Shown: in pieces, positions 1-64,000 of the stretch
Numbering within the stretch: the stretch's first letter is position 1
Layout of the letters: the number at the start of each line of letters is the position of its first letter
NCBI RefSeq assembly: GCF_000447795.1
Contig: NZ_AUNI01000020.1
Location: 248,001 to 312,000, forward strand
Length of the DNA: 64,000 nucleotides
Source: Bacteriovorax sp. Seq25_V
Lineage (GTDB): Bacteria; Bdellovibrionota; Bacteriovoracia; Bacteriovoracales; Bacteriovoracaceae
Reading direction: 5' to 3'
Notes under the pieces: model-generated
Databases searched by the model: none
What the model was told of the DNA's origin: nothing
What the model saw: the letters and a program-made list of their open reading frames with translations, nothing else
Position numbers and translations under genes: made by a program

Positions 1-894
1 CAAAAAACTTTTTCTGACAAAATGGCAAAGGTAAACTACGCAAGGTCAACAGGCGATAAGCTTAAGGCCCTGATGGCAATTAGGCCAGGGGACCTTGCTC
101 CAAATTTTCCAGCAGTAAAAGAGCCAAGAACAGGTATGTCGATGGGTGAGAGTTGTGAAGAGATGGCAAAAACATGGAAGATTTCTCGGGAGGATCAGGA
201 TCAACTAGCTCTTGAATCACACCAAAAAGCTGCGAAAGCTTATGATGAAGGTTTCTTTAGTGATATGGTTTACCCTTTTGGAACTTTAAAGAAAGATGGA
301 ATCGTAAGAGGCGATACAACAATGGAAAAGATGGCAAAACTTAAGCCAGCTTTCGATAAAACTTCAGGTGCGGGAACTTTAACAGCTGCAAATTCAACTT
401 CACTTTCTGATGGTGCTGCTTGTGTTTTCCTTTGTAGTGAAGAATATGCTAAAGCCCACGGTCTACACGTTAAGGCTTACTTTAAAATTGGAATTTCAAG
501 TGCCGTTAATTATATCAATGATGAAGGGCTTCTAATGGCACCAGCCTACGCTGTTCCAAAGATGCTTGGTAAAGTTGATATGAGACTTCAAGACTTTGAT
601 TTTTACGAAATCCATGAGGCCTTCGCTGCTCAAGTTCTTTGTACTTTAAAAGCATGGGAATCAGAAGAGTTTTGTAGAACAAAACTTGGACTTGATAGTG
701 CTCTAGGTTCAATTGATAGAACAAAGATGAATGTGAAAGGTGGAAGTTTAGCACTTGGCCACCCATTTGCTGCTACTGGTGCACGTATTGTGGCAACTCT
801 TGCAAAACTATTAGATGAGAAAGGAAGCGGGACGGGACTTATTTCAATTTGTACAGCAGGTGGAATGGGCGTAACTGCAATCCTAGAAAAATAA
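1..894 (+). CDS. FadI-like acetyl-CoA C-acyltransferase (thiolase), 5' end outside window
   Basis: This is the C-terminal 297 residues of a thiolase, the enzyme that cleaves 3-ketoacyl-CoA in fatty-acid beta-oxidation or runs the reverse condensation. The reading frame is open from base 1, so the N-terminal part with the nucleophilic cysteine lies upstream. The two C-terminal catalytic blocks are visible: HEAFAAQVL with NVKGGSLALGHPFAATGAR (the general-base histidine), and CTAGGMG with the second catalytic cysteine. The segment NSTSLSDGAA is also typical. Family members are about 430 residues long, so roughly a third is missing. The stop overlaps the next start (TAATG), so it is probably co-translated with the CBS protein. 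FadI-type substrate preference is inferred from similarity of motifs only. Confidence 0.93.
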   Translation, partial: QKTFSDKMAKVNYARSTGDKLKALMAIRPGDLAPNFPAVKEPRTGMSMGESCEEMAKTWKISREDQDQLALESHQKAAKAYDEGFFSDMVYPFGTLKKDGIVRGDTTMEKMAKLKPAFDKTSGAGTLTAANSTSLSDGAACVFLCSEEYAKAHGLHVKAYFKIGISSAVNYINDEGLLMAPAYAVPKMLGKVDMRLQDFDFYEIHEAFAAQVLCTLKAWESEEFCRTKLGLDSALGSIDRTKMNVKGGSLALGHPFAATGARIVATLAKLLDEKGSGTGLISICTAGGMGVTAILEK

Positions 895-1823
895 TGACTA
901 GTTTCATCTCTCGCGACAGCTTAACTATTACTCTTGGATCTTTAGAGCTCCAAAAGCTAGTCTGCGTCGAGAGAGATGCTTCATTTTCTGAGATTATTGA
1001 GAAAATGAATGAAGAATCGATTGGTTCTATCGGTGTCATCGAAAACTCAAAGCTTATTGGTATCATCACAGAAAAAGACTTCCTTACAAAGTTTCATCGC
1101 ATTAAGGAATGTTGTGATAGTGATTCAGAAATTGATATCACGACAGTCATGACAAAGAACCCAATTGTTTTTTCTGAAGAAAAAGATTTATTGGCAGCAA
1201 TGAAAGTCATGACATCACACGACTTTAGACATCTTCCGATAAGAAAAGGAGATTCTCTTGAGATTATTTCCGTAAGAGATATTTTAAATATTATTTGCGA
1301 GAGTTTTAAGGATGACCTTTCAAAATACCAACCAATTAAACATTGGAATAAGGAAGAGCCGGCACTGCAGGAAATTGATATTCTCGAATTTCCTCGCAAG
1401 GGCAATGGTATATCTGCCGCCGTTTTTGAAACACCTTTAAAGAGAATCTTTAATCCGAACTTTATTCATATCGACTATGCTGAAACAGTTGAAGCCTTGA
1501 TAAATAAAATGGTTTCAAATGAAGTTCATGTAGCATTCGTCATGGAATATGAAACAGCATTTATTGGTATCATTACTGAGCGTGATTTATTAAAAAAGGT
1601 TTACTCTAAGGAAATTCCTTTAAATGCGCCCACTTCTGATTTAATGACACCTCTTCCTGACTTTCTATCTGTAACTCATCAGTTTGGAAATGCTCTTAAA
1701 AATATGCAGGCTTTCGACTACCGCAATATGCCAATCGTTGGTCAAGACGGCTATCCAATAGGGAATGTAACTCTTTTAGATTTAATGGGACTATTTTATT
1801 CGCAACTTGTAGATTTAGATTAA
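894..1823 (+). CDS. Protein with four CBS domains (two Bateman modules)
   Basis: The 309-residue protein consists almost entirely of four CBS repeats. They lie at roughly residues 15-65, 82-145, 180-235 and 245-305; each ends in a characteristic IGxITExD/xxVRD-type strand, for example GIITEKDFL and GIITERDLL. CBS pairs bind adenine nucleotides and usually act as energy-state sensors. No enzymatic or transporter domain is attached, so the partner is unknown. The start is the ATG at 894, which overlaps the thiolase stop in TAATG; this suggests translational coupling and perhaps a role in regulating fatty-acid metabolism. The 3' end overlaps the convergent sirtuin gene by 4 bases. Confidence 0.9.
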   Translation: MTSFISRDSLTITLGSLELQKLVCVERDASFSEIIEKMNEESIGSIGVIENSKLIGIITEKDFLTKFHRIKECCDSDSEIDITTVMTKNPIVFSEEKDLLAAMKVMTSHDFRHLPIRKGDSLEIISVRDILNIICESFKDDLSKYQPIKHWNKEEPALQEIDILEFPRKGNGISAAVFETPLKRIFNPNFIHIDYAETVEALINKMVSNEVHVAFVMEYETAFIGIITERDLLKKVYSKEIPLNAPTSDLMTPLPDFLSVTHQFGNALKNMQAFDYRNMPIVGQDGYPIGNVTLLDLMGLFYSQLVDLD

Positions 1824-2536
1824 GTAAGTAATTCTTCTACAAATTTCTCTGTCTCAACCGAAGCATTACCAACAAGATGAAAATCAAAACTATCTGAGAT
1901 TTGAGTGGACTCAAGATTAATTTCAATCGTCTGAACGCCTCTTTCTCTGGCCGTATCCACGAACATGGCCGCAGGGTAAACATGCCCCGATGTTCCAATA
2001 GCTACAAAGAGGTCACAAGAATGTAATTCAGTATCAATTTTATCCATATGCATTGGTCTCTCTCCAAACCAAACAATATGAGGACGAAGGTTTCCTTCTT
2101 TGAGGCAGCAAGGACAAGGTGTCGTTGCATGAATATCTTTTTTTATTGTGAGCGATCGACCTGTTTCGATACAACGCATTTTCAAGAGTTCTCCATGCAT
2201 ATGAATCACGTTTCGCGAACCTGATCTCTCATGAAGATCATCAACATTTTGAGTGATGATAGTAACAATTCCATTAAACTTTTCTTGAAGTTTTGAAAGT
2301 GCAAGGTGTGCAGGATTCGGGTGAACCTCTCCACTTAGAAGCTGTTGTCTTCTTAGATTATAGAAGCGATGAACCAGTTCTGGGTCTCTTTGAAAACCAT
2401 CTGGAGAAGCTACTTCGTAGACACTATGATTTTCCCAAAGACCATTAGAGTCGCGGAATGTCATAATGCCGGACTCTGCAGAAATACCTGCTCCAGTTAG
2501 AATCACGATATGTTTTGGTTTCTTATTAAGCTTCAC
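1820..2536 (-). CDS. cobB: CobB-type Sir2 NAD-dependent protein deacylase
   Basis: This cytoplasmic sirtuin removes acyl groups from lysines using NAD. The NAD-binding GAGISAESG is at residues 15-23, TQNVDDLHERSG at 95-106 and the catalytic HMHG histidine at 114. The zinc-site cysteines C122, C141 and C144 have the same reduced arrangement as E. coli CobB. Tyr59 and Arg62 in FYNLRR match the Y-x-x-R pair that gives CobB and SIRT5 desuccinylase activity, so deacetylase plus desuccinylase activity is inferred. Its 238-residue length is normal for the family. The start is a GTG with no clear Shine-Dalgarno sequence. It lies divergent from the next gene, with a 44-base gap. Confidence 0.92.
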   Translation of the reverse strand: MKLNKKPKHIVILTGAGISAESGIMTFRDSNGLWENHSVYEVASPDGFQRDPELVHRFYNLRRQQLLSGEVHPNPAHLALSKLQEKFNGIVTIITQNVDDLHERSGSRNVIHMHGELLKMRCIETGRSLTIKKDIHATTPCPCCLKEGNLRPHIVWFGERPMHMDKIDTELHSCDLFVAIGTSGHVYPAAMFVDTARERGVQTIEINLESTQISDSFDFHLVGNASVETEKFVEELLT

Positions 2537-2580
2537 AATATATATTTTATACTATTAAATTAAAGGATAAAAGGAAATAT

Positions 2581-3579
2581 ATGGAACCATTATCACAGGC
2601 AATATTAGGTGTTATGGGTCAGGGACTCATTGAAGATAAGAAGCAAGATACAAGGAAGATTAAAGGGTGGCTATTAGGGGTGCTTGGCGGCATTGCCCCT
2701 GATATTGATTATCTCATTCGCATTGATTCTGATCCGCTTTTCACGATCGAATACCACCGACAATTTACTCATTCATTATTTTTTATTCCTTTTGGAAGTC
2801 TTCTCATTTGTTTCGTTCTCAAATTATTTAAGATCAAGGTGAAAGATAGTTACCCGTTTGTTTTTCTTGGTTATGCTACTCACGGCCTTCTTGACGCTTT
2901 TACAAATTACGGAACACAATTATGGTGGCCTTTTTCAAAAGCTAGAGTCGCCTGGAATTGTGTTGCTGTTGTTGATCCACTTTTAACGATTCCGCTACTG
3001 ATATTGACTATTCTCTTCATTCGTTCTGGCAAGAAACTTTTTAACTGGATCTGCTGGAGTTACCTCGTTCTTTACTTAAGCTTTGGTGCCTTCCAGAAAA
3101 TCCGTGTTCGCAAAGTGCTAGAAGATAATAATGGTTTGACTTCAAAAAATAGTCGCGTGATGATCAAGCCAACCATTGCAAATAACTTCATCTGGCGTGT
3201 TATTGAAGATGACGGTGAGCAACTTCACTTCTCTGCAGTTCGCCTAAGTCTATTTGGAGAGAATATCTTCTATCCAGGGGAAAGTGTGGTGAAAGTAAAA
3301 CCAGACCAGGTTAAGGTCCTACTTGGTGAAAATAAAATTCAAATCTACGATTATGAAAGATTTAAGTACTTCACTGATGATTATCTCTTTTGGCTTGATG
3401 ATAAATCTATTGCAGATGGCCGCTATAGTCTTCTACCTTTTGCAAAAGATCCTATTTGGCACATTGAATTTTCTCCACAGGGTCTAAGCTCTCACGTATC
3501 TTATGTGACAAAGCGACGTCCAAGTGAACTCGATAAACAACTTCTAAAGAAGGTGTGGCTTGGACAGAAGTTAGAGTAG
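2581..3579 (+). CDS. YdjM/LexA-regulated-type inner-membrane metal-dependent hydrolase
   Basis: The 332-residue protein begins MEPLSQAILG and carries GGIAPDIDYL near residue 40 and a histidine-rich YHRQFTHSL near residue 60. This is the signature of the YdjM/YbcI family of membrane-bound predicted metal-dependent hydrolases (PF04307). Several hydrophobic segments follow between residues about 75 and 175, and the C-terminal half is soluble. The substrate is unknown for the family. An AAGGA ribosome-binding site lies just before the ATG. Its end overlaps the convergent esterase by 9 bases. Confidence 0.83.
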   Translation: MEPLSQAILGVMGQGLIEDKKQDTRKIKGWLLGVLGGIAPDIDYLIRIDSDPLFTIEYHRQFTHSLFFIPFGSLLICFVLKLFKIKVKDSYPFVFLGYATHGLLDAFTNYGTQLWWPFSKARVAWNCVAVVDPLLTIPLLILTILFIRSGKKLFNWICWSYLVLYLSFGAFQKIRVRKVLEDNNGLTSKNSRVMIKPTIANNFIWRVIEDDGEQLHFSAVRLSLFGENIFYPGESVVKVKPDQVKVLLGENKIQIYDYERFKYFTDDYLFWLDDKSIADGRYSLLPFAKDPIWHIEFSPQGLSSHVSYVTKRRPSELDKQLLKKVWLGQKLE

Positions 3580-4215
3580 TCTTAAGAGTGTTTCTCTAAT
3601 TTCTTGATCGATATCATGAGTCTTTGTTGGAAGTGCAATAAATTCGCCTTTAAGCAATAGAGGGCGAAGCATCTCAAAAGAGCTCTGACTATTTTCAAAA
3701 TTTACGATGGGATCACCCTCTGAGTGAATACTAAAAAGGTCAAAATCAATTTGTGAATTAAGCATATCGTACCGGTAGTTACAATTTATCCCAATAACTC
3801 TTCTCGTTGGAGCATAGACCTGTCCTAGAAAAGGTGAGAGGTAACCACCCTGACTATATCCCACAATCGTCGTGAGCCTATTCTCCGGATTTATTCTTGC
3901 CAAAAATGAGCTGAGCACCGAGCATGGATACTTGAAGTCGATATAATATTTTTGTTCAATTGTATTATAGAAATACCAAGCAAAACGGTATGAGATTTTA
4001 TCGGCCCTTTGCTTTGGCATTGGAAACACACCATTTGGAATGATACAGTGATACTCATCAGTAATGATGTCTTTTAAAGACTCGTATATCTCCTGCGCAT
4101 TTTGCCCATATCCGTGAAGGATAAGTAGCAGCTTCTTCGCGTGAGGATTTCCAAATTCTAAAAAATCTACTACAGACTCGGCCGGGACTAATATTCTCTT
4201 GCATTTCTCTATCAT
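3571..4215 (-). CDS. Alpha/beta-hydrolase, phospholipase/carboxylesterase type
   Basis: The 214-residue hydrolase carries the nucleophile elbow GYSQGGYLSPFLG (GxSxG), a later acid in HSEGDPIVNF and the catalytic histidine in KTHDID near the C terminus. Order and spacing match the small carboxylesterase/phospholipase family (PF02230). No signal peptide is seen, so a cytoplasmic esterase is inferred with unknown substrate. I prefer the ATG at 4215; an in-frame TTG at 4251 would add 12 residues but lies in the divergent promoter region. Neither start has a strong Shine-Dalgarno sequence. Confidence 0.82.
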   Translation of the reverse strand: MIEKCKRILVPAESVVDFLEFGNPHAKKLLLILHGYGQNAQEIYESLKDIITDEYHCIIPNGVFPMPKQRADKISYRFAWYFYNTIEQKYYIDFKYPCSVLSSFLARINPENRLTTIVGYSQGGYLSPFLGQVYAPTRRVIGINCNYRYDMLNSQIDFDLFSIHSEGDPIVNFENSQSSFEMLRPLLLKGEFIALPTKTHDIDQEIRETLLRLL

Positions 4216-4269
4216 CAAATCATGATATACTACTTTGAGTGCTATTTTCAATTAAAGAATAGGTGATAA

Positions 4270-4530
4270 TTGGACACAGTTTTTATTGAGGAAATTCTAC
4301 TAGAAACCTTCTCATTCTATGAGTGGCAAAATATCGAGAAAGTTCTCATCTCTCTCAATCCCCAAGACCTCATCCTTATCGAATCCATTACACTTGATGA
4401 ACTTAAAGAATCAATCGAAGTTCTGATCAAGCGTGGGCAGTTAGAAAGTAAAAAAATTAATGGGGAAATACATTACCGAAGATTTCAAAAGCGAACTTGG
4501 GTTCAAAAAATCAAGTCTTTCTTCTCCTAG
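4270..4530 (+). CDS. Small acidic hypothetical protein, 86 aa
   Basis: I do not recognise this protein. It starts at a TTG preceded by AGGTGA, contains no signal peptide or membrane segment, and is mostly helical by composition. It ends in a basic and aromatic tail (RTWVQKIKSFFS). The central part, LTLDELKESIEVLIKRGQL, resembles the second half of a winged-helix fold, but this is only an impression. It lies divergent from the esterase, and its TAG stop is immediately followed by a small mobile element. Confidence 0.55.
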   Translation: MDTVFIEEILLETFSFYEWQNIEKVLISLNPQDLILIESITLDELKESIEVLIKRGQLESKKINGEIHYRRFQKRTWVQKIKSFFS

Positions 4531-4705
4531 TAACTGCACCCGCGTAATGGTGTTGGAATTATCGTAAAACTAATCGCAATCGTTATGACGAAGTTTTCAT
4601 TTTCAGGAGTTCATATCATATATGAAATCTACTTTGTTATAGCTTAAATCTAGATACTTATTTTAATGATACTCAATTTCTAACACCATTCGAATGGGGC
4701 AGTTA
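4531..4705. mobile_element. Non-autonomous IS derivative (MITE-like), copy 1
   Basis: This 175-bp element has no coding capacity and is bounded by imperfect 26-bp inverted repeats at 4531-4556 and 4680-4705. Both ends start TAACTGC when read inward and end in TGGTGTT. The same ends bound the transposase-bearing element at 7803-8835 and the second copy at 33420-33595. The element abuts the TAG stop of the upstream gene directly. It also lies one base from the TGA stop of the convergent downstream gene. No clear target-site duplication is visible. Confidence 0.8.
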
Positions 4706-4706
4706 A

Positions 4707-5327
4707 TCAGAGAAGAGCCATCATAATCCAAAGTGAACCAGCTGTCACAAGTGGAATCGTTAGATTGTCATCTATCTTAAGTTCAAGAAGATCGAAGAGT
4801 GTCACAATAGATGAACTAATTAGTGAAACAAAGACCAACTTAAATCCACTAAATACTGGAGAGAGAACAATTAGGTGAATGATAAGTGCAGAGATCAAAA
4901 AAGCACTCGAGCCTTCAACTGTACGATGTTCTTTGATTTTTCTTTTTCCAAATTGAATTCCAATAATTGCAGAAAAGGGATCGCTAATAGCGAGCGTGAA
5001 AATTGCAACAAGAGAGATTTCTTTTGGGAAAGTCAATACCGTTAAAAGTAGTCCCATGAGAAATGGAATTGAAGCTGATTCTTTTAGTTGCTCTTCCGCA
5101 CGTAAAAGATACTTTGAGGCCTCGGTAAATATACTTTTAAACTCTGGATAATTAAGTCTTACTTGTTCAAGAATATAGAGAATACATGTGGCTATCCCAA
5201 GGATATGTATCGCTTGTTGATACGTTAAGAAATATTTGTAAATTAATCCACAGCCCATTCCCATTGAAATATGGAATAAACGGCGAGGTATATGAAGATC
5301 TTTTCTACTTTTTTCGATATTTTCCAT
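4707..5327 (-). CDS. CTP-dependent diacylglycerol/polyprenol kinase-like integral membrane protein
   Basis: The 206-residue protein has about six hydrophobic segments. It opens with IPRRLFHISMG and later has ISDPFSAIIGIQFGKRKIKEHRTVEGSSAF in two adjoining blocks. These are typical of the SEC59/DGK1/VTE5 group, which phosphorylates diacylglycerol, dolichol or phytol with CTP in membranes. Which lipid is used cannot be read from sequence. It lies 27 bases downstream of the antiporter gene on the same strand, so the two are probably cotranscribed. Its stop codon sits one base from the mobile element. Confidence 0.8.
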   Translation of the reverse strand: MENIEKSRKDLHIPRRLFHISMGMGCGLIYKYFLTYQQAIHILGIATCILYILEQVRLNYPEFKSIFTEASKYLLRAEEQLKESASIPFLMGLLLTVLTFPKEISLVAIFTLAISDPFSAIIGIQFGKRKIKEHRTVEGSSAFLISALIIHLIVLSPVFSGFKLVFVSLISSSIVTLFDLLELKIDDNLTIPLVTAGSLWIMMALL

Positions 5328-5354
5328 GGCGAGATTATAGCAGAGATTTTATTC

Positions 5355-7094
5355 TTATTCTTCAAAAATCATTTTCTTCTCTTGCAAGGCCATTAATGTA
5401 TCTTTTTGGTAGAGAATACCCTCTAGAACTTGGTTTACGGGATTAACTACTGGGAGGATATCCTTTCCAGACATGAGAAAGATATTCTTGGCCCCTTCAA
5501 GAGTTGAGTTCGAAGGAATAAAGACAGTTTCTCCTATCAGAATACTTGCCGTGATTAGGGGGTCATCATCTTCTTGCGCCACAATTTTTCTAATTGATTC
5601 AAGATTAAGAGTTCCAAGAAAACAATGATTCTTGTCAACCACTGGGTAGAGTGCATAATTATCATCAATGAATGTTCTGATACTTGTGAGATTAGCGTCG
5701 GACTGAATGGCGATAATATCAGTGTGAATAAGCTCATAAATGGGACTCTTTGTCTTTTTCGGATCTTGTTCTTTTGCCGCCGTTACGTTTTCTTGAAATA
5801 ATTTTAAAATATCAAGAAGATTAAACTTTAGCTTGGTTGTCTTATCTGGAGCAGGACTCCATTGTTCAATTTCCTTTGATTTAAAAAGAGCAAACTTCAA
5901 AAGGAAAGGACCAATGATTTCAAAGATAAAAATACTTGCAACAACGGTATTGAAAATAATACTCGCTGAGGTTTCTTTATAAATCGTTACTTTTGCAACA
6001 ATCGCAAGGGCCGCCCCGGCGTGGGACATTACTGACATTCCCTGGTAATTTTTTACATTTTCATCTTTAAGGTCAACAACTTTTGCAGCAAGATAAGAGC
6101 CACTAAGAATTCCTGTCATCCTCGAAATGATATAAATGACACCAATTATTCCGACATTTTCAACAAGGCCTGAAAGCTTGATATGGGTACCAGCAAGAAC
6201 AAAGAACAGCGCATAGATCGAGCCCCCCATGTTCTTCACCGTCTCATGAATAGTCTCGCCTTCAACAGAAGCATTGGCCACGGTGAACCCAAGAAAGAGT
6301 GAAATAATAAGAGGGTCAACACTTAGATATTCAGCTAAAGACTGACCAAAAAGAATAACGGCGATAATCGCAAAGAGAATATTACCAATACGAGTTTCAT
6401 ATCTCTCAATAATCGTTAGAACAATACCAAGAATAAAGCCAAAGACAATTGAACCAAATACTTTCCAAATCGTTTTAAAAATTAAAACTGGAGAGTGGCT
6501 AAGCTTTCCTTGCCATACACCAAAGTATTCAAATCCATTCATTACCACAAGCGTAGAAACAATCGCAATTAACGTTGCAAAAGCCAGATAGATTTTAATC
6601 GAATCCGTAAGTTTTCCTTCCGCATTATATTCTTTCAACACCAGTAGCGTCGTTGGCGGTGCTGCTTCCACGGAAACAAGTGCTAAGAAGAGTGAAACGA
6701 TGAGAATCGTTGTAATGTCATAATTGCCAAGAGTGTAAAGAGAGACGATAAAGAGAGCGAAAACAAATGTGATGGTAAGGCCTACCGCCACGACAGAGTA
6801 AAGAATTTGCTCCTTCCTCATTTTCGATAATAGGGCCTTATTAAACTCACCACCAATATTAAAAAGAATCATTCCCAGGGCAAGGTCGTTAAAATATTTA
6901 AAAGAATGTGAGAAGTCTTCCGAGAGAAATTCAAGCCCTCCTGGGCCTAGCAAAACACCGAGCATGATATACCCAGAAACTTTTGGAACCCCAAGTTTCT
7001 TTGCAAGTTTCCCTATAATAAGACATAGCACCAAGGTGATACCAAGAATTGGGACCGTGCTGTTCAATGTATCGATGAGCTCACTACTAACCAC
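5355..7094 (-). CDS. CPA2-family Na+(K+)/H+ antiporter with C-terminal CBS pair
   Basis: The 579-residue membrane protein has about twelve hydrophobic segments over residues 10-400. It begins with the KefB/NapA-like LGVPKVSGYIMLGVLLGPGG block, which fits a monovalent cation/proton antiporter of the CPA2 family. Two CBS motifs follow at roughly residues 445-500 and 510-570 in the cytoplasmic tail, implying adenine-nucleotide control instead of the usual TrkA-N domain. The start is GTG. Ion specificity is not determinable. A 240-base upstream gap, shared with the divergent gene at 7335, should contain its promoter. Confidence 0.88.
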   Translation of the reverse strand: MVSSELIDTLNSTVPILGITLVLCLIIGKLAKKLGVPKVSGYIMLGVLLGPGGLEFLSEDFSHSFKYFNDLALGMILFNIGGEFNKALLSKMRKEQILYSVVAVGLTITFVFALFIVSLYTLGNYDITTILIVSLFLALVSVEAAPPTTLLVLKEYNAEGKLTDSIKIYLAFATLIAIVSTLVVMNGFEYFGVWQGKLSHSPVLIFKTIWKVFGSIVFGFILGIVLTIIERYETRIGNILFAIIAVILFGQSLAEYLSVDPLIISLFLGFTVANASVEGETIHETVKNMGGSIYALFFVLAGTHIKLSGLVENVGIIGVIYIISRMTGILSGSYLAAKVVDLKDENVKNYQGMSVMSHAGAALAIVAKVTIYKETSASIIFNTVVASIFIFEIIGPFLLKFALFKSKEIEQWSPAPDKTTKLKFNLLDILKLFQENVTAAKEQDPKKTKSPIYELIHTDIIAIQSDANLTSIRTFIDDNYALYPVVDKNHCFLGTLNLESIRKIVAQEDDDPLITASILIGETVFIPSNSTLEGAKNIFLMSGKDILPVVNPVNQVLEGILYQKDTLMALQEKKMIFEE

Positions 7095-7334
7095 AACAAT
7101 TCCTCAACCCTTTTCCGGGCTAAACTTATCATTATTTAAGCCACAAAAGCAGCTAATAATATTGTAGTTTGATTTAAGTGAAAGTTCTGCATAAAAATTA
7201 TTGTATTAAGATAACCCTGATTTAAAAGCTCTAAGTCATAGAAATCTAGACGCGTTCAGTAATACTTTTACAAAAGAGAAATAAACAATTAAACTTTTAG
7301 CGGTATCTATCTAATATTGTACAAAGAGGTTCAC

Positions 7335-7805
7335 TTGAAGCGTAAAATATTTGGCGCTTTTGTCATTCTAATCGCACTTGGTAGTATTATTACCTACCTA
7401 CTAACTCAATATACTCTCTCTCGTGGAGTAAGGGCCGGAAAGCTTGTAAAGCTCTCTCAAACAGGTATTCTTATCAAAACTTACGAAGGCACTTTGGACC
7501 TTGGAAGTGGAGACGAGCTCACATGGCAATTCTCTATTCATGATTCTGAAATTGGAGAAGAGCTTGCCAAACAAACAGGAAAGCAGGTGAGACTTGAGTA
7601 CCGAGTACTTCTTGCAAAATTATTTTTCACAACTCGTTATGATATTGTCTCTTGGTCATTAGAAGGAGATTCGCAATCGATGAATCTTCTTTGTCGACTT
7701 GTTGATTTCATGAGAGATAATGCTTCTGTAGTCGAATATCTAAGGCCAATTATTCAAGAAAGGGATCCTGAGTTACTTCGAAATATCAGGGAATGTCAAA
7801 AGTAA
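7335..7805 (+). CDS. Conserved membrane-anchored protein, C terminus altered by IS insertion
   Basis: The 156-residue protein has one N-terminal transmembrane helix (KIFGAFVILIALGSIITYLL). It is followed by SRGVRAGKLVKLSQTG and IKTYEGTLDLG, a pattern I recognise from a widespread conserved family of unknown function, often labelled misleadingly as 6-phosphogluconate dehydrogenase-like. The TTG at 7335 is preferred because AAAGAGG lies five to six bases upstream. The TAA stop at 7803-7805 is supplied by the first three bases of the insertion sequence. Joining the flanking DNA across the IS would give a few more residues (about LGPK) before a stop, so the change is small. Confidence 0.75.
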   Translation: MKRKIFGAFVILIALGSIITYLLTQYTLSRGVRAGKLVKLSQTGILIKTYEGTLDLGSGDELTWQFSIHDSEIGEELAKQTGKQVRLEYRVLLAKLFFTTRYDIVSWSLEGDSQSMNLLCRLVDFMRDNASVVEYLRPIIQERDPELLRNIRECQK

Positions 7806-8704
7806 CTGCCCCCGGGCAGTGGTGTTAGCATTCCCAAATTCTCATTGTGATAACACATATAAATTTCCAGATGTTTCCTCAAGGCATCTGGACATTTCGT
7901 CGTCCCCCATGTCTTTCTAATTAGTTTTCCAATTCCATCTCTAAGCATTGCGAAGTTATGATTCAATGTAAAAATTGGATCAAACCCTAATCTCTTTAGC
8001 TCCCCTTGACCAGTTGAACATCCTCGACCACCTATGAATTGCTGATGAGTAGCCTGTGGTAAATAAGTTCTAACCACGGAATTATAGACACTATGATCAT
8101 CAGACTGTACGAGTGCGTTTGGTTTTACACAGTTTTTGATTTCTCCAAATAAACTTCTCAACTCTCTTAGATGTTCACTCTTGCGCTTCCCATATTTTCG
8201 TCGAGATTTCTCTGCAAGCAAACCGTTCGCAGGTATTCGAGAAACTCGAAAACCAAGTATTGATCGATTCTTTGCGTTTACCACCATCGAAATCGACAAA
8301 GGTTTCATCTTAGTATGCTCAATTGTAATCAGATCATCGAATTGAATATGCTCAACTTGCTTCACGCGAAGGTATGCTCGAAAGTTCTTATTCTTTATTG
8401 CGCATCTCTTTGCATGATAATCTAGTTTTCTAGCAACTGTTTTGGGATTGATTCTCAGAACTCGTGCGATTCGATTCATCGACATCTTAGAACAAAGAAG
8501 TTCGTAGACCATGCGATTAACTCGTCTCTTCATCTGTCCTTTTGCTAGAGAAAAAGTGGAGCTTGAGAATCGAGTGCCACAACTTTTACATTTATAGCGT
8601 TGGATGATTCGAGAGTCATCACGTCGTTTGAACGTTCCATCTTTGATAATTGATTCGCGTTTTTGGTGGTAATTACAGTTTTGATTAGGGCAGCCGTGTT
8701 TCAT
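7796..8704 (-). CDS. IS1-like transposase, single fused reading frame
   Basis: The 302-residue transposase has an InsA-like zinc ribbon (C5, C10, C39, C42; YKCKSCGTRF) and a helix-turn-helix at about 70-95 (MSMNRIARVLRINPKTVARK). A DDE-type catalytic core follows, with acidic pairs at D123/D124 and D202/D203. The C-terminal FAMLRDGIGKLIRKT resembles the IS1 InsB region after its glutamate, but the position aligning with that glutamate appears to be asparagine. Unlike IS1 no frameshift is needed. The last codons (part of Tyr301, Phe302 and the TGA) lie outside the element in host DNA. The ATG is at 8704. Confidence 0.88.
   Translation of the reverse strand: MKHGCPNQNCNYHQKRESIIKDGTFKRRDDSRIIQRYKCKSCGTRFSSSTFSLAKGQMKRRVNRMVYELLCSKMSMNRIARVLRINPKTVARKLDYHAKRCAIKNKNFRAYLRVKQVEHIQFDDLITIEHTKMKPLSISMVVNAKNRSILGFRVSRIPANGLLAEKSRRKYGKRKSEHLRELRSLFGEIKNCVKPNALVQSDDHSVYNSVVRTYLPQATHQQFIGGRGCSTGQGELKRLGFDPIFTLNHNFAMLRDGIGKLIRKTWGTTKCPDALRKHLEIYMCYHNENLGMLTPLPGGSYF
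7803..7828 (+). repeat. Left terminal inverted repeat of the IS
   Basis: The repeat begins TAACTGCCCCCG and ends GGTGTTAG. It also encodes the last residues of the transposase (LPGGS) on the minus strand and provides the TAA stop for the plus-strand gene. Confidence 0.88.
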
Positions 8705-8809
8705 ACAGCTTCAAATGCAATATAAGAACAAGTTGATTCTTTGTAATTATTGAATATTATTGAGTAGATTTCGGTGCGAATTCAAAAAATGAACTTCACT
8801 ATTTTAAAT

Positions 8810-8835
8810 CTAACACCAATCCTCGGGGGCAGTTA
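8810..8835 (-). repeat. Right terminal inverted repeat of the IS
   Basis: Read inward from 8835 it begins TAACTGCCCCCGAGG and ends GGTGTTAG, differing from the left repeat at three positions. It ends two bases before the TAG stop of the small membrane-protein gene. Confidence 0.88.
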
Positions 8836-8837
8836 AG

Positions 8838-8963
8838 CTAGGCCCAAAATAAAAATGTTAAAACCGTGAGCGTGATTGGAAAAACAATAACCACACAGAA
8901 CAACAAAAGATTAAAAAAGAACCCATCTAAGCTATTATCTTTTTCTTTAATTTCTTTAGACAT
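8838..8963 (-). CDS. Small membrane protein at the end of the cbb3 operon, 41 aa
   Basis: This short gene encodes a charged N terminus (MSKEIKEKDN) and one hydrophobic helix of about 25 residues ending in LTFLFWA. The ATG at 8963 is preceded by GGAG nine bases upstream. That GGAG directly follows the stop of the SafE-like gene, so the two genes are 11 bases apart. I do not recognise the family. Position and topology suggest a small oxidase-assembly or accessory subunit, which is inference. Its TAG stop lies two bases from the right end of the IS, so the coding sequence is intact. Confidence 0.6.
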   Translation of the reverse strand: MSKEIKEKDNSLDGFFFNLLLFCVVIVFPITLTVLTFLFWA

Positions 8964-8974
8964 TTAATCGTCTC

Positions 8975-9676
8975 CTAATGACACATATGAGTGTTATAAA
9001 TATAAACCACTCGATAACCAATTGTAGAAACACCAATGATGATCAGGACAATAGGAATTGTGCGAGGTAGCTTTATTTGTAATGGTTTTAAAATTTTTTG
9101 GAAAATTTCTGGCGCAAATGTGAGAACTGGCATTGTCCCAAGCCAGAACGCGACAATGAAGGCTAGTGAGTAAATTGAGTTTGCCGCCGTGATAGAGAGA
9201 ATAAGAATAGACCAAAGAAGTCCACATGGAAGAAGAACGCTCGCGCTTCCACCGAAGAAGCTTCGAAGGATTTCTTGGTCTCTAAATTTCTTATAGAGAT
9301 TTTGCCACAGAGTAATATTTAAGTTTTCTAAAAAAGCATGCTTTGGTGTGTAGCTCTTCCACTTTAAAAGATTTTTAAGTCCGATATAAATAAATAAGCC
9401 TCCCATGATAAGGGCCCCAATGATTGAGACGGTCTTATTTCCATTTAGTCCAAGCGTTCTTAGACCTAGGAGTGGAAGAATCACTCCGATGAGCGAATAT
9501 CCAAGGAGGCGACCTATATGATAGGAGAGAACTCCTTTCTTATTTTTGGTCATGGCGACGACGAGACCACCGCACATGCCGATGCAGTGGGTACTTCCTA
9601 CGAGGCCTGAGATGAGGCCTGCGAAGATGATGAAATAAAGTGGGTGAATACTTAAATCAGTTAATTGGTCCAACAA
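8975..9676 (-). CDS. SafE/UreH-type membrane transporter (COG2836-like) in cbb3 operon
   Basis: The 233-residue protein has six or so hydrophobic segments. The first half contains STHCIGMCGGLVVAM, the conserved metal-binding-type motif of the sulfite-exporter-TauE/SafE-like family that is commonly found beside cco and copper genes. A role in copper handling for cbb3 oxidase is inferred from this context. The start is a TTG at 9676 with GAGG six bases upstream. It overlaps the end of ccoG by 20 bases, which supports translational coupling. It occupies the place where ccoH/fixH is found in many proteobacterial operons, and no ccoH is visible. Confidence 0.83.
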   Translation of the reverse strand: MLDQLTDLSIHPLYFIIFAGLISGLVGSTHCIGMCGGLVVAMTKNKKGVLSYHIGRLLGYSLIGVILPLLGLRTLGLNGNKTVSIIGALIMGGLFIYIGLKNLLKWKSYTPKHAFLENLNITLWQNLYKKFRDQEILRSFFGGSASVLLPCGLLWSILILSITAANSIYSLAFIVAFWLGTMPVLTFAPEIFQKILKPLQIKLPRTIPIVLIIIGVSTIGYRVVYIYNTHMCH

Positions 9677-11063
9677 TGGAAACCTCTCTGATTATTTCTT
9701 TGTTATTGCTTAAATCCTTAACTTTAAACTTTATCTTCTTACTTCCTTTTTCTAGAATTTCCTTCTTAAACTTTAAGAAGACGTTGACGCGGGCATGGTT
9801 CTTTTTTAGAAGATATGGATTACGTGGAACTTTTAAATCAATTCCAAGGTTCTCTTTTTCTAGTACGTCAATTTCAACTTCACGATCTTTGAGCTCACCA
9901 CTTTGATCTAGAGTGATTTGGAAGTGGTTGAGGATTTGACCTTCTTCGTTGTGCATGACTGTGTATGGAGTACCTAGACCTTTAAGGATTGTCACATTCA
10001 TATCTGTTGAAATATTCAATGAATAAATCAGACCAATAATGATGACAACAATAGCGCTTAAGTAAACCATGTTTCGAGGACGTAGGATTTTTGCTTTGTT
10101 TCCTTCGATATTTGCGAGGGAGTCGTATCGGACTAAGCCTTTGGGGCGATTTGTCTTTTCCATAATGTCGTCGCAAGCATCGATACAGTTTGTGCAGGCA
10201 ATACATTCAAGTTGCATTCCTCGTCTGATATCAATTCCTGTTGGACAGGCCTTCACGCAAGCGTAGCAGTTGACACAGTCGGCGTGTTCTTCTTTCTTCA
10301 TTCCTGGTTGACGACGAGGTTCACCGCGTTTTTCATCGTAAACAACTGTCATCGTATTCTCATCCATCATTACGGATTGAAATCTTCCATAAGGACATGC
10401 GATGATACAGAACTGTTCTCTAAACCAACCAAAGTCGAGTAGGAAGATCGTTGTGATAATAAGCATCGCAAAGAATAGGGTTTTATGTGCCATCGGCGAC
10501 TGGAGAGAAATCGCAAGTAGTTCGTGAGTTCCAACAAAGTACCCAAGGAATGTATGAGAGATATGCAAAGAGACAACAGTGAAGAGAAACCACTTTAAGC
10601 TTCTTTTCCAGATTTTTTCAAAATCCCACTTTGCTTCGTCGAGTTTTTGTCTCTGTCTTGGATTTCCTTCAACGAGTATTTCGATTTTTCTATAGATGGT
10701 ATCGATGAAAACTGTTTGCGGACAGGCCCAGCCGCACCAAACTCTACCCCAGATACTTGTGATAAATCCGATTGTGAAGACGAATCCGAGAAATAAAAAA
10801 AGTAAGAGTGGGGCGTTACTAGCAAAGAAAGAATAAGAGAAAAAAGTGAATTCTCTGTTTGCAATATCAAGTTTGATTGATTGTTTTCCTCCGATGTAAA
10901 TCCAAGGGAGAATAAGATAGATGGCTATTAAGAACCAATAGAACAGGGATCTTCTCTTTCTCCAAAAACCTTTTACTTCTTCAGGGAAAAGGAAGATCCG
11001 ATGACCTAATTCATCAGTTGTTCCAAGACGTTCTTCGTGTAGTTCAAATTTATTTTTACTCAT
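9657..11063 (-). CDS. ccoG: CcoG/RdxA/FixG cytochrome cbb3 oxidase maturation ferredoxin
   Basis: The 468-residue membrane protein has several N-terminal helices and WCGWACPQTVF and IIACPYGRFQ cysteine clusters. It also has a dicluster ferredoxin region with CVNCYACVKACPTGID and CIACTNCIDAC near the middle. A C-terminal Ig-like FixG domain follows one further helix. CcoG is a membrane Cu(II) reductase/iron-sulfur protein needed for copper delivery to cbb3 oxidase. I place the start at the ATG at 11063; an upstream in-frame GTG at 11102 lies inside an intergenic hairpin and is less likely. Confidence 0.95.
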   Translation of the reverse strand: MSKNKFELHEERLGTTDELGHRIFLFPEEVKGFWRKRRSLFYWFLIAIYLILPWIYIGGKQSIKLDIANREFTFFSYSFFASNAPLLLFLFLGFVFTIGFITSIWGRVWCGWACPQTVFIDTIYRKIEILVEGNPRQRQKLDEAKWDFEKIWKRSLKWFLFTVVSLHISHTFLGYFVGTHELLAISLQSPMAHKTLFFAMLIITTIFLLDFGWFREQFCIIACPYGRFQSVMMDENTMTVVYDEKRGEPRRQPGMKKEEHADCVNCYACVKACPTGIDIRRGMQLECIACTNCIDACDDIMEKTNRPKGLVRYDSLANIEGNKAKILRPRNMVYLSAIVVIIIGLIYSLNISTDMNVTILKGLGTPYTVMHNEEGQILNHFQITLDQSGELKDREVEIDVLEKENLGIDLKVPRNPYLLKKNHARVNVFLKFKKEILEKGSKKIKFKVKDLSNNKEIIREVSIVGPIN

Positions 11064-11081
11064 GCCCAATTCCAGTAAGAA

Positions 11082-11106
11082 CGGAGTGGAAGAGACTTCC
11101 ACTCCG
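11082..11106 (-). other. Intercistronic perfect hairpin between ccoP and ccoG
   Basis: An 11-bp perfect stem (CGGAGTGGAAG and its complement) closes a three-base AGA loop in the gap between ccoP and ccoG. It is not followed by a T-run on the minus strand. An mRNA processing or stability element separating oxidase-subunit from assembly-gene expression is more likely than a strong terminator. Confidence 0.7.
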
Positions 11107-11111
11107 GCTCA

Positions 11112-11711
11112 TTATTTAATTAATTCACCTTGTGGCTCTTTAGCTTCTGGTGGGTTTGTTCCGTGAAGAGTTAAAACATAAGAAACTACTGACATAATTT
11201 CTTCCTTGCTTAATACTTCTCCCCATGCAGGCATCCCATTTTCTTCAACACCTTTAAAAACTACAGGATAGATCGTGTCTGCTCCTACGTGATCCTTAAT
11301 GTTGATCCAGTGATCGTCTGTAAGGTTTGGTCCAATATCCCCACGACCGCCTTCTGCGTGACAAGAAAGACAGTTCTCTTCATAGACAACAGCACCTTTG
11401 GCGACACCATCATTGGCAGCTATCCAAGAATTATACTCTTCAAGATTGAAGTTGGCTCCATTTGCGGCTTCGGCTTCCTTAATTTGTGTGATTACGGCCA
11501 TGTCTTTCTTGTATTCATCCATTAGAGTTGGTCCGTCCATCATCACGTAGTACATGAAGTATGGAACAGCGAATACAAAAGAGAGAATCCACGTTCCAAA
11601 CCACCAACTTGGAAGTGGGTGATTAAGTTCGTGAATACCATCGTAATCGTGTTCTAGTACGAGATGTTTTTCATCTTCGTGTAAAATTAGATTTTCTTTA
11701 TTATCACTCAT
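11112..11711 (-). CDS. ccoP: CcoP-like cbb3 oxidase subunit III with a single heme c
   Basis: The 199-residue subunit starts with the typical CcoP segment HDYDGIHELNHPLPSWW, followed by one transmembrane helix (about 38-58) and a periplasmic cytochrome c domain. Only one heme motif, ENCLSCH near residue 115, is present, with a distal methionine in NGMPAWG. Classical CcoP is about 300 residues and di-heme, so this is a short mono-heme form. It passes electrons from soluble cytochrome c to the fused CcoO part. It lies 13 bases after ccoQ on the same strand. Confidence 0.94.
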   Translation of the reverse strand: MSDNKENLILHEDEKHLVLEHDYDGIHELNHPLPSWWFGTWILSFVFAVPYFMYYVMMDGPTLMDEYKKDMAVITQIKEAEAANGANFNLEEYNSWIAANDGVAKGAVVYEENCLSCHAEGGRGDIGPNLTDDHWINIKDHVGADTIYPVVFKGVEENGMPAWGEVLSKEEIMSVVSYVLTLHGTNPPEAKEPQGELIK

Positions 11712-11724
11712 AAAATTCTCCGGC

Positions 11725-11898
11725 CTATTTTTTTAGAGGTCCATCATTTAGTGCATTAGATGACACAGATTCATAAACTTTAGAGCTCCCTTTACGAAAG
11801 CTCCAAATGACTACACCGACAAAAACACTTACAAATAAAAGCAATGCAATTGTTGGTAGAATATTCATATTTACAGCGGCAATAGCTTCTTTAAACAT
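11725..11898 (-). CDS. ccoQ: CcoQ-like small cbb3 oxidase subunit, 57 aa
   Basis: The small gene lies between ccoNO and ccoP. It encodes a 57-residue protein with one membrane helix (ILPTIALLLFVSVFVGVVIW) and a short soluble tail, matching CcoQ/FixQ in size, topology and position. The ATG at 11898 has AAGGAG embedded in the last codons of ccoNO as ribosome-binding site. CcoQ stabilises the assembled oxidase in other bacteria. Sequence identity to known CcoQ is not strong by eye, so the assignment depends mainly on context. Confidence 0.82.
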   Translation of the reverse strand: MFKEAIAAVNMNILPTIALLLFVSVFVGVVIWSFRKGSSKVYESVSSNALNDGPLKK

Positions 11899-11900
11899 AA

Positions 11901-14042
11901 TTACTCCTTGTCTGAAGTATCGATACCTAAACGTTGTAGGTAAGCGATAAGTGCAATAATTTGCTTGTTCTTCATTTCACTAGGAATTCCTTGTTCAACA
12001 AGACCCTTTGTGATTGACTCAGCTTGTTCCTGTGCAAGATCAAATGCTCTTCTCACTTCTTCATCACTGTATGGAACACCAAGTGCTTTCATTACTTTTA
12101 CTTTCTTCTCAATCGAGGCGAAGTCAGTCTTTTTCTTAAATAACCAAGTATAGTCAGGCATGATTGACTTTGGAGTAACATCTCTTGGGTTCATCATGTG
12201 TCTATAGTGCCACATATCGTTGTACTTTCCACCAACACGTGCTAAGTCTGGACCGATTCTACGAGAACCCCACTGGAATGGTCTGTCATATACAGAATCC
12301 GCTGCTGTTGAAGGTTTGCCGTAACGAAGATTTTCTTCAGGAGTTGGACGAATTTGTTGAGAGTGACATACGTAACAACCTTCAGCGATATAGATATCTC
12401 TACCTGCTAACTCAAGTGGAGTGTATGGTTTTACATTTGGATTCTTCTCAATAAACTTATTAGAAAGTAGAGAAGGAATAATCTCAACGGCACCACCAAC
12501 TAAGATTGCAAGAGTTGTTAGTACAGTAAATAGAATTGGTAATCCTTCTAGTCTTCTGTGAGGAGTTGCATTTGCTTCTTCTGAGGACGCGTTAAGCGGA
12601 GCCGCTGCAAACACTTCTTCTTTTTCATCTTTCTTAGCTAGCTTGATTGTCATGATTAGGTTGTAAACCATGATGATAAAACCTGCTAAAACAAGAACTC
12701 CACCAAAAGCTCTTACCCAGTACATCGGAACGATTTTTACAACTGTTTCAATGAAGTTTGGATAAACTAGTCTTCCGCCTGCATCGATTTGTCTCCACAT
12801 AAGACCTTGAGTAATACCGGCTACCCACATTGACATCATATAAAGTAGAAGACCGATAGTTGCTGCCCAGAACTGTGTATTAGCTAGCTTTAAAGAGTAA
12901 AGCTTAGTTTTCCAAATTTTTGGAACTAGGTAGTATAGAATACCTGCAATCATCATGTAGTTCCAACCGATTGTTCCTGCGTGTACGTGTCCAACGATCC
13001 AGTCTGTGAAGTGACCTAAGTAGTTAACAGACTTGATTGAAAGTAATGGACCTTCAAATGTTGCCATACCGTAGAACGTGATAGCTGTTGCTTGAAATTT
13101 TAGAACTGGATCTTTTCTAACTTTATCCCAAACACCTCGAAGAGTTAGGAGACCGTTAATCATCCCCCCCCAAGAAGGCATCCAAAGAATTACTGAGAAA
13201 ACCATCCCAACAGTCTGTACCCAGTCTGGAGTTGAAGAATATAGTAGGTGGTGAGGTCCCGCCCAAATATAGATAAATACTAATGACCAAAAGTGAATAA
13301 TTGATAATCTGTAAGAATATACAGGTCTATTCGCTGCCTTTGGAACAAAGTAATACATTAGTCCAAGAAATGGTGTTGTTAAGAAGAATGCAACAGCATT
13401 GTGTCCGTACCACCATTGCACAAGTGCGTCTTGCACACCTGCGTACACTGGATATGACTTCATGAAGTCAACTGGCAGTGAGATCGAGTTTACGATGTGT
13501 AGTACTGCAACAGTTACGATAGTCGCGATGTAGAACCAAAGAGCAACATAGATATGTCTCTCTCTTCTTTTTACAAGAGTTCCGATGAAGTTAATTGCAA
13601 AAGCAACCCATACCACAGCGATAGCAATATCGATTGGCCACTCTAGTTCGGCATACTCTTTACCTGTTGTAATACCAAGAGGAAGAGTGATCGCAGCAGC
13701 AACAATAATTAATTGCCATCCCCAGAAGTGGAAGTTAGACAAGAAATCACTAAATAGTCTTGCCTTACAAAGTCTTTGCGTTGAATAGTAGATCCCTGCA
13801 AAGATTGCGTTACCAACAAATGCAAAAATCGCAGCATTTGTGTGAAGAGGTCTTAAACGTCCAAAAGTTGTCCACTCAAGGCCTAGGTTTAATTTCCAGT
13901 ATGCAAGTTGGAATGCAACTGTAACACCAAGTAATAGGGCAACAACTCCCCATAACATTGTGGCCCCGATAAACCACTTGGTAATTTTGTCATTATAGGA
14001 GAACTCCTCTAATTGACCCGGGTTTTGTGAATTTGTACTCAT
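11901..14042 (-). CDS. ccoNO: Fused CcoN-CcoO cytochrome cbb3 oxidase subunits I and II
   Basis: The 713-residue protein joins the heme-copper catalytic subunit (about residues 1-475, twelve helices, HVHAGTIGWN and WYGHNAVAFF histidine motifs) to the mono-heme subunit II (about 520-713). In the CcoO part GCYVCHSQQIRP binds heme c and SIMPDYTWL supplies the methionine ligand. A charged linker rich in Lys, Glu and Ala joins the parts near residues 485-515. The enzyme is the high-affinity oxygen-reducing terminal oxidase in the inner membrane. The start overlaps the ccoS stop by two bases. A fused ccoNO gene is known from some deltaproteobacterial and Bacteroidota lineages. Confidence 0.97.
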   Translation of the reverse strand: MSTNSQNPGQLEEFSYNDKITKWFIGATMLWGVVALLLGVTVAFQLAYWKLNLGLEWTTFGRLRPLHTNAAIFAFVGNAIFAGIYYSTQRLCKARLFSDFLSNFHFWGWQLIIVAAAITLPLGITTGKEYAELEWPIDIAIAVVWVAFAINFIGTLVKRRERHIYVALWFYIATIVTVAVLHIVNSISLPVDFMKSYPVYAGVQDALVQWWYGHNAVAFFLTTPFLGLMYYFVPKAANRPVYSYRLSIIHFWSLVFIYIWAGPHHLLYSSTPDWVQTVGMVFSVILWMPSWGGMINGLLTLRGVWDKVRKDPVLKFQATAITFYGMATFEGPLLSIKSVNYLGHFTDWIVGHVHAGTIGWNYMMIAGILYYLVPKIWKTKLYSLKLANTQFWAATIGLLLYMMSMWVAGITQGLMWRQIDAGGRLVYPNFIETVVKIVPMYWVRAFGGVLVLAGFIIMVYNLIMTIKLAKKDEKEEVFAAAPLNASSEEANATPHRRLEGLPILFTVLTTLAILVGGAVEIIPSLLSNKFIEKNPNVKPYTPLELAGRDIYIAEGCYVCHSQQIRPTPEENLRYGKPSTAADSVYDRPFQWGSRRIGPDLARVGGKYNDMWHYRHMMNPRDVTPKSIMPDYTWLFKKKTDFASIEKKVKVMKALGVPYSDEEVRRAFDLAQEQAESITKGLVEQGIPSEMKNKQIIALIAYLQRLGIDTSDKE

Positions 14043-14209
14043 AAATCTCCCTTCCTTTTAGTTTCTAATTTATCATCATCAAATAACATTCTTTTTGCTG
14101 GCGTATCGAGGTCATCGTATTGTCCTGATTTAGTTGCCCAGACGAAGAGACCTACAAATAGTGCTCCTAAAATAAGAGCGAGTGGGAGCATGAAATAAAT
14201 TACATTCAT
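14039..14209 (-). CDS. ccoS: CcoS cbb3 oxidase assembly protein, 56 aa
   Basis: This short gene encodes one membrane helix followed by the diagnostic CcoS segment VWATKSGQYDDLDTP and KRMLFDDD. CcoS is required for inserting heme and copper cofactors into the cbb3 catalytic subunit. The ATG at 14209 overlaps the ccoI stop in ATGA, and its TGA overlaps the ccoNO ATG, so ccoI-ccoS-ccoNO are translationally coupled. Confidence 0.94.
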   Translation of the reverse strand: MNVIYFMLPLALILGALFVGLFVWATKSGQYDDLDTPAKRMLFDDDKLETKRKGDL

Positions 14210-16617
14210 TGCCTCTCCTTAAATTTTTCAATTTTTCTTATATTGTTCGTTCCAAGAAAGCTTGAAGCAAGTACTGTTAGTGAACTTACTGGCATAAATA
14301 CTGCGGCCATTAGTGGTGTGATATAACCAAATAGGGCAAGTAATACGCCTGCTATATTATAAAAAAGAGAGAAGTAGAAATTTCTAAAGACTACTTTGTG
14401 TGTCTCTTTTGCAAGTATAATAAGATTATAGATCTGTCTTAAATTTTGGTTTGTGATAAAGATGTCACTTGCCCTCATTGAAAGATCAGCACTACCACTT
14501 ACTGCTATTGATACAGAAGATTTTTTGAAAGCGAGAACATCATTGATTCCGTCTCCAACCATCAGCGTATCTGAGTAACCAGAAATAAGGTGGGCCTTAT
14601 CTTCTGGTGATAAGTTTCCGTGAGCGAGTTTTCTCTCTAGTCCAAGTTCTGTAGCAACACTTGCAACTACTTCATTATTGTCACCACTGGCGATATGAAT
14701 AATTTTCCCAAGCTTAATTAGCTTTTGAATAAGTTCTGGCGTAGAAGACTTTATTTTGTCACCAATCGTATAAGTCGCTATAAGTTCATCGTTTTCATAA
14801 AGTCCGACTTGTGCGTTTTTTGAATTTAATTGTTCTGCATCTTTAAGCTTACCAAAGTAGAAGTTGTGATTGTCTTCTTTTACACTTACTCCTGCTCCTG
14901 TTATTGAAAGAATGTTCTTGATACCTGCAAGCTTTCCAATTCTCATCCTCTTGAAGTGTTTTTTCAGTGAATTTGCAATTGGATGAGTCGAGACTTGTTC
15001 AAGTGTATTTACGATTTCGTGAATATAGCTGTCATTGTATTTTGATAGGTTTTTAAAAGAAATGATTTCAAATTTACCCTCAGTTAAAGTTCCTGTTTTA
15101 TCAAGGAAGATGTTTTTAACTGACTCAATTCTTTCAAGGATATTCTCATTCTTAATGAATATACCTTGTGATTTTAAAATACTAAGAGTTCTAATGTAAG
15201 CAAGTGGAGTTGCAAGTGCTAGGGCGCAAGGACAGCTGATAATAACAATCGCGAGCGCTCTTTCTAATGCTGGATTTAGTCCAAAGTATTTCAGCTGATA
15301 GGCAAAAGTCGAGAGAGTGAGAAATGTTACTGCCCATACAAAATACTTCGATATTTTATCCGCACTTGAAATGATATTATTGTTTGCAAGTTCTGAGTTC
15401 GTAATTGCGGAAACAATTTTTCCAAGTCTTGTTTGATTATCAGTTGCAGTAACTTCTAAAATTATCTCTTCTTCAAGGTTAACACTTCCTGCAAATATTT
15501 CTTCGCCACTATTGATCGATAGTGGGCGACTTTCTCCAGTTATTACAGAGTTGTCAATTGAAGCAGCGTAACTTCTTAAGACTCCATCGAATAGTATCTT
15601 TTCGTCTGTTTTAAATTTGACGAGGTCACCTTGTCTAATGAATCGAGAGTGTGTAAGTACCTCTCTTGATCCTTCTATCTTTGTTACTTCATTGTTTGTA
15701 AAAAAAGTATTAAGTCCTTTGTTGTTTAATCCCTGTTGAGTAGCTTTTTTAACAAAGTAGCGACTAAGGAGAATTAAAAAGACAAGTGTTGTAATTGAAT
15801 CAAAGTAGTTGTGCTCACTACCAGTAAAAAGACCAATAGTTGAAAAAACAAACCCTGCTAAAATTGCTAGGGAGAGTGGCATGTCGATTGAAATTGATTT
15901 CAATTTAAGTGCCTGAAGGGATGTTTTGTAAAATGGCATCGCGCTGTAAAAAACCACCGGTAGGGATAGTATCAAGCATAGCCAATTAAAAGCATCTTTA
16001 TAAATTCCGTCAGCTCCAGCATAATTCGAAACAGCGTATATCATGATATTACCCATGGCCGCGCCGGCAACACCTATTCGTAGAATTTCACTTCTTTCTT
16101 CTTGTTTTTGAAATTTCTTAGATGTGTCACCTAGAGCGATTGGGTGAGGGTAATAACCTAGTGAAGTTAATTCTTTCGCAAGAATTGAAATCTCTAAGTC
16201 TTTTGAAAACTCGAACATCGCAGTTGACTCAGCGATATTGAGTCTTGCATTCTGTAATCCCAAAATGAAGTTTGGAGTTTTTTCGATTAACCAAATACAG
16301 GCCATGCAGTGCACACCTTCAAGATAGAATGATACTTGCTTCTTATCATGCGCTGTTCTCACAAACTCCGCTTGGAAGTCTTCTGTGTTCATATATTCGA
16401 AACTTCCCTTATCCTTTGAAATTGGAGAAGGGACAAAGTCTTCTTCTTCGTTTCTAAGCTCATAGAACTTATCAAGACCTTTAGTGTGTAAAATGGAATA
16501 AACAGTCTTACAGCCATTGCAACAGAACACGTCTTCGTTTTTGAAAATAGCAACCTTTGCATCAAATGAATCGTTACAATGTTTACACTTCAATGTGTTG
16601 ATAGGTTCTGTACTCAT
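14206..16617 (-). CDS. ccoI: CcoI P1B-type copper-transporting ATPase
   Basis: The 803-residue ATPase supplies copper for cbb3 oxidase. An N-terminal cysteine domain (CKHCND and CCNGCKTVY, residues 10-40) precedes a heavy-metal-associated domain with GVHCMACIW near residue 105. The membrane CPC motif (SCPCALALATP) near 465, the phosphorylation loop DKTGT near 505 and MVGDGINDVLA near 685 complete the P-type core. The N-terminal zinc-ribbon-like extension is typical of CcoI rather than CopA. It begins 9 bases after usp, so both are probably in one transcript. Confidence 0.95.
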   Translation of the reverse strand: MSTEPINTLKCKHCNDSFDAKVAIFKNEDVFCCNGCKTVYSILHTKGLDKFYELRNEEEDFVPSPISKDKGSFEYMNTEDFQAEFVRTAHDKKQVSFYLEGVHCMACIWLIEKTPNFILGLQNARLNIAESTAMFEFSKDLEISILAKELTSLGYYPHPIALGDTSKKFQKQEERSEILRIGVAGAAMGNIMIYAVSNYAGADGIYKDAFNWLCLILSLPVVFYSAMPFYKTSLQALKLKSISIDMPLSLAILAGFVFSTIGLFTGSEHNYFDSITTLVFLILLSRYFVKKATQQGLNNKGLNTFFTNNEVTKIEGSREVLTHSRFIRQGDLVKFKTDEKILFDGVLRSYAASIDNSVITGESRPLSINSGEEIFAGSVNLEEEIILEVTATDNQTRLGKIVSAITNSELANNNIISSADKISKYFVWAVTFLTLSTFAYQLKYFGLNPALERALAIVIISCPCALALATPLAYIRTLSILKSQGIFIKNENILERIESVKNIFLDKTGTLTEGKFEIISFKNLSKYNDSYIHEIVNTLEQVSTHPIANSLKKHFKRMRIGKLAGIKNILSITGAGVSVKEDNHNFYFGKLKDAEQLNSKNAQVGLYENDELIATYTIGDKIKSSTPELIQKLIKLGKIIHIASGDNNEVVASVATELGLERKLAHGNLSPEDKAHLISGYSDTLMVGDGINDVLAFKKSSVSIAVSGSADLSMRASDIFITNQNLRQIYNLIILAKETHKVVFRNFYFSLFYNIAGVLLALFGYITPLMAAVFMPVSSLTVLASSFLGTNNIRKIEKFKERQ

Positions 16618-16626
16618 TCTTTATTC

Positions 16627-17061
16627 TTACTTCACTGGTCTCAGTGTTAAAATGTCACATGGTGAAAATTTATTCATGTAGCTAATAAATGAACCTTCAA
16701 ATAGTGTTTCGAAACCACTTTTCTTTTTTGCTCCTAAAACACAAAGAGTTGCATTCTTATCTTTTAGATAATTTAAACATCTCTCTTTTGGATCATGATC
16801 AAAAAGAGTTTCAACAGTGTAGTTCTTAATGCCTAGTTCTTTTGCAAATTGCTCTAGCACTTGATTCGTCGCTTCTGTCATTTGCGGGATTTCATTTTCA
16901 GTTGGGAAAGTAAATACTGAAAGCTCATTAATGTACATTTGTATCTTGTGACAATGAACGATGTGTACAGTCGATTTTTCTGCATCTAAATGTTGTTTTA
17001 CTTTTTTTAATTGTTCTAAAACTTCAGTCTCTAAAGTTGCGAAAATAACGGCTTTTTCCAT
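16627..17061 (-). CDS. Universal stress protein (UspA family)
   Basis: The 144-residue single-domain Usp starts MEKAVIFATL. It ends with CVLGAKKKSGFETLFEGSF and SPCDILTLRP, in the usual order of the Usp nucleotide-binding fold, although the classical GxxGxxxxxxxxGS(S/T) loop is only partly kept. An ATG at 17061 with AGAGA upstream is chosen over an extended alternative start. It appears to be the first gene of the cbb3 operon, lying downstream of an FNR-like palindrome. A Usp gene beside oxygen-regulated respiratory genes is common, but its role here is unknown. Confidence 0.85.
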   Translation of the reverse strand: MEKAVIFATLETEVLEQLKKVKQHLDAEKSTVHIVHCHKIQMYINELSVFTFPTENEIPQMTEATNQVLEQFAKELGIKNYTVETLFDHDPKERCLNYLKDKNATLCVLGAKKKSGFETLFEGSFISYMNKFSPCDILTLRPVK

Positions 17062-17127
17062 GAGAATCTCTCTTTTTAAGGTTCTGTAATTAATAATGAT
17101 CTTACGATTTAAGTATATCAAAAAACA

Positions 17128-17139
17128 TGATCTGGATCA
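17128..17139. promoter_or_regulatory. FNR-like operator upstream of usp-cco
   Basis: The palindrome TGATctggATCA matches the core of the FNR consensus (TTGAT-N4-ATCAA) on both arms, lacking only the outer T/A pair. It lies 67 bases upstream of the usp start in the 94-base gap after the nucleotide-binding-domain gene. An FNR-like regulator is encoded 450 bases away. Binding is inferred. Confidence 0.62.
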
Positions 17140-17155
17140 CTTTTTTAAATGAACT

Positions 17156-17521
17156 TTATATCGCTAGAAGCTGACTGATCTTATCGGAAAGATCGTCTTC
17201 GTTTTCGATAATTTCATTAAAATCACTGCGAGAGAGAAAACAAATATCACTGCCTGGCATAATAACTGCAGAATAGTTTACCGGTTGGTTATTAAGGAGT
17301 TCTTTAACTCCTAACAGACATCCAGAGCCGATAGTTTTTTTGATCTTTTTATTTTTTGTGAGATGAATATTTCCTGAGATAACAAGGTATGCAACAACTG
17401 GGATTTGACCTTCGTAAAAGAGATTTGAGGTCGCGGTGTAGGTGATGTGTTCACCGCGTTCTCTTAGTTGATGTAATGTGTTGTCTTCAATGTCAAATGT
17501 CATAACTGTATCTAGTTTCAT
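17156..17521 (-). CDS. Stand-alone cyclic-nucleotide-binding-like (Crp effector) domain
   Basis: The 121-residue protein is only a cupin-like Crp/Fnr effector domain, from IEDNTLHQLRERGEH through VISGNIHLTKNKK to IGSGCLLGVKELL and CFLSRSDFNEII. There is no helix-turn-helix, although the neighbouring FNR-like regulator has one. The phosphate-binding cassette is not conserved, so true cAMP binding is doubtful. It lies between the fnr-like gene and the cbb3 operon on the same strand. It could be a decoy, heterodimer partner or independent sensor; these are guesses. Confidence 0.72.
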   Translation of the reverse strand: MKLDTVMTFDIEDNTLHQLRERGEHITYTATSNLFYEGQIPVVAYLVISGNIHLTKNKKIKKTIGSGCLLGVKELLNNQPVNYSAVIMPGSDICFLSRSDFNEIIENEDDLSDKISQLLAI

Positions 17522-17586
17522 AGTCAGAGTTTAGATTTTTTTTCTTTATCTAAATATGTCTTAAATCAGGTTTTTAATTGTTTTTT

Positions 17587-18303
17587 CTAGTAATTTAAGT
17601 TCGCCCATTCGATAAGTCTTTCTTCATCGACAACGATTAGTGCTTTACCTGCTTGGCGGATAAGTCCTTCATCTTTAAATTCTGAAATGAAGCGAATTAA
17701 TGTTTCGTTAGCCGTACCAATCATTGTAGCCATTTCTTCTCTTGTTAATTTAATATCAAGAAGGAATGAACCATCATCTTGTTTTACACCGTGCGATTCT
17801 TTTAAAAGAAGTAGAAGTTCCGCAAGTCTTTCTCTTACGTTTTTTTGATGGAAAGAACTAAGCTTAGCTTCCGCCGCTCCCATATCACGACTTAGTTTAT
17901 TAATAACATGAAGTGAGACGCTTGGTTTTTCTTCAATTACTTTTAGAATAAATTTCTTGTCAATAAAGCAAACTTTTGTATCTTCAAGAGCTGTTGCTGT
18001 TGCTGAATAATAGTCACTTGTAAAAAGAGAGCGATGACCAAGAACATCTCCACCTTTTGCAACTCTGACGATCGACTCTTTACCGTCAGGTCCAGTTTTC
18101 GTGACCTTGATATTTCCAGAGTTGATACAATAGATTCCAAAAGGGTGGTTTCCTTGAACGAAGAGAGTTTGACCTTTTTTATAAGTATTAGTTACTTTAT
18201 GAACTGACACTTCATCAAGCTCTGAGTCCTTAAGGTCGCAAAATATCCCTGTACCTTTAGAAGGGCAGCTTTGACATTTTTCTTCTTCTTTCACTTTTCT
18301 CAT
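17587..18303 (-). CDS. FNR-type oxygen-sensing transcriptional regulator
   Basis: The 238-residue Crp/Fnr protein has an effector domain, a dimer helix near 130-150 and a C-terminal winged helix (LTREEMATMIGTANETLI, about 185-202). Cysteines 10, 13 and 22 lie in an N-terminal extension, and Cys112 in TKVCFID aligns with Cys122 of E. coli FNR. The four [4Fe-4S] ligands therefore appear present. The recognition helix has ETLIR where FNR has ETISR, so the DNA preference may differ slightly. Control of the adjacent cco operon is inferred from location and the palindrome at 17128. Confidence 0.88.
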   Translation of the reverse strand: MRKVKEEEKCQSCPSKGTGIFCDLKDSELDEVSVHKVTNTYKKGQTLFVQGNHPFGIYCINSGNIKVTKTGPDGKESIVRVAKGGDVLGHRSLFTSDYYSATATALEDTKVCFIDKKFILKVIEEKPSVSLHVINKLSRDMGAAEAKLSSFHQKNVRERLAELLLLLKESHGVKQDDGSFLLDIKLTREEMATMIGTANETLIRFISEFKDEGLIRQAGKALIVVDEERLIEWANLNY

Positions 18304-18388
18304 TTCTATTTACCTTGTGGTTTGCAAAAGCGCATAATATTTAAAAATTTTAATAATAACAATCTAACATAAGTCACCTGTAAATACA

Positions 18389-18400
18389 TGACCTATGTCA
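18389..18400. promoter_or_regulatory. Crp/Fnr-type palindrome upstream of the fnr-like gene
   Basis: The sequence TGACctatGTCA is a perfect 4+4 inverted repeat with an N4 spacer, the geometry of Crp/Fnr-family operators. It is centred 91 bases upstream of the FNR-like start codon and about 36 bases after the stop of the large upstream gene. Autoregulation or control by another Crp-type factor is possible. Confidence 0.45.
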
Positions 18401-18435
18401 GGTTTTAAAGAGAAAGTTGAAGTATTTATGAAGGT

Positions 18436-21400
18436 TTAATTGATAATAACAGAGCCGACCCGATAACCTTTCTCATTTATTAAGATATCTTGGTTAAGCT
18501 GGAATATCGAATCTTTAAGCTTTTGAGCTATATTACTGCGTTGTTTCTCTGTCAGTTTTTCAGGATTTTTAAATCCTATAAGAAGATCAATAGGGGCATC
18601 CCCAAGTTTGGCCGGCATGGATGTGGCCAGGGTGATTTCCTTGAGCATTTCCGGTGGAATGTCCCCATCGCTAAGGCCTCTGAGCGATTTACGCAGGCGC
18701 TTTTCAACCATCTCCCCATGGGCCGCAATTTTAAGTCTAAGCTCTTTTGGAGTGTTATCTGGAATGAAGCTCATACGGTACTGAGAAGGGTTGTCCTGCT
18801 TTGAAAATGATTTGATAATGTCTCTTTGATCATCTTTTGTCAGAGTTTCTTTGATCGTAACAGCGCAATCATCACCACTACATATAACATCGTGTGAGAT
18901 GCCTTTTCGTTGAAGATCTTCACGAACAGTAAGTTCGAAATTCTTTTTTATACTATTGAAGTTCTCTGTTACTTCTCGTTCGCCATTTCGAATTGCCTTT
19001 ATGGTGTCCTCTAAATTCATATTCTGTGCTTTTGAAGATGCAACATCTTTAGCAATTTGAAAAATATTCTGCGAGCCCATTCCTGTGACATCTCCAGTAA
19101 ACCCTCCAAGAGTTGCATTATCAAGATGAGCAATCTCACGCTTAGGTACCCAAAGACCTGGAGTGAGACCATTGAGTTCCTGTATATAACTTAGAAAGTC
19201 TCTTGTCTCTCCGGTTGTTAGATTTAGACCATACTCTTTCTTAATGGTTTGTGTTAGTTTCATCATCTCAATGTCGTTAATTTGTGGGTCGTACTTCCTT
19301 AAAGTATCGATAAGTTCTGGTGAGATCGTTTTTTGATTCTTATCTAAAGTGACGAAATAGGGTGAGTCTTTAAATTTTTTGTTTGAAGATAATTGAAATT
19401 GAAATTTTTTTAGATTATCAACTTGTTCAGTTAACATCAGTCTTAAATCACTATATTTGACTAGCTCACTGTCTCGGATACTGTCACTTCTTAAAAAACT
19501 GCGAGATTTTTTTGATGCTAGCCCGGCCTGATCTGCTGTATCTGCAATTGCCCCTGAAAACCAATTTTGAGGCTGCTCTTTATTATCAAATAATCCGATG
19601 GCATTTATTTGTGAAGCAAACTCTTCATTACTTTCTTTGTAAACTTTTCCAAGCTCGGTTTCTAACTTTGTCCTAAGCTCTAGAGGCATTTCTTTTGGCA
19701 GAAATGCAAAACGAAGAGATTTAAAATCACTGTAGACTTCGAAGTCTACATCAGGGTAGTTAGCCAGAAGCCTTTTCATTTTTTGCATCATGATATCTTT
19801 GTGCAAATTTGTAAGTGATGTGACGGCTTCTTTATTTCCATAGGTATCGTTAAGTCTTTTTAGTGCAGAGTTTTCTACGTCAAGAAAAAAAGCTGCGTCT
19901 CCATCTTTTGCCGTATCAATCCAACGTTGGTTTAATCTTGGTGAAGTCAAGATGAAATGCGCGTACTCATGTTCAAGTTGCTTAGCCGTTTTTAATTTGG
20001 GTACATTATATTGAGAGACTTTTTTAAGTTTCGCTTTTTGATAGTTATCGACAATAGCGATCGAGGAATCATCAATGTCATGGCGCGATTGCTTGAGACC
20101 CTTGGCCCCGTATTTAATTCCTTTTCCTACAAATTCTCCTCCAATAGCGAGTGGGGCAAGAACCAAGTTTAAAGTAAAATCTTCTTCTCTATCTAGCAGT
20201 GACTGAGAAGAATTAAGACCTGCAAGAAAGTTAGTTTCCTCTGATGAAACTCTATTGGCCGAGATTGCTAAGTTTGCGGCCTCCATTGTCAGTCCTATTC
20301 CAATAGCGCAACCAAGACCAGCTGTGAGACCACAAATTCCACCACCAATTAGTGCCGTTCCAATCAGTGCCATATCGGTTTTGATTTCATCAAATGCTAA
20401 GTCGTCACGATAGCCTTGGGCCACATCACAAAGAAATTTCGGTGGACCCATTCTTTCAAGATAATTTTCTACTATGAGTGAATTAGAAAATACTTCATAA
20501 AGGTTGTTACTTCTTAATGAATTAAGCTTTTGCTTTGCCGATTGAACTTGTGCAAGACTTTCTTTTAAAGCAGTTTGTAACTCTTTTGAAATAACTTCAT
20601 CTCTTTCTTCTCCGGAAAGATTGAGCTGTGAAAGTAGTGGCATTCTATCTAGACGCTTGAGGTATTGGTCTTCAAACTTCTCTTTGAGTTTTTTGTTTTC
20701 AGACTTAACGTGATTGTTTAATTGATTCTTCATATGATTAGAGCATGAGTGGCCGCGTAACGTTTTTTCGCTCTCTTTGATATAGTAAGTACCACTAGCA
20801 TCCTGCTCGATGCACTTAATACGTGATGCCCCTTTCTGCATCCATTCTTGCTCAGATCTAAAATTTAAAAATTCTTTAGCTTCATTAAAAACTTTTCTCT
20901 CTTGACTCGTGAGAGTAGGAATATTAGTGTCTCCAACAAGATGCTCTATTTTTTCTTTTCCCGTCGCAAGTGCAAGTTCTTGTCTCATCTTAATGAGATT
21001 TGATTTCGTGTTAGAAAGTAGATCTTCTGTAATTTGAGAGCACTTTGCATGAGATGATAAATTTTTAAGACAATTGATGATCAGTTGTGTTGCTTTTTCT
21101 TGTTCATTTAAAGTCGCAAGAGATGCTTCTTTAATTTCTTTCAATACATTACTCTTGTAGAGCTTTATATTTATTTCGTATAAGTTTTTTCCGAGTTGAT
21201 TGAGGTCTTCCTCTTCTAGGATCTCGCCATCAACACATTTGATGAAGTAATCTTCATTATCCTCGTTATTATATTTTTGACAGGCCTTATACTGATATTC
21301 TTCATTTGATCTGACGATATGGGCGTTTCGATATTTTTCTCTGCTTTTTGTCTCACTTCTTGTTCCTGCATAAACAATTGTGTTAATACTTATGACTATA

Positions 21401-21441
21401 AGCAGTAGGCAAGTAGGAATAAGGAAAACGAACTTTCTCAT
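18436..21441 (-). CDS. Large secreted protein with degenerate GGDEF-like segments
   Basis: The 1001-residue protein has a signal peptide (about residues 1-25), a Lys/Glu-rich helical region to about 330 and a Gly/Ala hydrophobic stretch near 355-390 (GGGICGLTAGLGCAIGIG). Two parts recall diguanylate cyclase folds with altered active sites. The first is FFLDVENSALKRLNDTYGN near 515-535 with EVYSDFKSLRFAF near 575. The second is GDVTGMGSQN near 785 with CSGDDCAVTI near 857. An HEYAH motif near 490 also fits a zincin pattern but could be chance. Export makes cyclic-di-GMP synthesis unlikely. I do not recognise a named family; the fold suggestion is tentative. Confidence 0.7.
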   Translation of the reverse strand: MRKFVFLIPTCLLLIVISINTIVYAGTRSETKSREKYRNAHIVRSNEEYQYKACQKYNNEDNEDYFIKCVDGEILEEEDLNQLGKNLYEINIKLYKSNVLKEIKEASLATLNEQEKATQLIINCLKNLSSHAKCSQITEDLLSNTKSNLIKMRQELALATGKEKIEHLVGDTNIPTLTSQERKVFNEAKEFLNFRSEQEWMQKGASRIKCIEQDASGTYYIKESEKTLRGHSCSNHMKNQLNNHVKSENKKLKEKFEDQYLKRLDRMPLLSQLNLSGEERDEVISKELQTALKESLAQVQSAKQKLNSLRSNNLYEVFSNSLIVENYLERMGPPKFLCDVAQGYRDDLAFDEIKTDMALIGTALIGGGICGLTAGLGCAIGIGLTMEAANLAISANRVSSEETNFLAGLNSSQSLLDREEDFTLNLVLAPLAIGGEFVGKGIKYGAKGLKQSRHDIDDSSIAIVDNYQKAKLKKVSQYNVPKLKTAKQLEHEYAHFILTSPRLNQRWIDTAKDGDAAFFLDVENSALKRLNDTYGNKEAVTSLTNLHKDIMMQKMKRLLANYPDVDFEVYSDFKSLRFAFLPKEMPLELRTKLETELGKVYKESNEEFASQINAIGLFDNKEQPQNWFSGAIADTADQAGLASKKSRSFLRSDSIRDSELVKYSDLRLMLTEQVDNLKKFQFQLSSNKKFKDSPYFVTLDKNQKTISPELIDTLRKYDPQINDIEMMKLTQTIKKEYGLNLTTGETRDFLSYIQELNGLTPGLWVPKREIAHLDNATLGGFTGDVTGMGSQNIFQIAKDVASSKAQNMNLEDTIKAIRNGEREVTENFNSIKKNFELTVREDLQRKGISHDVICSGDDCAVTIKETLTKDDQRDIIKSFSKQDNPSQYRMSFIPDNTPKELRLKIAAHGEMVEKRLRKSLRGLSDGDIPPEMLKEITLATSMPAKLGDAPIDLLIGFKNPEKLTEKQRSNIAQKLKDSIFQLNQDILINEKGYRVGSVIIN

Positions 21442-21563
21442 ATCGCTATCTTTTCGGTTAGTTAGAAGATTTTTATTAGTATAACTTACATTTATTATAG
21501 GGAGAAATAGATTGATAAGATGTTGAATTTGTTATAAATAGTAGCTCTCACCTAAGGATTTTT

Positions 21564-23285
21564 ATGACCAAAGACAGTAAAACAAAGTTGCCAACGGCAC
21601 CAAGTAGTTCAACTAATGTGATCGATCTCGTTTTAAAAGAGTCCAGGGCCTACACTTCGATGGAGCTAATCGAATCTTATATTGGAGAAGAGAAGTCTCT
21701 AGCAAATATTCCTATTCAACCTCTTTATGTTTCTCTACGTTCATTGCCGATTGAATTAAAGTGTCACGCACTTTCTTTAATGACTAAGGAGCAGAGGGAA
21801 GTTGTTTACGATCTTGATCTATGGAAGAAAGACGAGATTGATGTTAACGAATTTCAAAACTGGGTACGAGTAGCTGCACTTTCTCCTGATGATAAAATTC
21901 GTTTTGAATTTGCTCATGGGGTTGAGTTTGCATTATTTATAAAAGGAAAGTTTAATATTTGGACATTCGATGCGGAAGATCCTGAATATCCTGATCATGA
22001 TTATTACTTCTTAACTGAAGATAACCTGCTTCTTTTTGAATATGATGAAACATGTGACATCGTGGATGAAACAAAGACCCTTATTCGTGAACTGTATTAT
22101 GAACTAGGGGTAGAGAAGGCATATCAATATCTTTTCACAATTGTTTCTGATGGTTTTATGTCTCTTTCAGAGCAAGAGTATTCACAGAAAAAAGGTCGTC
22201 TTAGTGATTTTGGTTTCGTAGATTACTTCGACGCACTTGAAGTTCTATCTCCGTTACCGTCTGTATCTCACATTGATCTCTTTATTAATAAGAAAGAAGC
22301 TCTTACAGGCGAAATTGACAATATTGGAAGACTTCAAACTCTTCATCAGAACTCACTAGTCGCATTTGAGCAAGATCACGTAAGAATCTCAGAGGAGCTA
22401 GCTAAGGTTAGTGAAGAGAAGAGATTTCATTTTCTTCACTTTAATTTCATTCGACTGATAAATTCTAATCTTGAATTTCATGGACTTTTAAAAGATAGTC
22501 CAATTGCAATGACAAGAGTAGGAAAGGCGACTCGAAATCTTGTTAATCTGGGTATTAACTATATTCGCGGAACAAGAGAGTTTGGCGAAACTAGTGTTTT
22601 TGATGTTTTTGATTTTGTTGATGTTCATCGCGTGGGTCTCTCTCTCATTAGTGTTGTCCAAAAAAGATTAAAGAAGCATTTGCGATTAACTAATCTAGAT
22701 GACTCAGATGAAAAATTTTTAGGGAATTATTTTGAAACTTTTCTTGATGACCTTTTTGCAATTGAAGCAAAATATAAAGGTGTGTCTGAACAGTCTGATG
22801 CTATCACTGAAAAGTCTCAGTGGGAAAAAGTAAATAGGGATGCAAATCTTCTTGTTTCACTTCTTCCTTTTATGAAGAGTTTTAAAGAAGCATTTGAGGC
22901 CCTGAGTAGTGAAGGACGACTATCAAATTCTTATTACCTTAATTACGATATCGATAGTATTGATTTTGAAGCGCTAATTCTTTCAAGTTTTGTGAATTTC
23001 TCTCTTGATAAATTCAAGAAAGAAGAGACTCAAAAGATGGGAGTTACTGTGACAGAGCTCAAATCATTTTATGGAAGATTCCTAGGGGAGTCTGTTAGCG
23101 ATGATTTGTTACAGGCCAAAATTTCGGCCTTTATTCAGGCCTTTGGATTAGCTGAGATTAATGAAGTTGATAAGTACATACTAATACTGATCAATGAACA
23201 TTTAGGTGGGTACAACCTCGAGGAACTTGAGGAATCTGAATTCAAGCATGTCGGTGGCCCTATTATTTTCAATACTTTATCCTAG
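21564..23285 (+). CDS. DUF6178 family protein
   Basis: The 573-residue soluble protein matches my recollection of DUF6178. The pattern is a run such as YVSLRSLPIELKCHALSLM, then REVVYDLDLWKKDEID and an acidic first third, followed by long helical regions with LSPLPSVSHIDLF. The function is unknown. The start has AAGGA seven bases upstream. It stands alone, divergent from the large secreted protein, and its stop codon is inside a strong terminator hairpin. Confidence 0.72.
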   Translation: MTKDSKTKLPTAPSSSTNVIDLVLKESRAYTSMELIESYIGEEKSLANIPIQPLYVSLRSLPIELKCHALSLMTKEQREVVYDLDLWKKDEIDVNEFQNWVRVAALSPDDKIRFEFAHGVEFALFIKGKFNIWTFDAEDPEYPDHDYYFLTEDNLLLFEYDETCDIVDETKTLIRELYYELGVEKAYQYLFTIVSDGFMSLSEQEYSQKKGRLSDFGFVDYFDALEVLSPLPSVSHIDLFINKKEALTGEIDNIGRLQTLHQNSLVAFEQDHVRISEELAKVSEEKRFHFLHFNFIRLINSNLEFHGLLKDSPIAMTRVGKATRNLVNLGINYIRGTREFGETSVFDVFDFVDVHRVGLSLISVVQKRLKKHLRLTNLDDSDEKFLGNYFETFLDDLFAIEAKYKGVSEQSDAITEKSQWEKVNRDANLLVSLLPFMKSFKEAFEALSSEGRLSNSYYLNYDIDSIDFEALILSSFVNFSLDKFKKEETQKMGVTVTELKSFYGRFLGESVSDDLLQAKISAFIQAFGLAEINEVDKYILILINEHLGGYNLEELEESEFKHVGGPIIFNTLS

Positions 23286-23313
23286 TGTCAGCCCGACACT
23301 AGGCCTTATTTTT
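23281..23313 (+). terminator. Rho-independent terminator overlapping the DUF6178 stop
   Basis: A nine-base stem CCTAGTGTC/GACACTAGG with a five-base loop is followed by CCTTATTTTT. The TAG stop of the upstream gene lies within the 5' arm. Confidence 0.85.
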
Positions 23314-23391
23314 GAGAAATTTTTACAAATTTCGTTGAGAAAAGTTCAATAAAAATCCATACTCCGTTCACCACAGAGAAAGGGGGAGAGT

Positions 23392-23898
23392 ATGAAAAGC
23401 TTTTTGAAGACAACTTTTGCATTATCTTTAGTATTAGGACTTATGCAATCAGTTCGCGCAATGGAGCATAAATTATCTACGATTTCAAATGATGAGGACG
23501 CAAACACTTATACGATTGGACTTGTAACAGACGAGGATAATCTTGAAGTTCAGCAGATTCTAAAAAAAGAGTTCGATGGGCGTGGTAATGTGATTTCAGT
23601 GGACAAGTATTCACCTGCAGATCTTGCAAAGGGTGTGGTGATGGTTAAGCGTAAGGGTTACGAGATTGTAAAACTTAAGGCGCAGAATTTTAATGCCACA
23701 GATAGTGCCGACCTTGATATGGAGGTTCTAGTTTCTGCTCTTTCAAAGGACAAGGAAACTTATGACCTGAAAGTTGAAAAGCAAGGAGAACAGTGGAAAC
23801 TACTTCTCAATAACAGGGATGCTTCTAAGTTATTCTTTGTGACTAACAAGAAATTCATGATCGGAACAGTCGGGATTAAGGATGTAAAAATAAAATAA
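23392..23898 (+). CDS. Secreted hypothetical protein, 168 aa
   Basis: A signal peptide (MKSFLKTTFALSLVLGL, cleavage likely after VRA near residue 23) is followed by a mature acidic and lysine-rich domain of about 145 residues with no cysteine. The family is not recognised. GGGGAG precedes the ATG by five bases, and a strong terminator follows, so it is a single-gene transcript. Periplasmic or extracellular location is inferred. Confidence 0.75.
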   Translation: MKSFLKTTFALSLVLGLMQSVRAMEHKLSTISNDEDANTYTIGLVTDEDNLEVQQILKKEFDGRGNVISVDKYSPADLAKGVVMVKRKGYEIVKLKAQNFNATDSADLDMEVLVSALSKDKETYDLKVEKQGEQWKLLLNNRDASKLFFVTNKKFMIGTVGIKDVKIK

Positions 23899-23903
23899 AT
23901 TGA

Positions 23904-23930
23904 AGGCCTCGTTTGAGGCCTTTTTTTTTG
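23904..23930 (+). terminator. Rho-independent terminator
   Basis: AGGCCTC, loop GTTT, GAGGCCT followed by nine T residues, directly after the 168-residue secreted protein gene. Confidence 0.92.
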
Positions 23931-23997
23931 CCGTCTTGCACTTGATTTTTATTCAAGCGATAATTAGAGAGGAAATTAATTATGTGCAGGAATAGGT

Positions 23998-24792
23998 ATG
24001 GCAAAGATTTATAAAGATTTTAACGAACTTGTAGAACAGAATAAAGGTTTATTCAATGCTGTAGGCAAGTCAAGAAACTATGGAATCCTCGAGGCCATTT
24101 GGAATGCAAGAAATCATGAAGTAGAGTCTTTAAAAGGAAAAGTTTCAAAACTAGAAACAGCTAACAAAAATTTTTCTGATGATAATACTCTTTTAGAAAA
24201 ACAAAGAGAGATACTTTGTCATGAGCTGAATCAATCTCAAAAGAAAGCAGAACTACTTTTAGTAGAAAATAAAGAAATTAAAAATAAGTATGATATTACT
24301 TTGAAAAAGTATCAGGAACTCGACTCGACTAGCCAGAGAAGAGAGCTTCAGTGTCGTGATATTATTAGTGAGCGAGAAGTTCTTGCTGCTCGAATTGAGA
24401 AGCTTTCAAGTGAAAAAGAATTATTAAAGCTTGAGATTTCTGAAACAATCGAAGGTGCAAAAGCTGAAATAGCAAAAAGAGAGCGTGAGATCGAGCAATT
24501 AGCATTCTTACGCGATGACCTGCAAGCGCAGGTAAGTTCGTTACAATCTCAAATCACAAATCTGACAACTCAAAATGAGAACCTCGAAGTATCATTAGAA
24601 AGATCAGCAGATAGAATTTCAGAGCTTAAGTCTACGGTTGAGAGAAGTCAGCTTAATCTCAGTACGATTAAGAAAGAACTTGCACAAAAGCGCAATGAAG
24701 TTGAGTACTTCTCAGAATGCTTTGCAAAGTTTGAGGGTTCTCTTAAAAAGAAAATGAACCTCAAAAGAATTGACTCAGAAGTTTCTCAGTAA
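23998..24792 (+). CDS. Coiled-coil protein, 264 aa
   Basis: After a short N-terminal region (KDFNELVEQNKGLFNAVG, residues 5-25) the protein is a nearly continuous coiled coil to residue 250, rich in Glu, Lys, Leu and Gln heptads. There is no signal peptide or membrane segment. Such proteins are often structural or scaffold elements, but the role here is unknown. It ends one base before the convergent LysR gene. The start has AGGAATAGGT upstream. Confidence 0.75.
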   Translation: MAKIYKDFNELVEQNKGLFNAVGKSRNYGILEAIWNARNHEVESLKGKVSKLETANKNFSDDNTLLEKQREILCHELNQSQKKAELLLVENKEIKNKYDITLKKYQELDSTSQRRELQCRDIISEREVLAARIEKLSSEKELLKLEISETIEGAKAEIAKREREIEQLAFLRDDLQAQVSSLQSQITNLTTQNENLEVSLERSADRISELKSTVERSQLNLSTIKKELAQKRNEVEYFSECFAKFEGSLKKKMNLKRIDSEVSQ

Positions 24793-24793
24793 T

Positions 24794-25585
24794 TTAAATA
24801 ACGCTCAAGATTTCTTTTAGAAATTGAGGCTGGTTCTTATAGTTAAGTGAAGTCATGTAGATCCCAGGGCTCTTTAGTCCTGGAAGCTCTTCAATAACAA
24901 TTGAATCCGTTTTCTTGATAACGTGATCAGGAATAACAGCAATTCCCACACCATTTTTTGCAAGTTGAACAATCGTTGAGATATTTTCAACCATAATTAT
25001 TTGCTCACTTCTTTTCTTGCTAAGCTTGAAAAGATTATCACCCTCTGAATAAACGATCCAGCGGTACTCGTGAAGTTTTTTGCGGTTTACTGCTTCTTTA
25101 CTGATCAGCACAAGTTTCTCATCAAAAAGTTTCAAAGAACTTACAAGATCAGTCTGAAGATTCTCTGTTGAGAAAATAATATCAAAGTTACCAAGCTCGA
25201 TACCTTTTAATAGTTCTGGCTGATCGCCAATATGGATGTGCATATTACGATTATATTTCTTGTAGTAGCGAAGAAGGATAGGTGTGAACCATGTTTTTAA
25301 AAGTCCACTTAGGATTCCAACTTTAAGTTGTCTTGTATCTTCCTTGTCAAATATTTCGTTAGAGATACGATCAAAGTGTTCACAGGCCGCGTAGAATTCC
25401 TTCCCCTTTTCTGTCAAAACAACTTTCTTACTTGAGCGAATAATAAGCTCTTCACCAATAGACTCTTCAAGAAGTTTTACTTGTCTTGAGACGGCTGACT
25501 GAGCAATCTTTAAAATGTCAGCGGCCTTTGAAAAGCTAAGGTGTCTTGCTGTAAGTACGAATGCTTTGACGTAGCGATAATCCAT
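24794..25585 (-). CDS. LysR-family transcriptional regulator
   Basis: The 263-residue regulator begins with the LysR winged helix: YVKAFVLTARHLSFSKAA and LKIAQSAVSRQVKLLEESIG, residues 4-45. A shortened substrate-binding domain follows (LKVGILSGLLKTW to GVGIAVIPDHVI). Typical members have about 300 residues, so about 35 are missing from the C-terminal lobe. It lies 17 bases after the IscA-like gene on the same strand, so cotranscription is likely. The effector and targets are unknown. Confidence 0.9.
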   Translation of the reverse strand: MDYRYVKAFVLTARHLSFSKAADILKIAQSAVSRQVKLLEESIGEELIIRSSKKVVLTEKGKEFYAACEHFDRISNEIFDKEDTRQLKVGILSGLLKTWFTPILLRYYKKYNRNMHIHIGDQPELLKGIELGNFDIIFSTENLQTDLVSSLKLFDEKLVLISKEAVNRKKLHEYRWIVYSEGDNLFKLSKKRSEQIIMVENISTIVQLAKNGVGIAVIPDHVIKKTDSIVIEELPGLKSPGIYMTSLNYKNQPQFLKEILSVI

Positions 25586-25602
25586 GAAAATCTACTTCCT
25601 TA

Positions 25603-26022
25603 TTATTGGTTAACCATTGGTGGAACAAGATCTTCTCTTTTTCTCCAGAACTTTCCAAAGTATTTCTTCTGATCAAGATTCGTTACAGTGAATCCTTCAT
25701 TATTATTTTCAATATCAAGGACGTAATCGATAACCGTTTCACCTAAGTAAAAAGCAGCGAATGGATCAACAAGAACTTCAAGATCCTGCTCATTTGTTAC
25801 TTTAACTAACATATCGTCATCTTTTCTATCAGTGAAACCTACAGAGTATGTGAAACCCTCACATCCTTTTCCAGAGATCAGAAGACGAAAGTACTTACCA
25901 GCTAGGGTAAAGTCATTTTCAATCATCAACATTAGCTGTTGCATCGCTCTGTCTGTAAGAGTAACTTTTGGAGGAACAATAAGATCTGCATCAATTTTGT
26001 TAACTGACCTAGTTTGGGTCAT
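25603..26022 (-). CDS. HesB/IscA/ErpA-like protein lacking the C-terminal Cys pair
   Basis: The 139-residue A-type iron-sulfur carrier fold is recognisable from VTLTDRAMQQLMLMIEN, the conserved ISGKGCEGFTYSVGF (Cys near 54) and the acidic DLEVLVDPFAAFYLG. The normal C-terminal CGCG motif, which supplies two of three cluster ligands, is replaced by KKYFGKFW. It therefore cannot bind a cluster in the usual way and may be a degenerate or specialised member. The ATG has GAGGGA upstream. It is followed by the LysR gene. Confidence 0.85.
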   Translation of the reverse strand: MTQTRSVNKIDADLIVPPKVTLTDRAMQQLMLMIENDFTLAGKYFRLLISGKGCEGFTYSVGFTDRKDDDMLVKVTNEQDLEVLVDPFAAFYLGETVIDYVLDIENNNEGFTVTNLDQKKYFGKFWRKREDLVPPMVNQ

Positions 26023-26146
26023 TTTTCCCTCGATTCCAGCGCGTAAAGCGTGGTGATATAGCTTTGTGTTTGTAATTGTGTTAAGTTGTAAGATGATTAC
26101 TACCTAAAAATGGGACCGTTTTACAAGTACTTTTTGAGGATTTTTT

Positions 26147-27898
26147 ATGAAACTGCAATATAAATTATCGATTCCAGAGCCACACACGCATATGGCGAAT
26201 ATCACGATCAACGCAAAGCGCGAGAGTTCAGATAACTATCTAGATTTCTTTATCCCTTCTTGGTCTCCAGGATCATACCTGATGAGAGAGTATGGGAGAA
26301 ATATTCGTATTTTTATGGCCCATAATAAACTAGGTGAGAGACTAACGACTAAACAAATTGATAAAGGAATTTTTCGAATTGATTTTTCTGCAAGTGATTT
26401 AAAACATCCTGAAGAACTTGAGTTCAGTGTAAAGTACGAAATATTTTGTCACGAATTAACTGTTCGTACATCACATATTGATCAAAGCCATGCATTCATT
26501 CATGGACCAAGTACCTTTATGGGTGTGCTTGGAAAAGAAATGAATTCGCCAGAGCTTGAGATTGAAATCAATCCGCTTTGGTCGAAAATTACAACAGGAT
26601 TAACTGATATCTCTGAAAAAAGAGATGTCTTCCTTTATTCTGCTGCTGACTATGATGAGTTCATTGATTGTCCAATTGAAATTGGTTGCCACGAAACTGA
26701 TGGATTTATGTCTCACGGAAAACCACATGAACTTGCTTTCTATGGTCAGTTTCTTTCGAATGGAATTAGTGAAACAAAAGTAAAAGAGGATATCAAGAAA
26801 GTTGTCGACCATATTCTTGCGACGATGGGTGGCGCTCCTTATGATCGCTATGTTTTTATGACCCACTTAGCTCCAGGACTTTTTGGTGGACTTGAGCATT
26901 TAAATTCAACGGCACTACAATACTGTAGTTATGAATTCTCACAAGAGAAAGGCTACAAGGGCTGGCTGGAGCTTGTGGCCCATGAATTCTTCCACCTGTG
27001 GAATGTTAAGCGTATTAGACCATTAGAACTTGGACCTTTTGATTATACAACTGAGGCCTTAACTCGTATGCACTGGTTAACAGAGGGGCTTACAAGCTTC
27101 ATGGATCAGTACTTTATTTTTAGAACTGATTATTACTCTCTTGAGGATTACCTTGATTGCCTCAAGGCCAATATTAATCGTTATCAGCAAACTCCTGGAC
27201 GCAAGTATCACTCTGCAGAAGATAGTTCTTTTAATTCATGGATTAAGCTCTATCGTCCAGATGAAAACTCAAATAACTCGTCAGTGAGTTACTACCTGAA
27301 GGGTGGACTAATCTTCTTAGTTCTTCATATGAAACTTTTAGAGCAGGGAAAGGGAGTTCTTGATCTTGTTGATGCTCTTTGGAAGAGATATCTTGCAAAT
27401 CCTAAAGTTGGAGTTGTTGAAGATGAGGTTTTTGAAATGATCCGCGAAATCGGGGGTGAAAAACTTCGTGATGACTTTATCTACCTTGTTAAAGGTGTCG
27501 ATGAAATTGATTTTGAAAGTCTATTTAACAAATTTGATCTCGTATTTGAATATGATGAGGCCAAGGCGGACCTTGGAATTAATGTTGAGTTTAAAGGCGA
27601 TAGAGTCGTTGTTAAATCTGTTCGCGCTGACTCAAGTGCTCACAAGTCTGGACTTAATGCAGGAGATGAAATTTTAAGTGTAAACGGGCTTAGATTTCTT
27701 AAAGCAGATTATGATAATCGCGATAAGATTTTTATTGAGAACAAGCGCTATACACTACTCATTTCAAGACTAGGACATGTCATGCCACAAGAAATTTTGG
27801 TTGAAAAAGGTCTTCGTAGTATTAAGAGTATTAAGGTTAAAGAAGGCGCGAATAATAAAGAAATTGAAACAAAACTAAAAGGTTCCATGCCCGTTTAA
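26147..27898 (+). CDS. M61 glycyl aminopeptidase-family metallopeptidase with PDZ domain
   Basis: The 583-residue protein has the M61 N-terminal beta domain (FFIPSWSPGSYLMREYGRN near 35-55) and the zinc site VAHEFFHLWNVKRIRP near 278-293. A downstream LTEGLTSFMDQYF carries the third-ligand glutamate. A PDZ domain lies near 475-545 (VVKSVRADSSAHKSGLNAGD). No signal peptide is seen, as for many M61 enzymes, so a cytoplasmic peptidase is likely. GAGGA precedes the ATG. A terminator hairpin overlaps its stop codon. Confidence 0.93.
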   Translation: MKLQYKLSIPEPHTHMANITINAKRESSDNYLDFFIPSWSPGSYLMREYGRNIRIFMAHNKLGERLTTKQIDKGIFRIDFSASDLKHPEELEFSVKYEIFCHELTVRTSHIDQSHAFIHGPSTFMGVLGKEMNSPELEIEINPLWSKITTGLTDISEKRDVFLYSAADYDEFIDCPIEIGCHETDGFMSHGKPHELAFYGQFLSNGISETKVKEDIKKVVDHILATMGGAPYDRYVFMTHLAPGLFGGLEHLNSTALQYCSYEFSQEKGYKGWLELVAHEFFHLWNVKRIRPLELGPFDYTTEALTRMHWLTEGLTSFMDQYFIFRTDYYSLEDYLDCLKANINRYQQTPGRKYHSAEDSSFNSWIKLYRPDENSNNSSVSYYLKGGLIFLVLHMKLLEQGKGVLDLVDALWKRYLANPKVGVVEDEVFEMIREIGGEKLRDDFIYLVKGVDEIDFESLFNKFDLVFEYDEAKADLGINVEFKGDRVVVKSVRADSSAHKSGLNAGDEILSVNGLRFLKADYDNRDKIFIENKRYTLLISRLGHVMPQEILVEKGLRSIKSIKVKEGANNKEIETKLKGSMPV

Positions 27899-27915
27899 CA
27901 GGCATGGAACTTTAT
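27882..27915 (+). terminator. Rho-independent terminator around the M61 stop codon
   Basis: GTTCCATGCC at 27882-27891 pairs with GGCATGGAAC at 27901-27910, followed by TTTATATTATTT. The TAA stop is in the loop. The position also serves the convergent gene at 27917. Confidence 0.82.
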
Positions 27916-27916
27916 A

Positions 27917-28384
27917 TTATTTAACAAGCTTTTTAAGGGCAGTAAAAGCATCTGCAGATAGAGCTTCTTGGTACTCTTCCCATACGTTAACTGCAATTTT
28001 TTCGCTTGGTTGTTTTGCAATAATACTTACGACTTCATCAAAAACCATATTAATCTCTTCGATTTCAGAATTGTAAGCAATCATTTCTGAAATTGTAAGA
28101 CCAGCTTTCTTCGCATCTTCGATTCCGATATTTGAGAAAGTAATTTTTTCTGACTTATCATCGAGTAGAATTGCACCAGTTACGACACCAATGAGTCCTA
28201 ACTTTTTTGAGCTACTTTCAAATGACTTTCCAGCATAAACCCAGCCAAGCCCGACAAGAGCATATTTTAAACCTACTCCATATGCGCCACCTAGAGTTGC
28301 AATTGAAGCAATTGCTGCGTGAGATGAGCTAACAAATCCTGTACTTAGAATAAGCGATAGTAATGCTACTTGAAGTTTCTTCAC
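27917..28384 (-). CDS. Small secreted hypothetical protein, 155 aa
   Basis: A signal peptide (about residues 1-23, ending SSHA) is followed by a hydrophobic, glycine-rich part (IATLGGAYGVGLKYALVGLG) and a soluble acidic helical tail. I do not recognise a named family. The GTG start at 28384 has GGGGGA six bases upstream, and that Shine-Dalgarno sequence is buried in a hairpin, so translation may be conditional. It lies 84 bases downstream of the lipase-like gene. Confidence 0.72.
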   Translation of the reverse strand: MKKLQVALLSLILSTGFVSSSHAAIASIATLGGAYGVGLKYALVGLGWVYAGKSFESSSKKLGLIGVVTGAILLDDKSEKITFSNIGIEDAKKAGLTISEMIAYNSEIEEINMVFDEVVSIIAKQPSEKIAVNVWEEYQEALSADAFTALKKLVK

Positions 28385-28392
28385 TTGTGTTC

Positions 28393-28415
28393 CCCCTGAA
28401 AATTGTATTCAGGGG
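28393..28415 (-). promoter_or_regulatory. Hairpin that buries the ribosome-binding site of the 155-aa protein
   Basis: On the minus strand CCCCTGAA pairs perfectly with TTCAGGGG across a seven-base loop. The 3' arm contains most of the AGGGGGA Shine-Dalgarno sequence, which is six bases before the GTG. No T-run follows, so it is not a typical terminator. Translational control is inferred. Confidence 0.6.
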
Positions 28416-28468
28416 TTATATAAAAATTATGGATTGAATGCTACTCTAAAGCAGACTTTTTGTATTTT

Positions 28469-29443
28469 TTACAGGCCAATTTTCGAGTACATGATCCCTC
28501 TGATTTCATCTACTTCATTGATAAAATCATGATAGGCATTGGGGCTGTGGATGAGCTGGCAGTTCTTTAATTGATCACAGACAATATTCTGCGACTGGTT
28601 ATCAACCACGCGATCTTTCCCCGATTGGAAGATTAAAACGTTGGTCTTGTCTAATGCCTCAAGATTTTCTGTAACTTTTGAAGTAAATTTTAAAACTTGA
28701 TTGACCCAGCCAAATGTCGAGCCCGCGGACTTAATCTCTGGGTGTTCTCGATAAATGAATTGGGCCAGTTCGTAGCGATCTTTTGATGTGGTATTGTAGT
28801 TGTCTAGGCTAAATGGTTTTGGGTTATATGGGCCTTGGAAAAAAGCATAGCTTTTTGCGAAACCAATATCGGATAAGAATGAGCTAAGCCAAGTTGCTAG
28901 TGGGCGAGGTATTCCACGGGTTGAGATTCCAAGCATTGGGGAAGATAAGAAGAGATTTTCAAAATGAATCTTTCCTCGTTTGGCCACTTCGAAAATAATA
29001 TAACTACCCATACTGTGGGCAACCGCATTTACTTTTTTTAGGTCTGCATTTTCATTTAAAATTTTTGAAATAATTAATTCAGTAGATTCAAAGTATTCAT
29101 TGAAGTCATCGATGTGAACCTTTTGGGTTCCTGGAACAACGTGAGTACTAAAGCCTTGGTTGAGGTGATCGATAATGAGAATACTCGCCTTTTTTTTCTT
29201 TCTTATATCATCGCCAATTTCAGTATACTTTAAGCCTGACTCATTTCTTCCTGGAGAGATGACATAGAGCTCGTCAGTTTCTCCCTTCGCAAAACAGTAG
29301 TGAATGTCATAGCTCTTGTAAGAAATTTTATTAGCATCAAAGCATGGACGATAGGTCGGGTAGAGTTCATTTTTAAAACGTTCAATGAGCTTGTTGGCAA
29401 AAACTAGTTGAGGTAGCAGTAATACCAAAATTAAGCTTTTCAT
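28469..29443 (-). CDS. Secreted alpha/beta-hydrolase (lysophospholipase-like)
   Basis: The 324-residue protein has a signal peptide (MKSLILVLLLPQLVFA). Its hydrolase core shows LYVISPGRNESGLKY near the oxyanion strand, the nucleophile elbow AHSMGSY, an acid in FQSGKDRVVDN and the histidine in NAYHDF. Order fits the serine-aminopeptidase/monoglyceride lipase (Hydrolase_4) group. Export and a lipase role suggest attack on lipids outside the cytoplasm, which is inference. Its ATG overlaps the stop of the phosphopantetheinyl transferase gene by four bases. Confidence 0.85.
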   Translation of the reverse strand: MKSLILVLLLPQLVFANKLIERFKNELYPTYRPCFDANKISYKSYDIHYCFAKGETDELYVISPGRNESGLKYTEIGDDIRKKKKASILIIDHLNQGFSTHVVPGTQKVHIDDFNEYFESTELIISKILNENADLKKVNAVAHSMGSYIIFEVAKRGKIHFENLFLSSPMLGISTRGIPRPLATWLSSFLSDIGFAKSYAFFQGPYNPKPFSLDNYNTTSKDRYELAQFIYREHPEIKSAGSTFGWVNQVLKFTSKVTENLEALDKTNVLIFQSGKDRVVDNQSQNIVCDQLKNCQLIHSPNAYHDFINEVDEIRGIMYSKIGL

Positions 29444-29979
29444 TTCTTTTTCTCCAAGAGAGCAATGGCGAGAATGTAGTCCTCAGTATTTTCAAATAAT
29501 ATGTCACCAAGAGCGTCTACATTTCCCTCTATATAGAATTTTGAATTTTTGATAATTAAATCTTTTATGACAAGCACTTTTTCTCCGCGATAGTGTGGGA
29601 AGTAGGCCTTGTAAGCGGCTTCCTTGGCACACCAAAGATCAAGCAGTGGTAGTTCTTTGTCATCACTTTCAAGTAGAAAATACTTCTCAATTCCTGGTCG
29701 ATACTTTCTTGTTCTCCACTCGATATCGATTCCAATTCCTTGGTAGTCGCTATGATTTGCGATGATTGCTGCGGCAGCATCCTTAGTATGGCTTAGGGAA
29801 ACCAGGGTTTCGGGATTGTTTTTTAAATGATTAAAGGATTCGATTTCGAGTACTTCATGACCGAGATGATTTTTAGTTAGCTGGCTTAGGGCATAGCGGG
29901 ATATTCTAAACCCTTGATTTGCTTCGGGGTGAAAATCCTCTGGGTGTGAAAATTCTACTCTTACGTGATATTTGTTCAT
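29440..29979 (-). CDS. 4'-phosphopantetheinyl transferase (Sfp-type)
   Basis: The 179-residue enzyme carries the family motifs GIDIEWR and LLDLWCAKEAAYKAYF, whose acidic residues and lysine bind magnesium and CoA. It transfers phosphopantetheine from CoA to a carrier-protein serine. It is shorter than Sfp (224) but normal for EntD/HetI-type relatives in this lineage. An upstream SHTKDAAAAIIA block matches the conserved region before the motif. No polyketide or peptide synthetase is nearby, so the target may be acyl carrier protein. Confidence 0.87.
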   Translation of the reverse strand: MNKYHVRVEFSHPEDFHPEANQGFRISRYALSQLTKNHLGHEVLEIESFNHLKNNPETLVSLSHTKDAAAAIIANHSDYQGIGIDIEWRTRKYRPGIEKYFLLESDDKELPLLDLWCAKEAAYKAYFPHYRGEKVLVIKDLIIKNSKFYIEGNVDALGDILFENTEDYILAIALLEKKK

Positions 29980-30063
29980 TTTACATATTGCCGTTTCGCA
30001 TTAATTTTGTCATAACTTCATTTAAGTTTAAATTAAATTTTTACATATGTTGAGGAGTATTTC

Positions 30064-30204
30064 ATGATGCCAGATGAATTAGCTGCGATGATTGCAAAGG
30101 CTATTTTTGTTGTTTCTGCTGCGATGGTTTTATGTATGGCGAAGGCGAGAGCTAGTGAGATTAATTACTCTCAAATTCAATCTCCAACAGTTTTAGTCCG
30201 TTAA
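30064..30204 (+). CDS. Very small membrane or exported peptide, 46 aa
   Basis: This short frame has GAGGAG seven bases before an ATG pair. It encodes MMPDELAAMIAKAI, one hydrophobic helix (IFVVSAAMVLCMA) and a short polar tail. The strong ribosome-binding site and gene-sized intergenic space support expression. I do not recognise it. It is 87 bases upstream of the glutamine synthetase and could be a leader or an independent gene. Confidence 0.5.
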   Translation: MMPDELAAMIAKAIFVVSAAMVLCMAKARASEINYSQIQSPTVLVR

Positions 30205-30291
30205 TCTAAACAAACAAATCATAGACACAAATTCCTAATTTCTATATAATTTAGAAGATATTAATCCCCTCACACCTCAAGGAGTAAGAGA

Positions 30292-32487
30292 ATGGGTGGT
30301 GACACTAATCCTTCTAGAACAAAGTCTCGTTCAAAAGCAATCAATCAATCAACAAGAAACTTCAAAAGACCGATGGACTCAGCTGGAAACTACCTCCGAG
30401 CAAGTCAGTACTATGGTCAGAATGTTTTCTATTTTGCGAAATCTTCAGGGATTCCTGAAATTATTAAGAATGAACTAGAAGAGTGTGTGAAACTTGGAAG
30501 ACCAATTCAAAAAGAACACGCAAGTGTCGTAGCTAAAGCAGTAACAGAGTGGGCGGTTAAAAGAGGAGCAACACATTTTTGTCACTGGTTTCAACCATTA
30601 ACTGGTGCGACTGCTGAGAAACACGATGCTTTCCTTGATCTTGACGGTGAAAGGCCAATCGAAAAATTATCGGTAAGCCAACTTTTACAAGGTGAACCGG
30701 ATGCATCTTCATTTCCAAACGGTGGCTCAAGATCAACTTTTGAAGCACGTGGATATACTGCTTGGGATTTAACTTCTCCAATGTTTTTAATGAATGGACC
30801 AAATGGAAAAACTCTTTGTATTCCAACGGCATTCGTTTCATATCATGGTGAAGCTCTCGATATTAAAACTCCACTTTTAAGATCACTTTCAACGCTTAAT
30901 ACTCAGGCTACAAAGTTCATGAACCTTATTGGTGAAAAGAATGTTTCAAAAGTTATTGTTACTTGTGGAGCAGAACAAGAATATTTTCTTGTTGATAAAA
31001 ATTTCTACTACCAAAGACCAGATCTTGTGATGACTGGAAGAACTCTTCTTGGTGCAGGTACAACAAGAAACCAACAATTAGAAGATCACTACTTCGGAGC
31101 AATTCCTGAAAGAGTACTTGCGTTTATGGAAGAACTTGATCTTGAATTACATAAACTTGGAATTCCTGCTAAAACTCGTCACAACGAAGTTGCTCCTGGA
31201 CAATTTGAGATTGCTCAAATTTTTAGAGAAGGAAACGTTTCTTCTGATAATAATCAACTCGTCATGGCGCTTATTAAATCAGTTGCCGCTAGACATAACA
31301 TGGTAGCTCTTCTTCACGAAAAACCATTTGCTGGAATCAATGGTTCTGGAAAGCATTTAAACTGGTCGATGTCTACGGATACAGGAATTAACCTTCTTGA
31401 GCCAGGAAATGAACTTCATTCTAACACGCGCTTTCTTGCTGTGACTTCAATTGTTATCGAAGCTGTAAATAGACACGCTAGGGCCCTCAGAGCTGCGATT
31501 GCAAGTCATGGTAATGATCATCGTCTTGGCGCAAACGAAGCACCTCCGAGTATTATTTCTGTATTCACTGGATCAACAATCGCAGATGTTCTTGAATCGA
31601 TTAAAGATGGAAAAGAATTTACTCCATCTGGAAAAATTACCTTAGATCTTGGTGCAAATCAACTCGCACAATTTCATAAAGACAATACAGATAGAAATAG
31701 AACATCTCCTTTTGCCTTTACTGGTAATAAGTTCGAGTTTAGAGCTGTCGGTTCTTCCCAGGCAATTGGTCTGCCTCTAAGTATTTTAAATGCAGCCGTT
31801 AGTGAGGTTTTTGCCGAATCAAATACATTCATTGAAGAAAGAATTGCTGCAGGGGACACTATCGATCGCGCACTTTTACTTCTTTGTGAAAAGTGGATGA
31901 AATCTTCTTGGAATGTTATTTTCAATGGGGATGGATACTCTCAAGAATGGGTACAAGAAGCAGAAAAAAGAGGGCTTCCAAATCTAAAGAATTCTGCTGA
32001 GGCACTTGAAGTTTTTAATTCTAAGTCAGATGTGGCATTCCTGACGAACCAAGGAATTTACCGAGAAATCGAATTAGAGACTCGTTACAACGTTCTTCTT
32101 GAAAGATACTGTAAGCTACGTGAAATTGAATTTAATACGTTAATTGATATGATTCATCAGTATATTGTTCCAACATCTCTTGCATATAAGAAAGAGCTTG
32201 GAGATATTGTACTAATGCAAAGGCAACTCAAAGTAGAATCAACTGTTGAAATGGATATTTATAAGAAGATTAATTTAACTGTTGAGACTCTGTACGAAGA
32301 CGCGAGAAATCTTTCAAATCAAATTAAAGATCTTCCTCACGATGAAAGTGCAAGAGCGAAAATGATTGCTGAAACACTTATGCCAATGAGTGAGCAACTA
32401 TCAATTTTCTGTGAGCAATTAGAAGCCTTGATTCCAGATAGTAAGTGGCCACTGCCTACTTATTTTGACATGTTATTTTTAAGATAA
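30292..32487 (+). CDS. glnN: Type III glutamine synthetase
   Basis: The 731-residue length is that of GSIII, compared with about 470 for GSI. Recognisable parts include HWFQPLTGATAEKHD near 100, CGAEQEYFLVDK near 225, RHNEVAPGQFEIAQIF near 300, the GINGSGKHLNWSM ATP/glutamate segment near 350 and the C-terminal helical extension. It makes glutamine from glutamate, ammonia and ATP in the cytoplasm, typically as a dodecamer. AAGGAG precedes the ATG and a terminator follows closely, so it is probably monocistronic. The promoter is unidentified. Confidence 0.96.
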   Translation: MGGDTNPSRTKSRSKAINQSTRNFKRPMDSAGNYLRASQYYGQNVFYFAKSSGIPEIIKNELEECVKLGRPIQKEHASVVAKAVTEWAVKRGATHFCHWFQPLTGATAEKHDAFLDLDGERPIEKLSVSQLLQGEPDASSFPNGGSRSTFEARGYTAWDLTSPMFLMNGPNGKTLCIPTAFVSYHGEALDIKTPLLRSLSTLNTQATKFMNLIGEKNVSKVIVTCGAEQEYFLVDKNFYYQRPDLVMTGRTLLGAGTTRNQQLEDHYFGAIPERVLAFMEELDLELHKLGIPAKTRHNEVAPGQFEIAQIFREGNVSSDNNQLVMALIKSVAARHNMVALLHEKPFAGINGSGKHLNWSMSTDTGINLLEPGNELHSNTRFLAVTSIVIEAVNRHARALRAAIASHGNDHRLGANEAPPSIISVFTGSTIADVLESIKDGKEFTPSGKITLDLGANQLAQFHKDNTDRNRTSPFAFTGNKFEFRAVGSSQAIGLPLSILNAAVSEVFAESNTFIEERIAAGDTIDRALLLLCEKWMKSSWNVIFNGDGYSQEWVQEAEKRGLPNLKNSAEALEVFNSKSDVAFLTNQGIYREIELETRYNVLLERYCKLREIEFNTLIDMIHQYIVPTSLAYKKELGDIVLMQRQLKVESTVEMDIYKKINLTVETLYEDARNLSNQIKDLPHDESARAKMIAETLMPMSEQLSIFCEQLEALIPDSKWPLPTYFDMLFLR

Positions 32488-32514
32488 TGAGATTTTAGAT
32501 TTATAAAAAATAAG

Positions 32515-32539
32515 AAGGGACCTTATGGTCCCTTTTTTT
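32515..32539 (+). terminator. Rho-independent terminator of the glutamine synthetase gene
   Basis: AAGGGACC, loop TTAT, GGTCCCTT then a run of seven T residues. It ends at the stop of the convergent peptidase gene. Confidence 0.9.
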
Positions 32540-33365
32540 ATTCGCGAATATTTCCTGTGAGGCGTTCAAAGTCCATTGTCATTGGTTGATCAGAGTATTT
32601 ATTGATGTATTCAAACGAGATTTCTCCGTAACCTTCGTTCCCCCAACTTTCTCCCCAGCTATTTTTGAAGAAAAATACTTCTCTTTCGTCATCATAACCA
32701 GTAAGTAGGATTGCGTGACCTGCGCATTCGTAATTGCCATTTGAGCAATTGGCATCGTCTTCTGCTGTGTATGTGACGTTCGCAGTATCCCACCCCGGTG
32801 GATAGACTTTAACTGTTATAGCAACTGGTCTAAATTTATCCATATGCCCTTGAAGAATTTGCGCCCTCGTTTTTCCAATACTCCACATACCCGAGATCCA
32901 CTCAACTCTTAGCCCATCAAGCTTTACAGTTTTTAGTGGCTTCCAGTCAATTGGCCCATGAGAAAAACAAACTTTCGGTGCTGTTGTATCAAACGGGTCA
33001 TAGTTTTCACAAATTTTTCCCTTTTCAAATAAGGACGTTTGATAAGGTGCATCTTCCTCTTTAACAAAAAAGTACTGATCTCTAAAGTTGTAGGCAATTT
33101 CGTAGGTGTTTCCAAATTCTTTATCAGAGTACTGACCGAATCTTTCCTTTCCCGAAGAAATTTGAAACTGTTCTGAGATATCGTACTCTTTTTTAAAGCG
33201 ATACTTGATGGTTCCTTCTAGAAGTGCAGTAATTGCAAAGTATGCACAAGTATTTCTATCAAGCTGGTTTTTCACTGCTGATTGATAAGGTTTTAAATCG
33301 ACAATTTTTGCATCCGCATTTTGTACGGCAAGGCCTAGGGCTAATAATAGAATTAGATTTTTCAT
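32538..33365 (-). CDS. Secreted C1-family (papain-like) cysteine peptidase
   Basis: The 275-residue protein has a signal peptide (MKNLILLLALGLAVQNADA) and papain-type catalytic segments. The nucleophile is Cys40 in QLDRNTCAYFA, the histidine is in CAGHAILLTGYDD, and the asparagine is in FKNSWGESWGNEGYGE. The usual GxCWAF around the cysteine is altered to NTCAYFA. There is no long inhibitory propeptide, since the nucleophile is only 20 residues after the signal. It probably acts in the periplasm or outside the cell. Confidence 0.87.
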   Translation of the reverse strand: MKNLILLLALGLAVQNADAKIVDLKPYQSAVKNQLDRNTCAYFAITALLEGTIKYRFKKEYDISEQFQISSGKERFGQYSDKEFGNTYEIAYNFRDQYFFVKEEDAPYQTSLFEKGKICENYDPFDTTAPKVCFSHGPIDWKPLKTVKLDGLRVEWISGMWSIGKTRAQILQGHMDKFRPVAITVKVYPPGWDTANVTYTAEDDANCSNGNYECAGHAILLTGYDDEREVFFFKNSWGESWGNEGYGEISFEYINKYSDQPMTMDFERLTGNIRE

Positions 33366-33419
33366 AGGGAGTTTATAGATAAGTAGGCATAATACTTCAA
33401 GTGACTATGAATTTTGTGC

Positions 33420-33595
33420 ATACTGCTCCCTCTGAGTGGTGTTGGATTTTAGTTCATTTTTGAAGAATTCTGTTAAACTTGCGAGTTGGTTAACTATCAC
33501 AACCTTCTGTTCGCGGCTGTTTTAACTAAGAAAGTTGATGGGACGAGCCTGTATAAAGAGTTGAAATTTCTAACACCATTCAACTGGGGCAGTTT
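33420..33595. mobile_element. Non-autonomous IS derivative (MITE-like), copy 2
   Basis: This 176-bp element ends in imperfect 26-bp inverted repeats (33420-33445 and 33570-33595). Its right end shares GAATGGTGTTAGAAATT (read inward) with the element at 4531-4705, and its left end shares TGGTGTTGGA. The interiors are not obviously alike. It occupies most of the 328-base gap between the divergent C1 peptidase and CBS genes; the remaining bases hold their promoters, which I cannot place with confidence. Confidence 0.75.
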
Positions 33596-33693
33596 AGAAA
33601 TCATGGAAAAAGCTGATACGGCCTATATTTATTTAGCCCTTTCATCGATAAAATTTCCTTGTAGTAATAAATATCCAAGAAAAGGAACTAGAT

Positions 33694-34086
33694 ATGGATA
33701 AAATGACAGCGAATATGTATGTAATTAGCAACTTAGCTTTTCTCTCTCCAAATCAGAGTGTTTTTGAGGCCTATCAAGAAATGACAAAGAGACAGGTTCA
33801 CCATCTTCCAATTGTTGAAAATGGGAAGGCGCTTGGAGTGGTGAGTGACAGAGATCTCCAGTTCATTACTCAGTATGGAAATGAGAAAGAGGTCCTTTGC
33901 AAAGATATAATGACTACTGACATTTTCTCTGTGTCGACTTCAGAGCCAATTGCAGCTCTTGCTAAGCAAATGGTTGAAAAAAGAATTAATTCGGCCCTGA
34001 TCAATAATAGTGAAGGTAAGGTTGTGGGAATTTTTACATCAACTGATGCATTAAAAATTCTCTCAAATATTTCTAGTGACGTTTAA
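33694..34086 (+). CDS. Two-CBS-domain protein
   Basis: The 130-residue protein is a single Bateman module. The first CBS repeat covers about residues 10-62 (HHLPIVENGKALGVVSDRDL) and the second about 73-125 (IMTTDIFSVSTSEP to GKVVGIFTSTDAL). It probably senses adenine nucleotides or redox state; no output domain is attached. AAGGAAC precedes the ATG. The mobile element 98 bases upstream may influence its promoter. Confidence 0.87.
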   Translation: MDKMTANMYVISNLAFLSPNQSVFEAYQEMTKRQVHHLPIVENGKALGVVSDRDLQFITQYGNEKEVLCKDIMTTDIFSVSTSEPIAALAKQMVEKRINSALINNSEGKVVGIFTSTDALKILSNISSDV

Positions 34087-34103
34087 TTTTTAATCAGATA
34101 TCT

Positions 34104-34126
34104 AGGTGCGTAGCTTTTGCGCACCT
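34104..34126 (+). other. Hairpin immediately before the oxygenase ribosome-binding site
   Basis: AGGTGCG pairs with CGCACCT across a nine-base loop, and the GGAG of the next gene follows directly. It has no T-run. It may attenuate or protect the transcript between the CBS and oxygenase genes. Confidence 0.5.
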
Positions 34127-34135
34127 GGAGTTCCA

Positions 34136-34759
34136 TTGAATATATCGAATATTAATTTTCAACAAATGAATCAAGACCTTGAAACAAAGGGATGGTTTTG
34201 TGGTGAGAAAATTCTTTCAGATCAATCATGTGAAACATTAACTAAGCTTTTAAAAGCAAAATACGATGCTGATAACTTTATTGAAGGTGGAGTGAGCAAA
34301 GGGCTTGATCTCTCTATTGAAAATAGAATTAGAAAGAGCTTAGTGTCTTGGATTGAAGATTGGAACGAGAATGATGAGCTTAAACAGATAAATATTTTTT
34401 TTAACGACTTAATGATTAACCTCAATGAGTATTTCTTTTTGTCGATGAAAAGGTTTGAATCTCAGTTTGCCATTTACGAAGAGGGTGGCTTTTATAAGAA
34501 GCACCTCGATCAACATAAACAGTCTCCTCACCGTCAGATGAGTTGTATCTTTTATCTCAATGATTGTTTAGATGGGGGAGAGCTTGTCGTTTTCAATGAA
34601 AAGAATCGAAATGAAGTTGATTATGTGGTGAAACCAAAGCGCGGGACTTTTGTTTTATTTATTTCTAAGACTATTTTTCATGAAGTTCTCGAAACCAGAT
34701 CGCCACGTTTTTCTCTTACGACGTGGTTTCGAGATGATGAAATTATACCGTTTGTTTAA
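34136..34759 (+). CDS. 2-oxoglutarate/Fe(II)-dependent oxygenase (PKHD/SM-20 type)
   Basis: The 207-residue protein shows the double-stranded beta-helix iron site HLDQH near 135, a distal histidine in IFHEVLET, and the 2-oxoglutarate arginine in RSPRFSLTTWFR. The pattern CIFYLND followed by GGELVVF is typical of prolyl-4-hydroxylase-like oxygenases. The substrate may be a protein such as a ribosomal protein or elongation factor, by analogy only. The start is a TTG at 34136 with GGAG five bases upstream. It overlaps the convergent ParB-like gene by four bases. Confidence 0.86.
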   Translation: MNISNINFQQMNQDLETKGWFCGEKILSDQSCETLTKLLKAKYDADNFIEGGVSKGLDLSIENRIRKSLVSWIEDWNENDELKQINIFFNDLMINLNEYFFLSMKRFESQFAIYEEGGFYKKHLDQHKQSPHRQMSCIFYLNDCLDGGELVVFNEKNRNEVDYVVKPKRGTFVLFISKTIFHEVLETRSPRFSLTTWFRDDEIIPFV

Positions 34760-35775
34760 AGATCGTAGCTTTCAATATTGTCGTCGTTTTGACTTAAATA
34801 TTCAGGGCTAAAATCTTGTGTTGAACCAAGGTCATCAGCGTCGAAGATATCGTCTTCCTCTTCACTTTTAAATGAAGTTGAGCTTGATGTATCATATTTA
34901 AAAATTCTCATATAGTTATCAAGATTCTCTTTTAATTTGAAAACCTCTTTATCAATTGCTTTCTTCTCTGGTCCAGTATACTCAAGTTCTTCAAGAAGAA
35001 TTCGTGATAGGTTTTTATTCACTCTTTTTGCAAGATTTCTAAGGTTTGCGTACTCTTTTGGAAGAGGGATGATTTCTTCAGAAACTTCAATTGCTCTGTC
35101 GAAACCTTCTTTCTTGGCCGCTTCGATAATTTTCTTCGCTTCCTTAACTGTCTTAGTTGAAATGATTGGAAGAATTTTATCTTGAACTTCTTTGTCTAGT
35201 TTGATGATTTCATTTGTCTGACTAGCATTGATTGTACCAAGGCTTCTTGCTTTCTTTACTGTGTCTGAAGCTAGGGCATCCCTTTTAATTGCACTTTTAA
35301 TAATAGATTTAGAAAGGCCTGTTTTCTCAGCAGTGATTGCCGCAAAAGAATCAGTGTCTTGCTCTTCTTTTTCTTTTTCAATTTTCTTTTCTTCAGTTGA
35401 AAGATCTTTAACCGCTAGCTCAATTTTTGGCGCGGACGGGTTAAGTTGTTCGTAGATTTCTCTACCTCTATTAAGACACTTTTCAAGCTCAAGCTTATCA
35501 AGTGGTTTTCTTACAAGGTTTTCATCAATAGAGATAAGTTCTTGCTCAAGAGCTTGTCTATCAACAATATGAACAGGAACTTCATCAAACCCTAGATCCT
35601 TAAGGGCCTGGTATCTTCTTGCTCCCGCGAGTAGTTCATTATCAAGGTTAATTGTCAGTGGGTTAATAAGCCCAATTTTAGAGATTGATGTTTTCAGTGA
35701 TTCAACATCTGTGTCTAGTCTTAGGTACTCACTAGATAATTTGATATCTGCGAGTTTAATTGTTGTTGTTTGCAT
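34756..35775 (-). CDS. Solitary ParB/Spo0J-like DNA-binding protein
   Basis: The 339-residue protein has the ParB N-terminal fold: IGLINPLTINLDN, LLAGARRYQAL in the position of the GERRxxA box, and ENLVRKPLDKLE in the second box (residues 25-100). A helix-turn-helix-like segment, AAITAEKTGLSKSIIKSA, lies near 140-160, and an acidic C terminus rich in Asp and Ser closes it. No parA or parS cluster is visible nearby, so chromosome segregation is not assured. The altered GARR box may change CTP binding. A short CCCC/GGGG hairpin overlaps its GGGGA ribosome-binding site. Confidence 0.82.
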   Translation of the reverse strand: MQTTTIKLADIKLSSEYLRLDTDVESLKTSISKIGLINPLTINLDNELLAGARRYQALKDLGFDEVPVHIVDRQALEQELISIDENLVRKPLDKLELEKCLNRGREIYEQLNPSAPKIELAVKDLSTEEKKIEKEKEEQDTDSFAAITAEKTGLSKSIIKSAIKRDALASDTVKKARSLGTINASQTNEIIKLDKEVQDKILPIISTKTVKEAKKIIEAAKKEGFDRAIEVSEEIIPLPKEYANLRNLAKRVNKNLSRILLEELEYTGPEKKAIDKEVFKLKENLDNYMRIFKYDTSSSTSFKSEEEDDIFDADDLGSTQDFSPEYLSQNDDNIESYDL

Positions 35776-35872
35776 GTGTGTGTGTCCCCGTTTGAAAGTG
35801 GGGGAATCATATTAAAAAGATCGGGATTTGACTAGGAATGAGAGGGGAAGTAAGAATTATTGGTACCTCTTG

Positions 35873-36652
35873 TCAAAACCCTCTTTGTTTATTCATATTG
35901 TAAATTATTGATAGTTGGAGAGCTATTGGAAGTTTTGGAATGACAAAGGCCATCATTTTGCTAAATATGCCGGGAATAATAACTGGCTTATTTTTAAAAA
36001 GAGAGTTGATCGCGATGGTTGCCACTTCATGTGCTTCCATACCTACAATTGATTTCTTCTCCTTCTTACCTTGGCTAATTCTAAAATTTGAATAGGTTAA
36101 TCCTGGGCATAGGGACGAGATATAAATATGTGGACGATTTAATTTGGCCTCTTGGTGTAGCGCCATAAAAAAAGAATGCTGGAATGCTTTTGTTGCTCCA
36201 TACATTGATTGCTTTGGGACAGCAAAGAAAGAATACAATGATGAGGTATTTAAAATATATCCTCTTTCTTTATTTGCGCAGCTTTTATAAAAGTACTTCG
36301 TCAGTTTAACGATAGCAGAGACGTGGGTTGATATCATTGTTTCTTCTGCTAAAAGTTCTGTGTTCTCAAAGTTGCCAGGTATACCAAAACCAGCATTTGA
36401 AATAAAAACTTCAATATCGTAGTTTTGAATTTTACTGATTAGTTTGTCGATTTCATTTTCGACGCTGAGATTTGCTTGAATTATTTCACATTTAAGGCTT
36501 GGATGTTTACCTAAAATTTCTGCTCTTGTTTTTTCAAGTTCAACTATATTTCTACCATGAAGAAGAGGTGAGTATCCGTGCTTTGCAAGTTCAAAGGCCA
36601 TTGCCTTTCCTATTCCCGAACTCGATCCTGTAATTAGTGCGTATTTTTCCAT
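35873..36652 (-). CDS. Short-chain dehydrogenase/reductase
   Basis: The 259-residue SDR has the TGSSSGIG cofactor loop at residues 8-15, SNAGFG near 85, a catalytic serine in NTSSLYSF and YGATKAF with the catalytic Tyr and Lys near 155. A basic residue after the glycine loop region (HGRN) suggests NADP(H). The C terminus is hydrophobic (FSKMMAFVIPKLPIAL), suggesting membrane association as in some lipid-acting SDRs. The ATG at 36652 is chosen because it directly starts the nucleotide-binding strand. The substrate is unknown. Confidence 0.9.
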   Translation of the reverse strand: MEKYALITGSSSGIGKAMAFELAKHGYSPLLHGRNIVELEKTRAEILGKHPSLKCEIIQANLSVENEIDKLISKIQNYDIEVFISNAGFGIPGNFENTELLAEETMISTHVSAIVKLTKYFYKSCANKERGYILNTSSLYSFFAVPKQSMYGATKAFQHSFFMALHQEAKLNRPHIYISSLCPGLTYSNFRISQGKKEKKSIVGMEAHEVATIAINSLFKNKPVIIPGIFSKMMAFVIPKLPIALQLSIIYNMNKQRGF

Positions 36653-36778
36653 ATGACATTTTTGCACTACTTTTGCGATTTAACTAGCTGAAATAAGGGG
36701 CTATCGACAAATTTACTAAATTCTTGAGTAGTTTTGTCCGAAAAGTTGTTGAGTATTAATATGATAGAGGAGACTCTT

Positions 36779-38914
36779 TTGAAGTTTTTATCGATTTTAC
36801 TAATTTTTCTTTCTTTTGCACCCTATGCTAACGCAGATACTTTTAGTGTCCAGGTGGAAGAAGATAGACAAAAACTCTTTTACAAAATTTGTATTGAGGC
36901 CCTTAAGGAAACTCCAAAGGCGTGGCTTTGTAAGCACTATGCTCCAAGAGTTGAAGGTGAATCATTCTCGGAAGTTTTTCGCTCAATGCAATATGAGTTT
37001 AATAATCTCGCAAGACGTAATAAGGCCGTGCCTCAAGTTATCCTAACTGAGAAGCGAACGAGAAAAGAATTTAACAAGTTGTTTGCAGATAGGGAACCAG
37101 AATATATTGCGGAGTTTTTTGGGGAACAAACAACTGTAAAACCAGGCGCTACTTCTGTAGAACGTCAGGCTGCACCAACTCCACGTCCTAGAAAAGAAGA
37201 AAATATTGATGCAGTAGTGAGAGATCTAACAGATAATGCTCCAGATATTGAAAACAAACCAAGACCTTCTAAGAAACCAACAGCTCCTGTTGTTCAAGTC
37301 CCTGTTGAGCCAGTAACACCAGCGAAGCCAGTTGTTGTAGTTGAGGAGCCGGTTGCCGAGCCAGTGGTTAAAGAGCCTGTAGTGATCAAAGAACCTGTCA
37401 CGACAATTCAGCCAATTGTCGTTAAGCTCTCTCCTGAAGAGCTTAAGAAAGTTCACGAAAAACTTTATAACGATTCACTAGACGAAGCACTGACAAAGCT
37501 TTGTCAGAAGTTGATTAATGATCGTGGGGAGTATAACGAAACTACTGAAGAGTACTGTAAAAAATTTGCAGCAAGAAACAAAGATAAAAGTATTGATGAA
37601 CTACTCGTTGAGTTTAAGAAAGACCCAAAAATACAAGCTGATGTTCTAAAGGAATTGCTAGAGCAACTAATTATTGCCGTAGCAAAGAAAAATGGAACGC
37701 TGCCTGAAGGTTTTGAAGAGTTTGTTGCTTCAGGTGGAATAAAGCGAGAAAGAAATACGGCAGTTGCAGATGCAAGTAGGGAACCATCGGTGGTTGGCGA
37801 AGCAGAAGTTGATCCTGCGGAAGCAGCTTTAACTGATGCTTACGATAGAATATTGAAGTCAGAGATTGAGAAAAATTGTAACCAATACGATACTAAGTGT
37901 ATTGATGATATCACTAAGAGAATTTACGAGCAGAGGGATGATGCAATTGCACGTTTAAAGCCTGCTCCAACTCCAGTCGAAGAGAAGCCTGTTGCCGTTG
38001 CTGTTACTCCTGAACCTACAGTTGTCGTGGAAGAGCCGAAGGAGCCTGTTGTTGAGCTTCCGCCCGCCAGAGCTCCATCAAGTCTTCATAATGAAGTAAC
38101 CTGTAATGATGCTATTCAAGGTAGAATTAAAGAGTTACTACAAAATGATCAAAATAATATTCTTGGTAAACAGTTCCAGCTGACATCATTAAAAATGGCG
38201 TTACAGATAATGGAAAAAAGGGATCGCCGCTATACTGATAATGTTGAAGAATTTATTAATCGTAATCAGAAGGAATTAGTAAACAAGGATAACAAGAAGC
38301 TTCTAGGCCAGCTTGTTGACTTCTATCGTGATTACGGAAAAGTTGATGATCAAGAGTTTATAAGTAAAACTTTTAACAAAGTTAAAAACTCAAATTACTT
38401 TAAATCGAATACACGTATTTATAATGATAGTGCTTCAGTCATGATTTTGGCAGATGTTTTATCAAATGAAGAGTCTCGCTTTAGTGAAATTGATGCTGCA
38501 TCAGCTTGGTTTGCTTCAACTGTAAATGCTAAGTTTAGATCAGGAACTTATCATAATAACCTGACTAATCTTTCAAGTCTTACTTTTAGAGTACTTGGAA
38601 AATTAAAGAACGAGAAGCCACCGATTAAGCTTGATAAGCTTAAGGCAAGTATTGATGCTATTGAAAAGGATCTTGCTGGAAACTATGAGTTAATGAGACA
38701 GGACATCGGCGAGAAATTCGCGGATTGCTTCAAAGAAGATCGCGCTCAATGTAATAGTAAAGATGCATTTAATGTGAATTTTGCAAAGTCACTTATGTTA
38801 ATGACTTCTAAGATAAAGAGTAATGACGACTTTAATATTGAAGTCGGAAAGTCTCTAAAGGGAAGCATTAGTGGTGGATTTAAGTTTGATTTCTTACCAG
38901 GGCAGTATAAGTAG
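36779..38914 (+). CDS. Secreted protein with Pro/Val/Glu-rich linkers, 711 aa
   Basis: A TTG at 36779 with GAGGAG six bases upstream gives a clean signal peptide (MKFLSILLIFLSFAPYANA). An upstream ATG at 36761 would weaken it. Three similar soluble modules rich in Cys-containing helices alternate with linkers of the EEPVAEPVVKEPVV type near residues 160-225 and 405-430. The C-terminal module (from about 440) has NEVTCNDAIQGRI and is helical. I do not recognise a family. The linkers resemble those that span the periplasm or cell wall. Confidence 0.7.
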   Translation: MKFLSILLIFLSFAPYANADTFSVQVEEDRQKLFYKICIEALKETPKAWLCKHYAPRVEGESFSEVFRSMQYEFNNLARRNKAVPQVILTEKRTRKEFNKLFADREPEYIAEFFGEQTTVKPGATSVERQAAPTPRPRKEENIDAVVRDLTDNAPDIENKPRPSKKPTAPVVQVPVEPVTPAKPVVVVEEPVAEPVVKEPVVIKEPVTTIQPIVVKLSPEELKKVHEKLYNDSLDEALTKLCQKLINDRGEYNETTEEYCKKFAARNKDKSIDELLVEFKKDPKIQADVLKELLEQLIIAVAKKNGTLPEGFEEFVASGGIKRERNTAVADASREPSVVGEAEVDPAEAALTDAYDRILKSEIEKNCNQYDTKCIDDITKRIYEQRDDAIARLKPAPTPVEEKPVAVAVTPEPTVVVEEPKEPVVELPPARAPSSLHNEVTCNDAIQGRIKELLQNDQNNILGKQFQLTSLKMALQIMEKRDRRYTDNVEEFINRNQKELVNKDNKKLLGQLVDFYRDYGKVDDQEFISKTFNKVKNSNYFKSNTRIYNDSASVMILADVLSNEESRFSEIDAASAWFASTVNAKFRSGTYHNNLTNLSSLTFRVLGKLKNEKPPIKLDKLKASIDAIEKDLAGNYELMRQDIGEKFADCFKEDRAQCNSKDAFNVNFAKSLMLMTSKIKSNDDFNIEVGKSLKGSISGGFKFDFLPGQYK

Positions 38915-38935
38915 AGAGTGGAGTTCCCACTCTCT
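38913..38935. terminator. Hairpin between convergent genes
   Basis: AGAGAGTGG pairs with CCACTCTCT across a five-base loop just after the stop of the Pro-rich secreted protein. T-runs are weak on both strands, so termination strength is uncertain. Confidence 0.55.
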
Positions 38936-38945
38936 CCATATTTAA

Positions 38946-39428
38946 TTAATTCTGTAGCCAGATTTTTGGGAAAACGTCTCCGGCTTTTGGTCTCCAGCGA
39001 CAATTTACTTCACTACTTTTTACTCGAGTAAAGATATTGCTATTTTTATCAATTGTATAAGCTTCGATTGGATGGAAATCATCTCTCTCTTTAATTGCTT
39101 TCTTTTCAAAAATAGCAAGTACTTCTTGCTGCTTATAAAGACATGGAAATGAAGGGCCATATGACCAAAAAAGTGTTTCTCCTAGGTCGTAACTAAATGA
39201 GGTTACTACCTTTGAATCTTCTTTTTTTCTATCTTTAAAAGATTCCCCAAGCGAATCGTTTAAAGAGAAAATATAATTATTATCAGTTTTAGATTTTAAT
39301 ACGTAGAAAGTTCTCTTATCACTTACGGGAAAAACATCAATAAGATTACTGTCTTCCTTAAGACTTGATAACATCAAGTCATCTGCAAATGAGCTTAGTA
39401 CTACCATCATCATTAAAATTAATTTCAT
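38946..39428 (-). CDS. Small secreted hypothetical protein, 160 aa
   Basis: The protein has a short signal peptide (MKLILMMMVVLSSFA) and a mature domain with two cysteines (PSFPCLYKQQ and EVNCRWRPKAGD) that could form a disulfide. The family is not recognised. It lies 11 bases after the M14 carboxypeptidase gene on the same strand, so cotranscription is very likely. A role with the peptidase, such as an inhibitor or chaperone, is conceivable, but no motif shows it. Confidence 0.7.
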   Translation of the reverse strand: MKLILMMMVVLSSFADDLMLSSLKEDSNLIDVFPVSDKRTFYVLKSKTDNNYIFSLNDSLGESFKDRKKEDSKVVTSFSYDLGETLFWSYGPSFPCLYKQQEVLAIFEKKAIKERDDFHPIEAYTIDKNSNIFTRVKSSEVNCRWRPKAGDVFPKIWLQN

Positions 39429-39439
39429 TACCGATCCTC

Positions 39440-40777
39440 TTATTTTCCTAAATGTACTTCTATTATCTTATCATCACTAAGCTGTAAATTGTAGTCCCCA
39501 TCATTTAAAATAATATGGTAACTTCCATCAGGGTTTGTCTTGTACATTGAAGATACTTTGTACCCGTCTTTTTGAACTCCAGTAATCTCGATTAGTGAGT
39601 TTGGAGCTGTAATGCCTGAAACTCTTGAAGTCTCAAGTTTCGATAAAAGATGTTGCCAACCTTTTCGATTCAGTTCAACTGTTGCATTTCTTTTTGAGTA
39701 GTCTGGTTGAAATCCGTCACTACGTGGACTTACTTCAATAACATAAGGGATAACTTGGTGTTCCGTGTACATCCAGTCAATGTCTGAACCATCAACAGAG
39801 TAAAGTGTTTCCCAAGATGTACCTGGTTGGTAGTTAAGAAGACTTCCTATTTCTTTTCCAATGCCTTCAACTACTTTTTGATTCTTTGTTCTTTGACCCT
39901 TACATCCCATAGGGTAGATTACAAGTTCACTATATGCATGGTATGAAATATTAAATACAGGTTTGATATCAGCAACAAAATCCATTAGTGCGTTCGTTTC
40001 TGGCTCACTGGCCGGAGCGTCTCCACGATATGTTTGAGAAGTTTTCCATCCACTTGAACCATTACATGCTCCCCAGCTTGTTGGATAGTTCCTGTTGATA
40101 TCTACACCATATCCTCCACGAGCATTTTTTCTCCACATATTTTCTCCCTCCCAAACCTTAGTGTTCCCATCAAGGTTAAGCATTGGTAGAACGTAGATTT
40201 CATTATTATCAACCCAGTTTTTTACTTCTGGTCTTGTCGCATAATTTGTCGTGAGATAAGTGATAATATCTGTAGTCACTTCAGTGGTCATTACCTCGCG
40301 AGAGTGGTGCATTCCATTGAAAAGAATAGCTGGTTCATTTGGTTCCAGAGTTTTTGCATTATCTGAAATTTTTATGGCCCAAATTTCTCTACCTTCAAGA
40401 GTTTTTCCTACAAGTATAAGTTGTGTTAGTTCAGGATATTTCTTATTGGTTTCAACTAGAATTTCTTTGATTTCATCAGGGTTTAAATAGCGCTCATCGA
40501 CACTTGCTGTTAGAGCTTTTTGAGAGTTAAGTTCAAATTTAATACCCTTAGTTCTAAGCTCATTAAGTTCTTCATCTGTAACGTTAAGATCGATAATTTT
40601 ATTTTTATAGTCAACACCTAGAACATCAAATCCTTCTTTTTGAAGAAACTTCATGACAGTTGTATAGTTCTTGTCAGCGTTAATTGATATTAATTTAGAA
40701 TTCTCTAGAACTTTACTCGGAGAGTGAGCAAGAACGGATGTTAGCATCAGTGATGCACATGCTAGTTTAGAAAACAT
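39440..40777 (-). CDS. Secreted M14 zinc carboxypeptidase
   Basis: The 445-residue protein has a signal peptide and a propeptide-like region to about residue 95. The M14 catalytic domain follows, with zinc ligands in GMHHSRE (His158, Glu161) and a later ISYHAYSE histidine. VDINRNYPTSWG supplies substrate-binding Asn/Arg, and the catalytic glutamate is in YVIEVSPRS. A C-terminal beta-sandwich of about 60 residues (SLIEITGVQKDGYKV) resembles the transthyretin-like domain of carboxypeptidases. It probably digests peptides outside the cytoplasm. GGAG precedes the ATG by six bases. Confidence 0.92.
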   Translation of the reverse strand: MFSKLACASLMLTSVLAHSPSKVLENSKLISINADKNYTTVMKFLQKEGFDVLGVDYKNKIIDLNVTDEELNELRTKGIKFELNSQKALTASVDERYLNPDEIKEILVETNKKYPELTQLILVGKTLEGREIWAIKISDNAKTLEPNEPAILFNGMHHSREVMTTEVTTDIITYLTTNYATRPEVKNWVDNNEIYVLPMLNLDGNTKVWEGENMWRKNARGGYGVDINRNYPTSWGACNGSSGWKTSQTYRGDAPASEPETNALMDFVADIKPVFNISYHAYSELVIYPMGCKGQRTKNQKVVEGIGKEIGSLLNYQPGTSWETLYSVDGSDIDWMYTEHQVIPYVIEVSPRSDGFQPDYSKRNATVELNRKGWQHLLSKLETSRVSGITAPNSLIEITGVQKDGYKVSSMYKTNPDGSYHIILNDGDYNLQLSDDKIIEVHLGK

Positions 40778-40829
40778 AGAAACTCCTTTTCATTGTTTTC
40801 TTTAATTATAATGCGGATTGAGACGAGTG

Positions 40830-42107
40830 CTAGCTGTGACGCGTCAGGAGGATTCCGATATTTCTTGGTGACAGAGAGGGATCAAAGAACTCAAGTAATA
40901 AAGGAGAGAATCCTCGCTCCTGTAGATAAAGGCATCTATCAATTAACAAATATAGTTCTAGACTTCTACCGTACTGCCATCTGATGACGTTACACAGGAA
41001 TAATTCTTTTAAATATTCTTGCATCTTTGCATCTTCAAAAAAATCATCGATGAACTGAGCGCTGTACTCGTTTTTCATTCCAAGTTTTTCACATTTTCCT
41101 ATTAGATAATCACTAAACTTTCCCCAGTACTCGCGTGGCTCGCTATCGCCAACTGCAACAACTTCCTTTATTCCAAAATACTTGTAAAAGAAAATATGAA
41201 TGGCGTAGCGAAAGTCTTTTACTCGGCGTTTTAGTTTAAACGCGTTGTAATCCATTGAGCTGTGACCTCTACATGCGAGAGTGAAGGCATAGTCGGTAAG
41301 GGTAAGCCCATGATTTTTTGAGTACTGACTAATATTGCAATCTGTTTGCGGATTGAGTTTATTATAACAGCAGCCGAAGTTGATAAAGCCTAGAGTCTTA
41401 TTCACAGTGGCAACATCAATGTGTTTAAGCGCAAGAGGGCCACAAGTGTGAAGTCCTAGAGAGAATGATTTATCTGTGAAAATATCACGAGTCTGTTCTT
41501 CTTTTAGATCATATGTGAAATCATGTGTAATAAATGTTACATTCTTATGATCTTCAGGCTTGGTATATTTGTGTAATCTTTTTTCACCAATCGTTTGAAA
41601 ATCTTTATTGATATCAAGACTTATGCATTCTATAGATTTGTAGTGGGCCATAACACGTGAGAGGTGACCGACTCCTCCTCCGATATCGACGAGGTGAGAG
41701 AAGTCATTTTCCGCTTGAACTTGCTTAAGAAGTTTTGCGAGAACTAGAATTTCATGTCTTTTTTTACCTTTCACTTTATTAAATGCAAAGTCAGGTAGTT
41801 TTTCAAGTTCTCCGTACTCGTACTTTGGTAGCTCACAAAGTTCATTAAGCTCATTAAGCCATGTCTTGAATGAACCTTCATTTAAAAATTCAGTGTTTTG
41901 AAAACAGTCTACTTGCCATAACTGCTCGTCAGTAAGGAGCGAAAGTTCCTTAACCCATTCTTGATTAAAAATATCTAAGCGATCAGGGTAGAGAGTGATA
42001 ATTTCACCATTCCACATCTCCTGATGCTCTTTTATCTTTGCAACAATCTGGTCAAAACGCTTTGTATAATTCATAATTTGAGTGACAATAATAGAAATCT
42101 GACTCAT
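40830..42107 (-). CDS. METTL25/RRNAD1-like methyltransferase
   Basis: The 425-residue protein resembles the Methyltransferase_32 family. A VKGKKRHEI segment near 115 is followed by the SAM loop VDIGGGVGHLSRVMA near 140, LHTCGPLALKHI near 225 and INFGCCYNKL near 247, which is the order seen in METTL25-type proteins. That family is best known from eukaryotes, where the substrate is debated. It lacks a signal peptide and is cytoplasmic. It is divergent from murD with only 14 bases between the start codons; an internal ATG at 42074 is an alternative start. Confidence 0.8.
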   Translation of the reverse strand: MSQISIIVTQIMNYTKRFDQIVAKIKEHQEMWNGEIITLYPDRLDIFNQEWVKELSLLTDEQLWQVDCFQNTEFLNEGSFKTWLNELNELCELPKYEYGELEKLPDFAFNKVKGKKRHEILVLAKLLKQVQAENDFSHLVDIGGGVGHLSRVMAHYKSIECISLDINKDFQTIGEKRLHKYTKPEDHKNVTFITHDFTYDLKEEQTRDIFTDKSFSLGLHTCGPLALKHIDVATVNKTLGFINFGCCYNKLNPQTDCNISQYSKNHGLTLTDYAFTLACRGHSSMDYNAFKLKRRVKDFRYAIHIFFYKYFGIKEVVAVGDSEPREYWGKFSDYLIGKCEKLGMKNEYSAQFIDDFFEDAKMQEYLKELFLCNVIRWQYGRSLELYLLIDRCLYLQERGFSPLLLEFFDPSLSPRNIGILLTRHS

Positions 42108-42121
42108 AAGGCAATAAAATT

Positions 42122-43441
42122 ATGAAAAATATTAAGACTGTAGTTGTTGTAGGGATGGGAGTCTCTGGAATTTCAGCACTAAACCTTCTAAAATACTTAG
42201 GGAAAACGGTATATGCAGTCAATCAGGGTGAGACTTCATCGTGGGGAACTGGTCTTGGGTTAGATGAAAAATATTTAATCTCGCAAAATGATAAAAAATT
42301 GAAAGAAGTTTTGGCGACTGCTGATTTGGTCGTTCTCTCTCCTGGAATCCCAAGAGATGTTCAAATCTTAAAAGACTTTAAGGGGCCAATCTGGTGTGAA
42401 GTTGAACTAGCATATCGCTTACTTTCAAGTAGTGACGAAAAAATTATCGCGGTCACTGGAACAAATGGGAAGACGACGACAGTTAGTCTTTTGGAGGAGT
42501 GCCTTAAAGCTTCTGGTAAAGAATTCTTCATTGGTGGCAATATTGGAACCCCATTTTGCGATTATGTTTTAGAGGTTATCTCGAATAAAAGAAAGATTGC
42601 TGAAGTTATAGTGTTAGAATTATCTAGCTTTCAACTTGAATCACTTGATACATTTAGGGCAAATGCTGCGGCTATATTAAATATCACTTTCAGTCACGGT
42701 GAGCGCTACGATGATATTAAACCTTATGCTTTTGCAAAGTTTAATATTTTTAATAATCAGCAAAATTCAGACATCGCCATCATGCCTCAAGGTATGATGA
42801 AAGAATTTGATTTTAAAATGAAAAGCTCTTCTTCATTAAAGTTGATAGAAAATTCCGATCTCGATGAGCTTTCTAATATTGTAGACCTTGAAAAACTTAA
42901 AATAGTTGGTGTTCACAATCATAAGAATATACTCTTTGCTTATCATCTATGGGTGGCCTTGGGACTTCCTATTGATTCATTCTTAATAGGCTGCTATTCA
43001 TTCACAGGTGTTCACTACCGTCTTGAGTATCTTGGTAAACTTAGAAATTTTGAAGTGTTTAATGATTCAAAAAGTACTAATTGGGAAGCGACTGAAACAG
43101 CTATTATTGGAGTTAAGGATAGAGGGCCTGTTACACTTATTATTGGAGGCCAGAAACGTGGACATGGGGATGATAGAATAGATGTGTTATTGCCATATCT
43201 TTCATCTCTTTCAAAAATATTACTTATTGGAGAAAGTGGTGTTGGGCTTGAATCTAAACTTAGGCCACACGTAAAGGTGAGTTACGTACAAGATCTTGAA
43301 GGTGCATTCAAAGAAATTACGAGTGATTCAAAAGAAGGTGTACTATTATTTTCACCAGCATTTCCATCATTTGATCAATTTAAGAATTATGTTGAGAGAG
43401 GAAAAAAATTTACAAACTTATTCAAGAACTCTTTGACTTGA
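42122..43441 (+). CDS. murD: UDP-N-acetylmuramoyl-L-alanine:D-glutamate ligase
   Basis: The 439-residue Mur ligase has an N-terminal Rossmann segment (VVVVGMGVSGISALNLL), the ATP loop AVTGTNGKTTTVSLLEE near 115, and SSFQLESLDTF with NITFSHGERYDDI near 170-200. NDSKSTNWEATETAI near 320 and LIIGGQKRGHG near 345 follow. The order fits MurD, which adds D-glutamate to the peptidoglycan stem in the cytoplasm. The usual DHLDRH block is changed to SHGERY. It stands outside a division/cell-wall cluster. AAGG is weakly placed before the ATG. Confidence 0.9.
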   Translation: MKNIKTVVVVGMGVSGISALNLLKYLGKTVYAVNQGETSSWGTGLGLDEKYLISQNDKKLKEVLATADLVVLSPGIPRDVQILKDFKGPIWCEVELAYRLLSSSDEKIIAVTGTNGKTTTVSLLEECLKASGKEFFIGGNIGTPFCDYVLEVISNKRKIAEVIVLELSSFQLESLDTFRANAAAILNITFSHGERYDDIKPYAFAKFNIFNNQQNSDIAIMPQGMMKEFDFKMKSSSSLKLIENSDLDELSNIVDLEKLKIVGVHNHKNILFAYHLWVALGLPIDSFLIGCYSFTGVHYRLEYLGKLRNFEVFNDSKSTNWEATETAIIGVKDRGPVTLIIGGQKRGHGDDRIDVLLPYLSSLSKILLIGESGVGLESKLRPHVKVSYVQDLEGAFKEITSDSKEGVLLFSPAFPSFDQFKNYVERGKKFTNLFKNSLT

Positions 43442-43552
43442 AATCTTGCGATTATTATTATCTTTTCCGCGGAATGTGTCAGCAATAGCTATTTTAAAAA
43501 TAAATAGACCAACAACAACCATGACAAAGTGAAAACCTTTTAGTTTAAACAT
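43418..43552 (-). CDS. Possible tiny membrane or exported protein, 44 aa
   Basis: A short frame (MFKLKGFHFVMVVVGLF, then a signal-like AIADTFRG) fills most of the gap between murD and the matrixin-like peptidase and overlaps the end of murD by 24 bases. No Shine-Dalgarno sequence is visible. It could be a real exported peptide or chance; apart from this frame the gap shows nothing. Confidence 0.25.
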   Translation of the reverse strand: MFKLKGFHFVMVVVGLFIFKIAIADTFRGKDNNNRKISSQRVLE

Positions 43553-43593
43553 ATGGTATATATCGGTTATTTGGGCTGAAACTTTAATATTTT

Positions 43594-44349
43594 TTATCTA
43601 TTTTTTAAAATAAACGCCTTATGGCCAATGAGCAAAAATAGTAGGGCAAAAAGGCCAAGAATAAATGGTCCCTGAGTGTTTTGCTCAGACACATCCTTGA
43701 TCGTTCCGCAAAGTCCTGCTGGCCCTTGCTCCTTTGGATAGAGAAAGGTCGCCCCATCCCAATCGTCGCGGCCAAGGCGTGTTCTACCGCTCTTGCTAGA
43801 AGCGTACATCAATGAATCCTCAATTTTTGAGTGTCCTAGACCAAAAGCGTGGCCAACTTCATGAGCGATAACAGAGATCTTCTCATTTTCACTAAGGCCA
43901 TTAAATTTTGTCGACGCGATGGCATTGATTGCTACGACCCCTCCGACGATAGTGGAGCCAGTCACATTATTTGGTAGTGTCACTGCGAGAATTCCTGTTG
44001 AGGTGAATGTTGTCGTATTGTCATTACAGATAATATAAACACCATTTGGCACGGCCGGAATACATCCTGTACCAGTACTACAAATTTTATCAGTATAAAA
44101 ACTTGAATCAATATTTTTTAAACCTTGGACATCAAGCCTTAGTTCAGAAGTTGAAACTTTATTCCAAAATTTCTCCATCGCCTTAATCGAAAGATCTCTT
44201 AGTTCTTCTGGAGTAGTATCAAGGTTTGAACATGAACTATCTCCAATATAAACTGGTATCTCTGGGTTTGAATATGTGGCTATCGAACTCCCCACAAGTG
44301 TAAATGCGTGAGTTGATAAAGCAAAAATAGCTAGAAGAATTAATTTCAT
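43594..44349 (-). CDS. Secreted M10-type (matrixin-like) metalloprotease with C-terminal anchor
   Basis: The 251-residue protein has a signal peptide (MKLILLAIFALSTHA) and the metzincin zinc site HEVGHAFGLGH (His163, Glu164, His167, His173), with a Met-turn at SLMYASS. A cysteine-containing propeptide switch is not evident. After a short linker, the last 25 residues form a hydrophobic helix ending in basic residues (LFALLFLLIGHKAFILKNR). That arrangement suggests inner-membrane anchoring with the protease facing the periplasm. It lies six bases after the barrel-protein gene. Confidence 0.9.
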   Translation of the reverse strand: MKLILLAIFALSTHAFTLVGSSIATYSNPEIPVYIGDSSCSNLDTTPEELRDLSIKAMEKFWNKVSTSELRLDVQGLKNIDSSFYTDKICSTGTGCIPAVPNGVYIICNDNTTTFTSTGILAVTLPNNVTGSTIVGGVVAINAIASTKFNGLSENEKISVIAHEVGHAFGLGHSKIEDSLMYASSKSGRTRLGRDDWDGATFLYPKEQGPAGLCGTIKDVSEQNTQGPFILGLFALLFLLIGHKAFILKNR

Positions 44350-44355
44350 AAAAAC

Positions 44356-44925
44356 CTATAAGTTAAAATTTAGCGACAGATAGTAATTAAATGCTCTCTC
44401 GTCTGAGTCTTCTGCATTTAGTGCCATCAGTTGTATATTTGCAAAAATTTCTTTATCAAACATGTAGTCAGTTCCAACAATTAAGACGTTGTTTACGGCC
44501 GTTGTTGAACCGGCAGGAGTTTGGAATTCTTTTTCTGTTCCACCATTATTTAGATATTGTGGAGAGCCATCCATTGAGAGGCGAGTGAATAGAAATCCAA
44601 AACCATAGACAGGTCTAAAGTTTGTAAAGTCATAGCGTAGTAAAAAGTTTGTCCAGTAGTTGAATCTTGTCACATCTGTGTCTCGGCTTGAGCGTGGAGT
44701 AGAGAGACCAAACTCAAAAATAAAATCGTGATCAAAGTAAAAGTCAAAATCAAATTTCAAACTCGCATACGGATTGAACTCAAAGGTATTTGTTTTGCCT
44801 CCAATTTCTTCTTCAATTTTTGAAACTTGCTCAGTAAATGTACCAAGACCGAGCGAAATGTTCTTATAATAGGCAAGACAGTTAACCGAAGTTAAAACAG
44901 TCATTAAATATATTAGTTTTTTCAT
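44356..44925 (-). CDS. Outer-membrane beta-barrel-like protein, 189 aa
   Basis: A signal peptide (MKKLIYLMTVLTSVNCLA) is followed by alternating hydrophobic strands such as YASLKFDFDFYFD, FIFEFGLSTP and FLLRYDFTNFRPVYGFGF. It ends in an aromatic/aliphatic terminal strand, YYLSLNFNL. This pattern suits a small eight-stranded outer-membrane barrel of unknown function. The ATG at 44925 is chosen over an upstream one because it starts the signal peptide. It is probably cotranscribed with the metalloprotease. Confidence 0.75.
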   Translation of the reverse strand: MKKLIYLMTVLTSVNCLAYYKNISLGLGTFTEQVSKIEEEIGGKTNTFEFNPYASLKFDFDFYFDHDFIFEFGLSTPRSSRDTDVTRFNYWTNFLLRYDFTNFRPVYGFGFLFTRLSMDGSPQYLNNGGTEKEFQTPAGSTTAVNNVLIVGTDYMFDKEIFANIQLMALNAEDSDERAFNYYLSLNFNL

Positions 44926-45039
44926 GTGAATATTGAAGCAATTCACCTACCTAATGGCAATATCTTTTCATTTTCAAATGGCTAGTTTTTACATAAAATA
45001 GGGTAGAATAACTTTGAAACGCAAACGAAAGGATATACT

Positions 45040-46155
45040 ATGTTTGAAAATTTTAACATACCGCAAAACCTTAGACCTAGTGACCCAAGATTTGGTTCAG
45101 GTCCATCACTTGTTCCAGTAGAGTTTTTGACAGCTCTTGCAGAAACTGGAACTGAGTTACTTGGTACCAGTCACAGGAAGCCAGTAGTAAAAAATCTAGT
45201 AAAAGAAATGCAAGAAGGGCTTAGAAAATATTTTAATGTACCTGCTGGCCATGAAATCGTTATCGGTAATGGTGGAGCAACGTTCTTATTTGATGCTATT
45301 GGATTAGGGCTTACAAAGAAAAAATCTGCTCACTTTACATGTGGAGAGTTTTCTCAAAAATGGTACAAGTCACACAAAGCTATTCCATGGATAGAAGCAC
45401 AAGAATTTGCAAGTGAATACGGTGATGGTTGTGAAGCTCATGATGTTGATGATGCTGACCTTATTGCTGTAACTCTTAATGAAACTTCAACTGGTGTAAT
45501 GATAAATTCTCTTCCTAAAGTTTCTGAAGATACTCTTCTATGTGTTGATGCGACTTCAGGAGCAGGACAAGTTCCATGCAATGTTTCAGAATGTGATGTT
45601 TTCTTCTTTTCTCCGCAAAAAGTTTTTGCTTCAGAAGGTGGATTTTATGTCGCAATTATGTCTCCAAAGGCACTAAAGAGAGCTGAGGAAGTCGCTGCTG
45701 ATAAGTCTCGATATATTCCGCCAATTATGAGCTGGTCTCACGCAATTGAAAACTCAGTTAAAAATCAAACTTATAATACTCCAAGTATTTCAACAATCTT
45801 CTTCTTAAATGAGCAGGTTAAATTAATGAATAAACTTGGTTATGAAAAAGTTGTTTCGATGGCAAATGATAAAGCAAATCATATCTATGGGTGGGCGAAT
45901 GAGAAGGCTTACCTTTCTTGTTATGTTGAAAAGGAAAGTTATCGTTCAAATGCTGTTGCAACTATTAACGTTGACGAAAAATATAGTGCAGATGATTTAA
46001 TCAAAGTTCTTGAACAACAGAAAGCTGTTTACGGGATTGATGCCTATAGAAAGCTTGGAAAGAACCAGTTTAGAATTTCTCTCTTCCACAATATCACGCT
46101 TGAAGATATCAAAAAGCTTACAGAGATTATCTCTTTAGCAATTGAATCTGCATAA
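45040..46155 (+). CDS. serC: Phosphoserine aminotransferase
   Basis: The 371-residue PLP enzyme begins with NLRPSDPRFGSGPS, typical of the actinobacterial-type SerC. It has LGTSHRKPVVKNLV near 50, ATSGAGQVPCNVS near 175 and the PLP lysine in FFFSPQKVFASEGG near 195. It converts 3-phosphohydroxypyruvate and glutamate to phosphoserine and 2-oxoglutarate in serine synthesis. AAAGGA precedes the ATG. A hairpin terminator follows, so it is separate from the downstream riboswitch unit. Confidence 0.92.
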   Translation: MFENFNIPQNLRPSDPRFGSGPSLVPVEFLTALAETGTELLGTSHRKPVVKNLVKEMQEGLRKYFNVPAGHEIVIGNGGATFLFDAIGLGLTKKKSAHFTCGEFSQKWYKSHKAIPWIEAQEFASEYGDGCEAHDVDDADLIAVTLNETSTGVMINSLPKVSEDTLLCVDATSGAGQVPCNVSECDVFFFSPQKVFASEGGFYVAIMSPKALKRAEEVAADKSRYIPPIMSWSHAIENSVKNQTYNTPSISTIFFLNEQVKLMNKLGYEKVVSMANDKANHIYGWANEKAYLSCYVEKESYRSNAVATINVDEKYSADDLIKVLEQQKAVYGIDAYRKLGKNQFRISLFHNITLEDIKKLTEIISLAIESA

Positions 46156-46172
46156 GATAAAATTTATCACAT

Positions 46173-46198
46173 GTGCTTTGTCTAAGGACAAAGCACTT
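46173..46198 (+). terminator. Terminator-like hairpin after serC
   Basis: GTGCTTTGTC and GACAAAGCAC form a ten-base perfect stem around a TAAG loop, followed by TTCTCC. The T-tract is weak, but the stem is strong. Confidence 0.72.
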
Positions 46199-46255
46199 CT
46201 CCAAATTATTTTCTTGCCATCTGTAATTATTACGTCTAGTTTGTAGCCGTTATTA

Positions 46256-46366
46256 ATCCTAAAGGGGTGCTCATCGTAAATGAGCTGAGACTTTGTTTGC
46301 CTAATTAGGCCTTGATGAAGGACCCTTTGAACCTGATTCGGTTAGCACCGACGTAGGAATTAGGAA
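46256..46366 (+). promoter_or_regulatory. TPP (THI-box) riboswitch
   Basis: The conserved aptamer is clear. CCTAA opens P1, then GGGGTGC, GAGCTGAGA, ACCCTTTGAACCTGAT and GGTTAGCACCGACGTAGG appear in canonical order, and TTAGG closes P1. Thiamin pyrophosphate binding should repress the TonB receptor gene downstream. Minor variation occurs in the P4 loop. It lies 64 bases before the receptor start codon. Confidence 0.95.
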
Positions 46367-46400
46367 AGACATTCATGTTTTTATCAGTTTCGCGTGCTCC

Positions 46401-46427
46401 GAATCTCACTACTTGATAGGGAGATTC
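46401..46427 (+). promoter_or_regulatory. Riboswitch expression platform: Shine-Dalgarno-sequestering hairpin
   Basis: GAATCTC at 46401-46407 pairs perfectly with GAGATTC at 46421-46427, and the 3' arm overlaps the AGGGAG ribosome-binding site ahead of the ATG at 46430. No terminator is present, so regulation is predicted to be translational. Confidence 0.75.
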
Positions 46428-46429
46428 TT

Positions 46430-48460
46430 ATGAAAAAAATCCTTTTGATTTCAATTCTTTTCTCATTTGCTTCAATCGCAGATGATACTGTTTATGTCTA
46501 TGGTACACTCATTCCTAAGAAGGCGTATGATGATAGTGGGAACTCTCTGTCAATGAGATCTGGCCAGGATATCGATAATGCAAGGTCTTTTCAAATAGAA
46601 GATCTTATTAAGACAATTCCTAATATCAATTACTCTCAAGGAAGTTCTAATACACGTTATTTTCAGATTCGTGGGATTGGGGAGAGAGCAAGTTATGAAG
46701 GAATGCCAAATCATTCTGTAGGGATCGTGATTGATGATATTGATTACTCAGGCATTGCTGGAGTATCCTCTTTAAGGGATATCTCTCAAGTCGAAGTGTA
46801 TCGTGGACCACAGGCAACAAGACTTGGTCCAAGTGCTCTTGCTGGTATGATTCATATGAGTTCACTTGAACCTTCTAAGAAGTTTAAAGGGCAGGCCTTC
46901 TTTAATTATGGAAATTATCGTCTTATTGAAGAAGGTGTCGGTGCCTCATTCCCTGTATCTCAGAACTTTCAAGGAGCTCTCTCTCTGTCAAAAAAAGATA
47001 GTGATGGTTATATGAATAATAATTTCCTTAATCGAAAAGATACGAATGGTAAGGATGAGTTCACGACAAAAGCCAAACTTCTTGGAAGGATTAACGGCTT
47101 TAAGCTTAAGTTAAATCTTCATTATTTTAATTTAAATAATGGTTATGATGCATTCACGCAAAGTAATAATAGAATTACTACTTCTGATAAGCCTGGTCAG
47201 GATGATCAAAGAACACTAGCGCAAGCACTTCGTGTCGAAAAGATTCTTGGTGGTGATTGGAAATCAATTTCTATTTTTACACATATAAAATCGAAAATAT
47301 TTTATAGTTATGATGAAGACTGGGGCAACAATATTCAATGGAATGCGTTGCCAGGTTATAACGCGAACTATGATTACAATATCGAGTTTCCAAAAATTAA
47401 AGAAGATTTAAGCATTGATCAGCGATTAGTTAAGGCACAAAAGCTTGTTCTTGGATTATATGGAAAGCTTTCACATGAAAGTTTTGGTGAGGTCGCTTAT
47501 AAGAATGAAGCAGTTAGAAAGAATATTCGAGGGAACTTTAAAACAAAGGAGCTTTCGCTGTATTTTGAAAATGAGTCTGATCTTAGTGATAACATTTCTT
47601 TGGATTATGGGGCCCGTATTGCAAGCCGTAGTGCTATTTATAATGACTCGCTTGGAAATAATTTTTCCCCAGATGAATTTATGTATGGTGGAAAAATTTC
47701 TCTTAACTACCACATTAATAAAGAGAGTAAACTTTATGGGAAGCTTTCTAAAGGTTTTAAAGCGGGGGGATTCAATACTCAGTCAGATGTTCCAATGGAT
47801 CGAAAAGAATTTAAGCAGGAGAAGCTCTATAGCTTAGAAATTGGAAATCAAAATAATTTTAAACACCTAAATTTGTCAACAAACCTCTCCACATTCTTTA
47901 TGTATCGAGAAGATATTCAAGTGAAGACTTCTTTCCAGGATGATCCTTCTGATCCGAGCTCTTATACATTTTATAATGATAATGCGACAGATGGATATAA
48001 TTATGGATTGGAGCTTGAGGGCCGTTGGAATGGAGTTGAGGGGCTTGAGTTACTATCATCACTTGGCCTTTTAAAGACTGAATATGGAAATTACTCTTAT
48101 GCTTCAAAATCCTTAAAGGATCGTGATATGCCACATGCTCCTGAGTATCAATTTAATCTTTCATCAACTTATAGACTCGATAACGGTTTTTATTTTGGAG
48201 GAAATGTTTTTATGTCAGATAATTTTTATTTCTCAAATTCTCACTCAGAGAAATCTCGCGCTTATCAGCTTGTAGATATAAAAGCAGGTTATAAAATAAA
48301 ACGTTTTAGCATTAGCATATGGTCTAAGAATATCTTCAATGAAGATTATTCTACTCGTGGTTTCTTCTTTGCCAATAGACCACCTGACTGGAATGATGAA
48401 AGGTATACTCAAAGAGGTGTCCCACGCACTTATGGAGTAAGTCTTCGCTATACATTCTAA
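46430..48460 (+). CDS. TonB-dependent outer-membrane receptor under TPP control
   Basis: The 676-residue protein has a signal peptide (MKKILLISILFSFASIA) and a plug domain near 25-155 (IEDLIKTIPNINYSQG, FQIRGIGERASYEG, VEVYRGPQATRLG). A 22-strand-type barrel follows, ending in GVSLRYTF with the terminal aromatic needed for outer-membrane insertion. TPP-riboswitch control predicts uptake of thiamin or a pyrimidine or phosphorylated precursor. The ATG at 46430 fits both the ribosome-binding site and the signal peptide; no TonB gene is nearby. Confidence 0.92.
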   Translation: MKKILLISILFSFASIADDTVYVYGTLIPKKAYDDSGNSLSMRSGQDIDNARSFQIEDLIKTIPNINYSQGSSNTRYFQIRGIGERASYEGMPNHSVGIVIDDIDYSGIAGVSSLRDISQVEVYRGPQATRLGPSALAGMIHMSSLEPSKKFKGQAFFNYGNYRLIEEGVGASFPVSQNFQGALSLSKKDSDGYMNNNFLNRKDTNGKDEFTTKAKLLGRINGFKLKLNLHYFNLNNGYDAFTQSNNRITTSDKPGQDDQRTLAQALRVEKILGGDWKSISIFTHIKSKIFYSYDEDWGNNIQWNALPGYNANYDYNIEFPKIKEDLSIDQRLVKAQKLVLGLYGKLSHESFGEVAYKNEAVRKNIRGNFKTKELSLYFENESDLSDNISLDYGARIASRSAIYNDSLGNNFSPDEFMYGGKISLNYHINKESKLYGKLSKGFKAGGFNTQSDVPMDRKEFKQEKLYSLEIGNQNNFKHLNLSTNLSTFFMYREDIQVKTSFQDDPSDPSSYTFYNDNATDGYNYGLELEGRWNGVEGLELLSSLGLLKTEYGNYSYASKSLKDRDMPHAPEYQFNLSSTYRLDNGFYFGGNVFMSDNFYFSNSHSEKSRAYQLVDIKAGYKIKRFSISIWSKNIFNEDYSTRGFFFANRPPDWNDERYTQRGVPRTYGVSLRYTF

Positions 48461-48461
48461 T

Positions 48462-48486
48462 AAAAAAGGCCCATGAGATGGGCCTT
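48462..48486 (-). terminator. Rho-independent terminator of tgt
   Basis: GGCCCAT and ATGGGCC form a seven-base stem with a three-base loop. On the minus strand it is followed by a run of T residues, and on the plus strand by TTGTAT only, so it mainly ends the tgt transcript. Confidence 0.85.
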
Positions 48487-48493
48487 GTATCTT

Positions 48494-49624
48494 CTAGTCT
48501 TTCTTGTATCCCGCAAGGAATTCTTTCTTGAATTCTAAGAAGCGATCTTCAAGAATAGCTTCACGAGCTCTCTCTGCAAGTGATTTGTAGAAAGCAATAT
48601 TGTGAAGTGTCGCAAGTACCTGACCTAGAATTTCATTAGAGTCAAATAAGTGCTTTAGGTATGCTCTTGAAAAGTTCTTACAAGTATAACACTCACAATT
48701 TGGCTCTACTGGATAGAAATCGTGACGGTAGTTCTTGTGCTTAATTCTAATTTTTCCACGGTTGGTAAATAATGTTCCACCACGAGCAAATTTAGTCGGA
48801 ATGATACAGTCACTCATATCAATTCCATATTCCCAAATCATAAAAAGATCTTCAGGATTACCTACACCCATTACGTAGCGTGGTTTATCTGCAGGCATTT
48901 TAGGTCCTGTATATTTAACAATTTTTTCCATGAGTTCTGGGCCTTCACCAACAGATACACCACCAATTGCATATCCAGGAAGATCTCTTTTTACTAATTC
49001 TTTAAGACACTCATCACGGTAATCATCGTAAGTCGATCCTTGGATAATTCCAAAAAGTGCTTGCGTTGGATTTGTCCAAGAAGCAATACAACGATCTAGC
49101 CAACGGTGAGTTCTATCAATAGAGGTCTTTGTATACTTTCTATCCGCAGGGTATGGAATACACTCATCAAAGGCCATCATGATGTCACTACCAAGATTTT
49201 GTTGAATCTCGATTGATGTTTCAGGCGTAAGCATTACAGTCTTACCTTTTTGGTCTTTGAAAGAAGAACCTTCTTCAGTAATTGAATTTCCCTGAAGAGA
49301 GAAGACTTGGAATCCTCCCGAGTCTGTTAGAATCGGTCCATTCCAGTTCATAAACTTATGAAGCCCACCAGCCTTCGCTATCAGCTTTGAACCTGGAGAA
49401 AGGTGTAGGTGATATGTATTTGAAAGGATAATTTTTGTATCCATTTCATCAAGAAAATTTGGAGGTAATGCCTTTATTGCTCCGTGAGTACCTACTGGCA
49501 TAAATACTGGTGTAGGAATATCTCCGTGGGGAGTTTTTATAACTCCGGCCCTCGCCTTTGAGTGCTTATCTACGTGCACTAATTCAAACTTAAAATGTTC
49601 TTTTACTTGGTCTTGAATTCTCAT
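48494..49624 (-). CDS. tgt: Queuine tRNA-ribosyltransferase
   Basis: The 376-residue enzyme exchanges guanine-34 of GU(N) tRNAs for preQ1. It has the substrate segment SNTYHLHLSPG near 70, the catalytic ILTDSGGFQVFSL near 98, YVMGVGNPED near 255 and the zinc site CECYTCKNFSRAYLKHL near 310-326. Length and order are standard for bacterial Tgt. It lies 75 bases downstream of the FHA/RDD gene on the same strand. QueE, an earlier step of the pathway, is at 61070. Confidence 0.96.
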   Translation of the reverse strand: MRIQDQVKEHFKFELVHVDKHSKARAGVIKTPHGDIPTPVFMPVGTHGAIKALPPNFLDEMDTKIILSNTYHLHLSPGSKLIAKAGGLHKFMNWNGPILTDSGGFQVFSLQGNSITEEGSSFKDQKGKTVMLTPETSIEIQQNLGSDIMMAFDECIPYPADRKYTKTSIDRTHRWLDRCIASWTNPTQALFGIIQGSTYDDYRDECLKELVKRDLPGYAIGGVSVGEGPELMEKIVKYTGPKMPADKPRYVMGVGNPEDLFMIWEYGIDMSDCIIPTKFARGGTLFTNRGKIRIKHKNYRHDFYPVEPNCECYTCKNFSRAYLKHLFDSNEILGQVLATLHNIAFYKSLAERAREAILEDRFLEFKKEFLAGYKKD

Positions 49625-49698
49625 GTAACTACCTTAAAAAATTGTAATTTTCACTATTTAGCAGTGAGAGCACCAATTTGCAATATAAGAAGTAATTC

Positions 49699-51795
49699 TT
49701 ACAGTAAACTATTCAAATAAGCTTGGAATTCTGTAAGCTCTTGAGGTGTTTGTTCATAAAGCGCCTTGACGAACTTTTCAAAGAAAATAGAATTACTTTG
49801 ATCCGAATTTCTTGTTAGAGCACTTTTTATATTGTTCAAACGTTCTTGGATTATCGTTTTTTGACTTGAGAAAAGCGCTGGATCTCTAAAAATTGAGTCG
49901 ATTTCTTCATGCTTGCCATGTCCATTAAATGAAAGAGCTATTTGACTTAAGTAAGGCCAAGGCTTTTCAATGTTTGAGTCCACTGCAAGAATTTTTATTT
50001 CATCATTGGTTATCGCTAGCAGAGATAGCTCGCCCTTATACTCGTAATAACGAGTTTCCTCTGTGGTTTTATATATTTTTTCAAAAAGTATATTATTTGA
50101 ACGAAGAAAATTTGAAGCTGTATTTGTTGTTAGGATATTGAGTTGAGATAAATATTCCGGTTTCCCACAGATTGTAAATTCGCCACTTTTTATAAAGTTT
50201 AAAACTTCTTCTCTAAGCCCAGTTAAGTCCGAAGGAGTATCTCCTTCAATTTTTGCACTAAGGTTTGGATAGAATTGACTGAAGAATGGAATTTCATCTT
50301 TAACACTCTTCATCAGAGAATATTTGATTGATCTCAACTCTCGAAATGCAATAGTTTTACCATCGGTCTTATTAATTAGAAAGAAGTTCATTTTTGGAGT
50401 CGATGACCCCGCAATTTCATAATTTAATTCTATTCCACGACTAACCATCAAAACAGAGTGTTTTACAGATTTTTCTTTTGTAAACATAGTAGAAGTAATT
50501 ATTGAAATTTCTGGTTTCTTTTCAATTTTAGCGCGAATCAGTGTTTCAAAGTGTGGCAATAGAGAGAAAATTAGAAGAAGAGGAATCGCAGTAAGTCTTA
50601 ATATTCTTTGACGATATTGAATTTGTGTCTTTGTTATAAATTCTTTAAATGAGCGTTTTCCTATTAATACCGGAAGATCAAAAATTGGTAGGAAAAATGA
50701 AATGACTTCTAGAGGAAATCTTAGAAGTGCCTTTATTCTTTTTCGAATAAATGTTCCTTCCGTTGTTGCACCGACGAGAAATAAAGGAATGCTCGTTGAA
50801 AAGATGATATTAGAAATGAAATTAATTCCAAAATAAATTAAAAGAACAGAGATTGTTTGCTCTAAGAGATCTTGATAATCCTTTAGTAGAGTTTTAGCTT
50901 GTGGAATATTAGTGTTTACTAATGTGATAATTTTTGATGTTATTTCATTCAACGTCGCTGCATCAACGAAGTGATAGAGTGCCATCGTAAGAGAGAATCC
51001 TGCGATAATTGAAAAAAGTCTTGTAAAGGGACCAACTCGACGAGTAGTTTCAATTGAGTCTGATCTTTTTGTCTTAATTTCCATCTTCTTTACTTGATTA
51101 GCTTTTTTCTTTTTGGCGACTACTTTTGGATCACTTTCATCTTCCTCATCGAGCTTATCAAGTTTTTCTTTTCTTGTTTGTTTCTTTTGAGTTTGTAATA
51201 GCTCGCCAATATCAATCGATGTGCGTGTAATTTCTTGGTTTTGTTTTTGCTCTTTTACTTTCTTCTTAATAGGGGCGTTAAGTTCTGCTGTTTTAATAAC
51301 TTCTGTATCAACGCTGAAACCTAAATCATCATCATGATTCTCATGGTGAACTTCTTTTGGTTCCTTCTTCTCAAGCTTTGTTTCGCGATCATTTTGTAGT
51401 GTTTGGTCAGAAAAAACTTGAGGGTTTGTGTCAGGCATTGTTTCAGTATTTTCAAGTTTTATTTCATCAAGACTGTCCACATTAATTGATGTTGCAGTCT
51501 CGATGATATCAACTTCAATGATTGAAATTACTGTTTCTTTGCAAGTAACAGTGTCTCCTAGCTCTAGAAAGTATATCCCACCTTTTTTGACAGGATGACC
51601 ATTGAAGTTAACTCCACTTACATCATTTTCTATTTTAACTGTGACGACGCCATCTTGTTCGAAAACAAGAATCGGTCCACCATTTTCTGATATTTCAGCA
51701 CCTGTGCCACTAGGTTTAATGAAAAGTTGGCCAACTAGAGGATGAGAAGTTTTGTTATCGTGTGTTTTTGCTATTAAATGGGTTCTTGTCGTCAT
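49699..51795 (-). CDS. Multi-pass membrane protein with FHA-like and RDD-like domains
   Basis: The 698-residue protein opens with a beta-rich region (about 15-110; LVGQLFIKPSGTGAEIS, VNFNGHPVKKGGIYFLELGD) resembling a forkhead-associated or smooth FHA-like domain. A charged Lys/Glu linker follows (115-245), then about four to five helices over 255-415, including IYFGINFISNIIFS, which resembles the RDD family. A soluble C-terminal domain of about 270 residues ends it. FHA domains bind phosphothreonine, so signalling is possible, but the binding residues are not clearly kept. The function is unknown. Confidence 0.68.
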   Translation of the reverse strand: MTTRTHLIAKTHDNKTSHPLVGQLFIKPSGTGAEISENGGPILVFEQDGVVTVKIENDVSGVNFNGHPVKKGGIYFLELGDTVTCKETVISIIEVDIIETATSINVDSLDEIKLENTETMPDTNPQVFSDQTLQNDRETKLEKKEPKEVHHENHDDDLGFSVDTEVIKTAELNAPIKKKVKEQKQNQEITRTSIDIGELLQTQKKQTRKEKLDKLDEEDESDPKVVAKKKKANQVKKMEIKTKRSDSIETTRRVGPFTRLFSIIAGFSLTMALYHFVDAATLNEITSKIITLVNTNIPQAKTLLKDYQDLLEQTISVLLIYFGINFISNIIFSTSIPLFLVGATTEGTFIRKRIKALLRFPLEVISFFLPIFDLPVLIGKRSFKEFITKTQIQYRQRILRLTAIPLLLIFSLLPHFETLIRAKIEKKPEISIITSTMFTKEKSVKHSVLMVSRGIELNYEIAGSSTPKMNFFLINKTDGKTIAFRELRSIKYSLMKSVKDEIPFFSQFYPNLSAKIEGDTPSDLTGLREEVLNFIKSGEFTICGKPEYLSQLNILTTNTASNFLRSNNILFEKIYKTTEETRYYEYKGELSLLAITNDEIKILAVDSNIEKPWPYLSQIALSFNGHGKHEEIDSIFRDPALFSSQKTIIQERLNNIKSALTRNSDQSNSIFFEKFVKALYEQTPQELTEFQAYLNSLL

Positions 51796-51893
51796 TTTGA
51801 TAACCGTATAATTAGTTTAAGTATTTGTTTTAATTATAGGTTAATTTATGAATGCGTGCCAATTTTAGGGAGGAGGAAGAATTTTCGCCTGCA

Positions 51894-51922
51894 AAAATAA
51901 GGGGCAAGATTCCTTGCCCCTT
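51894..51922 (-). terminator. Strong terminator after the outer-membrane protein gene
   Basis: AAGGGGCAAG and CTTGCCCCTT form a perfect ten-base stem around ATTC. Read on the minus strand the hairpin is followed by ATTTTTGC, after the 430-residue protein gene. Confidence 0.88.
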
Positions 51923-51931
51923 AAAAAAGTA

Positions 51932-53224
51932 TTAGAAAAATAATCTGAAGTTTAGACCGTAGTAATTTGACACTTTAATGTCATCAACTTTGTCTGAAAC
52001 TGCAAATTTTCCAGTAAGGTCGAGGTGCATAAGCCATAGCTTTGTTTTAAGACCTAAAGTAATATGTTCTTTATCAAGAGCAGTTTTAAAAGTTAGACCA
52101 ACTCTGTCTTCCCAAACGTGCATTCCCCAGTCTGAACCAACATAGAAACCATCTGCAAGATCATATCCTGATCTCTTATGTATTCCTGCATATGGAGACA
52201 TTTTAAAGAATGAAACTTTGTAGTCTGCCTGACCATGAAGTCTGATTAGGGGATCTGTTCCAAAATCAGGAGTTGCACCATTATCTTCAGAAGACATTTC
52301 CGCAAGTTTTAATTCTTCAACTGAGAAGAATGCAGAGTAATTTGAATTCTTGTATCCAAATCTATAGTCAACAGCTGCGTTGATAAGTGTGTTTTCTGTT
52401 ACGTCAAGACCAGCAGAATCCCCAAGTAGTAGGGCCGCGTTAGCCGTTTTATTAACATCAATTCTTCCTAGACCATAAAGACCAAATGTCCCAAAGAAGT
52501 GCTCACCTTTAGTGTAATCGAACCAAAGACCAGCTTTAGCTTCAACCTTTGCATAGACATCGATCTTTGGAAGTTCTTTTGTTGTACTTGCAATACTTGC
52601 GATATAAGGAATTTTTTCAATACCTGCATCTTTAATTTGATCTCTTTCAGCTGTCGTAATATAGGTTGGAACACATACTACAAGAAGATCATCACCATCA
52701 CTTGGAGTGGCTCCAGAAACACAGTTTAGTATTTTATCAACAGCTCCCTGTGGTACACCGTCAATATTTCCGATTTGTTGAACTAATGTTGTAAAGTTTG
52801 CTGTCTCTTTTTGCGGCGTTAGAATTGCCATAAGTCCTGCATCAACTCTTAGATTTGGTTCAAAGTTAATATCAAATGCGTTGAATGAGAAAATTGGAAT
52901 CCCAAATCCAAACCTTGCTCTTAGCACTTGTTCCTTGTCATAATATTTTTCGAGAATTTTATTTGCTTCATCAATTTGTTGATCAGTTGTCCCTTCAAGC
53001 TTACCAATTTTTTCAGCATCATCTTTTAGATCCATGGCATCTGTTGTAACAGCTCCATTAATATCAAGGTAAAAGTTGTGTCCGAAAGGTCTCAACATTT
53101 CCATTGTTTTAAACCTATCATCAATTAGTTTTGCTCTGTCTACGATGTCATAAGAAAGTACATTTTGCGTTAAGCAAATTGTAGCTAAAACACCTAGTGA
53201 GATTTTTTTGAAATTAATCTTCAT
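51932..53224 (-). CDS. Outer-membrane beta-barrel-like protein, 430 aa
   Basis: A signal peptide (about 1-24) is followed by a region with helices (DAEKIGKLEGTTDQQID) and many amphipathic strands, for example RARFGFGIPIFSFNAFDINF, TFGLYGLGRIDV and VSNYYGLNFRLFF at the end. The terminal phenylalanine and alternating pattern fit a porin-like outer-membrane barrel. I do not recognise the family. It is a single-gene transcript ending in a strong terminator; a 220-base gap upstream, shared with the divergent helicase, shows nothing else. Confidence 0.75.
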   Translation of the reverse strand: MKINFKKISLGVLATICLTQNVLSYDIVDRAKLIDDRFKTMEMLRPFGHNFYLDINGAVTTDAMDLKDDAEKIGKLEGTTDQQIDEANKILEKYYDKEQVLRARFGFGIPIFSFNAFDINFEPNLRVDAGLMAILTPQKETANFTTLVQQIGNIDGVPQGAVDKILNCVSGATPSDGDDLLVVCVPTYITTAERDQIKDAGIEKIPYIASIASTTKELPKIDVYAKVEAKAGLWFDYTKGEHFFGTFGLYGLGRIDVNKTANAALLLGDSAGLDVTENTLINAAVDYRFGYKNSNYSAFFSVEELKLAEMSSEDNGATPDFGTDPLIRLHGQADYKVSFFKMSPYAGIHKRSGYDLADGFYVGSDWGMHVWEDRVGLTFKTALDKEHITLGLKTKLWLMHLDLTGKFAVSDKVDDIKVSNYYGLNFRLFF

Positions 53225-53444
53225 CCTAAATCCTTTGTTTGTTTCTCTGCTATGAAAAATTTATTTATAACACATCATATAAACAGGTTCGTTTTTAGGG
53301 TAGAGGGAAGATTTTTATCCTTTATTTATAATAACTTAAGACTTTTGTTGGTCTTTTTACACAGAGCTTTCTTAAAACTATCAATGAGGGACTAACTATG
53401 CTAAATATCGTCGGGATAAAAGATTAAATTTGTAGGAGATTAAA

Positions 53445-54815
53445 GTGGCAAAGGAATTTGTTGATATTCTTGATGTTGAAATGTTTGGATACTATTTCAA
53501 AGAAAATCATTTGGTGAAACCAACTGATGTACAGCACCAAGCTATTCCACCGTTTGTGGAAGGAAAGAGTCTTCAAGTATTAGCAAAGACTGGTAGTGGG
53601 AAGACTCTCTCATATTTATTACCTCTCTTTCAAATGCTAAAAGCAACAGAGAATGATGTAAAAGCTAAGAAGGGAAGCCCTCGTGCTGTTATCGTTGTTC
53701 CAATTAAAGAGCTTGCAACTCAAGTTCAGGATGAAGCAAAGAAAATTTCTCATCATATTAAGCAGCGCGTGCGTGTTGCGATGGGTGGAGATAAAGGAAA
53801 GGCCGTTCAATCATTGAAGGGGCAAACTTTTGATATCCTTATCGGTGGTCCAGGTCGTATTAAGTCAATGCTTGATAAGGGCGAGATTAACTTTGATAAT
53901 CTCGATTGCTTTATTGTTGATGAAGCCGATCAACTTCTTGATATGGGTTTCATGACTGATATGAAAGGAATAAGAAAACATTTTAAAGGGCCATACCAAG
54001 CAGCTCTTTACTCTGCAACGAGTGCTGAGGCCTTTGAAACTTTTAAAACAGAATTCTTTTCAGGACATATTTTTGAAAATGTAAACGTCGGTATTACTAA
54101 TGCTCTTGTTAGTAAGATCGATACCTTTAACATCACACTCAATTATCAAGAAAAGAAAGTGATGCTTGAGCAATTTCTTAAAAAAGAGGCCAAGGGCAGC
54201 GGTGTTATTTTTCTTAACCAGAAAGAGAGTGTTGTTGAAATATATGACTTCTTAAAGAATAATTTTAAGGATCTTAAAATTCATGTTCTTCATGGTGATA
54301 TGAGTGCTAAAGATAGAAAGGCATCTTTTGAAAGTTTTAGAACAATAGGTGGAATCCTAGTCACTTCTGATATGGCCGCTCGTGGTATTGATGTTAAGGG
54401 ACTTGCTTGGATTCTTAACTATGACTTACCATTTGAAGCTGTTTACTACGTTCACCGTAGTGGGCGTGTTGGTCGTAATGGTGCTTATGGAAAAGTTTAT
54501 AACTTTGTAACGAATAAAGATATGCCACTAATTGGCCGTATCAATGAAGCAATTCAAGGCCAAACTGCCTTAAAAATTGATTCAATTGCAATCAGAAAGA
54601 ATGCTTTTGCTAAAGGTGGACAAGCACCAGCGAAGAAAGCTGCCAAGAAAGTAGCAAGACGTGATACAGCACCTAAAAGAACTCCAAGATTTGCCAAGAA
54701 AAATACAAAGAAGACAACGAAGAAAGTTGGAGTGAAAACAACGAAGAAAGTAACGAAGGCTTCAACAGCAAGGCCAACTCGTAAGGTGACAAAAAGATCG
54801 AATAAGAGAACATAA
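53445..54815 (+). CDS. DEAD-box ATP-dependent RNA helicase
   Basis: The 456-residue helicase has the Q motif and Walker A (AKTGSGKT near 47-54), DEAD in FIVDEADQLLDMGF near 160, the SAT motif near 190, and ARGIDVKGL with HRSGRVGRNG in the second RecA domain near 310-350. A basic Lys/Thr/Arg/Ala tail of about 70 residues follows, as in RhlE/CsdA-type proteins that bind RNA. It unwinds short RNA duplexes in the cytoplasm. The GTG start has AGGAG six bases upstream. Confidence 0.95.
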   Translation: MAKEFVDILDVEMFGYYFKENHLVKPTDVQHQAIPPFVEGKSLQVLAKTGSGKTLSYLLPLFQMLKATENDVKAKKGSPRAVIVVPIKELATQVQDEAKKISHHIKQRVRVAMGGDKGKAVQSLKGQTFDILIGGPGRIKSMLDKGEINFDNLDCFIVDEADQLLDMGFMTDMKGIRKHFKGPYQAALYSATSAEAFETFKTEFFSGHIFENVNVGITNALVSKIDTFNITLNYQEKKVMLEQFLKKEAKGSGVIFLNQKESVVEIYDFLKNNFKDLKIHVLHGDMSAKDRKASFESFRTIGGILVTSDMAARGIDVKGLAWILNYDLPFEAVYYVHRSGRVGRNGAYGKVYNFVTNKDMPLIGRINEAIQGQTALKIDSIAIRKNAFAKGGQAPAKKAAKKVARRDTAPKRTPRFAKKNTKKTTKKVGVKTTKKVTKASTARPTRKVTKRSNKRT

Positions 54816-54857
54816 TTTCCTTTTTTTAAAACTAGTTTTTTAATATAGAATAGTCCT

Positions 54858-55259
54858 ATGAGAATTTTAATTTTTATAGGACTTTTTCTTTTTATGGCCG
54901 GTTGTTCAAAGGAGGAAACTTACACTCCTCAGGACATGTTCTTTATGGCCTATAACTTTGATAATTCAATTGAGGAAGTTCGTATTGCGGCTTCTGATCC
55001 CTCAAAGAGTGTGAAGTGTAGTTCTTACGGAGAGGGTTGTATTGAAGGTTCCCCTAAAAGATTCAAAGTTAGATTAGTCGAAATGATTGTCGCTCAATAT
55101 CATACGAAAAAAGGTGCTTGTCTGGCAGCTTTAAAAATTGATCAATATTATGTAAGAAATTGGCTACTGGATGATGTAAAAGGTGAGCCCGTTTTGGAGA
55201 GTTTTGTGAAGGAAGTGTATGATGCAAAGAACCCACAGTCCGAGAAGGACTGTGAGTAA
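54858..55259 (+). CDS. Putative lipoprotein, 133 aa
   Basis: A short signal peptide ends in the lipobox FMAGC (residues 12-16), so Cys16 should be lipid-modified. The mature part has several cysteines (VKCSSYGEGC, GACLAAL, a terminal DCE) and no recognised domain. It follows the helicase gene by 42 bases. The final codons form part of a hairpin (CACAGTCC/GGACTGTG) between convergent genes. Confidence 0.72.
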   Translation: MRILIFIGLFLFMAGCSKEETYTPQDMFFMAYNFDNSIEEVRIAASDPSKSVKCSSYGEGCIEGSPKRFKVRLVEMIVAQYHTKKGACLAALKIDQYYVRNWLLDDVKGEPVLESFVKEVYDAKNPQSEKDCE

Positions 55260-55269
55260 TTATATCTAT

Positions 55270-57081
55270 TTATTTTAGACAAACCTTTTCAAAAGTATCA
55301 ACAGGCTTATCCTGATTTCCTTGATAGCTATGCCCGCCAAGAACACCAAGACAATCTCCAAGTTTTACAACTTGTGAGAAGCCTTTATATTCTTTTAAGT
55401 ACCTACCACTGTGTATCCAGTGCTTCTTAGTAAAATCATATTCATAGATATGTGGAATATATTCATATTCCCACTGGCTTAGCTTAAACATCCCTCCAAA
55501 CACAAATGCCGTATCTCCAATTGTTCCACTCGCAGGGGCGAATGTTGCAAATGGTAGTTTTGGAAGCTCTGAAAAAGTTTTGGTCTTAGGATCAAAAACA
55601 GTGAAGTTATCAAGAAGCGCGAAATGACTTCCGCCCTCTGAGATTCCACCAACTAAGTGAATCTTTCCATTTTTTACAAAAGAGTTAAATGCTCTTCTCT
55701 TAAGTGGAAGTTTTACTTCAAGAGTTTCCCAAGTATTCTTTTCAAGATCGTATACATCAATCTCATCGTGGAATGTTCCATCAATATCATCTTTAAACTT
55801 TGGTGTAGAGTCCCATCCTCCAAGTAGATAAACTTTATTCCCAATTCTTGATACGGTATTGGAAGATCTTTTTCTTGGCATCTCAGAGATTTCTTCCCAT
55901 GTATTTGTAAGTGTATTATATCTTTCAACTACTGAAAGCGATTTCCACTTCGGAAGAGTTGTTTCTTCGTAAGCAAATCCTCCAAAAGCATAAATATAGT
56001 GCTTATAGGCCGCTAACTGAAATCCGTGCGAAGGATAAATTCTTGGCGCCATATTCGTCCAAGTCTTAGTTTTTAGATCATATGCAGTCACTCGTCCTGT
56101 AAATGACTCTGGTGGGTATGTGTGCTCAGCACCCTGGTGACCACCTGCTACATATACTTTTCCGTTTAGTTCTATTGTTCCAAATGATGATCTTGGTTCG
56201 CCAATTAATTTTGGAAGCTGCTCAATCTCAATATTGATATTCCCCGAAACCTGAGGTGCATAGAAACTAGTTCCTGGTTTAGAAATTAGAAGAACTTCCT
56301 GGTTTAGCCCTTCTGACCATGATTTGAAGGATTGTGTGTAGATTGAGAAAACACCATTTTCAAGACGATCTGAGGTATAAAGTAGATTTCCTTTTGCATC
56401 AAATGATGGTGAAAAATCTCTGTCTTGGTGAGTAGTTACTTTTATCGTTTGTTTGGTAAAGCGATCATAGATATGAATGTCCCAGTTATCATTTTCTTTA
56501 GAAGTATAAGCAATGTACTTTTCATCTTTAGAAAGTGACGGTGACATTCCTTTCCCAATAACTTTCTTGTCATTATTTAGAATATCAAAAATAACAATTT
56601 CTTTTTCTGTATTATTTCTTTGATAGATAAGGACCTCTCCACTTTGAAATGGAACAGGGAAGTAAGAAGGAAGTTCTTCATTAATATATGTGATATTTTG
56701 ATTCTTATCAGTTGTATTTATAAAACCGATTTTTGACTTCATTGAAAAGAAAATCATCGAGTCTTGCTTTGAAAACTTTGGTTGTAGAATAAAGCTCTTG
56801 TCCGTGTAAGTAGAGTCAGTTCCTAGACTTAAGTTCTTCACCGTAAGAACTAGTGAGTCTTGATCACTACCTTTTACGAAAGTGACTTTTTGTCCATCAC
56901 TTGAGATACTCGGATATAGATTCCATTCTTTATCACTTTCAAGAATGGTGTAATCTTTTTGATTTGTAGATAGACCAATATGTTTGCCTTTTGAATCTTC
57001 TACAAGAAAAACCATTTTTGCTGCCTGGACACTCAGGCCAGAACATAGAACTGTAGCAAGAATGAATGATTTAAAATTCAT
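55270..57081 (-). CDS. Secreted protein with TolB/WD40-like and kelch propellers
   Basis: The 603-residue protein has a signal peptide (MNFKSFILATVLCSGLSVQA). It begins at an ATG at 57081, with GGGGAG five bases upstream. The first half has TolB-like repeats (YPSISSDGQKVTFVKGSD, DFSPSFDAKGNLLYTSD). The second half has about five or six kelch repeats with paired glycines (VYVAGGHQG, IYAFGGFAY, VYLLGGWDS, IHLVGGISE, AFVFGGMF, LGVLGGHS). Two propellers suggest a binding or scaffold role outside the cytoplasm; the ligand is unknown. Confidence 0.87.
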   Translation of the reverse strand: MNFKSFILATVLCSGLSVQAAKMVFLVEDSKGKHIGLSTNQKDYTILESDKEWNLYPSISSDGQKVTFVKGSDQDSLVLTVKNLSLGTDSTYTDKSFILQPKFSKQDSMIFFSMKSKIGFINTTDKNQNITYINEELPSYFPVPFQSGEVLIYQRNNTEKEIVIFDILNNDKKVIGKGMSPSLSKDEKYIAYTSKENDNWDIHIYDRFTKQTIKVTTHQDRDFSPSFDAKGNLLYTSDRLENGVFSIYTQSFKSWSEGLNQEVLLISKPGTSFYAPQVSGNINIEIEQLPKLIGEPRSSFGTIELNGKVYVAGGHQGAEHTYPPESFTGRVTAYDLKTKTWTNMAPRIYPSHGFQLAAYKHYIYAFGGFAYEETTLPKWKSLSVVERYNTLTNTWEEISEMPRKRSSNTVSRIGNKVYLLGGWDSTPKFKDDIDGTFHDEIDVYDLEKNTWETLEVKLPLKRRAFNSFVKNGKIHLVGGISEGGSHFALLDNFTVFDPKTKTFSELPKLPFATFAPASGTIGDTAFVFGGMFKLSQWEYEYIPHIYEYDFTKKHWIHSGRYLKEYKGFSQVVKLGDCLGVLGGHSYQGNQDKPVDTFEKVCLK

Positions 57082-57142
57082 AAAACTCCCCAATAAAAAT
57101 TTACGATAAATAACGATATGAATAGGAGTTTGATATGTCAAA

Positions 57143-57553
57143 CTACTTCGCAGAAAAGTAGTACTTAATGAATGCTGCTTCGAATAAATCAATCTTGGCC
57201 AGCCATCTTTGATTAAAGCTTTTTGTTTCTTCAGACTGGTGTTTTGAGAGGTTCTCTTTGAATAGAACAATCCAACGACCTACCTCTCCGCGTCTTATTT
57301 TTAGGTATTCATGAATTTTAAGAACATTTGGACGATTAAACTCAGGGGTGTGTCCTTCGATTAACTGCGATGCCCAGAAGTCTACAACTTTTGGAATATG
57401 GTCTTCAAATGCCCCGAGATCAGAATGAATAGTTTTATGGCCATTTGGGTCTGAGCTGATCTTTCTAAAGTGATAGCCAATGAAGACATCATTAATTGCG
57501 ATCGCGTAGAAGCTTCTAACTACTTGTAATATATGATCTTTTTCACTATTCAT
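57143..57553 (-). CDS. Group III truncated hemoglobin-like protein
   Basis: The 136-residue protein fits a truncated globin. VRSFYAIAINDVFIGYHF covers the first helix, HIPKVVDFWASQLI the E-helix region, and KIHEYLKIRRGEVGRWIVLF the proximal-histidine and following helix. The same order of motifs occurs in group III truncated globins, which bind heme and diatomic gases. The N-terminal loop region (SSDPNGHKTIHSDLG) is longer than usual. It is divergent from a secreted-protein gene with 54 bases between starts. Confidence 0.77.
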   Translation of the reverse strand: MNSEKDHILQVVRSFYAIAINDVFIGYHFRKISSDPNGHKTIHSDLGAFEDHIPKVVDFWASQLIEGHTPEFNRPNVLKIHEYLKIRRGEVGRWIVLFKENLSKHQSEETKSFNQRWLAKIDLFEAAFIKYYFSAK

Positions 57554-57607
57554 AAAAAATATTTGTCCGAGTATAAAGTTCGGTTTTTAAAAGCCGACAA
57601 AATAAGT

Positions 57608-58273
57608 ATGAAAAAACTAATACTAATACTCGTTTGCATGGCATGGTCTGCTTATACTTATTCTGCCGATATCAAGATTCTATCACAAGGTGCATGTTGG
57701 GCACAGGATGAATCTGACACATTGAAAGTTTCTTCTTTCAATGAACATTCTAGTTATGTCGTCGATAAGAATTTTCTTGGGCCGTTGATTCAGCGCCTAG
57801 AAAAAAATAGTGTAACTGTCTCAGATATTACGAATATAGATTCTTATATTCACTGTTCTGGCCTAGGTCTTCGCCACGTTTTTAAAGTTTCGACTGCTAA
57901 TGATCAAAACTTTTGTGTCTGGGGACAGTATAAAAAAGGAGAGTTATCTATTCTTGATTTTGATCTTGCTGACTCTTATCAGGGCATCTGTGATGGTGTC
58001 GTCGCAAATAAGCTTATTGTCGGTCCTGCGAATGGGTTTACCATTGAAGACATCTCTTCTGAGGTAGAATCTTATGGATATAAAGTTGTGGCAAAGAGTC
58101 CATTATATAAGGATATTTCATCAATAACTCTTGAGGTCGAGAGTAATGAGATTTTCAAAATTCATACGCTACTAAAAGCTTCAAAAACTATCCGAGTTGT
58201 AGACTTGGTGACAAGACAGAGGCCAATTGGTGAGGCGATGTTTAGTGAAGCTCTTTCCTATTCTTCTAAATAG
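57608..58273 (+). CDS. Secreted hypothetical protein, 221 aa
   Basis: The ATG at 57608 starts a signal peptide (MKKLILILVCMAWSAYTYSA). The mature protein has four cysteines (GACWAQDE, YIHCSGLG, NFCVWGQY, GICDGVV), suggesting two disulfides, followed by a compact alpha/beta tail. I do not recognise a family. No good ribosome-binding site is visible. A hairpin overlaps the stop codon. Confidence 0.7.
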   Translation: MKKLILILVCMAWSAYTYSADIKILSQGACWAQDESDTLKVSSFNEHSSYVVDKNFLGPLIQRLEKNSVTVSDITNIDSYIHCSGLGLRHVFKVSTANDQNFCVWGQYKKGELSILDFDLADSYQGICDGVVANKLIVGPANGFTIEDISSEVESYGYKVVAKSPLYKDISSITLEVESNEIFKIHTLLKASKTIRVVDLVTRQRPIGEAMFSEALSYSSK

Positions 58274-58310
58274 GCTTACTTTGTAAAATCTACAAAGAAG
58301 CCTACTATTT
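58271..58310 (+). terminator. Terminator overlapping the stop of the 221-aa secreted protein
   Basis: A long stem, TAGGCTT-CTTTGTA against TACAAAG-AAGCCTA with one bulged base, includes the TAG stop. It is followed by CTATTTTCC. Confidence 0.75.
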
Positions 58311-58372
58311 TCCAAACCAGCTAGATTTTATTGTATACGTAGTTATCAATTACTTAACTAGGATACAATTAT

Positions 58373-58996
58373 ATGAAAGCAATTCTTTTCAGTTTTTTAT
58401 GCCTCTCAACTCTTGCAAGCACAGGTATTAATGTAAAGGTTAGCGATGGTCTAACAGCACAGTGTAAAACAAAAGCAGATATACAAAGATATAAATTTGG
58501 AGCATATAAAACTTCGCTAAATTCAGTTTCAGTTTCTAATGAAACTGCTGACTTCAATGTCAATGTAAAGTTTCTAACTTGCCAATCAGAGGGGGAAGAA
58601 ATTGGATTCTCTGAAATTGCTCCTCTAAGTACTTTAAGCTACAAAGTTGTAACAATGGATAGGGAAGTAAGAGAAGTTATAGCACAACCTGAAGAAGTTA
58701 AGGTTATTGCTTACAGAGATGGTGTTTTCAAAAAGATTGCAGAAGTAGTACTCGCAAATGATTCAACACAAGATCTTGATCTCGATATTAAAATTGAAGA
58801 CTTATTATCACTGGAAGAAATTTCTTCTTTAAACGAAGGAAAAGTAATTACAGGTAACTTTGATTACCAGGTACAGAAATTAGTAAGAATTAACGATTCA
58901 AAATATGCTAATACAATTAACTTTGGAGCTTTCAGAATCCACTTCAAAGCAAGTTTAGATGCATCTAACTCAATTAAAATCGAAACTTTAAAATAA
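58373..58996 (+). CDS. Secreted hypothetical protein, 207 aa
   Basis: A signal peptide (MKAILFSFLCLSTLAS) precedes a beta-rich mature domain with two cysteines (TAQCKTK, KFLTCQSEG) that may pair. The sequence is rich in Val, Ile and Lys with alternating strands and lacks catalytic motifs. No family is recognised. It is followed at once by a strong terminator, so it forms a single-gene unit. Confidence 0.72.
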   Translation: MKAILFSFLCLSTLASTGINVKVSDGLTAQCKTKADIQRYKFGAYKTSLNSVSVSNETADFNVNVKFLTCQSEGEEIGFSEIAPLSTLSYKVVTMDREVREVIAQPEEVKVIAYRDGVFKKIAEVVLANDSTQDLDLDIKIEDLLSLEEISSLNEGKVITGNFDYQVQKLVRINDSKYANTINFGAFRIHFKASLDASNSIKIETLK

Positions 58997-59000
58997 AAAA

Positions 59001-59026
59001 AAGGCTTCCGTAGGGAAGCCTTTTTT
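59001..59026 (+). terminator. Rho-independent terminator
   Basis: AAGGCTTCC and GGGAAGCC pair around a short loop followed by six T residues. The reverse strand also has a T-tract, so it probably serves the convergent dksA-like gene as well. Confidence 0.9.
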
Positions 59027-59028
59027 GA

Positions 59029-59460
59029 TTATCTTTTTCCAAGTTCTTGAATTGTTTTTCCAAGAGATTTTGACTTCTTCTTAAAGAAGTTATTATTCTC
59101 CTCAAGCTCAGCTTCTTCTTTACAGTTGATACAAAGTTCCGCTGTCGGACGTGCATTAAGCCTGTCATAACCGATCTCTGCATCACAGTCATCACATAGC
59201 CCAAATTCGCTACGGTCAATTTTAAGAAGAGTTTTATTAATTTTTTTGAGATAGAAATTCTCTCTGTTTTTAAATCTGATTTCTTGAGAAGTTTGTGCGT
59301 TGATAGAAGCCTCATCGACTGGGTCGAAAAGTTCATTCTTGTCCATACAGTACTGATCTTTAGAAGAATTCTTATTCAGGATTCTTTCCTTATCAGCAAG
59401 AAGCTTGTCCTTAAGGTTTTTAATTTGTTCCTCGGACAGATAAGAGTTTGCTCTTGTCAT
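59029..59460 (-). CDS. DksA/TraR-family zinc-finger protein
   Basis: The 143-residue protein has a helical N terminus (LSEEQIKNLKDKLLADKERI), the DPVDEAS segment near the coiled-coil tip, and a C4 zinc finger CDDC with CINC near 100-125. DksA-like proteins bind the RNA polymerase secondary channel and modulate transcription, usually with ppGpp. The ATG at 59460 has AGGAG eight bases upstream; an ATG at 59481 seven codons earlier is possible. The acidic tip residues are only partly conserved, so the activity is uncertain. Confidence 0.9.
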   Translation of the reverse strand: MTRANSYLSEEQIKNLKDKLLADKERILNKNSSKDQYCMDKNELFDPVDEASINAQTSQEIRFKNRENFYLKKINKTLLKIDRSEFGLCDDCDAEIGYDRLNARPTAELCINCKEEAELEENNNFFKKKSKSLGKTIQELGKR

Positions 59461-59607
59461 ACTATCCACTCCTGTTGTCATGTCTCGCTCTAATTTTTAA
59501 TCCGTCCTTGTCTTAAAATTTAAAGCTAAAAGTTTGTTGTTTGTGTGTTGCAAATGAATTTACAGAACTTTACATGTGTTAGTAAAAGGTATTTTTCTTA
59601 CAAAGAT

Positions 59608-59988
59608 TTACAGTGCACGAGAATTCAGGGACTTAGGTAAGTCCTTCGGGATAGATTTTTCGCAATACGGGCAGAATTTCCAAAATTGTAGGTCATATTC
59701 GCTATGACACGACTCGCACTCTATCACATATTCTAAATCAGCAAAGAGTTCATTATGAGCTCCTGTAAAGATTTCAGGACGCATCGCGCGTATTGTTGTA
59801 GGATGTGCGCGGTATGTTCCAGGTATCGATTTATTGGGAACAAATTTGGCCGGGGAAACAGACTTATCTGGAAATATTTGTACTTGGATTTCCGCCTCTG
59901 CTTGAGAATTATACATTCTTTGTTCAACTGCATTTTTTGCGGCCATTAATCTTTCATATTGTTGCTGTGATTCGAAATCTTTACTCAT
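59608..59988 (-). CDS. Zinc-ribbon-containing hypothetical protein, 126 aa
   Basis: After a Gln/Glu-rich helical start, the C-terminal part has a paired CxxC ribbon (CESCH near 92, CPYC near 109). The middle is proline-rich (SVSPAKFVPNKSIPGTYRA). The fold suggests nucleic-acid or protein binding; no family name is recognised. Its ATG overlaps the previous stop in ATGA, tying it to the 177-residue protein gene and DUF2452 in one three-gene operon. Confidence 0.7.
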   Translation of the reverse strand: MSKDFESQQQYERLMAAKNAVEQRMYNSQAEAEIQVQIFPDKSVSPAKFVPNKSIPGTYRAHPTTIRAMRPEIFTGAHNELFADLEYVIECESCHSEYDLQFWKFCPYCEKSIPKDLPKSLNSRAL

Positions 59989-60518
59989 CTATTTCCCCAT
60001 CGTCTCTCTAGTAACTCGATAATCTGTTTTGCTGCTTTCTTGTGCGAGTTAAAGCTTGCAAGCATTCCTGGTTTCGCTTTTAAAACGTCTGGCTTTAAAA
60101 TGATGGACTGTGAACCAAGTGATTCAATTAGCCTCAGGGTCCATTCTAAAGTCTCTGAGGAGTTAGTTTTTAACATATGCTTTAAAACTTCGAGAAAGTC
60201 CATTGAGACACGATTAGAATTCTTGTGAGAGGCTTCAATAATATGCTTTCTAGCAACTCCTAGCGTGAGAACTGAGATTTCTTCATCGTTACAGTTTTTA
60301 AGTGTGTGAGAGATATTTTCTTGGTGTATAAGGTTTAATGAATTCGTATTATCGAGAATACAAAGTATTTTAAAAAGTTCTTGAAAGTTTTGAGACTCGT
60401 TTATTTGCGACCATTGATTTTTTAGTACCACATGGTCTTCTGTTGTGAGGTGCAGGTGAGGACGAATATCCTGCTTCAACTTTTCGATGACTTCATTAAA
60501 TACGTTATCAATATTCAC
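59985..60518 (-). CDS. Helical hypothetical protein, 177 aa
   Basis: The protein is predicted all-helical, with repeat-like pairs such as LFKILCILDNTNSLNL and LEVLKHMLKTNSSETLEWTL that recall HEAT/armadillo-like units. It has no signal peptide. The start is GTG with GAGGA seven bases upstream, within the end of the DUF2452 gene. It is cotranscribed with its neighbours on both sides. The function is unknown. Confidence 0.68.
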   Translation of the reverse strand: MNIDNVFNEVIEKLKQDIRPHLHLTTEDHVVLKNQWSQINESQNFQELFKILCILDNTNSLNLIHQENISHTLKNCNDEEISVLTLGVARKHIIEASHKNSNRVSMDFLEVLKHMLKTNSSETLEWTLRLIESLGSQSIILKPDVLKAKPGMLASFNSHKKAAKQIIELLERRWGNR

Positions 60519-60521
60519 TAA

Positions 60522-60983
60522 TTAATCCTCAACTTCCCATGTATGATCACTTAAAAGTTTAACACGTCCTTCATAGCTTTTAAATGGCATTGACTTTCCC
60601 CATTCTGAAGGTGAAATCATTGATAGGACAGTATTTCCATCTTCCTTGTTGTAAACAAAGTATGATTGGCCAATAATTGGATCAAAAGGAATGTGCGCCT
60701 GATAGATAATCTCTGACATATAAACACGTTTTTTCAAAAGCTCCATTTGCTCCATTAAAGGCGCCATCTGATCGACGATTTGCTTAAATTCGCGCTTGGT
60801 CTGCTCTTGCATGGCCGCGATGGCACGAGACTTCTGCTTGCCGATATCTTCTGGGTTTATCAATGCTGAACCGCGATCATGGGCGTACTGGAGGATCGAA
60901 GGCAGTGCCGCAACTTGTGTCTTTAGCCTGTCTAGGTCAATTTTATCGACGTCTATTTCTCTTGTTTCTTCATTTTTTTTCAT
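60522..60983 (-). CDS. DUF2452 family protein
   Basis: The 153-residue protein matches DUF2452: a helical region (MAPLMEQMELLKKRVYMSEI), then IPFDPIIGQSYFVYNKEDG, LSMISPSEWG and a terminal WEVED. The function is unknown, but the family is conserved and found in cytoplasmic proteins. It starts a three-gene operon with the next two genes. It is divergent from queE with an 86-base gap. Confidence 0.75.
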   Translation of the reverse strand: MKKNEETREIDVDKIDLDRLKTQVAALPSILQYAHDRGSALINPEDIGKQKSRAIAAMQEQTKREFKQIVDQMAPLMEQMELLKKRVYMSEIIYQAHIPFDPIIGQSYFVYNKEDGNTVLSMISPSEWGKSMPFKSYEGRVKLLSDHTWEVED

Positions 60984-61069
60984 CAGAACCCTGTGTTAAT
61001 AGGCTTGTTACTATGTATCTCTTACCTAAAGTATATGATAACTCTGTAAGTTATGCTATATGTAGGCCT

Positions 61070-61777
61070 ATGGATAAGAAGTATCTTATAAACTCCATTT
61101 ATCGTGCGACTGAAGGCGAAGGTGTTCACCTTGGAACTCCTCAGGTTTTCGTGCGTTTTCAAGGCTGTGCTATTGGTTGCATTAACTGCGACTCAATGGA
61201 TACATGGGAGTTTGCTGGTGATATGTTATCACTTGAAGATATTTGGGAAAAGCTTGTCGAAGAAACATATAACTTAAAAATAAAACGTGTTTCTATAACA
61301 GGAGGAGACCCTCTTCATCCAAAACATGAGCCACAAGTTTTAGAGCTTGCAGGTTTTTTAAAAGAGAAAGGTTTCTTTGTTAATATTGAAGCTGCTGGTT
61401 CAAGAGTTGTTCATACAATTTTTGATTTAATCGATTTTATTAGTTTTGATTTTAAGACACCATCTACAGGAGTTAAGACTAGAGTTTCAAATATTGTCAC
61501 ACTTAATAAACAGTATCCTGGAAAATTTCAAATAAAGGCCGTCATTGCTGATGAAAGAGATTTTTTGGCGACATATGATGCTTATAATGAAGTTCTCGCA
61601 CAAAGTGAATCAATGGATTTTCCTTGGGTTCTTACTCCATGCTACGAGCCTGAAGAAGAATTTCCAATGGAGAGATTTCAAAATATTTTGGCGATGAATG
61701 AAAAATACGGAAGCCTTTTTCGTGTTATCGGCCAACAACATAAGTGGGTATTTGGAGCTGACAAAAAGCAGGTTTAA
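61070..61777 (+). CDS. queE: 7-carboxy-7-deazaguanine synthase
   Basis: The 235-residue radical-SAM enzyme converts 6-carboxytetrahydropterin to carboxydeazaguanine in queuosine synthesis. IYRATEGEGVHLGTPQVF precedes the CX3CX2C cluster motif (Cys33, Cys37, Cys40 in GCAIGCINC), and ISITGGDPLHP-type SAM binding follows as VSITGGDPLHP. The ATG at 61070 is chosen because it places the conserved EGEG and cluster at the usual distance. It overlaps the following convergent gene by four bases. The product route leads to tgt at 48494. Confidence 0.93.
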   Translation: MDKKYLINSIYRATEGEGVHLGTPQVFVRFQGCAIGCINCDSMDTWEFAGDMLSLEDIWEKLVEETYNLKIKRVSITGGDPLHPKHEPQVLELAGFLKEKGFFVNIEAAGSRVVHTIFDLIDFISFDFKTPSTGVKTRVSNIVTLNKQYPGKFQIKAVIADERDFLATYDAYNEVLAQSESMDFPWVLTPCYEPEEEFPMERFQNILAMNEKYGSLFRVIGQQHKWVFGADKKQV

Positions 61778-62127
61778 GCTTGTGTTCTTGCCTCAATCAT
61801 TGATGTTCCATACTGCTTAATTGTACTTATTGTTAGAATAGAGTAGTTAAACTCTTCTGCTTGTTTGGAATCCTCATCTTCAAAACCGTTACAAATAACT
61901 ACCAGTTTTGAATCTCCTGGAATTTTCTTTAAAGCTACTTTGATAATACCACGAACTTTAGCAATATCAGGTGCGCAATATACTACGTATTTTTTATCTT
62001 TCTTGCTTGCGGTAAAGTGCCAAAGATTTGCCTTGTTTTTGGATATAACAACTTCATAAAGGTAACTTTTAAATACCATCGAACAATTTGTTATTAACTG
62101 ATCTACTTTTTGTTTCTTATTATTCAT
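61774..62127 (-). CDS. Hypothetical protein, 117 aa
   Basis: The soluble protein has an alpha/beta pattern (VVISKNKANLWHF, YVVYCAPDIAKVRGIIKVAL, KLVVICNGF) and no signal peptide. I do not recognise a family. It might be a small nucleotide-binding fold, but no catalytic motif supports this. It ends four bases inside queE. Confidence 0.62.
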   Translation of the reverse strand: MNNKKQKVDQLITNCSMVFKSYLYEVVISKNKANLWHFTASKKDKKYVVYCAPDIAKVRGIIKVALKKIPGDSKLVVICNGFEDEDSKQAEEFNYSILTISTIKQYGTSMIEARTQA

Positions 62128-62220
62128 TATTAATATTATATAAAAAAAAAAGAATTTTTCCTCATAATTTTAAGAAGAAAACAATTCCTATTTTATAGAT
62201 CGATGGATGTTTTTAGTCAG

Positions 62221-63312
62221 TTACTTAAGAAGTTTTGGAGAGCTTCCTCTATTTAAACCTTTTTTAAATTGAAACTTCTCACCAAGTGCACGACCTATAT
62301 TTGATGCCATGGCATCTGTTTTCTTTGCTGAAGTGTAACTCGCGCGCACTTTGGGGTAGACGCGGTTTACATGAATAGTGAGTTCATTTTTTGTTAGAGT
62401 TAATTCCTTACTTCTAGCTGTTTGATAAATATGTTCTTTCAAATTCTTTGATATAGTAGAACAGAAAGCTCGAGTAAAAGAATTCTTTGCAACAATGCCC
62501 TTGAGTTTTGAATTTTCCTTTTTCAGATTCTTCCAGATTGATTCTATTGAAAGAGACAAGTAATTGGCCATATATTCAGCAACGGTTACATTAACTCTTG
62601 ATCCAACGACTTCAAGATATCCTCCTCCACGTCCTTGATTAAATATAGGGTAGACTTGAAAGCTTTGAAGAACTTCGTAGAGACCATCATGGAGGGCATT
62701 CTTTCTGGTGAAACTTGCAACTCTAATAACGTAAGTCTCTTCTGTATCTTTGGTATGCTCATCACATTGGACTATTGATTCAAGATTATGTTTGGCAATG
62801 AGGTCGTTGGCCTTGATTGTTGCAAGATTTGCTTCATGCTCATTTGATGAGTTTGATAATTTTAAAAGCTTATTAATTTTTTCAAGAATCTTTTGGTCTT
62901 TCTCTCGTTCTGGAATAACTTCTTCAAGCATGATTTTTGATTTTGAAAAATTTGGATCCCAGCCATATCGTTTAAATACTTCCCTAAACTCAATTCCGTG
63001 GGTTTTGACATCATCACCATGAAAGATATGGCATAGAAAGTGTGCTACTTCGTGTCGTAGGACATTTTTAATAATTTCATCATCTATTTTGAACATTAAA
63101 TTTTTATTCAGGGCAATCTGATAAATTGTTGGGTCATAGAAACCTAGTATTTTTTCATGTTCAAAGCATACAAAGTGCAAAGGGTAGTATGTACGATTGT
63201 ACAGTAATCTCTTTCCAGAGTAGGGAAGAGAGACTTCATTCGCTAAAATTTCTTTGGCAAGAGCTTTAACTTTTTTTAGAAATGTTTCTGTCGTACTTGA
63301 ATAAATAAACAT
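62221..63312 (-). CDS. SprT-like metallopeptidase-domain protein with DUF2786
   Basis: The 363-residue protein has the zinc site VLRHEVAHFLCHIFHGDD near 87-104, followed by HGIEFREVFKRYGWD, which fits a SprT/Spartan-like domain. A DUF2786 segment follows near 145-190 (ILEKINKLLKLSNSSNEHEA, TIKANDLIAKHNLE). DUF2786 is known with this N-terminal type, and Spartan relatives cleave DNA-protein crosslinks, but that role here is inference. The C terminus is basic. It is preceded by the thioredoxin-fold gene on the same strand. Confidence 0.8.
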   Translation of the reverse strand: MFIYSSTTETFLKKVKALAKEILANEVSLPYSGKRLLYNRTYYPLHFVCFEHEKILGFYDPTIYQIALNKNLMFKIDDEIIKNVLRHEVAHFLCHIFHGDDVKTHGIEFREVFKRYGWDPNFSKSKIMLEEVIPEREKDQKILEKINKLLKLSNSSNEHEANLATIKANDLIAKHNLESIVQCDEHTKDTEETYVIRVASFTRKNALHDGLYEVLQSFQVYPIFNQGRGGGYLEVVGSRVNVTVAEYMANYLSLSIESIWKNLKKENSKLKGIVAKNSFTRAFCSTISKNLKEHIYQTARSKELTLTKNELTIHVNRVYPKVRASYTSAKKTDAMASNIGRALGEKFQFKKGLNRGSSPKLLK

Positions 63313-63328
63313 TAGTAAATTATTATAC

Positions 63329-63913
63329 TCAGTATTTTACTGAGCATCCGTAAGGTTTGGTTCTTTTAACTCTGACTTCGTTTCCTTGAGCAAGATCTTT
63401 TATCGCACTCTTTACGTAGTTCTCGGCAGACTTTATATCATCCTTATCTGCACTGGCAATGCTATCGATGGCACCCATATAAAGAATTTTACCAGTTTCA
63501 GAGATTATAAAAATCTCTGGTGTCGTCTTCGCATTATAAAGCCTTCCTACTTTTCCATCTGTATCAATTAGCATGGCATTTGCGTTCGACCTCTCATATT
63601 TTAAGCGGTCATGTGCATAAGCCGCATTTGGGATATATCCTTGCTTGTCTATGTTTGAAGAATTGATAGATAGCCATATAAAACCTTTAGATATTGCAAA
63701 TTTCTGTGTCTCTTGCATATTACTAGAGTCGTAATGCTTTCTAACAAATGGGCAACCATGGTTATACCATTCAAGAATGACTTTTTTTCCGCGATATTCT
63801 TTAAGTGAAACCAGTTTTCCCTGATCGTTTAAAACAGTGAAGTCTGGAGCATTATCGCCAGGAGAGATGGCCATTATTTTAAAAGAGAGTAGTAGTGTTA
63901 TTATTATCTTCAT
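63329..63913 (-). CDS. Secreted thioredoxin-fold redoxin with one active-site cysteine
   Basis: The 194-residue protein has a short signal peptide (MKIIITLLLSFKIMA) and an AhpC/TSA-like fold with APDFTVLNDQGKLVSL and the ILEWYNHGCPFVRKHY segment. The expected resolving cysteine is replaced in CPFVRKH, which is the normal form of a distinct redoxin family. A second cysteine occurs only near the C terminus (YGCSVKY). The ATG at 63913 is chosen because an earlier start would lie within a terminator stem. The location is probably periplasmic. Confidence 0.82.
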   Translation of the reverse strand: MKIIITLLLSFKIMAISPGDNAPDFTVLNDQGKLVSLKEYRGKKVILEWYNHGCPFVRKHYDSSNMQETQKFAISKGFIWLSINSSNIDKQGYIPNAAYAHDRLKYERSNANAMLIDTDGKVGRLYNAKTTPEIFIISETGKILYMGAIDSIASADKDDIKSAENYVKSAIKDLAQGNEVRVKRTKPYGCSVKY

Positions 63914-63931
63914 ATAGAAATCATAGCATAT

Positions 63932-63964
63932 AAAAAAGCCTAGCAAATAATTGCTAGGCCTTTT
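63932..63964. terminator. Bidirectional terminator at the window edge
   Basis: GCCTAGCAA and TTGCTAGGC form a nine-base stem around ATAA, flanked by an A-run on the left and CTTTTA on the right. Read on the minus strand it has a T-run, so it probably ends a minus-strand gene beyond the window. Confidence 0.82.
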
Positions 63965-64000
63965 ATATGTTAATTTTTTGTTAACTTTAAAAAATTAAAC

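Follow-up and report, generated by a model that had tools for sequence, protein, structure and literature searches.

An insertion element with an IS1-like transposase lies mostly between converging genes, often at their stop codons, in Bacteriovorax-like genomes

The window analyzed here is a 64,000-nucleotide stretch of the genome of Bacteriovorax sp. Seq25_V (contig NZ_AUNI01000020.1, positions 248,001 to 312,000). It contains an insertion element, the host gene that adjoins it and two miniature elements, as listed below in window coordinates.

4533-4705, unstranded: miniature element of 173 bp with the ends of the insertion element, occupying the whole space between two ORFs that converge on it (stops at -4 and -5)
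7335-7805, plus strand: host gene 7335, encoding 156 aa from TTG 7335 or 162 aa from TTG 7317
7796-7803, minus strand: host bases in the transposase frame, which complete a TAC and then supply TTT TGA, adding Tyr-Phe
7796-8704, minus strand: transposase gene, 302 aa, intact
7803-7805, plus strand: chimeric TAA stop of gene 7335, made of host T7803 and element AA 7804-7805
7804-7828, plus strand: left inverted repeat, which is the 3' end of the transposase gene and is partly self-complementary
7804-8834, unstranded: insertion element of 1031 bp with AACTG...CAGTT ends
8810-8834, minus strand: right inverted repeat
33422-33595, unstranded: miniature element of 174 bp with related ends, without an adjoining gene stop

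The left inverted repeat reads AACTGCCCCCGGGCAGTGGTGTTAG from 7804, and the last bases of its partner are CAGTT, ending at 8834. The border between host and element falls between T7803 and A7804. A misplaced boundary was ruled out, as AACTG...CAGTT is shared as an end by other copies. The plus-strand ORF 7335 ends in GAA TGT CAA AAG TAA, with the TAA at 7803-7805, and the minus-strand ORF 8704-7796 ends in GGC AGT TAC TTT TGA, with a host TGA at 7798-7796. Both ORF ends bear out the reciprocal stop sharing between gene 7335 and the transposase that was described in a first-pass annotation of this DNA, and the transposase does leave the element in frame through the inverted repeat to stop on the host TGA, as stated there. 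The same annotation built the TAA of gene 7335 from the first three bases of the element. The TAA does span the junction, but T7803 is not an element base; it belongs to the host or to a shared TA, because AACTG...CAGTT is the common end in other copies.

When the flanks were joined without the element, the site read AAAAGT|AAGCTAGG, in which T|AA gives TAA and the stop of gene 7335 is restored. Comparison of gene 7335 with its homologues, which the annotation had proposed as a check, gave the same endpoint in 6 of 6 relatives (four exactly, one at -1 and one at +2 residues). Judged from these endpoints, the element sits at the native stop codon of gene 7335, a point that had been missed. Stop sharing is minor as a statement about the transposase; the family-wide pattern of landing sites is the larger result.

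The transposase combines a Zn-ribbon-like N-terminus, an HTH and an RNase H-like core, and residues D123/D124, D202 and E235 were invariant in two alignments. Its best NCBIfam match was NF033558 (IS1 family; 1.9e-13, residues 16-211) at 50.8 bits, which misses the curated cut-off of 100 bits. The structural model (pLDDT 80.3) had the order of strands and helices of an RNase H-like core; fold support was weak because the best PDB match, the ISCth4 transposase, reached only E 4.1e-4 and TM 0.38. No match to an IS630-type transposase was found in Pfam or NCBIfam. An RNase H-like core with an N-terminal Zn/HTH part, the combination taken to mark an IS1-type DDE enzyme, was present. By these features the element is a putative IS1-related DDE insertion sequence that falls under the curated IS1 cut-off and has an unusual landing site.

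The claim that the element carries no transposase stop of its own holds for the window copy and for two other loci, L311 and L317, but not for the family. In a first comparison, all 24 of 24 relatives had the stop within the element, although the element ends are uncertain at two of these loci, L191 and L208; in a validation set, 32 of 34 had it there. Typically, the transposase of the relatives ends within the inverted repeat as ...CCC ATT TAA CTG GAG CAG TTT, and the repeat of the window subgroup is altered, partly self-complementary and without this internal stop. The other two loci parallel the window: at L311 the transposase ends in ...SGSS with a TAG in the host, and at L317 in ...SGS with a stop made of element T and host AA. 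Internal stops in other copies had been taken in advance as a sign of a misplaced boundary. This reasoning failed, since internal stops occur in the relatives, yet the boundary is correct and the window subgroup, L311 and L317 lack such a stop.

The suggested comparison of transposase C termini thus gave mostly internal stops, with L311 and L317 resembling the window copy. Variation of the C terminus with the insertion site was observed as expected, but it is small (0-2 residues past GGS/SGS) and confined to a disordered tail. The host adds two residues to the window transposase, and tail residues 295-302 have pLDDT below 50 in the model. Given this disorder, and because relatives differ in how far the stop lies from the element end, we see no functional meaning in the tail. 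Which junctions close the transposase follows a simple rule that can be derived from the sequence alone. Where the host reads ...X-T|AACTG, the host gene obtains TAA from T+AA and the transposase obtains the codon T-A-complement(X), so that X = T or C closes the transposase (TAA or TAG) and X = G or A gives Tyr. At the window junction X is G (GT|AA) and the transposase reads on to Tyr-Phe-stop. Junctions of the form TT|AA and CT|AG close both host gene and transposase; two sister copies have TT|AA at the transposase-end junction and have frames broken upstream.

The same genome contains two more copies of the window subgroup, one on contig C11 and one on C15, and the transposase frame is broken in each. 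The three copies are 91.9-96.8% identical, and the window copy is the only intact member of the subgroup found. Other subgroups, with about 50% protein identity, are also housed in this genome, which contains 45 paired elements (9 full-length and 36 miniature). The copy count is a lower bound because the assembly breaks at the element, as in contigs C4, C8 and C13 of genome G000, where copies are broken off at contig ends; such incomplete copies were excluded from all counts. Among 129 genomes from the class, 43 had matches to the family, and no relative was found in the viral contigs searched.

The setting of the copies was scored with a crude gene caller (ORFs of at least 80 aa). In Bacteriovorax-like genomes, 47 of the 60 full-length two-sided copies lay between converging ORFs and none of the 60 between diverging genes. 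A gene stop was located at -14 to +1 from the element end on 88 of 125 full-length sides, and both stops were within these limits in 28/60 two-sided copies. Random intergenic positions were convergent in 189/2000 cases, had a stop near the side in 153/4000 and had both stops near in 4/2000. A stop was built across the junction on 24/125 full-length and 10/72 miniature sides, compared to 0/4000 random intergenic sides; among random genomic sides it occurred in 122/4000, where it amounts to truncation. The random controls come from a single genome, that of the window, of which 400 kb were scored by the code used for the copies. At L126, which has a one-base insertion in the left repeat, the correct left stop offset is -1.

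A first set of 31 full-length copies comprised nine from the window's genome and 22 from named records, mostly of Bacteriovorax/Halobacteriovorax type. In this set 26 of 29 two-sided copies were convergent and 45 of 60 sides had a stop at -14 to +1; among the 33 fetched loci, those left unscored were partial copies, L208, which lacked a flank, and L212, whose repeats matched poorly. For validation, 48 loci were fetched, 10 of which were already in the first set; 34 of the 38 unseen loci were usable and four were dropped for lack of a usable repeat pair. Near-stop sides made up 66% (43/65), against a prediction of at least 60% set beforehand, and convergent copies 68% (21/31), two points below the predicted minimum of 70%.

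For the most part, the ORFs beside the elements are real genes. A Pfam match at 1e-5 was obtained for 18/30 flanking proteins (5/10, 6/10 and 7/10 in successive batches), drawn from 45 close sides plus L133 and L114, which adjoin miniature elements. Several of the proteins have a complete C-terminal domain near the stop (DNA polymerase A to 381/381, MOFRL to 106/106). Converging genes are tightly packed in the window's genome, with a median gap of -4. In a 400 kb sample (L224-L243), 17 of 73 converging pairs overlapped by exactly 4 bp, which is the palindromic stop-stop overlap. Since no rve or DDE_Tnp_1 IS families that could serve as a same-genome control were found in the window's genome, the only outside baseline is the 18.3% of IS at large in convergent settings given in the accessible part of PMC9208149.

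In the window's genome, a converging stop was built across the junction on 21 of 49 sides, counting sides with a converging ORF of at least 100 aa that ends within 400 bp. For seven of these 21 genes, homologues carry their own TAA, TAG or TGA and end no more than three residues away in 20/20 loci, 12 of them exactly. Because the homologue ends agree in all 20 loci, the elements lie at native stop codons, and truncation of these genes is ruled out. The OppF gene also faces its converging partner in the relative G003, where no element separates them and 9 bp lie between the stops; in the window's genome an element sits exactly between the two genes.

The 36 paired miniature elements of this genome (152-207 bp) have the characteristics of MITEs, being short, numerous and bounded by the inverted repeats of an autonomous element of the genome. 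Their end pattern gave 32 matches compared to 2 for a reversed-pattern control, and 89 compared to 0 in a second search. Eight lie in convergent, 15 in tandem and 13 in divergent settings, and 18/72 miniature sides are near a stop. Since the miniatures are spread more widely, the landing-site bias is partly due to selection acting on 1-kb insertions.

The flanks also have a sequence preference. T is present at -4 in 63% of full-length and 67% of miniature ends, and A at -10 in 61% and 57%, respectively; the preference is equally strong in the miniatures, whose sides mostly lie away from a stop. In 13/63 full-length copies (1.05 expected), direct repeats with at least 9 of 13 matches were detected, the spacing between the AACTG and CAGTT borders being fixed at 13; this agrees with 9 bp and, on either side, two terminal bases. 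Stop offsets of -4/-11 in six of these 13 copies correspond to a 4-bp stop overlap within the duplicated site, and in copies without a duplication both stops are mostly at about -1 to -6. The idea that every copy has a 9-bp duplication is not supported, and among the 63 full-length copies none is visible in the window copy or most others; some duplication-free copies have sisters only 3-9% diverged.

Rejoining the flanks of the three window-type copies gave GT|AA, TT|AG and TT|AA and restored 5/5 interrupted stops, the outcome to be expected of a blunt event or one of 2 bp (TA). Flank joining restored the stop on 9/24 full-length and 1/10 miniature junction-stop sides, so that simple insertion fits the window subgroup but not all copies. 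Inverted similarity of the flanks was weak as a general rule (at least 8 of 13 in 9/63 copies, 4.0 expected). At L311 one flank is the inverted repeat of the other (11 of 13), which would be expected had the insertion struck the center of a palindrome. That G7802 is a mutation of a TTAA-ended repeat was rejected, as the outer bases vary among copies and rejoin to host stops in the window subgroup. By-eye comparison gave no match for an exchange of flanks among the three window-type copies.

We consider it probable that this is an IS1-related element whose AT-rich, partly palindromic target often coincides with head-on stops, and that its ends or its duplication keep both genes closed. The target of the autonomous element would be a short AT-rich, partly palindromic site with T at -4 and A at -10 of each end, often met where genes end head-on, typically at a 4-bp stop overlap (TTAA, TTAG) or a single TAA. 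As both element ends start with AA, a leftover host T would become TAA; where the target has been duplicated, the stop would instead come from the duplicate. Both genes would keep their native ends, and the insertion would survive with neither protein damaged. In the window, insertion would have divided the stop codon of gene 7335 into T|AA, and the transposase of the subgroup, having lost the in-repeat stop of its relatives, would borrow one from the host strand. It is somewhat less than an even bet that the preferred landing site is the palindrome of two head-on stops, a safe harbor in which the AA ends or the duplicate reclose the genes and some transposases borrow a stop; that stop codons as such are targeted is unproven.

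Selection contributes to the bias, and could in principle produce it entirely if insertion were random and only harmless convergent insertions persisted, with the AA ends widening the range of harmless positions. The tight packing of converging genes, with its frequent 4-bp overlaps, and the absence of full-length copies from divergent settings (0/60, compared to 13/36 miniatures) agree with such survivorship. Harmless positions, however, are mostly in roomy gaps. Both stops were close at only 28/1200 random positions in convergent gaps but at 28/47 convergent copies, and tight junctions are therefore preferred over roomy ones; moreover, T-4/A-10 is a sequence preference that miniatures share. 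Survivorship alone is thus unlikely. We infer that target choice as well as selection underlies the bias.

The origin of copies without visible duplication is likewise reached by inference. Small deletions would account for them if the element landed near converging ends and adjacent DNA was then lost up to the element, erasing the duplication. This would suit the stop positions of -1 to -6 in duplication-free copies and the frequent -4 and -11 in duplicated ones, but intermediate offsets are scarce, not as gradual deletion would give, and the 5/5 stops restored in the window subgroup show no sign of loss there; we regard this route as improbable. Even less credible is a lone element at a gene end whose shared stop is a coincidence of T beside AA. 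In an AT-rich genome a T often precedes AA, yet junction stops on 24/125 sides compared to 0/4000 random intergenic sides, with native ends in 20/20 homologue loci, leave almost no room for chance.

The element, as we probably have it, resembles the IS1 family (NF033558) in its Zn-binding N-terminus, HTH and DDE core. IS1 makes target duplications of 8-9 bp; in the 13 of 63 copies with direct repeats, the spacing would agree with a duplication of about 9 bp together with 2 terminal bases. It differs in scoring 50.8 bits against a cut-off of 100 and in having one 302-aa frame, and a strong stop-stop setting was not found in the IS1 texts examined. IS630 and other elements insert at TA and gain a transposase stop from the target. 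The window subgroup is like IS630 in one respect, that its transposase stop depends on the TA at the junction together with a host base, and unlike it in matching no IS630 model in Pfam/NCBIfam. IS1272 undergoes an inverted-repeat-replacing insertion without target duplication, according to the available portion of PMC5678879. Palindromic targets and many copies without duplication are shared with IS1272 as portrayed there; the weak inverted flank similarity (9/63 compared to 4.0 expected) and the lack of a matching transposase family in Pfam/NCBIfam are not. The accessible text of PMC1525189 describes IS elements inserted into REP sequences that lie where genes converge. As with these, the space between convergent genes is a harmless landing site; the target there is the REP repeat, whereas here the stop codons themselves are at the junction. 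No matching description of an IS at stop codons or convergent genes was found in the open literature, including the accessible parts of PMC9208149, PMC1525189, PMC3196728 and PMC6843628, which does not prove its absence in print.

Mobile elements must not kill their host, and a target of overlapping stops would find harmless sites without host factors. With a bias this strong in a dispersed family, targeting versus selection becomes testable. For annotation the family is a warning that gene ends and transposase ends can span element borders.

The left repeat (7805-7820, minus strand) forms a small hairpin followed by T-rich host DNA, a terminator-like arrangement of which one site is expected by chance; Rfam gave no match over 7000-9700. 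At L109 (around 2569) and L104 (around 2530), element ends adjoin other element-like ends, suggesting nested or neighboring insertions.

Follow-up and report, generated by a model that had tools for sequence, protein, structure and literature searches.

The 1001-aa protein encoded at positions 18436-21441 of the window (the whole 64,000-nt stretch of DNA analysed) is unannotated and apparently secreted. At its core there appear to be two folds of the nucleotide-cyclase kind, whose putative active site is strictly conserved. The open reading frame, on the minus strand with an ATG start, is real, and its features are given in Table 1. Its family forms a new branch, so far unannotated, of the palm superfamily that includes GGDEF, Cas10 and mCpol, set apart by its tandem arrangement, its hairpin signature and its apparent compartment.

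No Pfam or NCBIfam model matches the protein, even at E 10, and the PF00990 profile matches neither it nor 42 relatives. For the family as a whole, including its long and fused members, Pfam, NCBIfam, PHROGs and PADLOC give no convincing match. Family profiles retrieved no credible match in a PDB sequence search, and a viral fold library yielded nothing convincing. Phages, plasmids and viral contigs contain no match to the family, nor did a single-sequence scan of genome contigs identify one. The genome carrying the gene (3.45 Mb, 21 contigs) includes one copy of it together with two canonical GGDEF proteins; the paralogs that the sequence-only reading proposed to look for are absent from this genome, although relatives are common across the phylum.

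Table 1. Features of the two-palm gene and its product (window coordinates; aa, residues of the protein)
Feature	Position	Strand	Description
Whole gene	18436..21441	(-)	1001 aa, ATG start, single copy in this genome
Signal-like N-terminus	21364..21441	(-)	aa 1-26; MRK, hydrophobic core, VYAG; from sequence and family statistics
N-module	20092..21363	(-)	aa 27-450; predicted all-helical; occurs alone in some relatives
Gly-rich hydrophobic helical hairpin (predicted)	20224..20439	(-)	aa 335-406, core 355-390, LIGGGICGLTAGLGCAIGIG
C-module, conserved two-palm core	18439..19989	(-)	aa 485-1001
Half 1, GGDEF fold (predicted)	19444..19959	(-)	aa 495-666; Z 13.1, rmsd 3.1, 141 residues
LDVENSALKRLND block	19846..19884	(-)	aa 520-532; N531 invariant, corresponding to the Asn that recognises the base in GGDEF
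YSDFKSLR in place of the GGDEF hairpin	19711..19734	(-)	aa 570-577; Y570, D572, K574 about 98-99% conserved
Linker between halves, mostly helical	19117..19443	(-)	aa 667-775; predicted model
Half 2, palm-like order	18667..19116	(-)	aa 776-925; DSSP of predicted model
D784...N792, putative metal Asp and +8 Asn	19066..19092	(-)	D784 85/85; N792 80/85; spacing 8 in 85/85
CSGDDC hairpin	18865..18882	(-)	aa 854-859; GDD invariant, paired Cys clamp
Half 2 C-terminal helix	18682..18747	(-)	aa 899-920; E910, E913, K914, R917

The C-module was modelled with AlphaFold from 21 sequences (mean pLDDT 92, pTM 0.89). Its first half matches the GGDEF domain of YfiN (4iob; VIA Z 13.1, rmsd 3.1 over 141 residues), and dozens more GGDEF structures align to it at Z 11-13. 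The full-length model gives the same GGDEF match, and in it mCpol (9mnr) also aligns to half 1, at Z 10.8 over 113 residues. As modelled, half 1 almost certainly adopts a GGDEF fold, a conclusion carried by the structural match. At the sequence level (hhalign), half 1 compared with GGDEF beats 98 of 100 column-shuffled profiles, which is only suggestive; the local pairing places LDVENSALKRLND with LDLDHFKKLND of GGDEF. Its GGDEF-like blocks are LDVENSALKRLNDTYGN (aa 520-536) and YSDFKSLRFAF (aa 570-580), the latter including a near-invariant YxDxK (Y570 and D572 each 97.6%, 82/84). N531 is kept in 84/84 sequences, while position 523 is an acid (E523) in 69/83 and Gln in 9/83. Half 1 is probably a non-catalytic partner, because the GGDEF hairpin has been lost for YxDxK and Gln sometimes occupies position 523.

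Half 2 exhibits in the model the same DSSP order as half 1 (strand-helix-helix-strand-strand-helix-strand-helix), with D784 on the first strand, SGDD in a two-strand hairpin and a helix carrying E910, K914 and R917 at the end. Its blocks are GDVTGMGSQN (aa 783-792) and CSGDDCAVTI (aa 854-863). Compared with GGDEF by hhalign it gives no signal in one comparison and in another beats 93 of 100 column shuffles, a marginal result in which SGDD is locally paired with GGEEF. From element order and motif placement, half 2 is very probably a palm. It is not to be considered degenerate, since it has a fixed signature of its own composed of the invariant D784, the GDD and the charged helix.

The sequence-only reading had recognised GGDEF-like blocks in both segments and the loss of the GGDEF motif itself. 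Both observations stand: the blocks are conserved in 85 relatives and GG[DE]EF occurs in neither half (YSDFKS in half 1, SGDD in half 2). The name "GGDEF protein" is unsuitable because both the profile and the motif tests fail. The description of the two folds in the sequence-only reading as degenerate and catalytically changed suits half 1, where the hairpin has given way to YxDxK, but not half 2, where D784 and GDD are invariant. Of the two regions in which that reading expected a palm, residues 490-600 are predicted to form a GGDEF fold whereas 770-870 show palm-like element order only.

Conservation was assessed over 85 C-modules with a median pairwise identity of 25%. N531, K574, D784, G856, D857, D858, R889, E910 and K914 are each conserved in at least 98% of them, the value being 99-100% for all of these except K574; the median frequency of the top residue per column in the same alignment is 31%. 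The acidic residue and the Asn are separated by 8 residues (acid-x7-Asn) in every half 1 (83/83) as in every half 2, a spacing also observed in GGDEF domains of the same phylum (D39-N47). Half 2 carries the putative metal Asp on the first strand and the Asn eight residues further on (D784, N792), as GGDEF domains do. These alignments exclude chance as the reason why the motifs are conserved.

The N-terminus, MRKFVFLIPTCLLLIVISINTIVYAG, is signal-like. Hydropathy was compared between members with a complete N-terminus and background ORFs of the same loci: a strongly hydrophobic N-terminal segment is found in 70/76 members and in 216/473 other ORFs (46%; p=1e-15). Moreover, 27 short members are composed of the signal segment and the C-module only, with no other hydrophobic segment, and in 25 of these 27 the N side is the more positive. 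Cys is scarce in C-modules, at 0.22% compared with 1.12% in neighbours predicted to be cytoplasmic (p=3e-27) and with 0.75% in GGDEF domains of the canonical type; 47% of C-modules have none. The Cys pair flanking xGDD is complete in 33 sequences and otherwise wholly absent, a single Cys never being observed, as expected of a disulfide. These statistics place the C-module, with high probability, outside the cytoplasm, in keeping with the export proposed from the sequence. They argue against the usual membrane-sensor layout with a cytoplasmic GGDEF domain: the cytoplasmic catalytic module of membrane-sensor diguanylate cyclases is not what they indicate here. A phrase search of the literature for extracellular or periplasmic GGDEF domains found none. 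B. bacteriovorus secretes proteins via Sec and encodes type I and type II systems (PMC12622784).

The N-module includes six invariant Cys residues (54, 69, 134, 338, 370 and 378) and a nearly invariant Cys124. The Gly-rich hydrophobic stretch at 355-390, suspected from the sequence of inserting into membranes, is indeed membrane-like, and members of the full-length clade keep it as GGGxCxxTxGxGC with its two Cys. It is predicted, at lower model confidence, as a helical hairpin (335-373 and 376-406), and its insertion into a membrane is plausible.

A search of the order identified relatives in 48/129 genomes and revealed that the N-module (aa ~1-450) and the C-module (aa ~485-1001) are separable. 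The C-module profile matches 120/369 Bdellovibrionota genomes and 64/182 genera, mostly with one copy per genome. Many genomes encode C-module proteins devoid of the N-module, and members outside the full-length clade carry other N-terminal parts or none. Matches among named records are restricted to Bacteriovorax, Halobacteriovorax, Bdellovibrio and Oligoflexia-type records, as scanned with narrow peptide patterns that leave absence elsewhere unproven; these patterns derive from a 15-row alignment, the 42-row alignment being too diverse to provide any. One genome (G061: L082, L197, L205 and contig C81) contains several divergent C-module copies, two of them as adjoining ORFs, against a single copy elsewhere. 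At another locus (L104:1612-8868), the C-module lies in the middle (aa 1444-1950) of a 2418-aa ORF that has neither a signal-like N-terminus nor Cys, shows hydrophobic segments near 2102 and 2235, and contains no Pfam domain. The N-module alone forms exported proteins of ~503-583 aa with the conserved Cys at four loci (L052, L063, L067 and L072), and the C-module profile has no match in the four corresponding genomes. These N-module-only proteins are a second unnamed family.

A member located at 1238960-1241359 (G132:C1) carries YSDFKSSR and CSGDDC in a genome which is probably that of B. bacteriovorus HD100. In this genome dnaK lies ~8.4 kb before the family gene; dnaK of B. bacteriovorus HD100 is Bd1298 (PMC2797640). 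Literature searches by guessed locus tags for the HD100 homologue returned nothing about Bdellovibrio.

Around the family loci, no gene for a partner, receptor or effector is conserved throughout. Close relatives share the gene order of the window, with a cbb3 oxidase, a P-type ATPase (both named by eye from sequence), Usp and an FNR-type regulator on one side and DUF6178 on the other. The DUF6178 gene (21564-23285, plus strand) is divergently transcribed and occurs in eight examined loci, all of close relatives. On the other side, the gene at 17156-17521 (minus strand) encodes a 121-aa protein consisting only of a cyclic-nucleotide-binding domain (PF00027); it adjoins the cbb3 oxidase genes and the gene of the FNR-type regulator, a member of the CRP family, in an order common to close relatives. 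A functional link to the FNR/cbb3 cluster was considered and rejected, the arrangement being common to close relatives only. Genes resembling SUF Fe-S assembly components (cysteine desulfurase and ABC ATPase, named by eye) lie near the C-module gene in seven to ten genomes of several genera (L046, L058, L061, L064, L065, L070, L075, L076 and L093). The shared neighbourhoods of the family gene look like inherited positions.

The protein would leave the cell by the Sec route, and its helical, Cys-rich N-module with the Gly-rich hairpin would tether it to, or insert it into, a membrane. The C-module would then constitute a pseudo-heterodimer of two GGDEF/Cas10-class palms in one chain, in which half 2 would provide the metal-binding Asp784 and the SGDD hairpin, with K914 and R917 holding the triphosphate, and half 1, its own catalysis lost, would contribute N531 and the YSDFKS hairpin to a shared pocket. 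By analogy, a composite two-palm organisation like that of Cas10 or of mCpol dimers is the best reading, and a composite site is proposed because the layout fits the shared-pocket scheme of mCpol and Csm1. In these enzymes two palms share the pocket, the triphosphate being held on one protomer and the base on its neighbour, and Ser/Asn select adenine/guanine (PMC12657218). The activity would most likely be metal-dependent nucleotidyl transfer on NTPs, leading to a cyclic nucleotide (mono-, di- or oligo-) or to a related compound; residue conservation of catalytic grade despite a median identity of 25% speaks for it. For invasive relatives, the site of action might be the prey periplasm or the prey cytoplasm, where NTPs are present. 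We put at about even the chances that the protein is an exported nucleotidyltransferase acting outside the producing cell. Against this reading stand the serious problem of how NTPs would be supplied there, the known cytoplasmic location of GGDEF-class enzymes, the lack of any family-model match or conserved neighbouring partner, and the marginal sequence similarity to GGDEF.

The same exported two-palm fold might instead be a binder, capturing nucleotides or nucleic acids in a metal-dependent manner (for scavenging, sensing or sequestering them in prey) without forming a product. The missing GGDEF hairpin of half 1 and the lack of a neighbouring partner to read a product are consistent with this, and metal-NTP binding by itself could account for the invariant residues; however, D784, D857 and D858 are kept in 83-85 sequences, stricter than binding usually needs, and we consider a pure binder unlikely, if a serious possibility. 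Another palm chemistry is rather unlikely: a template-free or tRNA/oligonucleotide nucleotidyltransferase of the Thg1 type, or a hydrolase turning prey NTPs into products for uptake by the predator. Thg1 (3wbz, 3wc1) is among the top Foldseek matches, together with mCpol, Cas10 and soluble adenylyl cyclase, and SGDD is reminiscent of polymerase palms, with weak RdRP_3 matches in 3 members (best E 0.07). Such matches are weak, though, and none is better than GGDEF or mCpol.

Two further alternatives concern the architecture itself. That half 2 resembles GGDEF by coincidence, being a different alpha/beta domain next to the GGDEF fold of half 1, would agree with the hhalign result for half 2 (p about 0.05; 7/100 shuffles equal) and with the absence of any signal when the two halves are compared with each other by the same program. 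The identical DSSP order, the first-strand Asp, the +8 Asn, the GDD in the hairpin and the Lys/Arg of the last helix nevertheless make coincidence distinctly improbable. An N-terminal anchor, a periplasmic sensor, a second TM segment and a cytoplasmic output form a common GGDEF architecture, and the window protein does have two hydrophobic segments that flank a Cys-rich region, so that 357-390 could be read as a second TM helix between a periplasmic N-module and a cytoplasmic C-module. This arrangement is very improbable in view of the 27 relatives that lack a second TM, the Cys depletion of the C-module, the both-or-none Cys pair of CxGDDC and the prediction of the hydrophobic stretch as a hairpin broken at 374-375.

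Returning to the exported nucleotidyltransferase, a predatory role is not implied because the family occurs in genomes without a known lifestyle. It is conceivable, although improbable, that Bdellovibrio-like predators export the two-palm cyclase across or into the prey membrane by means of the hydrophobic helical module, where it would convert prey NTPs into a signal nucleotide or drain the pool. If true, this would represent interbacterial second-messenger warfare by a GGDEF/Cas10-class enzyme inside the invaded cell. If exported, the family would be a concrete candidate, open to testing, for the handling of prey nucleotides by Bdellovibrio-like bacteria, and the relative in the apparent B. 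bacteriovorus HD100 genome makes knock-out and enzyme tests feasible. Such machinery normally operates inside cells only. The palms of GGDEF, Cas10 and mCpol are treated as cytoplasmic signalling enzymes, and an exported tandem family would bring the superfamily into a new compartment.

Among known systems, GGDEF domains (PF00990; YfiN, PleD, Bdellovibrio DgcB 6hbz) share with the protein the fold of half 1, the LKxLND block with its invariant Asn at acid+8 and a SxGxA...ADxAxxxxK-like end of half 1. They differ from it by their Pfam match and GG[DE]EF motif, whereas the two-palm protein very probably has two palms per chain and an extracytoplasmic location. Soluble adenylyl cyclase (tandem class III C1-C2, 5iv4) is a pseudo-heterodimer of two related catalytic folds, as proposed for the C-module, but it is cytoplasmic, superposes with an rmsd of about 22 A, and its class III cyclase model does not match the two-palm protein. 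Cas10/Csm1 (6ifr, 8s9u_C) combines two palms in one chain with a helical joint and a GDD hairpin in the second palm, an arrangement that the protein would share; where Cas10 has GGDD, half 2 carries SGDD with an invariant GDD. Foldseek aligns Cas10 across both halves with an rmsd of about 19-22 A, and with values near 20 A the both-half matches to Cas10 and soluble adenylyl cyclase show order only. Unlike Cas10, the protein appears to be exported, has no HD domain and no Pfam or convincing PADLOC match, and its loci have no CRISPR genes nearby or conserved cas-like neighbours. mCpol/OptS of Panoptes is a single-domain cytoplasmic defence enzyme with a neighbouring effector; here a two-palm module is found with no conserved linked gene. 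It nevertheless resembles half 1 in being a palm with an altered GGDEF hairpin, and its pocket is composite between two palms, as proposed for the two-palm protein. If the latter works, it would by analogy do so in the manner of the composite palm pairs of Cas10 or mCpol type.
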